The position numbers were made by a program, and so were the translations under genes. The notes beneath the pieces are model-generated. The model ran no database searches. It was not told the origin of the DNA and saw only the letters and a program-made list of their open reading frames with translations. Of a stretch of DNA of 40,061 nt, positions 1 through 40,061 are shown piece after piece. Position 1 is the first letter of the stretch, and every line of letters begins with the position of its first letter. This DNA is from Alphaproteobacteria bacterium (lineage in GTDB: Bacteria; Pseudomonadota; Alphaproteobacteria; Elsterales; Elsteraceae). The DNA is taken from contig RDXE01000059.1 in assembly GCA_004292755.1 (NCBI GenBank), positions 1 through 40,061 of the forward strand. Reading direction: 5' to 3'.

Positions 1-620
1 AAGTCTCCCAAGGCTGACGGCGAGGTCTCGCTGCCATTCTGTGTTGGATGGGTCAGCAGCAGCGAGGCGTTGCGCGATGGCGAGGCTGTCGCGGAAGGCA
101 GCCATGGCGCCCGCGGCATCGCCCTCTGCGGCGAGCCGGTTGCCAATGTTCTCGAGGCTGATGGAGAGGTCTCGCTGCCATTCGGTGTTGGATGGGTCAG
201 AGGCAGCGAGGTGTTGCGCGATGGCGAGGCTCTCGCGGAAGGCCGCCATGGCGCCCGCGCCATCACCCTCTGCGGCGAGCCGTTTGCCAATGTTGTCGAG
301 GCTGATGGAGAGGCTTCGCTGCCATTCAGTGTTGGATGGGTCAGCAGCAGCGAGGCGTTCACGGATGGCGAGGCTCTCGCGGAAGGCGGCGATGGCGCCC
401 GCGCCATCGCCCTCTGCGGCGAGCCGTTCGCCAATTTTGTTGAGGCTGATGGCGAGGTCTCGCTGCCATTCAGTGTTGGATGGGTCAGCAGCAGCGAGGC
501 GTTGCGCGATGGCGAGGCAGTCTCGGACGGCGGTCATGGCGCCCGCGCTATCCCCAACAGCAACCAACTGGTCGGCAAGCCGATCCAGGATGACCGACAG
601 AGTGCGCTGTAGATCAAGGT
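1..620 (-). repeat. Tandem 144-bp coding repeats (48-residue TPR-like units)
   Basis: The same block recurs with an exact 144-bp period: the plus-strand word gtgttggatgggtc (with small variants) appears near 41, 185, 329 and 473. Copies differ at only a few positions, for example REs versus RDs and AQR versus RER in the protein. The copy nearest the N-terminus (about 500-620) is much more diverged, and the last one is cut by the window edge. In-frame periodicity and near identity point to recent expansion by unequal exchange. The repeats lie inside the KGGVGR ATPase gene, and the array probably continues beyond the window. Confidence 0.9.
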
Positions 621-2079
621 CCGATGGATTGGCGGACGCTTTGGCAGCGGCCACGGGATGCAGCGCGCGGGTGAGAATGAGGGCAGGAGGAAGGGCCGTC
701 AGCCTCAGCGTATCAATCGCCGCCACAACACCCGCCACCGCAACCGCATACCGCCCATCCTCGGCATCAATCCAGCCGGTAAGGCGCGTTGCCAACGCGT
801 CCGCCAAGCGGGTGGCCGCCGCGCGGTTGGTGGACCAGAGCACGCGTGGCAGCGCCAGCAAGGCGGTGAGGTCGGCCTCTGGCGCCTCCGGGTCCAGCCA
901 ATCCCAGGCGATGCGGGCCAGGCGGTCGATATCCTCCGGGGACTCGCTGGGCGGCGAGCGCAGCCATGCGGCAATGCGGCCACGCAGAGCGGCGGTCAGA
1001 CGGCGGCTGCCGGGCGCACCGGCTGCAGTGATGCTCTCGGCCCAGGTCAGCACTTGAGGCAGGGCGGCAGTGCCTGCCTCCAACTCGCGCAGGCGGGGAT
1101 CGCTGAAGGGGCCGTTTGCTTCCGCCAAGCGCCGACGGTCGGCAACAGGCAGGGCGAGGGCTTCATCCGCGAGCGGCCCGCCTAGCAGCGCTTCGGTCAA
1201 CCAACGCACATCTTGCAGCAGGGTGCCGCGCTGGCGCACCTCATCTTCCAGCAGCAGCAGCGGCTCGCCTTGGCCGTGCCGGGCTTGATAGGCGATTTCT
1301 GCCTCAGTCCACCAATCCTCACTGGGCACAGTGGCATAGGGGCCCAGTTCGTCGCGCAGATAGCGGCGACCAGTGGCAAGGTCGGTGCCGTTGCGCTCCA
1401 CCCGCATGGCAACCGGCCATACCTCTACCTCTGGCGCGCTGCTGCGGATGGCAGCAGCAACGCGCCCGCAGCCTTCGACATTCTGCTGGCTGTGGGTGAC
1501 GCACAGGACAACCCGCTGGGCCAGTGCTTGGGTGCAGATGCCCGCCACTTCGGTTTCACCGGTGCGACTGTCGATCAGCACAAGGTCCCACGGGCCTGAC
1601 AGCATCGCTCGCTTCCAGCGGGCGATCACCTCCGCCCCGCCGAAGTCCCGATAGAAGCGTTGCCAATCAAATCCCTCCAGCTTTGCGCCATAGTCCGTGC
1701 TGAGGCCCGCGGGGATAAAATCAATCGAGCCGGGCGGCACCACCGCCAAATCGCTCAGCAACAGGCGGTGGCCCAACAGGGTTAGGTCCGCGACGTGAAA
1801 CGGGTCATCCTGGGCTGTGCGCGCCGGGTCGGACACGTAGTGGACATGCTGCCACAGCCGATCCAACACGCCTTGGTGTCGGGTTCGCGTTGGATCATCG
1901 CTGAACAGCCGGAAATAGGTGCTAAGGCCCGGTGCCTCCAAATCAAAATCAAGCACCAAGACCCGCTTGCCAGCCTTTGCGGCGATCAGTGCCGTATTGG
2001 CCAGGGCCATCGTACGCCCGACACCACCCTTGTAAGAATAGAAGGTGACGATTTTTGGAGAGGCGACGGGGGACGACAT
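1..2079 (-). CDS. KGGVGR-motif P-loop ATPase with C-terminal TPR-like repeats (3' end outside window)
   Basis: Reading the minus strand from the ATG at 2079 gives 693 codons with no stop before the window edge, so the C-terminus is missing. Residues 9-60 form a ParA/MinD-type P-loop: K17-GGVGR-T23, then a VLDFDLEAPGL segment. A Walker-B-like LVLIDSRTG follows near residue 165. The usual P-loop lysine is Arg22. A middle region of about 300 residues shows no motif I know. From about residue 490 to the edge there are 48-residue repeats (DPSNTEWQRDL.., AAEGDxAGAMAAFR..LAIAQRLAAA) of the TPR type. The gene starts 3 nt after the stop of the winged-helix gene, so the two are probably co-transcribed. 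Proteins pairing a KGGVGR ATPase with TPRs occur in signalling and conflict-type loci; the role here is unknown. No clear Shine-Dalgarno sequence was needed to place the start, since the frame opens exactly behind the upstream stop. Confidence 0.85.
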   Translation of the reverse strand, partial: MSSPVASPKIVTFYSYKGGVGRTMALANTALIAAKAGKRVLVLDFDLEAPGLSTYFRLFSDDPTRTRHQGVLDRLWQHVHYVSDPARTAQDDPFHVADLTLLGHRLLLSDLAVVPPGSIDFIPAGLSTDYGAKLEGFDWQRFYRDFGGAEVIARWKRAMLSGPWDLVLIDSRTGETEVAGICTQALAQRVVLCVTHSQQNVEGCGRVAAAIRSSAPEVEVWPVAMRVERNGTDLATGRRYLRDELGPYATVPSEDWWTEAEIAYQARHGQGEPLLLLEDEVRQRGTLLQDVRWLTEALLGGPLADEALALPVADRRRLAEANGPFSDPRLRELEAGTAALPQVLTWAESITAAGAPGSRRLTAALRGRIAAWLRSPPSESPEDIDRLARIAWDWLDPEAPEADLTALLALPRVLWSTNRAAATRLADALATRLTGWIDAEDGRYAVAVAGVVAAIDTLRLTALPPALILTRALHPVAAAKASANPSDLDLQRTLSVILDRLADQLVAVGDSAGAMTAVRDCLAIAQRLAAADPSNTEWQRDLAISLNKIGERLAAEGDGAGAIAAFRESLAIRERLAAADPSNTEWQRSLSISLDNIGKRLAAEGDGAGAMAAFRESLAIAQHLAASDPSNTEWQRDLSISLENIGNRLAAEGDAAGAMAAFRDSLAIAQRLAAADPSNTEWQRDLAVSLGRL

Positions 2080-2082
2080 CGC

Positions 2083-2784
2083 TTAAGCCGCCGCGGCGTG
2101 AGGAAGTTCAGCGGTACGGGCTGCCAACCCTGGCTGCAAACTGGCGGCAGGGCCGGTTTGCATTTGGTAGGCGGGGCGGAAGGCCACCACCGGGGTCTCG
2201 CTAGCCTTGACCGCCCGCTCGTCTGGCTGGCGCAGCAGCGTGTTGACGGCCCACCGACCGGTGCCCGTGAGGGTGGCGCGGTTGAAGCGCCCCAGCTTGG
2301 CGGTGATCACCAGCCCACAGTCTCGCGCGTCTTTCAGCCTACGGGACACGGTTTCTTCGCTGAGCCCGCACCGCTCGGCCAGTTCGCTGTTGGTTGGTGC
2401 TGCGTCCCCCTCTGCCAGCGCCTGCAAGATCTTGGCGAGCGCAGGGGTGGCGAGGGCGCGTTTGATCTCGGCTTCATCCGCTTGAGCGTCGATGGCGAGA
2501 CCGAGCATCTGGGCGATGGCGTCCAGATGCCCGTGCCAATGGACCTCGCTCTGGTCAGCGCCGGGCGGCAGACGGTGCCACAAGCGGCCACTGGCGTGGG
2601 CCAGCGCCTCCAGGTCTTGCTCCCAGGTCGGGCTGCCGCGTTCGGCAATCACAGCCACCACCTCCGCTGTGAGCGCGGTCAACTCTGGCTCAACCAATTC
2701 CGGGCGGGTACCCGCTGGATCGGTCCACACCTGCTCCAAAAGGGCGAGGCGTTCGGCTATTCTGCTGGTTTCGGTGGGTTCCAT
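2083..2784 (-). CDS. Winged-helix DNA-binding regulator
   Basis: A 233-residue protein if the ATG at 2784 is used. A TTG at 2820 would add 12 residues; neither start has a convincing ribosome-binding site. A helix-turn-helix followed by a wing lies in the second half: NSELAERCGLSEETVSRRLKDA and then GLVITAKLGRFNRATLTGTG, typical of MarR/IclR-like folds. The N-terminal half is rich in Ala, Glu and Leu, probably helical, and could be a dimerisation or sensing part. The gene sits 48 bp behind apbC and 3 nt ahead of the KGGVGR ATPase-TPR gene. It is most simply a dedicated regulator or partner of that ATPase. The family beyond winged helix is not recognised. Confidence 0.75.
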   Translation of the reverse strand: MEPTETSRIAERLALLEQVWTDPAGTRPELVEPELTALTAEVVAVIAERGSPTWEQDLEALAHASGRLWHRLPPGADQSEVHWHGHLDAIAQMLGLAIDAQADEAEIKRALATPALAKILQALAEGDAAPTNSELAERCGLSEETVSRRLKDARDCGLVITAKLGRFNRATLTGTGRWAVNTLLRQPDERAVKASETPVVAFRPAYQMQTGPAASLQPGLAARTAELPHAAAA

Positions 2785-2832
2785 ACCCAGAGGAAACCGT
2801 ACGCCTCGCCGCTTCGTCAAGTATCGATCAAG

Positions 2833-3969
2833 TTACGCGATGGTGATTTTTGGCCCCGCGCGCCGGGCACCTTCGCCACTCACCTTGGCCCACACGGCGT
2901 CGGCCAAGCCGCGGTAGGCGGCGGCGTGCGGGCTGTCGGGCCGGGAGATGACGATCGGGTGGCCGCCGTCGCTGGTTTCGCGGATCACGGGGTCGAGGGG
3001 GATTTCGGCCAGGAAGTCCACGCCCAGCGTGCCCGCCTCACGCCGGGCACCGCCATGGGCGAAAATCTCCGACCGGTGCCCGCAGTTCGGGCAGAGAAAG
3101 TAGCTCATGTTCTCCACGATGCCGAGCACCGGCACCTCCACCTTGCGGAACATATTGAGGCCCTTGCGGGCGTCCAACAGGGCGATGTCTTGCGGGGTGG
3201 AGACGATCACGGCCCCGGACAGTGGGACGCGTTGGGACAGGGTCAATTGCGCGTCGCCGGTGCCCGGCGGCATGTCGATGATCAGAATGTCCAGCGTGCC
3301 CCAATCCACCTGACCCAACATCTGCTCGATGGCGGACATCACCATCGGCCCACGCCAGATCATCGGGCTGTCTTCCGGCACCAGGAAGCCGATCGACATG
3401 CACGAAACACCGTGATTCTTTTTCGGAATCAGCAGCTTGCCATCCTTGGTGTCCGGGCGGCCAGCCAAGCCCATCATCCGTGGCATGGAGGGGCCGTAGA
3501 TGTCGGCATCCAGCAGGCCAACCTTCAAGCCTTTGACGGCCAGGCCCATGGCGAGGTTGATCGCCGTGGTGGACTTGCCAACCCCGCCCTTGCCCGATGC
3601 AACCGCCACAATGAAGGAGACACCTGGCACCAGTGCTTTCGACGGGCCAGCCCCGCCCGTCGGTTTCGCCGGTGCGGCCTTGCCGGAGGATTCCGCTGTC
3701 AAGACGGCTGTCACCGACAGCACACCCGGCAGCGCGTGGACAGCCGACTCAGCCGCTTGGCGCAACGGCTCTAACTTTGGGCCGCGTGCAGGGTCTACCT
3801 CAATCGAGAAACCAACATGGCCGTCGCGCACCACCAAACCCTGTACCATGCCCAAGGAGACAATGTCCTGGCCGCGATCTGGGTCCATCACGCGGGCCAG
3901 CGCCCCACGCACAGCGGCTTCGAGGGGGGTGCCGGAGATGGCGCCAGACGGCGAGGCTGTGTCGGTCAT
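2833..3969 (-). CDS. apbC: Iron-sulfur cluster carrier protein ApbC/Mrp
   Basis: A 378-residue cytoplasmic P-loop ATPase that in this family binds and hands over [4Fe-4S] clusters to apoproteins. Residues about 14-90 form the MIP18/DUF59 domain (DPDRGQDIVSLGMV). A linker rich in Ala and Pro follows. The NTPase domain has the deviant Walker A GKGGVGKST at 126-134, the LLDADIYGPSMP switch at 152-163 and the DMPPGTGD motif at 232-239. The cluster-binding CPNC is at 293-296 and the HGGARREA segment is intact. Length and motif order match full-length ApbC. The gene is divergent from hflK across 215 bp. The winged-helix and KGGVGR genes lie downstream on the same strand. Confidence 0.96.
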   Translation of the reverse strand: MTDTASPSGAISGTPLEAAVRGALARVMDPDRGQDIVSLGMVQGLVVRDGHVGFSIEVDPARGPKLEPLRQAAESAVHALPGVLSVTAVLTAESSGKAAPAKPTGGAGPSKALVPGVSFIVAVASGKGGVGKSTTAINLAMGLAVKGLKVGLLDADIYGPSMPRMMGLAGRPDTKDGKLLIPKKNHGVSCMSIGFLVPEDSPMIWRGPMVMSAIEQMLGQVDWGTLDILIIDMPPGTGDAQLTLSQRVPLSGAVIVSTPQDIALLDARKGLNMFRKVEVPVLGIVENMSYFLCPNCGHRSEIFAHGGARREAGTLGVDFLAEIPLDPVIRETSDGGHPIVISRPDSPHAAAYRGLADAVWAKVSGEGARRAGPKITIA

Positions 3970-4129
3970 CCTTGAATTCCCTTCATTTGATCCGATATCC
4001 GAACGAACACGTCGGCTGTCGACCTGAGGCGACCGGGACCGCGTTCCAACGGCGGCAGACGCCAGACCGGTTCAGTCGATATAGAGTTCCGCGCGTCGAT
4101 GCGCGAGGGGTGTGGAGACGGATCGGCTC

Positions 4130-4151
4130 GAACGCCCAGCGCTGGGGGTTC
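4130..4151. promoter_or_regulatory. 22-bp near-perfect palindrome upstream of hflK
   Basis: The sequence reads GAAC-n-CCCAGCGCTGGG-n-GTTC. It is self-complementary apart from one mismatched pair and ends 33 bp before the hflK start. It could be an operator in the apbC/hflK divergent region or a hairpin in the hflK leader. No factor can be assigned. Confidence 0.4.
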
Positions 4152-4184
4152 GGCACAGGGATTGGCACAAGGGAAGGACAAGCA

Positions 4185-5363
4185 ATGCCTTGGCAGAACA
4201 GTGGCGGGGGCGGTGGCCCCTGGGGTGGCGGCGGCGGCAACGGCGGCAGCCCCTGGGGTGGGCGACCGGGCGGCGGCGGCCCATTCGGTGGTGGCGGCCC
4301 GCAGCCTCCGAACCTCGATGATTTGATTCGCCGTGGCCAGGATCGGCTGCGCGGCATGATGCCCGGCGGCATGGGCTCGTTGCGCGGACTGGCCGTGCTG
4401 GGCGTGATTGGTGTCGGCCTGTGGCTCGCGACTGGTTTTTATCGCGTCAATCCAGACCAGCAGGGCATTGTGCTGCGCTTTGGAGAGTACAGCCGGACCA
4501 CGCAGCCCGGTCTGAACTATCACCTGCCAGCGCCGATTGAGCGGGTGATCCTGCCGGCCGTAACGCGCGAAAACCGCATTGAGATTGGCTTTCGCACTGC
4601 TGGCTCAACCGATGGCGCCCGTCAGGTCAGCCAGCGCGAGGTCGCCGAAGAGCGCACCATGCTGACCGGCGACCAGAACATCGTCGACATCGGTTTCACC
4701 GTGCTGTGGCGCATCAACAACGCGCGTGACTATCTGTTCAACATTCGCGAGCCCGAGCAACTGGTCCGCATCTCGGCCGAATCTGTGCTGCGTGAACGGG
4801 TTGGGCAGACGCCGATCCAAGTGGCCTTCAACGAGGGCCGTGGCCGGATCGAAGCAGACAGCCTGCGCGTTCTGCAGGAATTGATGGATAGCTACCGAGC
4901 CGGGATCGAAATTCGGCAGGTGCAGTTGCAGGCTGTGGATCCGCCCGGACCGGTGGTCGATGCCTTCAACGAAGTCCAGCGCGCCCGCGCGGACCGCGAA
5001 CGGTTGCGCAACCAGGCCGATGCCTACCGCAACGACATTCTGCCGCGCGCCCGCGGCGAAGCCGAGCGGTTGCTGCAAGAGGCGCAGGCCTATCGCGAAG
5101 AGGTGGTGGCCCGCGCCACCGGTGAAGCGCGCCGGTTCATCTCGGTGTTGGATGCCTACACGGTCTCCCCCGACGTGACCTCGCGGCGCTTGTATCTGGA
5201 GACGATGGAGCAGGTGCTGCGCTCGTCCCAGAAGGTGTTGCTGGATCGCGCAGAAGGTGGCAACGGCCCAGGTGTGGTGCCCTACCTGCCGCTGCCAGCC
5301 ATCGTTCAGCGCCCGGCCCAGCCGCCAGCGCAATCCCAGCCGCAAAGCACGGAGACCCGCTGA
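4185..5363 (+). CDS. hflK: FtsH protease modulator HflK
   Basis: A 392-residue SPFH/band-7 membrane protein. In this family HflK and HflC form a cage around the AAA protease FtsH and limit its access to membrane substrates. The start ATG at 4185 is preceded by GGAAGGA at a good spacing. Residues 1-42 are a Gly/Pro/Trp-rich cytoplasmic tail typical of HflK. One transmembrane segment lies at about 66-85. It is followed by the band-7 domain opening with NPDQQGIVLRFGEY. Long Ala/Glu/Arg-rich helices after about residue 260 should form the coiled coil. hflC follows after 1 nt, so the pair is an operon. Confidence 0.96.
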   Translation: MPWQNSGGGGGPWGGGGGNGGSPWGGRPGGGGPFGGGGPQPPNLDDLIRRGQDRLRGMMPGGMGSLRGLAVLGVIGVGLWLATGFYRVNPDQQGIVLRFGEYSRTTQPGLNYHLPAPIERVILPAVTRENRIEIGFRTAGSTDGARQVSQREVAEERTMLTGDQNIVDIGFTVLWRINNARDYLFNIREPEQLVRISAESVLRERVGQTPIQVAFNEGRGRIEADSLRVLQELMDSYRAGIEIRQVQLQAVDPPGPVVDAFNEVQRARADRERLRNQADAYRNDILPRARGEAERLLQEAQAYREEVVARATGEARRFISVLDAYTVSPDVTSRRLYLETMEQVLRSSQKVLLDRAEGGNGPGVVPYLPLPAIVQRPAQPPAQSQPQSTETR

Positions 5364-5364
5364 C

Positions 5365-6258
5365 ATGAAGCCAATCGTTCTTGGCGGTCTTGTCGCCGCC
5401 GTCGCCGCCGTCGTGCTGGTCAGCCAGTCGTTGTTCGTGGTGGAGCAAACCCAGCAAGCGCTGGTGCTGCAATTCGGTGAACCGCGGCGGGTGATCAAGG
5501 ACCCCGGCCTGAAGTTCAAAGTGCCGTTTGTCCAGCAGGTGATCACCTATGATAGCCGGATGCTGGATGTCGATCCGCCGCCGGAAAGCATCATCCTGGT
5601 TGACCAAAGCCGGTTGGTCGCGGACAGCTATGCGCGGTATCGCATTGTTGAACCGTTGATCTTTTACCAAACGGTGAACAATGAGGTGAACGCGCGCGGT
5701 CGGTTGAACGGCATCATCAACAGCTCAATGCGTCGTGTGCTGGGTGGCTACACGCTCTCCGCGCTGTTGTCGCCGGAGCGTGATCGGATCATGTCCGAAA
5801 TCCAGGCCGAGGTGAACGAGGGCTCGCGCCGGTTCGGCATTGAAATCGTTGATGTCCGCTTGCGCCGGGCTGACTTGCCACAGGAAACCTCCAGCTCGGT
5901 GTTCGACCGCATGCGCTCTGAACGTGAGCGCGAGGCGCGGGAATTCCGCGCGCAAGGTCAAGAGGCCGCCCAGCGCATCCGCTCCGCCGCTGAGCGTGAG
6001 CGGACCGTGCTGCTGGCCGAAGCCCAGCGGGAGGCGCAAGTGGCACGCGGTGAAGGGGATGCCCAAGCCATTCGCATCTATGCCGAGGCGTTTGGACGCA
6101 ATCCGGAGTTCTTCTCCTTCTATCGCTCCATGCAGGCCTATCGCGAAGCATTGGGCAATGGTGATACAACCATGGTGCTATCTCCAGATCATGACTTCTT
6201 CCGATATTTCGGTGGAACCAATGGTCTGACAGCACCATCGGCTGCGCCACGGAACTGA
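5365..6258 (+). CDS. hflC: FtsH protease modulator HflC
   Basis: A 297-residue partner of HflK. An N-terminal membrane anchor (about residues 5-24, Ala/Val-rich) precedes the band-7 domain starting with VEQTQQALVLQFGEPRRV. The core VDVRLRRADLP is followed by the Arg/Glu/Ala-rich helix of the coiled coil. Near the C-terminus are the FFSFYRSMQAY and DHDFFRYF signatures usual for HflC. The GGAGA at the end of hflK serves as ribosome-binding site, and only 1 nt separates the hflK stop from the start, so translation is probably coupled. An intrinsic terminator 27 bp downstream closes the operon. Confidence 0.96.
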   Translation: MKPIVLGGLVAAVAAVVLVSQSLFVVEQTQQALVLQFGEPRRVIKDPGLKFKVPFVQQVITYDSRMLDVDPPPESIILVDQSRLVADSYARYRIVEPLIFYQTVNNEVNARGRLNGIINSSMRRVLGGYTLSALLSPERDRIMSEIQAEVNEGSRRFGIEIVDVRLRRADLPQETSSSVFDRMRSEREREAREFRAQGQEAAQRIRSAAERERTVLLAEAQREAQVARGEGDAQAIRIYAEAFGRNPEFFSFYRSMQAYREALGNGDTTMVLSPDHDFFRYFGGTNGLTAPSAAPRN

Positions 6259-6284
6259 CCGCCCGCAGCGGACGGCGAGACGGC

Positions 6285-6319
6285 GACCGGGGGTTGGCAA
6301 CGGCCCCCGGTCGTTTTTT
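6285..6319 (+). terminator. Rho-independent terminator of hflKC
   Basis: A 9-bp perfect stem (GACCGGGGG / CCCCCGGTC) with a 10-nt loop is followed directly by G and six T residues. It lies 27 bp after the hflC stop and is the only textbook intrinsic terminator seen in the window. Confidence 0.92.
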
Positions 6320-6423
6320 GCCTAGATCATTCGATCTATGCGCCTCGAAGGTTGGACACGGCGCGCAAGTTTTGTACTCTTTCGCCCCAGCAAGCCTGTC
6401 AGGACGCGTGCAGGGGAACGACC

Positions 6424-6696
6424 TTGGGATTGTTCGGTCGCATCTGGGATGCCCTCACCGTTGAAGTAACGGAGGAGGTCAAGACGGCGACGCCGCGCTC
6501 CTGCGGCAACTGCCGCTGGTGGGTTCCACCGGAGGCGCTGACACTGGAAGTTGTACCGACCCGCAATGCGATACAATGGGCACAGGATGGCGGCTATGGC
6601 CGCTGCTGCGTGCCGAAGAACATTCAGCGCAAGGACGCCAAGCGCTTCACCCAACCCTCCGCCTTCTGCGAGGCTTGGTCGGACAAGAGTTTTTGA
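6424..6696 (+). CDS. Small Cys-rich hypothetical protein
   Basis: A 90-residue protein if translation starts at the TTG at 6424, which has AGGGGAAC about 4 nt upstream. An earlier TTG at 6352 would add 24 residues but lies close behind the hflC terminator and lacks a ribosome-binding site. The N-terminus is LGLFGRIWDAL, amphipathic. Five cysteines occur in the pattern CGNC...CC...C (the last in SAFCEAW), next to several tryptophans, which suggests a small zinc-binding or Fe-S fold. I do not recognise a family. It is separated from hflKC by the terminator and from the pyridoxal kinase by 123 bp with nothing obvious in it. Confidence 0.6.
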   Translation: MGLFGRIWDALTVEVTEEVKTATPRSCGNCRWWVPPEALTLEVVPTRNAIQWAQDGGYGRCCVPKNIQRKDAKRFTQPSAFCEAWSDKSF

Positions 6697-6819
6697 CCCG
6701 ACCGATGCAAGCTCATCAATTGATCAACTGGTCCAGAGCACGGGGCTGAGAACGGCACTGTTGTGGCAAGCGCCGGTGCTGCCACACTCGCCGCACCTCG
6801 TTTTCCTGTTGGGACCGTC

Positions 6820-7677
6820 ATGCCCGTCCTCTCCCTGCAATCTGCTGTCACCTATGGCTATGTCGGCAATTCGGTCGCGCGTGTCGTGCTACCGGCCTTT
6901 GGGCATGAGGCGTGGTGTGTCGACACCGTCTGCTTCTCCAACCATCCCGGTCATGGACGGGTTGCAGGCCGCGTCGTGCCTGCCGCGGAGGTCACAGCGC
7001 TGGTCACAGGGCTGGAGGCGTTGGGCGTGTTTGCCGAAGCAGCGGCTGTGCTGTCCGGCTATCTGGGGGAGAAGGGCAGCGCCCAGGCAGTGATCCAGGC
7101 AGTGCGCGGGGTGCGGGCGGCCAAACGCGGCGCGGTCTACCTGTGCGATCCCGTGATTGGGGATGTGCTGGAGAATGGTGCTGGCGGCGTGTTCGTCCGC
7201 CCCGGTGTGCCGGAAGCCATCGCAGGCGAGCTGTTGCCGCTCGCCGATATTGCCACCCCCAACGCCTTTGAGCTGGGGCACCTCACCGGTACTGGCGTGC
7301 CCGCCGACACGGTTGCTGCCGTCCGCGCGGCACGGCAAGTGATCGCTCGCGGGCCGACAGTGGTGGTGGTAACCAGCCACATCGGCAGCGATACACCGGC
7401 AGAGGCCATCGACACGCTGGCCGTGACGGCGACGGAGGCGTGGCGCGTGCGCACGCCGCGTCTGGGGCTGCGCTTTGACGGCTCAGGCGACACGCTGGCC
7501 GCCTTGTTTCTGGCCCGCATTCTCGATACCGCCAGCGTGCCGGAGGCGTTGGCCGACGCAGTGTCCAGCCTGCAGCCATTGCTGGCAGCGACGCGCAGCC
7601 CGCGCCACCTTGCCCTTGTTGCAGCGCTGCCGTTGATGCGCGCCCCACCGGAGCGGTTCCCGGCAGAGGCTGTGTAG
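6820..7677 (+). CDS. pdxY: Pyridoxal kinase PdxY
   Basis: A 285-residue ribokinase-fold enzyme that in this family phosphorylates pyridoxal to PLP with ATP in the vitamin B6 salvage pathway. The chosen ATG gives the family N-terminus, MPVLSLQSAVTYGYVGNS; an in-frame GTG at 6763 would add 19 unrelated residues. The substrate-side segments VCFSNHPGHG and the later LCDPVIGD are present. The catalytic anion hole is FDGSGDTLAALFL with the expected Asp. TPNAFELGHLTG is also typical. Length is normal for PdxY. The gene is convergent with the peptide ABC operon, 9 bp from its last stop. Confidence 0.92.
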   Translation: MPVLSLQSAVTYGYVGNSVARVVLPAFGHEAWCVDTVCFSNHPGHGRVAGRVVPAAEVTALVTGLEALGVFAEAAAVLSGYLGEKGSAQAVIQAVRGVRAAKRGAVYLCDPVIGDVLENGAGGVFVRPGVPEAIAGELLPLADIATPNAFELGHLTGTGVPADTVAAVRAARQVIARGPTVVVVTSHIGSDTPAEAIDTLAVTATEAWRVRTPRLGLRFDGSGDTLAALFLARILDTASVPEALADAVSSLQPLLAATRSPRHLALVAALPLMRAPPERFPAEAV

Positions 7678-7686
7678 GCACTGGGG

Positions 7687-8622
7687 TCAGCGCGGCTCCG
7701 AGCGGGGGTCGAAGGCCTCCTGAAGCCCGTCGCCGAAGAAGTTGACGGCGATCACGGTCACGAAGATCAAGATACCAGGGTAGAAGGCAAGGGCTGGTGC
7801 TTGCTGGATCATCTCCTGGGCATTGGTCAGCATGTTTCCCCAGCTGGCCGTGGGTGGCTGAATGCCAAGGCCCAGGAAGCTCAACACACTCTCAAACAAG
7901 ATGATCTGCCCCATCGCGAGCGTACAGGCGACAATGATCGGTGAGATCGCATTGGGCAGGATGTGAACAAGCATGATGTGTCGGGCCGGGGCACCTTGCA
8001 CCTGGGCGGCCATGACATACTCCCGCTGCAGCACCGCCAGCGTGGAGGCGCGGACCAAGCGGGCCACGGTGGTCCACTGCACAATGGTGATGATGACGAC
8101 GATACGCCAGAACGCAGCGTCTGGCGTTACCGCGAAATCACCACCGAAGCCCAGCTTGCGCAGGTCAATCGCGGCAAACACGATCAGCAAGGGCAGCAGT
8201 GGCAGCGCGATCACGCCATCGGTGATGCGCATCAACACCTTATCGACCATGCCACCGTAGTAACCGGCCGTGATCCCAATCAGTGTGCCCAGGGCCGCGG
8301 CCGACACCGCGGCCGTCAAGCCAACCATCAGCGAGACCTGGCCGCCATACATCAGCCGGATCAGCACATCGCGACCGGCTTCGTCGGTTCCCAGCAAATG
8401 CTTGCCGCCGGGTTCAGCAAAGCGGTTGAACAGATCCGCGCGCAGACTGTCGATGCCCAGCACCCATTCCCACAGCGGGGCGGAGAAGCTGAAGGCAACC
8501 AGCAGCACCAGCACCAAAAGACCCGCCATCGCCGGTCGATTGCCCCGCAGGCGCTGCCAGCGCAGCGCCCACACTGAGCGGCCAGCATCGGGAACGGAGC
8601 TGTCGAGCACAGCATCAGTCAT
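7687..8622 (-). CDS. Peptide ABC transporter permease, OppC/DppC type
   Basis: An inner-membrane protein of 311 residues, the second permease of an oligopeptide/dipeptide importer. The first transmembrane helix lies near residue 35 (LLVLVLLVAFSFSAPLWEW). A periplasmic segment with HLLGTDEAGRDVLIRLMYGG, a hallmark of DppC/OppC, follows. The BPD_transp_1 domain comes next, with the EAA-type loop around VQGAPARHIMLVHILPNA, and the C-terminus ends with the usual FFGDGLQEAFDPR. The start ATG overlaps the oppB-type stop as ATGA, so expression is coupled. It is the last gene of the five-gene operon. Confidence 0.94.
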   Translation of the reverse strand: MTDAVLDSSVPDAGRSVWALRWQRLRGNRPAMAGLLVLVLLVAFSFSAPLWEWVLGIDSLRADLFNRFAEPGGKHLLGTDEAGRDVLIRLMYGGQVSLMVGLTAAVSAAALGTLIGITAGYYGGMVDKVLMRITDGVIALPLLPLLIVFAAIDLRKLGFGGDFAVTPDAAFWRIVVIITIVQWTTVARLVRASTLAVLQREYVMAAQVQGAPARHIMLVHILPNAISPIIVACTLAMGQIILFESVLSFLGLGIQPPTASWGNMLTNAQEMIQQAPALAFYPGILIFVTVIAVNFFGDGLQEAFDPRSEPR

Positions 8623-9575
8623 CGGATTGAGATCCTTGGATCAAGCCAAGCATAGCAGAGGTCGGCCACAAGATTGCACAACAAGGTTACCGCGGTGGCA
8701 AACAACAGGCACATCAGCGCCATGTTGTAGTCATTGTTTAGGATGCTGTCGTAGATCAGCTTGCCGAGGCCGCGCTGGGCAAACATAGTCTCCGTGATCA
8801 GCGCACCCGACAACAGCGTGCCGAAAGACAGCGCCATCACCGTCACGACCGGAATCAACGCATTGCGCAAGGCGTGCCGAATCACCATCCGGCGCGGTGG
8901 TACGCCCTTGGCACGGGCGGTGCGGATATAGTCCATGCGCAGCACCTCCACCATCGAGGAGCGGGTGTACCGCGTGAAGCCACCAGTATAGGCCAGAGTC
9001 AAGGTGATCACCGGCAAAACCATGTAACGGGCCGTATCCCAAAACTCCCGCGGCGCACCGATGGTATACATACCAGAGGCTGGTAGCCATTTGAGTTGGA
9101 CTGCGAACACAATGATCAGCATCAGCGCACACCAGAATACTGGCACGGAGATGCCAGCAAAGGCGAAGAAGTTGATCACGCTGTCGATGCCCGTGCGTTG
9201 CTTCAGCGCCGCAATCACCCCCAATGTCAGGGCCAAGGTTACCGCCAACAGAAACGCCAGCCCAGCCAGCACCAGCGTGTGCTGCAGGGCGGGCATCATC
9301 ACAGTCAGTGCCGGGGTTTGTGTTTGGCGACTATAGCCGAAGTCCAGATGCAGCGCAGACCACAGCCAGTTGAGATACCGTTGCCAAAGGGGCGTGTCCA
9401 ACCCGTACAGCGCGCGCAGGCGCTCCACATCGGCCGCGGTGAAGGTTGGGTTGCTGGCGGCCATCAAGTCGATTGGGTCGCCTGGCATCAAGCCGATCAG
9501 CCCATAGATGATCGCCGACATCACCAACAGGACAAGCACGCTTTCGATCAGCCGCGAGACCAGATAGCGGGTCAT
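8619..9575 (-). CDS. Peptide ABC transporter permease, OppB/DppB type
   Basis: A 318-residue permease that pairs with the OppC-type subunit. The N-terminal transmembrane helix carries SAIIYGLIGLMPGDPID, the DppB signature. The segment LRALYGLDTPLWQRYLNWL follows, then five further predicted membrane segments. The coupling loop is TARAKGVPPRRMVIRHALRNA. The C-terminus ends with CYAWLDPRI as in the family. It overlaps both neighbours by 4 nt (ATGA), which marks one transcript. Substrate cannot be read from the permease. Confidence 0.94.
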   Translation of the reverse strand: MTRYLVSRLIESVLVLLVMSAIIYGLIGLMPGDPIDLMAASNPTFTAADVERLRALYGLDTPLWQRYLNWLWSALHLDFGYSRQTQTPALTVMMPALQHTLVLAGLAFLLAVTLALTLGVIAALKQRTGIDSVINFFAFAGISVPVFWCALMLIIVFAVQLKWLPASGMYTIGAPREFWDTARYMVLPVITLTLAYTGGFTRYTRSSMVEVLRMDYIRTARAKGVPPRRMVIRHALRNALIPVVTVMALSFGTLLSGALITETMFAQRGLGKLIYDSILNNDYNMALMCLLFATAVTLLCNLVADLCYAWLDPRISIR

Positions 9576-10588
9576 GGCTGGCGCTCCGGAAAGTGACAGG
9601 CTGCTGCGTGGTGCGAGAGATCGCCCAGCGCGGTCAAGGCAGGCAAGTCGGACTTGCAGATGTCTTGCGCCTTCGGGCAGCGCGGATGAAATGCGCAGCC
9701 AGTTGGCGGATTGATCGGGCTTGGCACATCGCCCGAAATCGACCGACCGCGCCGCCGCTTGCCCTGGCCGACACGCGGGATCGCCTCCACCAGCGCCTGG
9801 GTGTAAGGGTGGGCTGGCCGAGAGAACAGGTCATCCCGCGGCCCGATCTCGACAATACGCCCGAGATACATCACCGCCACGCGGTCGGCCAGATGGTTGA
9901 CGGCCCCAAGGTCGTGGGAGATGAGCAGGTAGCTCAATTGGTGCTGGGTCCTCAGATCCGCCATCAGATTGAGGATCTGGGACTGAATCGAGACGTCCAG
10001 CGCGGAGAGCGGTTCGTCGGCGACAATCAGCTTTGGCATTGGCCCAAGCGCGCGCGCAATGGCGATGCGCTGGCGCTGCCCTCCCGAGAACTGGTGCGGG
10101 TAGCGGTTGAGCGCATCCACCGGCAGGCCCACTTGCTGGATCAGGGTGCGCGCGCGTGCGTCCTGCTCCGCTGCATTGCCGATGCCGTGGATGCGCAAAG
10201 GCTCCTTCAGCACCTCAGACACCGGCAAGCGCGGATTGAGGGAACCGTAGGGGTCTTGAAAGATCATCTGAATTTCCCGGCGCGACGATTTGCGCGCAGG
10301 GCTGGCAAGGTCGGTGATGTCGGTCCCCTGCCAGGATATGGTGCCAGCGGTTGGGCGATACAGGCCCACCACCGCCCGGCCGAGTGTGGTTTTGCCGCAG
10401 CCGCTCTCCCCAACCAAGGCTAAGGTCTCGCCGCTGGCGATGGTCAAATCGACGGCGTTAACAGCGCGCAATTGCTGCCGCTTGGCGCCGGTCAGCCGGG
10501 CCAGCAATCCGCCCACCCCCATATCGAAGGTGATCGACAAGCCTGTGGCCGACAGCAGGGTAGCAGTGGGGGCGGCATCAAGCGGCAT
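9572..10588 (-). CDS. Peptide ABC transporter ATP-binding protein, OppF/DppF type
   Basis: A cytoplasmic ATPase of 338 residues from the ATG at 10588, which has GGGGAG upstream. A TTG at 10654 overlapping the upstream stop (TTGA) would add 22 residues and would give tighter coupling, so the start is uncertain. Walker A is GESGCGKT, the signature FSGGQRQR and Walker B LIVADEPLSALD. The Opp-type C-terminal domain (oligo_HPY) has HPYTQALVEAIP and the CAFHPRCPKAQDIC cysteine motif. In related importers this motif binds a [4Fe-4S] cluster. It should form a heterodimer with the OppD-type ATPase encoded just upstream. Confidence 0.93.
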   Translation of the reverse strand: MPLDAAPTATLLSATGLSITFDMGVGGLLARLTGAKRQQLRAVNAVDLTIASGETLALVGESGCGKTTLGRAVVGLYRPTAGTISWQGTDITDLASPARKSSRREIQMIFQDPYGSLNPRLPVSEVLKEPLRIHGIGNAAEQDARARTLIQQVGLPVDALNRYPHQFSGGQRQRIAIARALGPMPKLIVADEPLSALDVSIQSQILNLMADLRTQHQLSYLLISHDLGAVNHLADRVAVMYLGRIVEIGPRDDLFSRPAHPYTQALVEAIPRVGQGKRRRGRSISGDVPSPINPPTGCAFHPRCPKAQDICKSDLPALTALGDLSHHAAACHFPERQP

Positions 10589-10650
10589 GGTTTCGGGCTC
10601 CCCATTCCAGGCCCCAGCGACGGCGGTGAGGCTGGTGTCGCACCGGGAGG

Positions 10651-11622
10651 TCAAGCATCAGCATGGAAGCACGCAACATCATGGCCAGATGCGACAGCCT
10701 GCAACGGCGGTTGGGCGGAACGGCAATCGGCCGTGGCAAGCGGGCAGCGGTCAAGAAACCGGCAGCCGGGGAAGGGGCGGGCAAGGTCTGGCACGCCGCC
10801 GGGAATCACGGGAAGGCGATCAACCCGGCGCCCAATCTCTGGCAGCGTGGCGATCAAACCGCGGGTGTAGGGGTGGCGTGGGGTGCGGAACAATGTGGCA
10901 GCGTCTGTGCGCTCCACAATCCGCCCGGCATACATGACGATGATGTCGTCCGCCAATTCCGAGATCACGCCCAGATTGTGGCTGATGAACTGGATCGCCA
11001 TGCCACGGCTGTCCTGCAGCTCCAGCATCAATTCCAGGATTTGCGCCTGGATGGTGACGTCCAGTGCCGTGGTTGGCTCATCGGCGATCAACAGATCGGG
11101 CTGGCAGGCGAGAGCCATCGCGATCATCGCGCGCTGGCGCATGCCACCTGACAATTGGTGTGGATAGTCGGCCGCCCGGCGCGCGGGTGAGGGAATGCCA
11201 ACCTCATCCAACAAATCCACCGCCCGCTGAAACGCCTCTTTCGGGGCCATGTCGCGATGCAGCACCAACGCTTCACCAATCTGATCGCCAATGGCAATCA
11301 CGGGGTTCAGCGCGGTCATCGGCTCTTGAAAGATCATGGCAATGCGGTTGCCGCGGATTGCGCGCAACGCGGCATCGCTCTTGTCGGTCAGGGTTTCTCC
11401 GGCAAAGCGGATGCTGCCGCGAACCTGCCCGCTGGACGGCACCAAGCCCATCACCGCCAGCGCAGTCATGGATTTGCCGCAACCGCTTTCGCCGACCACA
11501 CCCAAGGTGCGACCGGCGGCGAGCTGGTAGGTCAGCCCCGCGACCGCCGGGAGTGGCCCCCGGTCGGTCGCAAAGGTGACAGTCAGATCCTGAACCTCAA
11601 GCAGAGCTGTGTCAGTTGGCAC
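10651..11622 (-). CDS. Peptide ABC transporter ATP-binding protein, OppD/DppD type
   Basis: A 323-residue ATPase starting at a GTG that overlaps the end of the binding-protein gene by 11 nt. Walker A is GESGCGKS, the signature LSGGMRQR and Walker [13 protein letters not shown]. The Q-loop [11 protein letters not shown] is the OppD form. The C-terminal domain has [15 protein letters not shown] and a cysteine-bearing [14 protein letters not shown] segment. The overlap with the upstream gene suggests translational coupling. It supplies one of the two nucleotide-binding subunits of the importer. Confidence 0.94.
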
Positions 11623-13279
11623 GCCATTGCTCGATGAACAGAGTGGTGGACATGAAGTGACCAGTCGGGCGAACTCCGGTCAGCCACTTCGGAATCACGA
11701 ATACGTCAGCACGGAAGTAGAGCGGCAGCACCGGCAGCTCATCGGCATAGATGTTTTGCATCTCCGCCCAGTAGCCCTTGCGCTTTTCGCCGTCCAGTTC
11801 CTGCAGAGTCAGGTTGATCAACTCATCCATCCGGGCATTGCTGAAGCCGGGATAGTTGGACCCAGAGAAGCCGTTCGCTTGTGTCGGGATGTTGTCAGAC
11901 CGCAGCGTAACCACCGGCGGGCTTTCCGGCGAGGACGACCACGCATACATCGCAAGGCCGGAATAGGTGCGCTGGCGCATGGTCTGGCCGAAGAAGGTGC
12001 GCGCGGGTTCGTTCTTGATCACAACGTCGACGCCAACATCGCGCCATTGGCTTTGCAGCGCCTGCTGCACCAATTCGCGAATCCGGTTGCCGGCCGTGGT
12101 GGCAAATTCCAACGTCAGACGCTGGCCATCCTTCACACGCACGCCACCCGGCCCCGGACGCCAGCCAGCCTCGTCCAACAGGCGACGGGCAAGCGCTGGG
12201 TCATTGGCAAAGCGCTTGATGCCTTGGTGGAAGCCACGGTCGCGCGGGTTGACCCAGGAATGCGCAACCGGCTGGCGGCCTTCGAACAACCGCTCAGACA
12301 ATTGATCCCGGTTGATGGCGTGCAGCAGCGCATAGCGCACGCGGCGATCCTTCAGGATCGGGTTGTCCATGTTGAGGTCGATGTGTTCGTAGATCAGACC
12401 GGGTTCGAACACAAAGTTAAAGCGGTCAGCATTGCGCTTGGCCATCTCCAGACCCTGGTCGAGGGTCAACCCCAACTCACCAGAGACGAAGTCAATATCG
12501 CCAGACAGCAGGTTCTGCTGCAGCACGGCCGTGTTTTCGATGGTGCGCAGAATCACCCGGTCGAACTGCGGGCGCATACCCTTCCAGTGCGGGTTGCGGG
12601 TGTAAACGATGTACTGGCCAGCCTGGAACTCGCTCACCAGGTACGGACCATTGTACAGCCCGGCCGTGGTGGGGGCGCGGTTGAACGCCGTCTGGCGGCC
12701 ATATTCCGATGGTGAGGCGAGGGCACGATAGACCGGGCCTTCGATATGCTCCGGAATGATCTGGAAGTCCCAGAGGTGGTCGAAGTCGTAGCGCACGCGC
12801 TTCAGGTGCATGACCACGGTCTTGTCATCAACAACCTCGATGCGTTCGATGTTGTCGAATAGCTCGGGATTGTTGAAGCCCATAGCTGGATTGCGGCCAA
12901 CTTCGTGCGTGAAGGCGATGTCCTTCGAGGTCATCGGCACGCCGTCGCCCCACAGCATGTCATCGCGCAGGGTGAAGCGCACTTCCATGCCGCGGCTGCC
13001 GTCGGCGCGGGTGACCACCTTGGCGCGACCATTCTCCAACGAGGGAACCTCGGTGCAGGAGAAGCACGCGACCTTCCAGTCGTGGTCATAGGCGGTGAAC
13101 GGGCGGCGCGCGATGTTCAGCGCGTAGCTCTTGGCGACAGTCGGTTCAATCGACGGGTGGAAGTTCGGCGGAAACTGCGAGACGCCGATTGTCAACTGTG
13201 TGCGCTGGGCGGCAGCCGGGGCCGCCAATCCCATAAAAGCCAGTGCCGCCATGGCGCTGACTGCCAAACGCTTGACCAT
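11612..13279 (-). CDS. Periplasmic peptide-binding protein of the ABC importer (SBP_bac_5)
   Basis: A 555-residue family-5 solute-binding protein. The ATG at 13279 is preceded by GGAGGAGG and opens a Sec signal peptide (MVKRLAVSAMAALAFMGLAA, cleavage near AAA-Q25). Upstream in-frame codons are not needed. Within the mature part, LTIGVSQFPPNFHPSIEPTV is the usual N-terminal lobe. FTLRDDMLWGDGVPMTSKDI and LLHAINRDQLSERLF are family signatures. It is the first gene of the operon and delivers peptides (or similar ligands such as opines or nickel complexes) to the OppB/OppC-type permeases. The divergent peptidase-like hydrolase favours peptides, but that is inference. Confidence 0.94.
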   Translation of the reverse strand: MVKRLAVSAMAALAFMGLAAPAAAQRTQLTIGVSQFPPNFHPSIEPTVAKSYALNIARRPFTAYDHDWKVACFSCTEVPSLENGRAKVVTRADGSRGMEVRFTLRDDMLWGDGVPMTSKDIAFTHEVGRNPAMGFNNPELFDNIERIEVVDDKTVVMHLKRVRYDFDHLWDFQIIPEHIEGPVYRALASPSEYGRQTAFNRAPTTAGLYNGPYLVSEFQAGQYIVYTRNPHWKGMRPQFDRVILRTIENTAVLQQNLLSGDIDFVSGELGLTLDQGLEMAKRNADRFNFVFEPGLIYEHIDLNMDNPILKDRRVRYALLHAINRDQLSERLFEGRQPVAHSWVNPRDRGFHQGIKRFANDPALARRLLDEAGWRPGPGGVRVKDGQRLTLEFATTAGNRIRELVQQALQSQWRDVGVDVVIKNEPARTFFGQTMRQRTYSGLAMYAWSSSPESPPVVTLRSDNIPTQANGFSGSNYPGFSNARMDELINLTLQELDGEKRKGYWAEMQNIYADELPVLPLYFRADVFVIPKWLTGVRPTGHFMSTTLFIEQWRAN

Positions 13280-13331
13280 GAAGTCCTCCTCCAGATCGGG
13301 CGCGCTGCGTCGGCCTTGTTCATACCGCAGC

Positions 13332-13351
13332 CGTCGGCTCCCCAACCGACG
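13332..13351. other. 6-bp hairpin in the divergent leader region
   Basis: CGTCGG and CCGACG are perfect complements separated by 8 nt, 53 bp upstream of the binding-protein start. There is no T-run, so this is not a terminator. It could be an mRNA leader hairpin or an operator; nothing more can be said. Confidence 0.2.
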
Positions 13352-13478
13352 AAGCACCGCCCCGCTGCGGCCATTAGACAAAAGGTGCGCGCGGCTGCAA
13401 TCGGAATTCTAAGGGTGCGGGATCGCCTCTTGCGAAATGTCGCGTGCGACCGCCAGCATTGCGGGCAGGAGGCCGCAC

Positions 13479-14372
13479 ATGCAGATCAGTGTGAATGGAA
13501 CGACCCTGTGGTTTGACGTCGATGGACCCGTGCTGGTGCCCGATGGGCCTGGGATGCGCGAGCGCCCCACGCTGTTGCTGCTGCATGGCGGTCCTGGGTT
13601 CGACCACACGGGCTTCAAGCCTGTGATGGAGCCGCTGCGCGACCTCTGTCAGATCGTCTATCTGGATCATCGCGGCCAGGGACGCTCTGGCGGCAGCGAT
13701 CCCAGCCATTGGACTCTCAACCAGTGGGCTGACGATGTTCGCGCCTTCTGTGATGCGCTTGGCATTGTGCGACCAATTGTGCTGGGCCAATCCTTTGGTG
13801 GCATGGTCGCCCAAGCCTATGCCACCCGCCACCCGGACCATCCGCTGGCCGTGATCTTCTCCTCCACCACAGCGCGCTGGGATTTGGCGCTGGTGTTGCG
13901 TCGATTTGAGGAGGTGGGTGGACCCGCAGTGCGCGCGGTGGCGGAAGCGTTCTGGACGCGCATGACCGATGCCGATCGCGACGCCTACATGCGCGTTGCC
14001 ATGACCTGCTACAATCCGCGGGCATCGGCCGACCCGTTTTTGCGCAGTCGTGGGCGCCTGAAGCCCGAGGTGCTGCGCCACTTCAGCGGCCCCAACGGGG
14101 AAATGGCGCGCATGGATTTTCGGGCTGATTTGGCCCGGGTGCGTTGTCCAACCCTGGTGTTGGGTGGCTTGGCGGACCCAGTGACGCCCCACGAATGCTC
14201 ACGCGAGATCGCGGCAGCGCTGGTCAACGCGCCAACCGAACTGGTGTTGATGGACGGGTGCGGCCATGGCGTCTGGCGCGATGACCCCGAGGCTGGCATC
14301 GCTGTGCTGCGGCGGTTTGTGGAACGCGTGGCTCAGGCGCGAGACTCAGTCGCGTCCCGTCCCGAAGGGTAG
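13479..14372 (+). CDS. Alpha/beta hydrolase, proline iminopeptidase-like
   Basis: A 297-residue cytoplasmic alpha/beta hydrolase. The ATG at 13479 has AGGAGG six nt upstream; a TTG-led extension of 14 residues is rejected. The oxyanion motif HGGPGFDHTGF is followed by the DHRGQGRS loop. The nucleophile elbow is GQSFGG, the acid is in GGLADPVTP and the histidine is in GCGHGVWRDDP. HGGPG and DxRGxGRS are typical of the S33 family (proline iminopeptidases and relatives). The gene diverges from the peptide ABC importer, so cleavage of imported peptides is a reasonable guess. Other hydrolase substrates are possible. Confidence 0.88.
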   Translation: MQISVNGTTLWFDVDGPVLVPDGPGMRERPTLLLLHGGPGFDHTGFKPVMEPLRDLCQIVYLDHRGQGRSGGSDPSHWTLNQWADDVRAFCDALGIVRPIVLGQSFGGMVAQAYATRHPDHPLAVIFSSTTARWDLALVLRRFEEVGGPAVRAVAEAFWTRMTDADRDAYMRVAMTCYNPRASADPFLRSRGRLKPEVLRHFSGPNGEMARMDFRADLARVRCPTLVLGGLADPVTPHECSREIAAALVNAPTELVLMDGCGHGVWRDDPEAGIAVLRRFVERVAQARDSVASRPEG

Positions 14373-14423
14373 GGCGTGTTGGCAGCTGCCATTGCGGTGT
14401 CTTTCGGTTCTGCGCTATTGTTT
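14373..14423 (+). repeat. 51-bp imperfect repeat, copy 1, before the first oxygenase gene
   Basis: This block begins right at the hydrolase stop and ends 22 bp before the first oxygenase start. By eye 40 of 51 positions match copy 2 at 16195-16245. The shared core of 14 nt is TGTCTTTCGGTTCT. Having one copy ahead of each paralogous oxygenase gene suggests either duplicated leaders or a common regulatory element. Confidence 0.65.
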
Positions 14424-14445
14424 CCGGCGGCAACAGCTGTACTGG

Positions 14446-15993
14446 ATGGTGGCAAAAGTGCTTGAAACCGTAAACCGTGCAGTTGAGTTGTTCAATCTTG
14501 GTCAACGCCAAGAAGCAATGGTATGGGTCAGTTCGGTGCCGCTAAATACTTGGATAGAGATGCCTGATTTCTTTCAGGCTATTCAGGCAATTGCACTAGC
14601 AGCCGCGCAAGAATTGTTAGAAACGGACAAATTATTATCGAGAGAGCCAGAAACATTTGAGCTTTATTGCAAATACTTGCCGCCAGTCAATCAGCAACAG
14701 CTGTGGTTGAGCGTTGTTACTGCTCGTCTCAGCCACGGGGATCCGACGGGGGCCTTGCTCGCTGCCTGCCACGCCCTTGCCGCTCAGCCTGAGGGCGTGT
14801 CCGTCCAGGCATTGATGGCGGAAGCGGCTGCGCATTCCGGTGCGTTCGATGCCGCAGTGATTTTCGCAAGAGCCGCCAGTGATAGGATTGAAGATGGCCC
14901 TCTGCGCGAGCGCATGACGCAAATCATCGCCCTAGAGAATCGCAGCAAGATACGCCACCACAATGCAGGAGGTCTGGCGGTCAGCCTTTTGCATCAGGCA
15001 GAAGCCTATCGCGCAACCTCAGCGGGAACATTCTTCTATCAAAAGATCCAGGCAACGGCTTGCCCGGATGCCGCATGGCAGGGGCTGTTCGACATCGGCC
15101 AGTGTTTTGCCTATCAGTCCCACAATCGACTGGCAATGATTGTGTTTGAGCATATTGCAGAGATGGTACCTTCTGCAGGTATCGCAGAACAGGCGTATGA
15201 TGAGTGTTTGGCGCGAGCCGAACAGTGGACGAACCAAGTCGAGCGCCGTGTCCGTAAGATGCAGGCAGAGATGTTGGCGCTGCTGCCGCCAGAAGGCGAT
15301 GTTTGCGCGGACTGGGATTTAAATGCTGCGCAGACATCACCGAGCCAATTGATAGATGCACTCCGCGCTCATGGGGTGGCACTGATACGAGGCTTGATTG
15401 ATCCAGCGATTATAGCCCAGGTGAGAGCGCACGTCTTCGCAGAAAATCCAGAACGCCGGTTTTTCAAACCAGCAGAAGATTTGCCGCGGGAAGTAATCGT
15501 CGGGCTAGTGCCAGAATCGATTGCCTCAACCATGCGGCAGCTCAATTTAATTGGCCCGGACGGCGGGACGTCCCATGGTCGCCAGATTTTTCCGAACAAC
15601 CTGACGGCAGAAGATTTATTGACAACGACATATCACCAGGATTCTGCGGTGTTTTACCAGCCGCTTATCAATATGTGGGTTCCGTTGGATGATTGTGGAG
15701 AGACGGCACCGGGATTGTCGATTGTTCCGGAATCGACGCGGCAGATTTTCGCGACGCGCCGAGTGGATCGGGATAGTTTCGAGAATTTTGCAATTCAAGA
15801 TCCAAGCTTTTCGTCCGAATACCAGGAAACTACAAGCGTTGCACCGGTCTTTCGCGCGGGTGATGTCTTGCTGTTTCTTGGAACCGTACCGCACCGGACC
15901 CATCTCACATCTTCAATGGTCGAACGCCGCCGAAGTCTTGAATTGAGATTTGTGAAGCCAAGCTGGATCATTGAATCCTTGAATATTGTCTAG
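14446..15993 (+). CDS. Helical N-terminus fused to phytanoyl-CoA dioxygenase-like (PhyH) domain, paralogue 1
   Basis: A 515-residue protein. The ATG at 14446 was chosen because upstream codons are GC-rich and look non-coding; no strong ribosome-binding site is visible. Residues 1 to about 290 are predicted helical and Ala/Leu-rich, with possible degenerate TPR-like pairs. The C-terminal domain is a PhyH-type Fe(II)/2-oxoglutarate oxygenase: HQD at 397-399 supplies the first two iron ligands, His483 in VPHRTH is the likely third, and the Arg run in RRRSLELRF should bind 2-oxoglutarate. MWVPLDDCGETAPGLSIVP is a typical PhyH strand. Codon use is more AT-rich than the flanks (stretches such as aaattattatcg), which suggests transfer. 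It forms a cassette with a paralogue and a glycosyltransferase downstream. Substrate is unknown; a hydroxylated protein, sugar or lipid are all possible. Confidence 0.82.
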   Translation: MVAKVLETVNRAVELFNLGQRQEAMVWVSSVPLNTWIEMPDFFQAIQAIALAAAQELLETDKLLSREPETFELYCKYLPPVNQQQLWLSVVTARLSHGDPTGALLAACHALAAQPEGVSVQALMAEAAAHSGAFDAAVIFARAASDRIEDGPLRERMTQIIALENRSKIRHHNAGGLAVSLLHQAEAYRATSAGTFFYQKIQATACPDAAWQGLFDIGQCFAYQSHNRLAMIVFEHIAEMVPSAGIAEQAYDECLARAEQWTNQVERRVRKMQAEMLALLPPEGDVCADWDLNAAQTSPSQLIDALRAHGVALIRGLIDPAIIAQVRAHVFAENPERRFFKPAEDLPREVIVGLVPESIASTMRQLNLIGPDGGTSHGRQIFPNNLTAEDLLTTTYHQDSAVFYQPLINMWVPLDDCGETAPGLSIVPESTRQIFATRRVDRDSFENFAIQDPSFSSEYQETTSVAPVFRAGDVLLFLGTVPHRTHLTSSMVERRRSLELRFVKPSWIIESLNIV

Positions 15994-16600
15994 AGCTACG
16001 GGACGCACTATAACTCCATAGAGTGGGCAATTTTGAAGTTTAGCCAATCCATGACTGCAATCTGGTGCCAATGTTCCGTGTTGTCTCCGCGTCAGATGAT
16101 CAGCTGCAGACGTCGACGTGGACCGAACCGGCCACGCTGTCGGGATCGTTGCGCGCTGGCCGTAGGGTTAGCCGTTGCAATGGGGTCGGGTTGGGGCGTG
16201 CCGGTGGCTGGCATTGCGTTGTCTTTCGGTTCTCTCGTAGTGTTTGGTCACCGAACGACTGCGCGGGGTGGTGACCGCGAGGTCTGGGGCCGTGAAGCGC
16301 GTGGCTGCAGTCCTCAAACGAAGCGACGAGCGCCGGGCAATGCTCCGCGCACCGCAGCGACCTGTGCTCCGCGGTGAGACCGGCACGCGCGTCGAGCGTG
16401 GCTGCCTGTCTTCAGCGGGGTTAGGGAGTGTCCGGCGGATGTCATCTTGTCGAGGACGGGGAGCCTAACCCAAAAGGTGTCAGCGTCATCAAGTCTAGTG
16501 GACTGTCAGACTCTGGTGTCAAGCTCCCAGGTGGAATGATTTAGTCAGTCCGGGCCGGTTGCCTTGGGCTTCATCGGTTACGAGGTCAAAGGTGGCACAG
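15994..16600. other. 607-bp gap between the two oxygenase genes
   Basis: No supported coding frame is seen; short frames here are low-complexity or lack start signals. It holds repeat copy 2 at 16195-16245. A weak imperfect hairpin lies at 16006-16025 (CACTAT / ATAGAGTG) followed by ggcaatttt, possibly a poor terminator of paralogue 1. The rest has no recognised element. Its length and the repeat copy suggest decayed sequence left by the duplication of the oxygenase gene. Confidence 0.5.
16195..16245 (+). repeat. 51-bp imperfect repeat, copy 2, before the second oxygenase gene
   Basis: This matches copy 1 (14373-14423) at 40 of 51 positions by eye, including the 14-nt core TGTCTTTCGGTTCT. 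It lies 355 bp before the second oxygenase start, whereas copy 1 lies only 22 bp before the first. Spacing is therefore not conserved, which argues for shared ancestry rather than a fixed promoter geometry. Confidence 0.65.
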
Positions 16601-18100
16601 ATGATTGGCGCGCAGACCCTAGGCTCCAACACACTCAACGAGTTGGCTCAGCGAGATATTCAGTCTCGTCTGTCACAGGATCCGCATTTGCTGGCGCGCA
16701 GCCCCACTGCAGTTGATGACCTTGTGTCGGTCCTGACGGCCTGTCCGCAGATAGCCGCTTGTTTTGGCCTCGGAGCTGGGACCAATGAGGCAACAGGACC
16801 AGACCAGCCAGTGGATGGGCTGTCGCAAGAGTCGGTTGCTGCGTTGATCCATGCCTGCATCGGCTTTTTGTTACAGCCACAGGGTGGCGAGGCCCGCTTG
16901 GCGCTCGCCGAGGCAGCGCTCGGTGTTGCTGCGGGGGATGTTGCCAATGTCTTTGCAGTTTCCCTTTTGGAGTATGCTCCACAAGAGACCTATGATCGGA
17001 TTGTTAACCTCAGTGTTGTGACATCCGAAAGCTTTCTGAAGTACGGGCAATTTGATCCAGCTGCAGTTTCATGGAAGAATCTGGCTGAGATTTGGCGTGG
17101 AACGGCACCACATTTATTCATGGCAGCAAAGATATTAGCCGCACGTGGGGAATTGCCGGTTTGGGAAGCGATATATGACTTGGCACTGTGGTTGGCGCAA
17201 TATCAAGTCGAGCCACTTGCGCTGTTGTTCCTGGATCGATTGAGAACCCATGTCGGGGTAATCGGCGCCATTGAGCATGCCTATGACGAAATTGCAGTCA
17301 AGATCGGCAGCTTTGCCGATCAGGTGAGTCGGCGTCGCCAGCTGATGCGGGTGCTGATGACGGAGTTGGTGCCGGTCACCGCCGAGCCGAACAGTGCATG
17401 GGATATCCCGCCAAATCTTGATGCACCTCACGACATTGTGCGTGCCAGTCTGTCACTTCAATCCCATGGGTTCGTCGTGCTTCGGCAGGCGATACCGCAG
17501 GCTGTTATTGCAGAAACCCGGCGCGTTCTGTTCGAGACAGATGCGGATCGACGGTTTGTGAACCCGGCCCAGGATCTGACCAAGCCTCAGATTGAGGCGC
17601 TGGTGACCCCACGCATTCGGGGGATTCTGGCTAAGTTTGGTCTTGCGGGCCCAGACGCGGCAACGTCCCATGGTCGTCATGTCGTCCCGGATGACGAGAC
17701 CAAGCGAGACTTCCTGACGCTCGCCTTCCACCAAGACGCGTTTGTATTCTTTCAACCGCTGTTCAATGTTTGGGTTCCCCTTGATTCTTGTGGAGTCAGC
17801 GCGCCATCATTGGCTCTGATCCCAGATCGCAGTCGGGACATTGTGCCAACCCGCGTGACGGAGACGGCGACGTTCGAAACCGGCGTGGTTCTGGACGCGG
17901 TTGCACAACAGTTAGAGGCGGCCAATGGGTTGATCGTGCCAAGGTTTGAGCCGGGCGATGTCTTGATATTCATTGGAACTGTTTTGCATCGCACACACCT
18001 GACCGAGGAGATGACGCAGTCGAGGCGGAGCCTGGAGCTGCGCTTCGCTTCGCCCTATTGGGTGCGTCAGCCGTTGCTGGCGTGGAGCGAATTGGCATGA
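16601..18100 (+). CDS. Helical N-terminus fused to phytanoyl-CoA dioxygenase-like (PhyH) domain, paralogue 2
   Basis: A 499-residue paralogue of the preceding oxygenase. The ATG at 16601 has AAAGGTGG upstream; a TTG at 16559 is less likely. The N-terminal 280 residues are helical and diverged from paralogue 1. The C-terminal domain keeps HQD at 377-379, His463 in VLHRTH and the RRSLELRF arginines. The spacing between the HxD and the distal His is identical in both proteins (86 residues from His to His). Shared blocks include TSHGR, the YHQD/FHQD strand, WVPLD-CG and GDVL-FIGTV. Codon use is closer to the surroundings than in paralogue 1. The stop overlaps the glycosyltransferase start (ATGA), linking the two products functionally. 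Substrate unknown. Confidence 0.84.
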   Translation: MIGAQTLGSNTLNELAQRDIQSRLSQDPHLLARSPTAVDDLVSVLTACPQIAACFGLGAGTNEATGPDQPVDGLSQESVAALIHACIGFLLQPQGGEARLALAEAALGVAAGDVANVFAVSLLEYAPQETYDRIVNLSVVTSESFLKYGQFDPAAVSWKNLAEIWRGTAPHLFMAAKILAARGELPVWEAIYDLALWLAQYQVEPLALLFLDRLRTHVGVIGAIEHAYDEIAVKIGSFADQVSRRRQLMRVLMTELVPVTAEPNSAWDIPPNLDAPHDIVRASLSLQSHGFVVLRQAIPQAVIAETRRVLFETDADRRFVNPAQDLTKPQIEALVTPRIRGILAKFGLAGPDAATSHGRHVVPDDETKRDFLTLAFHQDAFVFFQPLFNVWVPLDSCGVSAPSLALIPDRSRDIVPTRVTETATFETGVVLDAVAQQLEAANGLIVPRFEPGDVLIFIGTVLHRTHLTEEMTQSRRSLELRFASPYWVRQPLLAWSELA

Positions 18101-19500
18101 CCGACCTTGCGGAGTTGCTGGAGCGCGCGCACACCGCATCGCCGGAGAACCACATCAGCATTGCCGTGGCGGCCTACAATCACATGGCAGCCAGTGTCGC
18201 CAATCAGGATTACGACACTGTGGGCCTGTTGGTTGAGGCCATCCCGGAGCACTGGGTACCGGAGGAGCACCGGGCCACATGGCTGCTGGCCGGCGCCCAC
18301 GCCATCATGCATTCCACCAACCCGTTGGTGTCGCGTCAGCGCGCCATCATGGACCGGTTCGCGGCTGCGTGCGTGCGCCCCTACTGTGCCGCGCGCACTC
18401 CGCGGCTGGCTCGGGTGCGGCCACGCCGGAAAATCGCGGTTGGGTTCATCGGTGGCGTGCTGGCGGGCACTGCCTATGCCGACCGGGGTATCCGCGACGT
18501 CCTGCGTGGCTTGGACCGGGATCGTCTTGAAGTCCACGCACTCACGCTCACTGCTGAGGCAGTTGTGGATAAGGATTGGCTGGGTGTTGATTGTGTTCAT
18601 GCCATTGGTGATGAAAGTGCGGGCGAACATCATCTTCGCGTCCTCGGTCTAGACGTGCTTGTCTATTTGGATGGAGTCGTGCCCTCGATGCCGTGGCGGC
18701 TCTTGGCGGCACGGACCACGCAGCGACAGCTTGCATGGATCCACACCCATCTAACGTTTGGCAGTGGTATGATTGATGGTCAGATCGCTGATCTCAACTT
18801 GATCCCGCAGCAGGACAGAGTCTGGTACGCAGAACCAGTACTGGATTTGGAGGGCACGGCCAGCAGTTGCCGCTTGATGCCGCGCTACTCGGCCGCGGGA
18901 CCCGGCCCGATCATCAGCGCGGGTCACATCACCTTCGGCAGTTTCAACCGCCCCAGCAAAATCTCGCAAGCCTGCGCTCATGCCTGGAGCCAAATCCTGC
19001 AGGCACTGCCGTCTGCCTTGCTGCTCATTGTGAATGAAGCCCTGGTCCGCCCAGTCGAACGGCAAGCACTCGAGGCGCGTTTGCAGCAGGCACGAGTACC
19101 AATGGACCGTGTGATATTTGATACTGGGGGTTCCGATGAGGTTTTTTTCGGACGGTACAGTGCTGTCGATTTGATACTTGATTCTTTTCCATTTGTTGGC
19201 GGTCTGACCTCTTTTGACGCGCTCGCACAGAGCGTGCCGATTCTCACGCTGGAGGGGCCGGGTTTCGTGGAACGGCAGTCAGGAACTCTGCTCCGGGCGA
19301 TTGGCGAGCCGGACTTGGTCACCAGCACAGTCAATGACTATGTGGCGATGGCGATTGCCCTGGCGGGCCAGCCCGAGCGCTTGACGGCGCTTCGTCTCTC
19401 GCTGCGAGAGCGGGCGGCCACAAGCTCTGTGTTTGATATGACCAGCTTGGCCCAGCGCATGAGCGATCTCCTGGTGGCCCAGGCGGCGCGAAAGCTGTGA
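18097..19500 (+). CDS. OGT/SPINDLY-like family 41 glycosyltransferase without TPRs
   Basis: A 467-residue protein whose ATG overlaps the oxygenase stop as ATGA. After about 110 helical residues comes a GT41-type catalytic region. The first Rossmann half starts with RRKIAVGFIGG; HTHLTFGSGMIDGQIADLNLIP corresponds to the family's YxDY-IAD-xxxP block. The second half has ITFGSFNRPSKIS, then VDLILDSFPFVGGLTSFDAL and VPILTLEGPGFVERQSGTLL, which match the nucleotide-sugar site of OGT/SPINDLY proteins. Those enzymes usually carry many TPRs that choose protein targets; here TPRs are absent, so targeting may come from the helical parts of the neighbouring oxygenases. It is likely cytoplasmic and acts on proteins, by family. 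Acceptor and sugar are unknown. Confidence 0.82.
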   Translation: MTDLAELLERAHTASPENHISIAVAAYNHMAASVANQDYDTVGLLVEAIPEHWVPEEHRATWLLAGAHAIMHSTNPLVSRQRAIMDRFAAACVRPYCAARTPRLARVRPRRKIAVGFIGGVLAGTAYADRGIRDVLRGLDRDRLEVHALTLTAEAVVDKDWLGVDCVHAIGDESAGEHHLRVLGLDVLVYLDGVVPSMPWRLLAARTTQRQLAWIHTHLTFGSGMIDGQIADLNLIPQQDRVWYAEPVLDLEGTASSCRLMPRYSAAGPGPIISAGHITFGSFNRPSKISQACAHAWSQILQALPSALLLIVNEALVRPVERQALEARLQQARVPMDRVIFDTGGSDEVFFGRYSAVDLILDSFPFVGGLTSFDALAQSVPILTLEGPGFVERQSGTLLRAIGEPDLVTSTVNDYVAMAIALAGQPERLTALRLSLRERAATSSVFDMTSLAQRMSDLLVAQAARKL

Positions 19501-19503
19501 CGC

Positions 19504-19564
19504 GCAAACAGCGTTTGCCCAGCCGTCAACCGAACCACCATTGGCCCTGCCAACCCTAAGGGTT
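19504..19564 (+). other. Two short hairpins after the glycosyltransferase gene
   Basis: GCAAAC-AGC-GTTTGC at 19504-19518 and AACCCT-A-AGGGTT at 19552-19564 are perfect inverted repeats between the glycosyltransferase stop and the next gene. Neither is followed by a T-run, so a Rho-independent terminator is not supported. They may still mark the end of the transcript. Confidence 0.3.
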
Positions 19565-19631
19565 ACCCCAGAGGCACAAGACCGCGGGCATGGATGGGCC
19601 GTGCCCCTGCCGTCTTGGGGAGCGGCATCCC

Positions 19632-20600
19632 ATGCGTAGAACCTTCCTTTTCGGCCTTGCCCTCGTTGGCAGCGCCGTCCTCAGCCTGGCCCAGTCGGCC
19701 ACGGCGCAGACCCCGACCGAGATCAAGATCGACTGGGCGACCTACAACCCCGTCAGCCTGATCTTGAAAGAGGATCGCCTTCTGGAGCAGCGGCTGAGCG
19801 GCACCACGGTGCGCTGGGTGCAGTCTGCCGGGTCCAACAAGGCGTTGGAGTTCCTGAACGCTGGCTCGTTGGATTTTGGCTCCACGGCTGGTGCGGCTGC
19901 GCTGCTGGCGCGGATCAATGGCAACCCGGTACGCGCTGTCTATGTCTACTCCAAGCCAGAGTGGACGGCCCTGGTCGCCCGTCCGGCCACAGGTATCCGG
20001 ACGCCGGAGGATTTGCGCGGCCGCCGGATCGCCGTCACCCGCGGCACCGATCCGCACATCTTTCTGGTGCGCGCGCTGGCCAGCGTTGGCTTGACCGAGC
20101 GCGATGTGCGCCTTGTGCTGTTGCAGCACGCCGATGGCCGCGCAGCACTGGCGGCGGGTCAGGTCGATGCCTGGGCTGGACTGGACCCGCTGATGGCGCG
20201 GGCGGAGTTGGAAGATGGCGCAGGGCTGGTCTTCCGTCGTCCGGACTGGAACACCTATGGCACGTTGCTGGCCTCCGACAGCATCGCCACCCGCCATCCA
20301 GCGGCAGTCGAGGCTGTGATAGCCGCCTATGAAGAAGCCCGCCGCCGCGCAGTTGCCGATCCGAAGCGCTTGGCGGATCTGCTGGCCCGCGCTGCCCGCA
20401 TCGACGCCGCTGTCGCCGACCGGCAATTGACCCGGACCGACCTGAGCAATCCGCGCCTGGATGCCGCCGTGGTGGAAACCATTCAGGCTGCTGGCCTCGC
20501 ACTGCAACAGGTGGGCGTCATCGAGCCGCAGGTAGACGTTGCTGCAACAGTGGCTGCTTTGATCCAACCGGCCTGGACGGCCCGGCTGGCGCAGCGATGA
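19632..20600 (+). CDS. Sulfonate/nitrate/taurine-type ABC transporter binding protein (SsuA-like)
   Basis: A 322-residue periplasmic binding protein. The ATG at 19632 has GGGGAG upstream and opens a signal peptide (MRRTFLFGLALVGSAVLSLA, cleavage near ATA-Q). Mature segments typical of the SsuA/TauA family are TEIKIDWATYNPVSLILKE, the sugar-free GSTAGAAALLARINGNPV loop and GIRTPEDLRGRRIAVTRGTDPH. The product should capture an organosulfur compound or similar anion; the ligand cannot be read. The stop overlaps the permease start by 4 nt. No ATPase gene lies next to it. Confidence 0.88.
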   Translation: MRRTFLFGLALVGSAVLSLAQSATAQTPTEIKIDWATYNPVSLILKEDRLLEQRLSGTTVRWVQSAGSNKALEFLNAGSLDFGSTAGAAALLARINGNPVRAVYVYSKPEWTALVARPATGIRTPEDLRGRRIAVTRGTDPHIFLVRALASVGLTERDVRLVLLQHADGRAALAAGQVDAWAGLDPLMARAELEDGAGLVFRRPDWNTYGTLLASDSIATRHPAAVEAVIAAYEEARRRAVADPKRLADLLARAARIDAAVADRQLTRTDLSNPRLDAAVVETIQAAGLALQQVGVIEPQVDVAATVAALIQPAWTARLAQR

Positions 20601-21442
20601 GCGAGGCGACGCTGGCCGCCGGTGGCTTGTCTGCCGCGCGGCCAGCGTCCCGTCCCGGCATCGCCGCGACGGGACGCGTGCCCCCCTGGGTGATCACCCT
20701 CGCCGTCGGGCTGGTGGTGCCAGCCCTGCTCGCCTGCGGCATCGAGGCGTTGGCGCGCACGGGCGTGTGGCAGCACCGCCTGCTGCCGATCCCGAGCCAG
20801 ATCGGTGCCGAGCTTCACTTGCTGTGGCAATCGGGGGAGTTGGTGACCCACCTGATCGCCACAACGGCGCGGGTCGCGGCTGGCTTTCTGATCGGAGCCG
20901 TGGCGGCCACGCTCTTGGGCATCCTCACCGGCACGGTGCCGGTGGCGTTCCGCTTGCTGGACCCGACCCTGCAGGCCCTGCGTGCGATTCCGTCGATTGC
21001 CTGGGTGCCGCTGTTCATCTTGTGGCTTGGGATTTTCGAGGCATCCAAGGTTGCCTTGATTGCCCTCGGCTGCTTTTTCCCGATCTATTTGGCGCTGGCG
21101 GCGGGTCTGCCGCGGGTGGATCGTGGCTTGATTGAGCTGGGACAGGCTTTTGGCGTGCGCGGCTGGCGACTGACCGTCGGCATCCTGCTGCCGTCGGTCC
21201 TGCCAGCGTGGTTGACGGGCCTGCGCGGTGGGTTGGGGCTCGGCTGGATGTTTGTGGTCGCGGCCGAGTTGATGGGGGCGTCTGAAGGGTTGGGCTATCT
21301 GCTGACCGATGGTCAGCAGGCCGGGCGCCCGCAATTGATCGTCGCAGCGATCCTGTTGTTCGCTGTGCTGGGCAAGCTGAGCGATGCTGTGGTCGCTTGG
21401 GTGACACGCCGCGCGTTGGTCTGGCAGGATTGCCGCCCCTAA
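20597..21442 (+). CDS. Sulfonate/nitrate/taurine-type ABC transporter permease (SsuC-like)
   Basis: A 281-residue inner-membrane permease, coupled to the binding-protein gene by ATGA overlap. After a hydrophilic N-terminus of about 30 residues come roughly six transmembrane segments. The RVAAGFLIGAVAATLLGILTG helix and the PSIAWVPLFILWLGIFEASK block are characteristic of the SsuC/TauC family. The EAA loop is FGVRGWRLTVGILLPSVLPA. GWMFVVAAELMGASEGLGYLL is also typical. The cognate ATPase is not in the window, so it must be supplied from elsewhere if the importer works. An OsmC gene follows 22 bp later. Confidence 0.9.
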   Translation: MSEATLAAGGLSAARPASRPGIAATGRVPPWVITLAVGLVVPALLACGIEALARTGVWQHRLLPIPSQIGAELHLLWQSGELVTHLIATTARVAAGFLIGAVAATLLGILTGTVPVAFRLLDPTLQALRAIPSIAWVPLFILWLGIFEASKVALIALGCFFPIYLALAAGLPRVDRGLIELGQAFGVRGWRLTVGILLPSVLPAWLTGLRGGLGLGWMFVVAAELMGASEGLGYLLTDGQQAGRPQLIVAAILLFAVLGKLSDAVVAWVTRRALVWQDCRP

Positions 21443-21464
21443 CCTTTGGAGATTTCTCCCCCCG

Positions 21465-21974
21465 ATGGACGCAACCACTCTGAAGGCGCTGCAAGCGCCG
21501 CTGAAAGATCGCTACAAGACCGATCCAGACGCCGCCATCGTCACCCTTGCCGCCACGGGCGATTTGAGCGGGGAGGGCATCGCCTGCAAGGTCGACACCG
21601 GTCGCGCGCTGGTGGAGGCAGGCTTGCACCCCGCCACCGGCGGCACCGGCAGCCTTGCGTGCTCCGGCGATATGCTGCTGGAGGCCTTGGTCGCCTGCGC
21701 GGGTGTTACGCTGAAGGCTGTGGCGACGGCGCTGGAGTTCACGCTGACGGGCGGCACGGTGCGCGCGGAAGGGGATTTGGACTTCCGCGGCACGCTGGGG
21801 GTGGATAAGGGCGCGCCGGTTGGGTTCAGAGCAATCCGCCTGACCTTCAGCCTCGATACCACCGAGCCTGCGGAGCGGATCGCCCTGTTGCACAAACTGA
21901 CCGAGCGCTATTGCGTGGTCTATCAAACCATTGCCGGTGCCACCCCCATTGAGGCGGTGATCACCACAGCCTAA
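21465..21974 (+). CDS. OsmC family protein
   Basis: A 169-residue protein of the OsmC/Ohr fold, whose members reduce organic hydroperoxides through two cysteines. A Cys occurs in LVACAGVTLKAVA on the central helix and another in RYCVVYQT, matching the two redox positions of the family. An additional Cys lies in LACSGDMLLE. It follows the SsuA/SsuC-like pair at 22 bp and may be in the same transcript. OsmC-like genes are often seen beside sulfonate-type transporters, so a role with sulfur compounds is possible but unproven. It is convergent with the aldo/keto reductase, 3 bp apart. Confidence 0.85.
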   Translation: MDATTLKALQAPLKDRYKTDPDAAIVTLAATGDLSGEGIACKVDTGRALVEAGLHPATGGTGSLACSGDMLLEALVACAGVTLKAVATALEFTLTGGTVRAEGDLDFRGTLGVDKGAPVGFRAIRLTFSLDTTEPAERIALLHKLTERYCVVYQTIAGATPIEAVITTA

Positions 21975-21977
21975 CGG

Positions 21978-22979
21978 TCAATGCCCGCCGCGCTCGCTGT
22001 CCATATGCGCCATCATCGCCTCGGGGTAGCGGCTGCCGACGGCCGCCGCGGCGGGCATCGCGGCTTCGATCGCCGTCCGATCCTGATCGGACAGGGTGAG
22101 GCTAAGGGCACCCAGCGCCTCGGCCAGCCGGTCGGGGCGGCGGGCGCCGACCAGGGGGACAATGTCCTCGCCCTGGGCCAGCACCCAGGCAATTGCCAAC
22201 TGGGCGACGCTGACCCCCTGCGCGGCCGCGACTGCCCGCAACGCCTCGACCAAGGCCAGGTTCTGCTCCACAGCACCGGCCTGGAAGCGTGGGCTCCAGG
22301 CGCGGAAGTCAGACGGTGGCAGGCTTTGTGCCTGCCAATGCCCGCTGATCAAGCCGCGCGACAGCACGCCATAGGCCGTAATGCCGATGCCCAAGCGCCG
22401 GGCAGTGGGCAGAATGTCCGCCTCGATGCCGCGCGACAGCAGGGAGTACTCGATCTGCAGATCGACAATCGGGTGAACAGCCGCTGCCCGAACCAGGGTG
22501 TGTGACCCCACCTCTGACAGGCCGATGTGGCGGACATAGCCAGCCGAGACCAGCTCCGCCAGTGCGCCGATGGTGTCTTCAATCGGCACGCTCGGGTCCA
22601 GCCGGGCCGGGCGATAGATGTCGATATAGTCAACGCCCAGGCGTTTCAGCGAATAGGCAGCAAATGCCTTTACGGCCTGCGGGCGACCATCCATGCCAAG
22701 CCATACGCCTGCCGGATCGCGCAGCGCCCCGAACTTGACGCTCAGGCAGACACGCTCGCGCGGGACCGCCGCCAGCGCCTCCTGCAGCAGCAGTTCATTG
22801 GCGCCCATGCCATAGAAATCGCCGGTGTCGAACAGGGTGATGCCGGCGTCAACCGCCGCGCTGAGGGTGGCGAGGGCAGCCGGACGGTCGGTCGGGCCAT
22901 ACAGGTCGCTCATGCCCATGCAGCCAAGGCCGAGGGCACCAACACGGGGACCCGTGGTGCCAAGAGTGCGCGTGATCAT
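21978..22979 (-). CDS. Aldo/keto reductase
   Basis: A 333-residue TIM-barrel NADP(H)-dependent oxidoreductase. Family marks include ALGLGCMGMSDLYGP at the N-terminus and the Asp and Tyr of FDTGDFYG. The catalytic Lys is in LSVKFG, and the cofactor block is IVPLVGARRPDRLAEALGAL. Where most relatives have His in a YYQHRVD segment, this protein has IYRPARLDP, so the usual catalytic His is replaced by Ala. Variants of this kind occur in the family, but the effect on reduction is open. It is divergent from the LysR regulator gene across 126 bp holding two palindromes, and is its likely target. Substrate unknown. Confidence 0.92.
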   Translation of the reverse strand: MITRTLGTTGPRVGALGLGCMGMSDLYGPTDRPAALATLSAAVDAGITLFDTGDFYGMGANELLLQEALAAVPRERVCLSVKFGALRDPAGVWLGMDGRPQAVKAFAAYSLKRLGVDYIDIYRPARLDPSVPIEDTIGALAELVSAGYVRHIGLSEVGSHTLVRAAAVHPIVDLQIEYSLLSRGIEADILPTARRLGIGITAYGVLSRGLISGHWQAQSLPPSDFRAWSPRFQAGAVEQNLALVEALRAVAAAQGVSVAQLAIAWVLAQGEDIVPLVGARRPDRLAEALGALSLTLSDQDRTAIEAAMPAAAAVGSRYPEAMMAHMDSERGGH

Positions 22980-23037
22980 TGCCTCGTCTCCAAACCAAGC
23001 AGGTGGTGGCAGCAGTATCCCGCCTCGCCCTGTGTTC

Positions 23038-23054
23038 GATAATCTGGCTTTATC
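23038..23054. promoter_or_regulatory. LysR-type T-N11-A palindrome
   Basis: GATAA-N7-TTATC is a perfect inverted repeat containing the T-N11-A core recognised by LysR regulators. It sits in the short divergent region between the aldo/keto reductase and the lysR gene, where an autoregulatory LysR site is expected. Confidence 0.6.
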
Positions 23055-23063
23055 CCAACGACC

Positions 23064-23081
23064 TGTCCGATGAACCGGACA
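23064..23081. promoter_or_regulatory. Second palindrome in the lysR/aldo-keto reductase divergent region
   Basis: TGTCCG-N6-CGGACA is a perfect 6+6 inverted repeat, 9 bp from the T-N11-A site and 25 bp before the chosen lysR start. It may be a second regulator-binding half or an unrelated operator. Confidence 0.45.
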
Positions 23082-23105
23082 ATGGCGAAACCGGAGGCGG
23101 CAGTG

Positions 23106-24011
23106 ATGGCGCGCATCTCATTGGAGGATTTGCAGGTCTTCCTAGCAGTGGCCGAGGCGCGCGGCTTTCGCGGGGCGGCCGAGCGGTTGGGCCAATCGGC
23201 CTCCACCCTCAGCGACGCCGTGCGCCGCCTGGAGAGCCAGGTGGGGCTGCGCCTGCTCAATCGCACCACCCGCAGCGTCACGCCGACCGATGCCGGTGCC
23301 AGCCTGATCATGCGGCTGGGACCCGCGTTTGGGGCGCTGGACGAGGCGTTGGATGCCCTCAACGCGTGGCGCGACAGCCCGACCGGGACCTTGCGGCTGA
23401 ATGTGCCGGGCATCGTGGCGCGTGTGGTGCTGCCGCCGATTGCCGCGGCGTTTCTAGCCGAATACCCCGGCATTCGGCTGGAGGTGAGCGAGGACAATCG
23501 CTTCCTGGATGTGGTGGCCGCGGGCTTTGACGCCGGTGTGCGCTATGAGGAGCGGTTGGAGCGCGACATGATCGCGGTGCCCCTTGGCCCCCGCCACCAG
23601 CGCTTTGCCACCGCCGCTGCCCCGGCCTATCTGGCCCGCCACGGCACCCCCACCCACCCGCGCGACCTCGTCAACCACGCCTGCCTGACCCACCGCTTTG
23701 CCAGCGGCGTCGAACCGGCCTGGGAGTTTGAGCGCGACGGCGAGGTGGTGCGCATCCAACCCCAGGGCCCGCTTGCCTCCTCCACCATCGACCTGCAACT
23801 GGCGGCCGCGATCGCCGGGCTTGGCATTGTGTCCAGCTTCGAAGCCTTCCTAACTGCCCCCCTCGCCGACGGCCGCCTGGTGCCCGTGCTGCCCGAATGG
23901 TGGCAGCCCTTCACCGGCCCCTGGCTCTACTTCCCCAACCGCCGCCACATGCCAACCCCCCTGCGCGCATTCGTCGACTTTCTCAAGCGGGGCGGGGTGG
24001 GGGGCGGTTAG
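23106..24011 (+). CDS. LysR family transcriptional regulator
   Basis: A 301-residue regulator. The ATG at 23106 has GGAGG at 8-10 nt; an ATG at 23070 lies inside the palindrome region and lacks one. Residues 1-60 are the winged HTH: ISLEDLQVFLAVAEARGFRG, then SASTLSDAVRRLESQVGLRL and LNRTTRSVTPTDAG. The rest is the LysR effector-binding domain with GTLRLNVPG and the DAGVRYEERLERDMIAVPL segment. It most resembles regulators paired with divergent oxidoreductases. It ends in a 4-bp convergent overlap with the DUF2442-HTH gene. Confidence 0.93.
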   Translation: MARISLEDLQVFLAVAEARGFRGAAERLGQSASTLSDAVRRLESQVGLRLLNRTTRSVTPTDAGASLIMRLGPAFGALDEALDALNAWRDSPTGTLRLNVPGIVARVVLPPIAAAFLAEYPGIRLEVSEDNRFLDVVAAGFDAGVRYEERLERDMIAVPLGPRHQRFATAAAPAYLARHGTPTHPRDLVNHACLTHRFASGVEPAWEFERDGEVVRIQPQGPLASSTIDLQLAAAIAGLGIVSSFEAFLTAPLADGRLVPVLPEWWQPFTGPWLYFPNRRHMPTPLRAFVDFLKRGGVGGG

Positions 24012-24460
24012 GCTTTGCCCTGGTGCTCCACGAGATAGCGGGTGGCAAGCCCGATGTGCCGCGGGATCGGCTGGTCCTTCCGCCACCCGGCAACCCGGCG
24101 GCGCGAGACCTCCAGCGCCTCGGCCATGCCGTCCAGCGTCATCCCCAACGTATCCATCGCGCGGCGGAAATCAGCGTTGCCAAAGCTGATCGACGGCAGC
24201 CGCGCCAACCAGACGGCGGAGAGGTCAAGCTCGTCGCTCCACTCAATCGCATTGCCGTACTGGCTCACCCGCACGCTGCGGAAGAGGGCGTCGTCCTCAC
24301 GCAAGGGTCGGTAGACGCGGCGGCTGTGGAGGACGGGGGCAAGGTCAAGGGTGACCGCCTCCCCCGTCGCCCAAGTAATCCGCACCTGCCGCTCCGCCAA
24401 CGCCACGGCTTCCGCAATCCGCGGCAGAGGCGCGCCAACCTGAATGATGTCATCGCTCAT
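24008..24460 (-). CDS. DUF2442 domain protein with C-terminal helix-turn-helix
   Basis: A 150-residue protein. The ATG at 24460 has GGAG 8 nt upstream; a longer frame to 24517 is less likely. Residues about 20-90 match DUF2442: VRITWATGEAVTLDLAPVL, YRPLREDDALFRSVRVSQYG and IEWSDELDLSAVWLARL. The C-terminal 45 residues contain FRRAMDTLGMTLDGMAEALE and VSRRRVAGWRKDQPIPRHI, an XRE-like HTH. DUF2442 proteins often pair with DUF4160 partners in toxin-antitoxin-like loci, but none is adjacent here. Its 3' end overlaps the lysR gene by 4 bp. Its role is unknown; a DNA-binding antitoxin-like regulator is one possibility. Confidence 0.72.
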   Translation of the reverse strand: MSDDIIQVGAPLPRIAEAVALAERQVRITWATGEAVTLDLAPVLHSRRVYRPLREDDALFRSVRVSQYGNAIEWSDELDLSAVWLARLPSISFGNADFRRAMDTLGMTLDGMAEALEVSRRRVAGWRKDQPIPRHIGLATRYLVEHQGKA

Positions 24461-24692
24461 TGAGGCGTCTCCAGTCCGGACTCGGAGCCAACCCACTGCT
24501 GCGCGCGAGGATAGCACAAGGTTTGTACAGTATCATTGAGGCGACAATCAGGGCAGGGCGGCTTGCTCATGACAGCCGCAGACCGCAGTGCGCGGTCCCG
24601 AGCTGGCACCCCCCACACCCACCCTTGAGCCGGGGCGCGCTTGTCCCTACTGTGCGCGCCCTTGCATCGCTGTTTCTGGCTGAGCCTGCCCC

Positions 24693-27600
24693 ATGTCGAA
24701 CCGGTTTGCTGATCTGAAGCCCACGCTCGCGCTGGAAGCGGACATCCTGGCGTTCTGGGATGAGGAGCGCATCTACCAGCAAAGCCTGGATCACGCTGCG
24801 GCTGAGGGGCTGCCCGACTTCACCTTCTATGAGGGGCCGCCCACGGCCAATGGCACGCCGCACAATGGGCATGTGCTGACCCGTGTGGTGAAGGATTTGG
24901 TGTGTCGCTACTGGGCGATGAAGGGACATCGCGTTGCGCGCCGCGCGGGCTGGGACACCCACGGCTTGCCCGTCGAGGTGGAGGTTGAGAAAACCCTCGG
25001 CATCCACGGCAAGGCCGCGATTGAGGCCTATGGGCTGGAGAAATTCGCCCATGCCTGCCGCGACAGCGTGTTTCAGTACACCAAGGAGTGGGAAGACCTG
25101 ACCCGCCGGATCGGCTTCTGGGTGGATCTGGACCAAGCATACGTCACCTACCACCGCGCCTATGTTGAAAGCGTGTGGTGGTGCCTTGCGGAGCTGTACC
25201 GCAAGGGCTTGCTCTACCGCGGTCACAAGGTGGTGTGGTGGTGGCCGCAGGGTGGCACCGCGCTGTCGGCGGCCGAAGTTGGCCTTGGCTATAAAACCGT
25301 GGAAGACCCCTCGGTGGTGTGCCGGTTCCCGGAAGACGGCGGCGATTTGACCTTCCTTGCCTGGACCACCACGCCGTGGACGCTGCCGTCCAACGTGGCC
25401 CTCGCGGTCAATCCCACCCTCACCTATGCGATCGTGGAGGCCGGGGGTCGCAGCCATGTGATCGCCGAGCGGCAAGCCGCCCAAGTGGCCGACGGCACCG
25501 TGGTTGGCACGGTGTCCGGCGCCGAGCTGGTCGGCAGGCGCTACACTGCCCCCTACGCGTTCCAGGCACCTGAGGGTGGCGATGGCTTCCGGGTGATTGC
25601 GGCCGAGTTCGTCACCGATGACAGCGGCACCGGCATCGTCCACGTCGCCCCGGCCTTCGGCGTGGATGACTTTGAGGCGGCCAAGGCCAATGGCCTCGGC
25701 ATGCTGCAATTGGTGGCCCCCGATGGCCGGTTCAATCCAGGCACTGGCTTTCTGGAAGGCTTGATGTTCAAGGAGGCCGATCGCCCGATCCTGAAGGATT
25801 TGGAGGCGCGCGGCCTGTTGTTCTCCCGCAGCAACTATCGCCACGATTATCCGTTCTGCTGGCGCGCCGACAGCGACCCCTTGATGCAGTACGCGCGGCC
25901 TGCGTGGTTCATTCGCACCACCAGCAAGAAGGCCGAGAGCCTGCACAACAATCAGGCGATCGCCTGGGTGCCCGAGCATATCCAGGACGGCCGCTTCGGC
26001 GACTTCTTGCGCAACAATGTCGACTGGGCGCTGTCGCGGGAGCGGTTCTGGGGCACCGCCCTGCCGATCTGGCAGTGCGACAGCTGCGACCATGAGGAGG
26101 CAATTGCCTCCACAGCCGAAATCACCGCGCGCAACCCAGACGCCTTCGACGCCTCGGTCGATGCTGACATGCAGGTCCATCGCCCCTGGATCGACCGGGT
26201 CACGCTGCCCTGCCCGACATGCGGCGGCACGATGCACCGGGTCAAGGAAGTGATCGACGTCTGGTTCGACAGTGGCGCGATGCCGTTCGCGCAGTGGGGC
26301 TTCCCGCACAAGAATGTCGAGGAGTTCAAGCGCGCCTTCCCGGCTGACTTCATCACCGAAGCCGTGGACCAGACGCGCGGCTGGTTCTACAGCCTGCACA
26401 TGATCGGCACGCTGTTGTTCGATGCCGAAACCGCTGCCAAGTATGGCTTGCCGACGGATCTGTGGCCGCGGCCGTTCCGCAACTGCGTGGTTCTGGGCCA
26501 TGTCTGTGATGCTGCGGGCAGCAAGGAATCGAAGTCGAAGGGCAACTATACCCCGCCCGATCTGGTGCTGCGCGGGGAGATGCGCCTGAAGGTGCTGGCC
26601 GATGCGTCGCTGGCGCCGGGTCAAGTTGGCATGAAGCGCGCGCTGGTCCAGAACCTCAACCTCAGCGCGGACGAACGGCTGACGGTTGCCGGGCATGGCC
26701 TGAAGCTCGCGGTCGTGGAAGCCGATGTGAAGGTGCGCGACACCGTGCATCTGGCCCCGGCTGATATCGCAGCCCTGGGCAATCCTGCCGAGGTGGCGCT
26801 GGTTGCCCCGTTCGACCCATTGGGGGCGGACGCGTTCCGCTGGCTGTTCTCGGTCTCCAGCCCGTGGTCGAACACCCGGCTGTCGATTGGCGCCTTGCGC
26901 GAAGGGCAGCGCGAGTTCCTGATCCGCCTGAAGAATGTCTACGGCTACTTCACCATCTACGCCAATCTGCTGGGCTTCGATCCAGCCGCCACACCGCGCC
27001 CTGCCGTGGCCGAGCGGGAGGATCTGGATCGCTGGATTCTGGGTGAGTTGGACAGCACGATCTTGACCGCCACAGCCGCGATGGACCGCTATGTGTTCCA
27101 CGAGGCCGCCCGTGCCGTGCAAGACTTTGTCGAGGCGCTGTCCAACTGGTGGGTCCGCCGCTCCCGCCGTCGGTTCTGGGGCGAGGGGCCGGCCACCGAT
27201 GCCGCACTCTGGACCCTGTATGAGGTGCTGCAAACCTTAAGCCGCCTGATCGCGCCATTCGTGCCGTTCCTGGCAGAAGCGCTCTATCGGGCGCTGAACC
27301 CAGCGCCAGCCGTGCCCTCCGTCCACATGACCCGCTGGCCGCAAGCCGATGCCGCCAGCATCGACCGCAGCCTGCAAGAGCGTATGAACTTGATCCGACG
27401 CCTGGCCTCCCTTGGCCTGCAGGCGCGCAACATGGTGCAGATCAAGACGCGCCAGCCCCTGGCCGCGCTCGACATCGTGCTGGCTGACCAGAGCAAGGCA
27501 GACGGCCTGACCCCGCTGCTGGGCCTGCTGCAGGACGAGGTCAATGTCCGCGCCGTGCGCTTCGCCAGCGATGCGACCGCGTTTGTGGATTATCGCGTGC

Positions 27601-28118
27601 AGCCCAACTGGAAGAAGCTGGGGCCGAAGTTTGGTCAGCACATCAAGCTGTTGAAGTCTGCGCTGGCGGACCTGCCGCAGCAGGACGCGCAAACCCTGGT
27701 CAGTGGCGGCACCATCACGCTGACCGCCGAAGGCCAATCTTTCGCGCTGGGTGGCGACGACATTGCCGTGACCGTGAAGCCGAAGGGTGCCTATGGCAGT
27801 GCTGGCTCAGCCGAGGCGGTGGTCGCCCTTGACCCCACCATCGATGCCGACCTTGCCGAAGAAGGCCTCGCGCGGGAGATCACCAGCCGCATCCAGGGCC
27901 TGCGCAAGGATCGCAACTTAGGCTATGCCGACCGCATCCGCTTGACCATCGGCGGCTCAGCCGCGGTCTGCGCTGCGGCCACCCGCTATCAAGACTACAT
28001 CGCGGAAGAAACCCTCGCCCGCGTGTACGAGGTTGTGTTGGCGCCAAGCGGACCAGACCTAGACACCAGCGACGCCAATGGCGAAGCGCTCATCCTGGCA
28101 CTGGAGCGGGTGGAGTAG
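24693..28118 (+). CDS. ileS: Isoleucyl-tRNA synthetase, eukaryote-like (type II) form
   Basis: A 1141-residue class I synthetase that charges tRNA-Ile with isoleucine. The ATG start gives a normal N-terminus; no strong ribosome-binding site is seen. The HIGH box is PHNGH at 56-60 within EGPPTANGTPHNGHVLTRVV, and GWDTHGLPVEVEVEK follows. The CP1 editing domain has TTTPWTLPSNVALAVNP. The KMSKS box is K611-ESKS-615. About 80 residues between roughly 627 and 708 form an insertion before GADAFRWLF. The CP1 zinc knuckles are CDSCDHEE and CPTCGG. Length and the HIGH-region wording fit the type II group, which in other bacteria is associated with low mupirocin sensitivity. It stands alone between a DUF2442 gene and the orphan Tat protein. 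Confidence 0.95.
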   Translation: MSNRFADLKPTLALEADILAFWDEERIYQQSLDHAAAEGLPDFTFYEGPPTANGTPHNGHVLTRVVKDLVCRYWAMKGHRVARRAGWDTHGLPVEVEVEKTLGIHGKAAIEAYGLEKFAHACRDSVFQYTKEWEDLTRRIGFWVDLDQAYVTYHRAYVESVWWCLAELYRKGLLYRGHKVVWWWPQGGTALSAAEVGLGYKTVEDPSVVCRFPEDGGDLTFLAWTTTPWTLPSNVALAVNPTLTYAIVEAGGRSHVIAERQAAQVADGTVVGTVSGAELVGRRYTAPYAFQAPEGGDGFRVIAAEFVTDDSGTGIVHVAPAFGVDDFEAAKANGLGMLQLVAPDGRFNPGTGFLEGLMFKEADRPILKDLEARGLLFSRSNYRHDYPFCWRADSDPLMQYARPAWFIRTTSKKAESLHNNQAIAWVPEHIQDGRFGDFLRNNVDWALSRERFWGTALPIWQCDSCDHEEAIASTAEITARNPDAFDASVDADMQVHRPWIDRVTLPCPTCGGTMHRVKEVIDVWFDSGAMPFAQWGFPHKNVEEFKRAFPADFITEAVDQTRGWFYSLHMIGTLLFDAETAAKYGLPTDLWPRPFRNCVVLGHVCDAAGSKESKSKGNYTPPDLVLRGEMRLKVLADASLAPGQVGMKRALVQNLNLSADERLTVAGHGLKLAVVEADVKVRDTVHLAPADIAALGNPAEVALVAPFDPLGADAFRWLFSVSSPWSNTRLSIGALREGQREFLIRLKNVYGYFTIYANLLGFDPAATPRPAVAEREDLDRWILGELDSTILTATAAMDRYVFHEAARAVQDFVEALSNWWVRRSRRRFWGEGPATDAALWTLYEVLQTLSRLIAPFVPFLAEALYRALNPAPAVPSVHMTRWPQADAASIDRSLQERMNLIRRLASLGLQARNMVQIKTRQPLAALDIVLADQSKADGLTPLLGLLQDEVNVRAVRFASDATAFVDYRVQPNWKKLGPKFGQHIKLLKSALADLPQQDAQTLVSGGTITLTAEGQSFALGGDDIAVTVKPKGAYGSAGSAEAVVALDPTIDADLAEEGLAREITSRIQGLRKDRNLGYADRIRLTIGGSAAVCAAATRYQDYIAEETLARVYEVVLAPSGPDLDTSDANGEALILALERVE

Positions 28119-28291
28119 GGGGCGGTTAAGCTATGCTCAGAGTCTCCGAGTTTATCGCTTTAACTGATGGGATGTAAGCCATATAGCGCACATTTGTAGA
28201 GTTGTATTTTATTTTCGGTATTCTTTTTTTCTTCGCGTTTCCCGAGTTACAGTTCCAAAGGTATTCGGGAATTGGGCGAGGGGAGAAGGCA

Positions 28292-28996
28292 ATGTCGGGA
28301 ATGAGCCGCCGCCATCTTTTGGCGAATACAGCCCTGTTTGCTTCTATGTCGTCAGGCCTCGGGTACCCTGTTGCCCTCGCTCAAGCGCAGGCCCAAGTGA
28401 CTAACGAAGAGTTCAACTTTGTGGTGCGGTTCTCGGCATCCGTCACTGGGGCTCTGACAGATATTCGCCGCGTGTTTTCAATTGCGACTGCTTTGCGGCT
28501 GTTGAGACATGATCGTTTAAAAGGTGACTGGAGTCAGCTGAAGAGAATGTTAGCCGGTGTAAGCTTCTCTCCTCCGGATAGTCCAATCATCAGAATTAGA
28601 ACTTTTGCCGGATCTTCTCAACTTGGTTCCCAGTATCCAGCACAACAAGCAAGATCATTTCTTGAGTATTGGCAGCTTTTGAGAAGATTATTGGAAGAAA
28701 TAGTAAGTATAGTAGATTCGATTGTGTCGATTATCGATCTTATTGGTCAATTAGTGCCTGGTTATCGAGGGCCAACTTCAGCTGTTATCGAGAGAGTGAG
28801 AACTTTCATCAGCTTTATTCGAGAGTCAATAGATCGGTTCGATAGGATTGTCAACCTGTTTTTAAGCGTGACGCCATCCAGCCGATCACTTTCTGAAGCA
28901 GAGGCGATGACACTAGCCGTAACTTTAGATTTCCTTAAAGATTTAAGCCCGCTCTGCGCCGACGTGTACTTCGGAGTAACCGCACAAGACGTTTAG
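28292..28996 (+). CDS. Orphan Tat-exported hypothetical protein, AT-rich
   Basis: A 234-residue protein. The ATG at 28292 has AGGGGAGAAGG just upstream. The N-terminus MSGMSRRHLLANTALFAS carries a twin-arginine motif (SRRHLL) and a hydrophobic run ending in an Ala/Gln-rich region (VALAQAQAQ) suited to signal cleavage. The mature part is predicted mostly helical, with amphipathic stretches such as EIVSIVDSIVSIIDLIGQLVP and VRTFISFIRESIDRFDRIV; one Cys is near the C-terminus. There are no catalytic motifs I know. The gene and 150 bp upstream are clearly richer in A and T than the flanks, which suggests recent acquisition. Folded export through Tat would fit a cofactor-bearing or pre-assembled protein, but this is inference. 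Confidence 0.72.
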   Translation: MSGMSRRHLLANTALFASMSSGLGYPVALAQAQAQVTNEEFNFVVRFSASVTGALTDIRRVFSIATALRLLRHDRLKGDWSQLKRMLAGVSFSPPDSPIIRIRTFAGSSQLGSQYPAQQARSFLEYWQLLRRLLEEIVSIVDSIVSIIDLIGQLVPGYRGPTSAVIERVRTFISFIRESIDRFDRIVNLFLSVTPSSRSLSEAEAMTLAVTLDFLKDLSPLCADVYFGVTAQDV

Positions 28997-29142
28997 CAGC
29001 GGACTTTGTACAACCTGTGTCCATCCGCAAAGACCTCAGGCAGATACCTCGCAGGCTTCGGGGGCGGACTCGACACGATGCCTCTGTTGGCGGTACCCAC
29101 ATTCGGCGCCGACAGGCTACCGCGCCATCGCAGGGGTGGTTG

Positions 29143-29868
29143 CTAGATCGCGCGCTGATTGACCCGGCGGGAGAGTTCTTCGGCACTCTCCTTGCGTTCG
29201 GAGTAACGGTCGACCAAGTAGTCAGCGCAGTCGCGGGTCAGTAGGGTGAACTTCACCAGTTCTTCCATCACGTCGACGATACGATCGTAGAACGCCGACG
29301 GCTTCATGCGGTCGTTCTCATCAAACTCCAGGAAGGCTTTGGGGATGGAGGATTGATTGGGAATGGTGATCAGGCGCATCCAGCGGCCCAGAATGCGCAA
29401 TTGATTGACGGCATTGAAGCTCTGCGAGCCACCACACACCTGCATCACGGCCAGGGTTTTGCCTTGGGTTGGGCGCACCGCACCGATGGAAAGCGGTATC
29501 CAGTCAATCTGTGCCTTCATGATGCCGGTCATGGCGCCGTGGCGTTCCGGTGAACACCACACCATGCCCTCAGACCACGTCACGCTTTCCCGCAACTCGG
29601 CCACTTTGGGATGGGTTGCGTCGGCATCGTCGGGCAGGGGCAGGCCGGAGGGGTTGAACAGGCGGGTCTCTGCGCCAAGGCGCTGCAGGATGCGCGCGGC
29701 TTCTTGCGACGCAAGCCGACTGAACGACCGCTGCCGGACGGATCCATAGAGCAACAAAATCCGCGGCGGGTGACTGGCGCGGGTGGTTGGCACCAGCTGG
29801 GCGGTATCCACCGTGCGAAAACAGCGTTCATCCAGGTTCGGCGTGGTGTGTTCGGCTTCTGGCGGCAC
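29143..29868 (-). CDS. arsH: ArsH, NADPH-dependent FMN reductase
   Basis: A 241-residue flavoprotein. The GTG at 29868 has AAGGAGG 5 nt upstream; a GTG at 29904 would add 12 residues. The flavodoxin-like core opens with [49 protein letters not shown], read in two parts, and the [20 protein letters not shown] segment are ArsH signatures. ArsH proteins oxidise trivalent organoarsenicals and reduce quinones or azo dyes. No arsR, arsB or arsC neighbour is present, so arsenic as the physiological signal is not supported by context. It follows the TPR-methyltransferase after 54 bp on the same strand. Confidence 0.93.
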
Positions 29869-29922
29869 CGCGCCCTCCTTCCCTTGGGTCCGTTCGCTGG
29901 GCACTTGGACGCCGTGCCAAGC

Positions 29923-31188
29923 CTACTCCACCGCGAGTGGCGTCAACTGCACCACGATGGCACGCACGGGGCGGCCTGCTTCCTTGCGCAGGATGGCATC
30001 GGTGATGCCCAGGCAGGCGAAGCCCGCCTGTGCCGCCAGCTGGGTCACATGGTCGGCGTTGTGGCGGTAGCGCAACCGCTCACCCACTTCGTAGGTCAGC
30101 GTGGTCTCAGAGCGTTCGAGCGAGAAGACAAACCGCCCATCTGGCTTCATCAGCGGCCGCGCGGCAGTGAGCACCGGGGAGAGGTCGCCGAAATAGTTCA
30201 GCACGTCGGCAGCGACCAGCAGGTCATAGGCGGGTCGTGGCGGCTGGGTTAGGAAATCGACCAGATCGCCCACCACCAGGGTGGCGTAAACGGCTTTTTC
30301 CTCCGCCCGCTCCACCATCGCGGAGGAGAGGTCCACGCCATCGATCACGCGCTCGGGCTGGGCGAATTCCTGACCCACCAGACCTGTGCCGCAGCCAAGA
30401 TCGGCGATTGTGATTGGGGCAGTGCGGGTCGCCAACCAGTCGCGCAGCAGATTGTGCAAATGCCGCGGGGCGGTGTAGCCCAGCTTGACGACAAGATGAT
30501 AATCGAAGCTGCTTGCGTAATCATCGAACAGTCGGGTGACAAAGTCGGGCGGGACGCGGTCCAGCAGCGCGCCGCCAACGGTCGACAGGGCGATGCGCGC
30601 GCCCAGCCGGTCGCCGGGCTCCATGCGCAGATAGGTCTCATAGGCGGCCCGCGCCTCCAGCGGGTGGCCCAACATGCGCTCCGCCTCGGCCAAGCGGAAC
30701 CAGCCATCGGAGCGGTCTGGCGACAGGGCGCAGGCGCGGAGGGCGGCGCGGCGCGCGCGTTCGTACTGGCGGATGTTGATCAGGGATTCCGACAGGTAGG
30801 CCCATGCATCGCGCAGCATCGGCTGCAATTCCGTGGCGCGGGTGTAGTGGTCAACCGCCTTGCCCCATTTGCGCACAGCGCGAAAACAATTGGCGAGATT
30901 GGCGTGGGCGACGGCATCGGTCTCCCGGACCCGCAGGCTGGCCTCCAGATAGTCAATGGCGAGACCGAGCCGATTGGCCTGATAGCAGATCACCCCCATG
31001 CCCTGGAGCGCCCCGGCATGGATCGGGTCCACCTCCAGCACCTGTCGATAGACGCTTTCAGCAGCGACGAAGTCGCCCCGCATGTGCGCTTCCATTGCGT
31101 CGGCGACGCGACGGTTGTTCTCCACCACCTGCGGATCAAGGGGCGGAGTTTGCGGCGGCAGGCCGGGTTGTGGTGGTAGGTCGGACAT
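29923..31188 (-). CDS. TPR-fused SAM-dependent methyltransferase
   Basis: A 421-residue protein starting at the ATG at 31188; an ATG at 31233 is an alternative and no strong ribosome-binding site is seen. After a Pro-rich lead come about five TPR units (residues 25-190), for example GDFVAAESVYRQVLEVDP and YTRATELQP. A linker FDDYASSFDYHLVVKLGY, typical of this fusion family, precedes the Rossmann methyltransferase with DLGCGTG at 263-269. The acidic loop is VDLSSAMVERA and the NYF segment is DVLNYFGDLSP. TPRs suggest a protein or complex target. It lies between the SNase-like lipoprotein and arsH on the same strand. Substrate unknown. Confidence 0.88.
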   Translation of the reverse strand: MSDLPPQPGLPPQTPPLDPQVVENNRRVADAMEAHMRGDFVAAESVYRQVLEVDPIHAGALQGMGVICYQANRLGLAIDYLEASLRVRETDAVAHANLANCFRAVRKWGKAVDHYTRATELQPMLRDAWAYLSESLINIRQYERARRAALRACALSPDRSDGWFRLAEAERMLGHPLEARAAYETYLRMEPGDRLGARIALSTVGGALLDRVPPDFVTRLFDDYASSFDYHLVVKLGYTAPRHLHNLLRDWLATRTAPITIADLGCGTGLVGQEFAQPERVIDGVDLSSAMVERAEEKAVYATLVVGDLVDFLTQPPRPAYDLLVAADVLNYFGDLSPVLTAARPLMKPDGRFVFSLERSETTLTYEVGERLRYRHNADHVTQLAAQAGFACLGITDAILRKEAGRPVRAIVVQLTPLAVE

Positions 31189-31285
31189 CGGCGCAACCGT
31201 GACGAAAGGACGTCCGTTCGGCAAGACTTCCATGACGCGGCTTACGCAACGACCAACAAATGGCGCAATGCTCGCGGATTGGACG

Positions 31286-31714
31286 CTATCGCTGGCAATA
31301 GCTTGGCAATGGGTATCGGCGGGCGAGGCCACTGCCTGCTTGCCGTTCCGCGGCGGCATAGCGCCCGCGGGAATAGCGCGGACAATCGCGCGCCACACCC
31401 AATTGCACCATGGCTTCGCCCAGATCGCGCTCACCAAGGCGGCAGACGGCAATGGTTCGGTCGCTGTTGGTTTCCCCCGTCGGATCGCAGCGAACATGGC
31501 CGCTGCGGGTCAGGCGACGCAGCGCATCGCGCGCCTCCCGCCCACCGGGTTGGTCCAATTCAGGGGCGGCGATGCCAGACAGGCGAATCGCTGTGCCGCC
31601 AATTTCCAGCGTGTCCCCATCGCGAACATGGCTGACCCGCCCCTCCAGCGGTTTGCCGCTACTGCACGCAGCAATCACCAGCACCAGCGCCAGCGCGGCT
31701 GACCGGGCGAGCAC
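31286..31714 (-). CDS. SNase-like (thermonuclease) lipoprotein
   Basis: A 142-residue protein if the GTG at 31714 is used; the start is inferred from the signal sequence, not from a strong ribosome-binding site. VLARSAALALVLVIAACSS is a lipoprotein signal with Cys17 in the lipobox. The mature part is a staphylococcal-nuclease fold: GRVSHVRDGDTLEIGG and RLSGIAAPELDQPGG hold the metal-side Asp and the Arg and Glu of the active site. DRTIAVCRLGERDLGEAMVQ is the second conserved block. It is probably anchored in the envelope. It heads the minus-strand group with the methyltransferase and arsH, 97 bp from the former, and diverges from the Crp/Fnr gene. Confidence 0.78.
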   Translation of the reverse strand: MLARSAALALVLVIAACSSGKPLEGRVSHVRDGDTLEIGGTAIRLSGIAAPELDQPGGREARDALRRLTRSGHVRCDPTGETNSDRTIAVCRLGERDLGEAMVQLGVARDCPRYSRGRYAAAERQAGSGLARRYPLPSYCQR

Positions 31715-31874
31715 CCAGTATGTCTCAGCGACTGCTAATATAGGGCGCGGTAGCACGACGGGGATTGCTTCGGGTAAGCTAGGGCTCGCGCAGAATGCGC
31801 CACCGCGTCGGGAGGGCGTGGACAACCGTGGATGAGGGGTCCGCGGATACGGATGGCAGGGAGCAATCACCACA

Positions 31875-32633
31875 ATGTCTCACAGCGAGGACCAGCAGGG
31901 CAGTCACCAAGATCTGGCGAATTTCTGCACCCGCTACAAGATCGACCTGCAATTGTCAGGTGTCGTGTTATTGCGTGAGCTACCAGATACCACACGACGC
32001 AGAATTCAAAGCAAATGCACCTGGCGGTTGGTTCATCGCGGCGGCACTGTGCTGGCCCAGGATGATCCAACCCACGAAGTGCTGTTTATCATTCATGGCA
32101 CGGTCCGTGTGGTGCAATTCACACAAGCCGGGCGCGAAATTGCCTTTGCCGAAGTTGGAACCGGCGGGCATGTGGGCGAGATTGCAGCCATTGATGGCGG
32201 GCGCCGCTCCGCCTATGTGGTGGCCGAAAGCGATGTGGTGATCGGTGCCCTGGGTCAGGACGACTTCCTGGACCTTCTGCGTCAGAACACCGACTTCGCG
32301 TTCAGCGTGATGCGCTCTCTCACCGCCACCATCCGCGGCATCAACAAGCGGGTTCGCGATCTGACCGGGCTGAAGGCTCCGGACCGTGTGGCGCTGGAGG
32401 TGTTGAAGCTGGGCACCCAGGCGACATCCAGTGCCAATGCCACCTCGATCACCCTGCGCCCCTCGCCAACTGCCAGTGAAATCGCCAACAAGGCGGCGAC
32501 CACGCGCGAAACTGTCGCCCGTACGTTGTCCCAGCTGATTCGCCAGGGGTTGCTGAAACGAGTCGGCCCGGATTTGCAGATCGTCAGCGTGGCGGCGTTG
32601 GAGGATTACATCGAACGCATGTCTGATGGGTGA
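31875..32633 (+). CDS. Crp/Fnr family transcriptional regulator
   Basis: A 252-residue regulator. The ATG at 31875 is 11 nt past GGGAG. The cyclic-nucleotide-type beta-barrel spans about residues 30-150: GGTVLAQDDPTHEVLFIIHG, GREIAFAEVGTGGHVGEIAA and AIDGGRRSAYVVAESDVVIGAL. A dimer helix (TDFAFSVMRSLTATIRGINKR) follows. The HTH is PTASEIANKAATTRETVART with SQLIRQGLLKR. The N-terminal cysteine set of true FNR is absent, so direct [4Fe-4S] oxygen sensing is unlikely. It sits upstream of the NAD-salvage gene by 64 bp and divergent from the nuclease lipoprotein. Its targets are not visible in the sequence. Confidence 0.93.
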   Translation: MSHSEDQQGSHQDLANFCTRYKIDLQLSGVVLLRELPDTTRRRIQSKCTWRLVHRGGTVLAQDDPTHEVLFIIHGTVRVVQFTQAGREIAFAEVGTGGHVGEIAAIDGGRRSAYVVAESDVVIGALGQDDFLDLLRQNTDFAFSVMRSLTATIRGINKRVRDLTGLKAPDRVALEVLKLGTQATSSANATSITLRPSPTASEIANKAATTRETVARTLSQLIRQGLLKRVGPDLQIVSVAALEDYIERMSDG

Positions 32634-32697
32634 TTGCTGCGCAGACTCCCCGCACCCCGCTCTTGCGCGCCAGCACCGCCCCCTGTAAGGGCAATCC

Positions 32698-33822
32698 ATG
32701 GCCCTCGACATCAATCCGGCGACGATTCCGGAGCGCACCGACGCCTACTTCTTGCGCACCAAGGAGATGGTGGCTCGCTATGGCGATTCGACTGTTACCT
32801 ACGTGGTGTTCATGCGTCGACCCGTGGTGTTCACGCCCCGGCTTGCAGTGGACTTTCTAACCGGCATTGCCGCAGCGCGCGGTTTTGAGGTCCGCATCGA
32901 CCTTGCCGCGAAGGAGGGGGAGTGGGTTGGCGCCGGTCAGCCGCTGTTCTACTACACCGGCTCCCTCTACCATCTGGTCGATCTGGAGACGCAGCTGCTG
33001 CAGCGGGTCGGCCCGCCCTGCGTCGCCGCCTACAACGCCTACACCATGTGCTCCGAACTGCCGAAGGTCGCCTTCCTGGCGATGGACGCACGCCACTGTG
33101 CGGGTGCGGAGATGGCCGAGATGATGGCTTACGCGGCCTCAGTGGGCTCAGAGGCAGCACGGCGTGACCATGGCTCCGTCGGGTTCATTGGCAACGCGAC
33201 GACGGCGACGGCTGGCTGGTTTGGTCAAAGCCGCGGCCTTGGCACCATGCCGCATGCATTTGTCGGCTATGCGGGGTCCACCCTGCGCGCGGCTGAGCTG
33301 TATCGGGAAACCTTTCCCGAGAATGACTTGATCGTGCTGGTTGACTACTTCGCGCGCGAGATCACCGATGCGTTGGAGGTTGCCCGCGCGTTTCCGGATC
33401 TGGCCTCAGCCGGGCGGATTGCCGTGCGGATGGACACCCATGGCGGGCGATTCGTGGAAGGGCTGGACACCAACCGCAGCTATGCCGTGCTGGCCGCCTT
33501 CGCACCGTTGGCGATTCGCGGCTATCGCACCGAAGCGGAGCTGCGTCATCTGGTTGGCACCGGCGTCTCGGCAGCGGCGATCTGGCATTTGCGCGACCAG
33601 CTGAACCAGGCTGGCTTTGATCGGGTCAGAATCATCGGCTCCTCCGGTTTTGGGCCAGAGAAATGCAGGATGATGGCCGTGGCAGAAGCACCGGTCGATG
33701 TGATCGGCACCGGCAGCTATCTGCCGACGCAATGGACGGAAACCTACGCGACGGCGGACATCATCGAGTACAACGGCACCGCGCGGGTCAAAGTGGGTCG
33801 CGAATTCTTGCTGCGCGGGTGA
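32698..33822 (+). CDS. pncB: Nicotinate phosphoribosyltransferase
   Basis: A 374-residue enzyme that in this family makes nicotinate mononucleotide from nicotinate, PRPP and ATP in NAD salvage. The ATG at 32698 has AAGGG upstream. TDAYFLRTKEMVARYGD is the N-terminal signature. DARHCAGAEMAEMMAYAA and GFIGNATTATAGWFGQSRGL line the active site, and GTMPHAFVGY holds the likely phosphorylated His. VLVDYFAREITDALEVA and RMDTHGGRFVEGLD continue the barrel. The protein is shorter than E. coli PncB and looks like the compact subfamily. gltX follows after 4 nt, so the two share a transcript. Confidence 0.88.
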   Translation: MALDINPATIPERTDAYFLRTKEMVARYGDSTVTYVVFMRRPVVFTPRLAVDFLTGIAAARGFEVRIDLAAKEGEWVGAGQPLFYYTGSLYHLVDLETQLLQRVGPPCVAAYNAYTMCSELPKVAFLAMDARHCAGAEMAEMMAYAASVGSEAARRDHGSVGFIGNATTATAGWFGQSRGLGTMPHAFVGYAGSTLRAAELYRETFPENDLIVLVDYFAREITDALEVARAFPDLASAGRIAVRMDTHGGRFVEGLDTNRSYAVLAAFAPLAIRGYRTEAELRHLVGTGVSAAAIWHLRDQLNQAGFDRVRIIGSSGFGPEKCRMMAVAEAPVDVIGTGSYLPTQWTETYATADIIEYNGTARVKVGREFLLRG

Positions 33823-33826
33823 ACTG

Positions 33827-35143
33827 ATGAGCGTCCGGGTTCGATTTGCACCGTCGCCGACGGGATTGTTGCATGTGGGCAATGCCCGCGGCGCCCTGGT
33901 CAATTGGTTGTTCGCCCGTGCCCAGGGCGGCCATTTTCTGCTGCGCATTGACGACACCGACGCCCAGCGCTCCACACCCGCCTTTGCAGCTGCCATCGAT
34001 GCGGATTTGCAATGGCTGGGCCTCGATTGGGATCAGCGTCTGTGTCAATCCGCCCGGCGTGCGCGCTATGACGAGGCGTTGGCGGCGCTCCAGGCCGCAG
34101 GCCGGGTCTATGCCTGCTATGAGACGGCCGAAGAGTTGGAGATCGCGCGCAAGCTGCGCCTCGCCCAGGGCCGCCCCCCAGTCTACAACCGGGCGGGCTT
34201 GAGCCTGTCGGCTGCCCAGCGCCAAGCCTTGGAGGCTGAGGGGCGCCGCGCCCACTGGCGCTTGAAGCTGAGCGATGAGCCTGTGGTGTGGACCGACGGC
34301 ATTCAAGGGCCGAAGCGGTTTCCGCCGGGGTCGCTGTCCGACCCTGTGCTCGTCAAGGCTGATGGCGAGCCGTTGTACACCTTTGCCAGTGTGGTGGATG
34401 ACCTGGACACCGGCATCACCGATGTGATCCGTGGCGAAGACCATGTCGCCAACACGGCCGTGCAGATTGAGTTGTGTCGTGCGCTGGGTGGGGAGCCGCC
34501 GCGCTATGCCCACTTCCCGCTGCTGGTGGATGCAGCTGGGGCTGGCTTGTCCAAACGCTTGGGTTCGCTCTCCCTCCAATCGTTGCGGGAGGACGGGATC
34601 GAGCCAGGGGCTGTGGCGGCGCTCCTTGCCAGCCTTGGCACCGCGCAGGACCTCCGGCTGGTCGGTGCAGCGCGGGAGTTGGTGGCGGGCTTTGACTTGG
34701 GCGCCATTGGTCGCGCCCCGCCGCGCTTTGACCCGGCGCAACTGGCCGAGATTTCCGCCCGCACCTTGCACCAGTTGGGCTTTGAGGCGGTGCGCGACCG
34801 GCTACCGGTCGGGGCGGATGAGGCCTTCTGGCTGGCCGTGCGCGGCAACATCGCCAAGGTGAGTGACTGTGCCCAGTGGTGGCAGATCATCTGCGACGGC
34901 CCCGCCCCCCTGGCGGAGCGCGATCAGGAGTTCTTGAGTACAGCGGCGGCACTGCTGCCCGCAGCCCCGTTTGACGCCAGCACCTGGGGCCAGTGGACGG
35001 CAGCCGTGAAGACCGCCACCGGCAAGGGCGGCAAGGCGCTGTTCTTGCCATTGCGCCGCGCCCTCACTGGCCGGGACCATGGGCCGGACCTCGCCGCCCT
35101 GCTGCCCTTGATCGGGCGGGAGCGGACGCTGGCGCGATTGTAG
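33827..35143 (+). CDS. gltX: Glutamyl-tRNA synthetase (GluRS2-like)
   Basis: A 438-residue class I synthetase that joins glutamate to tRNA. The start is 4 nt after the pncB stop. RVRFAPSPTGLLHVGNARGA holds the HIGH box (HVGN, 16-19), and FLLRIDDTDAQRS and the YACYET block are typical. The KMSKS-type loop is KRLGS at 243-247, as in the second GluRS of many alphaproteobacteria. The C-terminal anticodon-binding part is short but complete. Alphaproteobacteria often have two GluRS enzymes of different tRNA-Glu or tRNA-Gln preference. This could be either, and the second copy is not in the window. Confidence 0.93.
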   Translation: MSVRVRFAPSPTGLLHVGNARGALVNWLFARAQGGHFLLRIDDTDAQRSTPAFAAAIDADLQWLGLDWDQRLCQSARRARYDEALAALQAAGRVYACYETAEELEIARKLRLAQGRPPVYNRAGLSLSAAQRQALEAEGRRAHWRLKLSDEPVVWTDGIQGPKRFPPGSLSDPVLVKADGEPLYTFASVVDDLDTGITDVIRGEDHVANTAVQIELCRALGGEPPRYAHFPLLVDAAGAGLSKRLGSLSLQSLREDGIEPGAVAALLASLGTAQDLRLVGAARELVAGFDLGAIGRAPPRFDPAQLAEISARTLHQLGFEAVRDRLPVGADEAFWLAVRGNIAKVSDCAQWWQIICDGPAPLAERDQEFLSTAAALLPAAPFDASTWGQWTAAVKTATGKGGKALFLPLRRALTGRDHGPDLAALLPLIGRERTLARL

Positions 35144-35162
35144 GCGCGAGCGCATCTGCCGA

Positions 35163-35206
35163 AACGCCGCAGGCGTTGCCGATCCCCTTCCGCTCTAGCC
35201 TAGAAT
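35163..35206 (+). promoter_or_regulatory. Hairpin and weak sigma70-like promoter before ccmC
   Basis: AACGCC-GCA-GGCGTT (35163-35177) is a perfect 6-bp hairpin after gltX with no T-run. TTGCCG at 35176 and TAGAAT at 35201 look like -35 and -10 boxes, but the 19-nt spacing is long, so this is weak. It is the only promoter-like element in the gap before the ccm operon. Confidence 0.25.
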
Positions 35207-35227
35207 GCCTAAATACTGGGCCGGACC

Positions 35228-35953
35228 ATGCATCGCTATGCCAACCCTGCCCGCACGCTGCGGATCGTTGCGGCGCTATTCCCCTGGATCGCCGGGGCGA
35301 CAGCGCTGTTGTTTCCGCTTGGCCTCTACCTAGCCCTCGCTGGCTCGCCTGCGGACTATCAGCAGGGCGAGACCGTGCGCATCATGTATGTGCACGTGCC
35401 GGCGGCGTGGCTTGCGATGTTCATCTATTCGGTGATGGCCGTGTCGTCCGCGCTGGCACTGGTGTGGCGCCACCCGGTGGCGGAGTTGTCCGCCCGGGCC
35501 GCTGCCCCCCTTGGCGCTGGCTTTACGGCGGTGTGCCTTGCGACAGGTGCGCTGTGGGGGCAGCCGATGTGGGGGACATGGTGGGTGTGGGATGCGCGCC
35601 TGACCTCCGTCCTGGTGCTGTTCTTCCTGTATCTTGGCTACATCGCCCTGGCCGATGCCTTTGATGATCCTGAGCGTGGAGGTCGCGCCGCGGGGATTCT
35701 GGCCATTGTCGGCTGGGTGAATGTGCCGATTGTCAAATTCTCCGTCGATTGGTGGAACACGCTGCACCAACCTGCCAGCGTCACCCGCCTGGATGCCCCT
35801 GCGATCCATCCAGATATGCTGTGGCCGCTGATTGTGATGGCGGCGGCGTTCACCGCGCTGTTCACGTTGCTCTGGATGATCCGCCTGCGTGCGGAGTTGA
35901 TTGAGCGGCGCAATCGAGTGGTGGAAGCCAGCCTCGCTGAGGGCTTGGCATGA
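35228..35953 (+). CDS. ccmC: Heme exporter/delivery protein CcmC
   Basis: A 241-residue membrane protein of cytochrome c maturation system I, which loads heme onto CcmE. The tryptophan-rich motif WGTWWVWDARLTSVLVLF is the family hallmark. The periplasmic MYVHVPAAWLAMFIYSVMA holds one heme-ligand His, and a second is in WWNTLHQPASVTR. Six transmembrane segments are predicted. It is the first ccm gene here: ccmA and ccmB, usually just upstream, are absent, and gltX stands in that place. The stop overlaps ccmD by 4 nt. Confidence 0.95.
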   Translation: MHRYANPARTLRIVAALFPWIAGATALLFPLGLYLALAGSPADYQQGETVRIMYVHVPAAWLAMFIYSVMAVSSALALVWRHPVAELSARAAAPLGAGFTAVCLATGALWGQPMWGTWWVWDARLTSVLVLFFLYLGYIALADAFDDPERGGRAAGILAIVGWVNVPIVKFSVDWWNTLHQPASVTRLDAPAIHPDMLWPLIVMAAAFTALFTLLWMIRLRAELIERRNRVVEASLAEGLA

Positions 35954-36201
35954 CCGACTGGATCGCAATGGGCGGCTATGCCGCCTATGTCTGGGGCAGC
36001 TATGCCGTCACGGCGCTAACAGTTGCGGGCTTGGGCCTGCTGGCGGTGGTCAAGCTGCGCCGGGCCGAGCGGCGGGCAGCCGAATTGGATGCGCTGCGCC
36101 CACGCCCGCGCCGGGCTGGTGCGCGCAAAGCTGGGGAGGCAACCAGCCTTGACCAGCGGCCCCCGCAACCCGGTGCCAGCGAACAAGGAGCATCCCCATG
36201 A
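35950..36201 (+). CDS. ccmD: CcmD, small membrane subunit of cytochrome c maturation
   Basis: An 83-residue protein with one membrane helix at about 18-35 ([17 protein letters not shown]) after an N-terminal [11 protein letters not shown], the usual CcmD pattern. The cytoplasmic tail is longer than in typical CcmD proteins (about 45-70 residues), Arg/Ala-rich and low in complexity. CcmD helps release holo-CcmE from the CcmABC complex. Start and stop overlap its neighbours by ATGA on both sides, so the tail is in a coupled operon and not an annotation artefact. Confidence 0.85.
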
Positions 36202-36662
36202 GGCTGCGCAAGCGGCAGCGGATGGCCGTGCTGGTGCTGGCCTTGATCGGCATCGGTACCGCGACTGCCCTGACCCTCACTGCCTTTGAAGACAATCTGG
36301 TGTTCTTTCACGCGCCAACCGACGTGATCGCCAAGGCCGTGCCTGCCGAGCGGCGGTTTCGGCTGGGTGGGTTGGTCGAAGAAGGCTCGGTCCAGCGGCA
36401 AGCCGACGGTGTGACGGTCACCTTCCGCGTTACCGACACCGTGACCAGCTTGCCCGTGCGCTACACCGGCGTGTTGCCAGACCTGTTCCGCGAGGGGCAG
36501 GGCGTGGTGGCCGAAGGCAGCCTGCGCGAGGGCGTGTTCGTCGCGCGCGAGGTGCTGGCCCGTCACGATGAAAACTACATGCCAAAGGAAGTGGCCGACG
36601 CGCTGAAAGCCGCCGGTCAGTTCAAGCCCGAGCCTCCAGCCCTGCCGAGGGAGCGTCCATGA
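36198..36662 (+). CDS. ccmE: Heme chaperone CcmE
   Basis: A 154-residue, membrane-anchored periplasmic chaperone that binds heme covalently and passes it to CcmF/H. The anchor is at about 9-29. The OB-fold domain has [14 protein letters not shown] and [19 protein letters not shown]. The heme-attachment His123 lies in [10 protein letters not shown] with Tyr127. It overlaps ccmD and ccmF by 4 nt each. Confidence 0.95.
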
Positions 36663-38668
36663 TCGCCGAACTGGGACACTATGCGCTGATCCTGGCGCTG
36701 TTTGTCGCCGTGGTGCAATCGATGCTGCCCTTGATGGGGGCCGCACGGCGCGATGCAACCCTGATGGCGGTGGCACCGTCTGCCGCCAATGCCCAGTTGC
36801 TGTGCTGTGGCATCGCGTTCGCGGCGCTGACCTATGCCTACGTGACGTCTGATTTCTCTGTCGCCAACGTCTATCAGAACAGCCACACCGACAAACCGAT
36901 GCTGTACAAAGTCTCGGGCGTGTGGGGCAACCACGAGGGGTCGTTGATCCTGTGGGTGGTGACCATGGCGCTGTTCGGCGCAGCCGTGGGCTGGTTTGGG
37001 GCGGCGTTGACCCCCAGCCTGCGCGCCCGCGTGATTGGTGTGCAGGGCTTGGTTGCGATTGGCTTCCTGCTGTTCATCCTGTTCACCTCCAACCCCTTTG
37101 AGCGGCTGTCGCCAGCGCCGATCCAGGGGGAGGGGTTGAACCCGCTGCTGCAGGACCCCGGCCTCGCCTTCCATCCGCCGATGCTGTACCTGGGGTATGT
37201 TGGGTTTTCGCTCACCTTCTCCTTCGCGATTGCGGGGTTGCTGGAGGGGCGTCTGGATGCCGCGTGGGCGCGCTGGGTCAGGCCCTGGGTGCTTGCGGCC
37301 TGGGCGTTCTTGACCGCTGGCATCGCGCTGGGATCGTGGTGGGCCTATTACGAATTGGGCTGGGGCGGCTGGTGGTTCTGGGACCCCGTGGAAAACGCCT
37401 CCTTCATGCCGTGGCTGCTGGGCACCGCCTTACTGCACTCCGCCATCGTGGTGGAAAAGCGCGATGCGCTGAAGCGCTGGACTGTGCTGCTGGCGATTTT
37501 GACCTTCGCTCTGTCGCTGCTGGGCACGTTCCTCGTGCGCTCGGGCATTCTCACCTCGGTTCACTCCTTCGCCGTTGATCCGACTCGCGGCATGTTTGTG
37601 CTGCTGCTGCTGGCAGCCGTAGTGGGGGGTGGTCTGGCGCTCTATGCGTGGCGGGCACCGACGTTGGAGCCCGGCGGCCTGTTCCAGCCGATCAGCCGCG
37701 AGGGCGGCCTTGTGCTCAACAACCTGCTGCTGACCACTGCCACGGCGACTGTGTTCCTCGGCACGCTCTACCCGTTGTTCTTGGAGGTGGTGGGCGGGGG
37801 CCGGGTTTCGGTTGGCCCGCCCTATTTCAACGCCACCTTCATTCCGTTGATGGTGCCCCTGGTGGCGGCGATGGCCGTCGGGCCGTTGTTGGCGTGGAAG
37901 CGGGCGGATATCAAGGGGGCGCTGCAGCGGTTGTGGGCCGTGGTCGCAGTGACCGTGGGGGGATCGCTGGCAGTGCTGTGGCTGGACCGGGGCGGCCCCG
38001 TGCTGGCCCCGCTGGGCATCGCCATGGCACTGTGGCTGATCCTCGGCACATTGGTGGAGGTGGCGGAGCGCATCGCCCTGTTTAAGGCGCCGATGAGCAC
38101 CTCGCTGCGTCGCTTGGTCAATCTGCCCCGTGCCGCCGTTGGCCTGACCCTCGGCCATGTCGGGTGCGGTTTGGCGATTCTTGGGATGACTGGCTCGCTG
38201 TGGACCACGGAAGTGATCCGCGCCATGCGGCCGGGGGATGTGCAGCAACTCGCTGGCTATGACATCCGCTTTGATGGTGTGGAGGAGCGGCGCGGCGCGA
38301 ACTTCCTGTCGGAGCAAGGCACCTTCACGGTGATGCGCGACAATGCCGTGGTGTGGGTGCTAAAGCCAGAGAAGCGCCGTTTTGACAGCCCGCCGATGGT
38401 GACCACCGAGGCTGCGATCAAGTCGCGCCTGTTCTATGACCTCTACTTGGTCCTGGGCGAGCCGGACCGACGGGAGGGGGCGCGGGCCGCATCCGATCGG
38501 TGGGGGGTTCGCATGTATCATGAGCCGATGGTGCCGTTCATCTGGTTGGGTGCTGTGGTGATGGTGATTGGTGGCTTGGTCTCGCTGTCTGACCGCCGCT
38601 TCCGCATTGGCGCACCGACCCGCCGCGCGGTTCCAGCGGGCACCGCCACGGGAGCACCCGCGGAATGA
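36659..38668 (+). CDS. ccmF: Cytochrome c heme lyase subunit CcmF
   Basis: A 669-residue membrane protein with about 15 transmembrane helices. It takes heme from CcmE and, with CcmH/I, attaches it to apocytochrome c. The tryptophan motif is [40 protein letters not shown] and [13 protein letters not shown] supply heme-ligand histidines typical of CcmF. The late periplasmic domain ([13 protein letters not shown]) is present. Start overlaps ccmE and stop overlaps ccmG by 4 nt. No frameshift was seen. Confidence 0.96.
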
Positions 38669-39192
38669 AGCGCCTGGTGTTCCTAGCCCCGCTGTTGCTG
38701 TTCGCTGGTCTGGTTGGCTGGTTCGTGGCCGGGATGGATCGGGAGCGGCAGCTGCCGTCAATGCTGATCGACCGCCCGGCGCCTGCTGTGACCCTGCCGC
38801 CCCTGCTGACGGACCGCCCCGGCCTTGACCCCGCGGCCCTGGCAGCCGGGCGCCCCCAACTGGTCAACCTGTTCGCCTCCTGGTGCGCCCCCTGCCGGGT
38901 GGAGCACCCCACCTTCATGGCGCTCGCCCGCGAAGGCGTGCCGATCCTGGGCATCAACTATAAGGACCGTCCCGAAGACGCGATCCGCTGGTTGGAGCAG
39001 CTGGGCAATCCCTACGCCCGCATCGGCACCGACCGCGACGGTCGCGCGGGCATCGACTGGGGCATCACCGGCGTGCCGGAAACCTTCCTGCTCGACGCCC
39101 GAGGCCGCGTGCGCTGGCGCCATGTCGGCCCCCTGATGCCAGAGCATGTTCCCAGCCTCCGCCAAGCACTCGCCATGGCGGCGCGGGGGTAG
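38665..39192 (+). CDS. ccmG: CcmG/DsbE, thiol-disulfide reductase of cytochrome c maturation
   Basis: A 175-residue thioredoxin-fold protein anchored by an N-terminal helix (about 5-22). The active site is WCAPC with Cys74 and Cys77, and the cis-Pro loop is GVPETFLLD. GINYKDRPEDAIRWLEQLG is the CcmG-specific block. It keeps apocytochrome heme-binding cysteines reduced in the periplasm. It closes the ccm operon; ccmH and ccmI do not follow. Confidence 0.95.
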   Translation: MKRLVFLAPLLLFAGLVGWFVAGMDRERQLPSMLIDRPAPAVTLPPLLTDRPGLDPAALAAGRPQLVNLFASWCAPCRVEHPTFMALAREGVPILGINYKDRPEDAIRWLEQLGNPYARIGTDRDGRAGIDWGITGVPETFLLDARGRVRWRHVGPLMPEHVPSLRQALAMAARG

Positions 39193-39584
39193 GGGGCTTC
39201 ATGCTGGGATTTCTTGGCCCCTCGCTCTGACTGCCGGTCTGTTGTCTGCCACCGACAAACTGTGCGTGGCATATTCAGACCGTGAGCCTAGTCTGATCGA
39301 CCGTGTCTGGAGCGCGTTTTTCGGAGTTGCTCACGGTGGGACAAAAGCACGATCCCGGACGAAAGAAGCAGTTTGCGGCAGATTAGCGAGAGTTGAAAGC
39401 CGACTCCCAGACAGCGAACTCAGCCAGCGATCACATTGCTCAGAGTTCCCGAATCCGATAACTTTTTCCCGATAAAATAGAATGTCATGTCGACGGCGTT
39501 CGCTTCGCTGCCGAGCGTTTTGTTGATGCCTTTGGTATTACATGGTACCAAGCAGCGTGCGCTTACCGCATTGGCGCGAGCTGC
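39193..39584. other. Gene-poor segment after ccmG
   Basis: No supported gene is seen in these 392 bp. All frames are broken by stops or lack start signals, and composition is mixed, with AT-rich stretches near 39460-39490. An imperfect G/C-rich inverted repeat behind the ccmG stop lacks a T-run. From 39465 on, a frame in phase with the small ORF described next is open but has no clear start. Confidence 0.5.
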
Positions 39585-39758
39585 GTGGCCGACGTCGGCG
39601 ACCTAGCGAAGCTGCCGTTAGTGTTGGGTGGATCTATCATCCCGGCTGTGGTGTCTGCTACCAAGTCGCGAGAGTGGATCCGTCAAACCTCGGTGGTGCT
39701 GATAGCCCACCTTGCCGTGGAGTTTGTGGATGTCAAACAGCGGTATGCCACTGGATGA
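39585..39758 (+). pseudogene. Short open frame, possible remnant of a larger gene
   Basis: The frame runs open from about 39465 to the stop at 39758, but the first plausible start is the GTG at 39585, giving 57 residues. Codons upstream (GVRFAAERFVDAFG, WYQAACAYRIGA) look coding yet lack a start codon, which hints at a decayed 5' end. FGITWYQAACAYRIGA loosely recalls the C-terminal part of ImmA/IrrE-type proteins, but this is too weak for an assignment. Its end overlaps the next gene by 29 bp. It may be a genuine small gene using an unusual start instead. Confidence 0.35.
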
Positions 39759-40020
39759 TTATCAAGTGCTTGGCGTTTTGGCAGCGCCTGAGCACTTTGT
39801 CGAAGGATACCGTGGTGCCACTTGTCGGGCAGGGTTAGTAAAACTGAATTTTTTCTCAAATCGATTCGACCCTGCGACCAACTTGGTGCAGAAGCAAGCT
39901 GTTTGTACTTTGGCAATTCCGGCAGAAGATCTGATCGACGTGGTTCGGGGTTTGTCAGATTTAGTTGCCGGGCTGAAACCAACCTCTGTTCCCACACCGG
40001 ACTCTAGCGATGCTTCATGA
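39730..40020 (+). CDS. Small hypothetical protein (DUF3467-like?)
   Basis: A 96-residue protein. The ATG at 39730 has GGAG 7 nt upstream; an ATG at 39745 is possible. FVEGYRGATCRAGLVKLNFF, a middle strand QKQAVCTLAIPAEDLIDVV and a helix GLSDLVAGL give a small alpha/beta pattern. The tail is Pro/Ser/Thr-rich. The order resembles DUF3467 proteins, but the match is only by eye. The gene is less GC-rich than the ccm operon. Function unknown. Confidence 0.6.
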   Translation: MSNSGMPLDDYQVLGVLAAPEHFVEGYRGATCRAGLVKLNFFSNRFDPATNLVQKQAVCTLAIPAEDLIDVVRGLSDLVAGLKPTSVPTPDSSDAS

Positions 40021-40061
40021 ACACGTCATGCGCGGGCAGTACGGTGGGCAGACTGCACCGC

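Follow-up and report, generated by a model that had tools for sequence, protein, structure and literature searches.

An oxygenase with a TPR-like helical arm and a glycosyltransferase of family GT41 without TPRs are encoded by overlapping genes in the window analysed here, a stretch of 40,061 nucleotides that represents contig C75 of a 4.2 Mb alphaproteobacterial genome, and the pair recurs in a sister species. Three genes with open frames are located on the plus strand (14446-15993, 16559/16601-18100, and 18097-19500) and encode the paralogous oxygenases OxyA and OxyB followed by the GT41 enzyme. The architecture of the proteins, their catalytic residues, the gene coupling, and the recurrence in the sister species are established. 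The leading explanation, albeit with somewhat less than an even chance, is a two-enzyme module in which OxyB and the GT41 would hydroxylate and glycosylate the same protein in a coupled manner, OxyA being a second, diverged oxygenase.

The cassette follows the gene of an alpha/beta hydrolase (Abhydrolase_1; proline-iminopeptidase/enol-lactonase-like; 13479-14372, plus strand), a conserved neighbour. The first-pass annotation placed the start of the cassette at 14373, which has to be corrected as the hydrolase ends there and the first plausible ATG of OxyA is located at 14446. OxyA (515 aa; 14446-15993, plus strand) combines the TPR-like helical arm with a PhyH-type Fe(II)/2-oxoglutarate (2OG) oxygenase. 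The start of its paralogue OxyB (16601-18100, plus strand) is uncertain and is either ATG 16601 or TTG 16559. The two genes are separated by a spacer of 565 nt (15994-16558, plus strand) without a credible coding remnant; a GT41 remnant in this gap was considered and rejected, as tblastn gave no credible match. Because of this gap, tight coupling to the GT41 gene (18097-19500, plus strand) is limited to OxyB. The ATGA overlap of the OxyB stop and the GT41 start (18097-18100, plus strand), on which the first-pass annotation had based this coupling, was read directly. Upstream, the locus is flanked by a divergent oligopeptide-type ABC transporter and downstream by an SsuA-type ABC transporter. 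The window also contains another TPR-armed catalyst of this lineage, a TPR-methyltransferase fusion (29923-31497, minus strand).

OxyA and OxyB share 35% identity over 416 aa (E 9e-80). OxyA matches PhyH (PF05721) with 49.1 bits, OxyB with 20.5 bits, which is just under the Pfam cut-off of 22, and three further relatives with 22.8, 27.3, and 17.7 bits. The HxD motif, the distal His (Asp-to-His spacing of 84), and an Arg 12 residues later are invariant in these five members, and this pattern (HxD-84-H-12-R) has been kept despite an overall identity of 30-48%. The residues are H397, D399, H483, and R495/R496 in OxyA and H391, D393, and H477 in OxyB (numbered from TTG 16559). The Arg, at +12/+13 after the distal His, lies inside an RRS sequence that is invariant in the five members and, from what is known of the PhyH family, is presumably the 2OG binder. 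In an AlphaFold2 model of OxyA (mean pLDDT 76.5, from a shallow five-sequence alignment), helices extend to residue 279 and are followed by the oxygenase core. Residues 287-509 (15304-15972, plus strand) could be superimposed on solved Fe(II)/2OG dioxygenases using VIA-align 2 (Z 13.0, rmsd 3.7 over 185 residues with 7oll; also 5ybn). The nearest solved folds are AsqJ and PrhA (Z 13.0), and the fold neighbours are mostly small-molecule enzymes, including the aminoglycoside oxygenase KanJ. A double-stranded beta-helix fold is predicted for the core. As its pLDDT falls below 50 in places, the assignment as an oxygenase rests on the family match and the conserved ligands no less than on the model; a sequence search of the solved structures with the oxygenase profile yielded chance-level matches only. 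The two genes had been described as paralogous fusions of a helical part with a PhyH domain of identical HxD/His spacing, and this description holds (35% identity; spacing of 84 in both). The core is, as judged from its predicted fold and its retained metal and 2OG ligands, intact and not truncated.

The N-terminal arm of OxyA (residues 1-279; 14446-15282, plus strand) consists, in the model, of about eight helical hairpins with a pLDDT of mostly 80-97. The best Foldseek matches of the arm were a consensus TPR (E 1.1e-4) and the TPR part of human OGT (1w3b; E 7.5e-4), both with low TM-scores. Pfam TPR matches in OxyA and OxyB remained below threshold (TPR_19 with E 0.19 in OxyA), and two to three TPR-like windows were present per protein versus 0.3-0.7 in shuffled sequences, single shuffles reaching three to four. 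In view of the low TM-scores and the weak sequence support, the arm is termed a predicted divergent TPR superhelix, resembling that of OGT itself. In that case, the TPR arm belongs to the oxygenase and not to the transferase. Identity among the members is 22-45% in the arm versus 40-51% in the catalytic half, as would be expected for a recognition arm. The first-pass annotation saw the helical N-termini as target selectors that replace TPRs: the Foldseek matches agree with the look of a substrate arm, whereas the idea of a replacement falls because the arm itself looks like a divergent TPR solenoid.

The glycosyltransferase (467 aa) is a SPINDLY/TtOGT-like enzyme with a short helical N-cap. 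It matches PF13844 with 62.9 bits (cut-off of 25), in the C-terminal lobe only. Thermobaculum TtOGT (E 1e-40 using a three-member profile) and the O-fucosyltransferase SPINDLY (SPY) are its nearest solved relatives in sequence as well as fold; its structural model, which is of moderate confidence (mean pLDDT 61), fits SPINDLY best. The essential Lys is common to all three, K288 aligning with SPY K665 and TtOGT K341. Unlike both relatives, the enzyme has no detectable TPR and no DxxxH motif. Using Pfam, no TPR was recognised, and the catalytic lobes are preceded by a helical stretch of about 100 residues, in agreement with the initial description of a GT41 without TPRs. The DxxxH motif (SPY D491/H495) is replaced by GFIGGVLAGTAY where GxxSxDxRxH is expected. 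In SPY, the His of this motif is essential while the Asp is dispensable (PMC9715652). DxxxH is also missing or shifted in several of the other GT41s sampled and, therefore, its absence weakens the claim of a standard activity and not the family assignment. Loss of the donor-binding Thr was ruled out, since GGLT is a common variant in the sample of bacterial GT41s. The closest paralogues of the enzyme are two tandem GT41s on another contig of the genome (L087:10860-14044 on G000:C2), with a weak TPR signal at most and no adjoining oxygenase.

The sister species (MAG JAAFHH010000012.1; L034/L038) carries two oxygenase-GT41 pairs in the syntenic order transporter (minus strand), Oxy1, GT41-1, hydrolase, Oxy2, and GT41-2. 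GT41-1 overlaps Oxy1 by GTGA (L034:5200-5203), and 4-nt overlaps are present in two of the three pairs across both species. The hydrolase between the two pairs is a 68% identical orthologue of the one in the window. At the DNA level the two species are 79% identical in the transporter stretch and 71% in the hydrolase gene, the cassette being far more diverged, and the frames of the cassette genes are intact in both. The sister GT41s are 64% identical to each other versus 50-52% to the window GT41; this closer mutual relation is consistent with duplication of the pair or gene conversion in the sister lineage. Co-occurrence of all three genes, from which the first-pass annotation expected support, was seen in part: the pairing of oxygenase and GT41 recurs, twice in the sister species, while a fixed trio does not, as OxyA and a third paralogue on contig C36 have no adjoining GT41. 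The conserved unit is the oxygenase-GT41 pair and not the trio.

The full-length oxygenase family comprises three copies in the genome under study (OxyA, OxyB, and C36:69681-71201) and two in the sister species. No further members were found at stringent E-values in samples of 385 genomes of the class and 398 of the phylum, which partly overlap and both include the genome of the window. Scanning the genomes of named species with profile A1 returned the sister MAG only, and a single query (P0001) against genome contigs gave no match. As far as sampled, the pair appears to be confined to one genus. A mobile, phage, or plasmid origin was considered and rejected, as no relative of the family was detected among phages, plasmids, and viral contigs.

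The oxygenases also occur alone. No GT41 gene lies directly 3' of OxyA, and the paralogue on G000:C36 stands by itself. Both species moreover contain a shorter TPR-PhyH gene without a GT41 neighbour (L106:6284-7483 on contig C3, and L103:7167-8327). In hhalign, these TPR-PhyH proteins match the OxyA/OxyB family over the oxygenase and the last helices (probability 97.8%, E 7e-13), with HQD and HRTxLTxxM as common motifs. They differ from OxyA and OxyB in being shorter, in having weak N-terminal TPR matches only, and in being encoded by a single gene. The solitary position of OxyA, the C36 paralogue, and the C3 protein indicates that these oxygenases can do without a GT41 gene beside them. Across 14 further genomes of the class, the surroundings of 51 GT41 matches (up to 20 kb on the same contig) contained no PhyH match, a tally that is limited by short contigs and that diverged PhyH domains would escape. 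A second PhyH-GT41 neighbourhood was found in the genome of the window itself, in an apparent glycan cluster on contig C91 with a PhyH gene 1.7 kb from a TPR-GT41 gene. This cluster (L091:6189-10830 on G000:C91) consists of genes for the TPR-GT41, an aminotransferase-like protein, a PglD-like acetyltransferase, and the short PhyH protein, names that were partly obtained by reading translations. Together with the tally elsewhere, it makes the PhyH-GT41 association apparently a feature of the genus. The open literature yielded no paper that connects PhyH with GT41, an absence that is weak evidence.

Bacterial GT41s are numerous, while their substrates and the way in which these are chosen are mostly unknown. 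The TPR-GTs of the FlmG type, which likewise occur in alphaproteobacteria, resemble the cassette in combining a cytoplasmic OGT-type transferase with a TPR arm for recognition. In FlmG, the substrate is bound by the TPR half and not by a free GT domain, and the GT half alone modifies flagellin insufficiently (PMC7591256). By this precedent, the proximity of a GT41 without TPRs to a protein that carries a TPR-like arm would suggest a division of labour. FlmG is a fusion of arm and transferase that serves flagellin and comes without an oxygenase, whereas in the cassette the arm is on the oxygenase, the GT41 is TPR-less, and flagellin is encoded elsewhere, on contig C2. The combination of a TPR domain with a 2OG oxygenase head has its counterpart in AspH, an established protein-hydroxylase architecture that acts on a protein (PMC6817910). 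AspH belongs to a different oxygenase family and has an unusual iron site (PMC13168262), whereas OxyA and OxyB retain HxD...H.

In the module proposed here, the TPR-like arm of the oxygenase would bind a protein, of which a residue would be hydroxylated by the Fe(II)/2OG head. The TPR-less GT41, made in step with the oxygenase, would then glycosylate the same protein, either at the new hydroxyl or at a nearby Ser/Thr. The same logic, in which a hydroxyl made by an oxygenase is used by a glycosyltransferase, underlies the Skp1 pathway (PhyA then Gnt1). The Skp1 enzymes are a prolyl-4-hydroxylase and a non-GT41 transferase and, thus, belong to families other than those of the cassette. In Dictyostelium, hydroxylation of Skp1 precedes its glycosylation (PMC3515798). 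A stricter version, which we regard as distinctly unlikely, is that of a split OGT whose targeting arm, placed on the oxygenase, supplies the two active sites with one and the same protein; glycosylation would then depend on O2 and 2-oxoglutarate. If true, it would be a bacterial counterpart of the oxygen-sensing hydroxylation and glycosylation of Skp1, built from different enzyme families. The translationally coupled TPR-less GT41 and TPR-oxygenase constitute a small system for asking whether targeting can take place in trans and whether, in bacteria, hydroxylation prepares the glycosylation site. Points that count against the module are the lack of an apparent substrate nearby, the lone oxygenases, the spread within one genus, the 51 GT41 loci elsewhere without a PhyH neighbour, the missing DxxxH, the GT41 pLDDT of 61, and the fold of the oxygenase, whose nearest solved neighbours act mostly on small molecules.

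The last point would fit an oxygenase that oxidises the transferred glycan, its precursor, or a small molecule, leaving the GT41 to attach a sugar to a protein. KanJ is among its nearest fold neighbours, and other PhyH genes reside in glycan-type clusters, namely that on C91 and one on C48 with sugar-nucleotide genes (several names again being read from translations). The window, however, contains no sugar-nucleotide gene around the cassette, and an arm of about 280 residues is unnecessary for a small molecule; we consider this explanation unlikely. Rather unlikely, in our opinion, is that the oxygenase and the GT41 are co-transcribed with separate targets and no joint chemistry, the cassette being one of the many TPR-plus-catalyst genes of the lineage. 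In favour of this view are the lone OxyA, C36, and C3 proteins, the 16 GT41-like matches in the genome, and the TPR-methyltransferase in the window. Against it, the pair has been preserved in two species whose GT41s are only 50-52% identical, two of the three pairs overlap by 4 nt, and the sister species carries two complete pairs.

The cassette could also be decaying or non-catalytic, with an inactive GT41 and the oxygenases as diverging relics, which seems very improbable. The GT41 without DxxxH, the OxyA gene without a GT41 after it, and the codon usage could be read in this way: the GC3 values of OxyA (0.54), OxyB (0.59), and the GT41 (0.69) lie below those of the flanking genes (0.73-0.85). 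This contrast points to relaxed selection on codons or to a history of their own, and a foreign origin is possible. Yet, the oxygenase ligands and the Lys of the GT41 have all been retained despite deep divergence, the frames are intact in both species, and DxxxH varies in other GT41s as well.

The protein that the module would modify is unlikely to be flagellin, which the first-pass annotation had named as an example. The flagellin gene found in the genome (L088:13770-15008; PF00669, PF00700) is situated on C2 between other TPR-GT41 genes, which are candidates for its glycosylation, and the cassette lies elsewhere. Neither a gene for a surface protein nor another candidate substrate is apparent near the cassette. 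The region on C2 (L088:7510-18313 on G000:C2), in which the flagellin gene is flanked by three genes of the TPR-GT41 type of roughly 1000 residues each, is probably a flagellin glycosylation locus.

An Rfam search of the window revealed no RNA element, and predicted sigma-70 promoters and terminators were not in excess of those in shuffled sequences. A direct repeat of 57 nt (77%) occurs upstream of OxyA (14367-14423) and in the OxyA-OxyB spacer (16189-16245). As these are the only two copies in the whole genome, a genome-wide element could be ruled out; the sister locus carries no copy. The repeat may have been left behind by a tandem duplication, or it may be a regulatory segment common to both genes.
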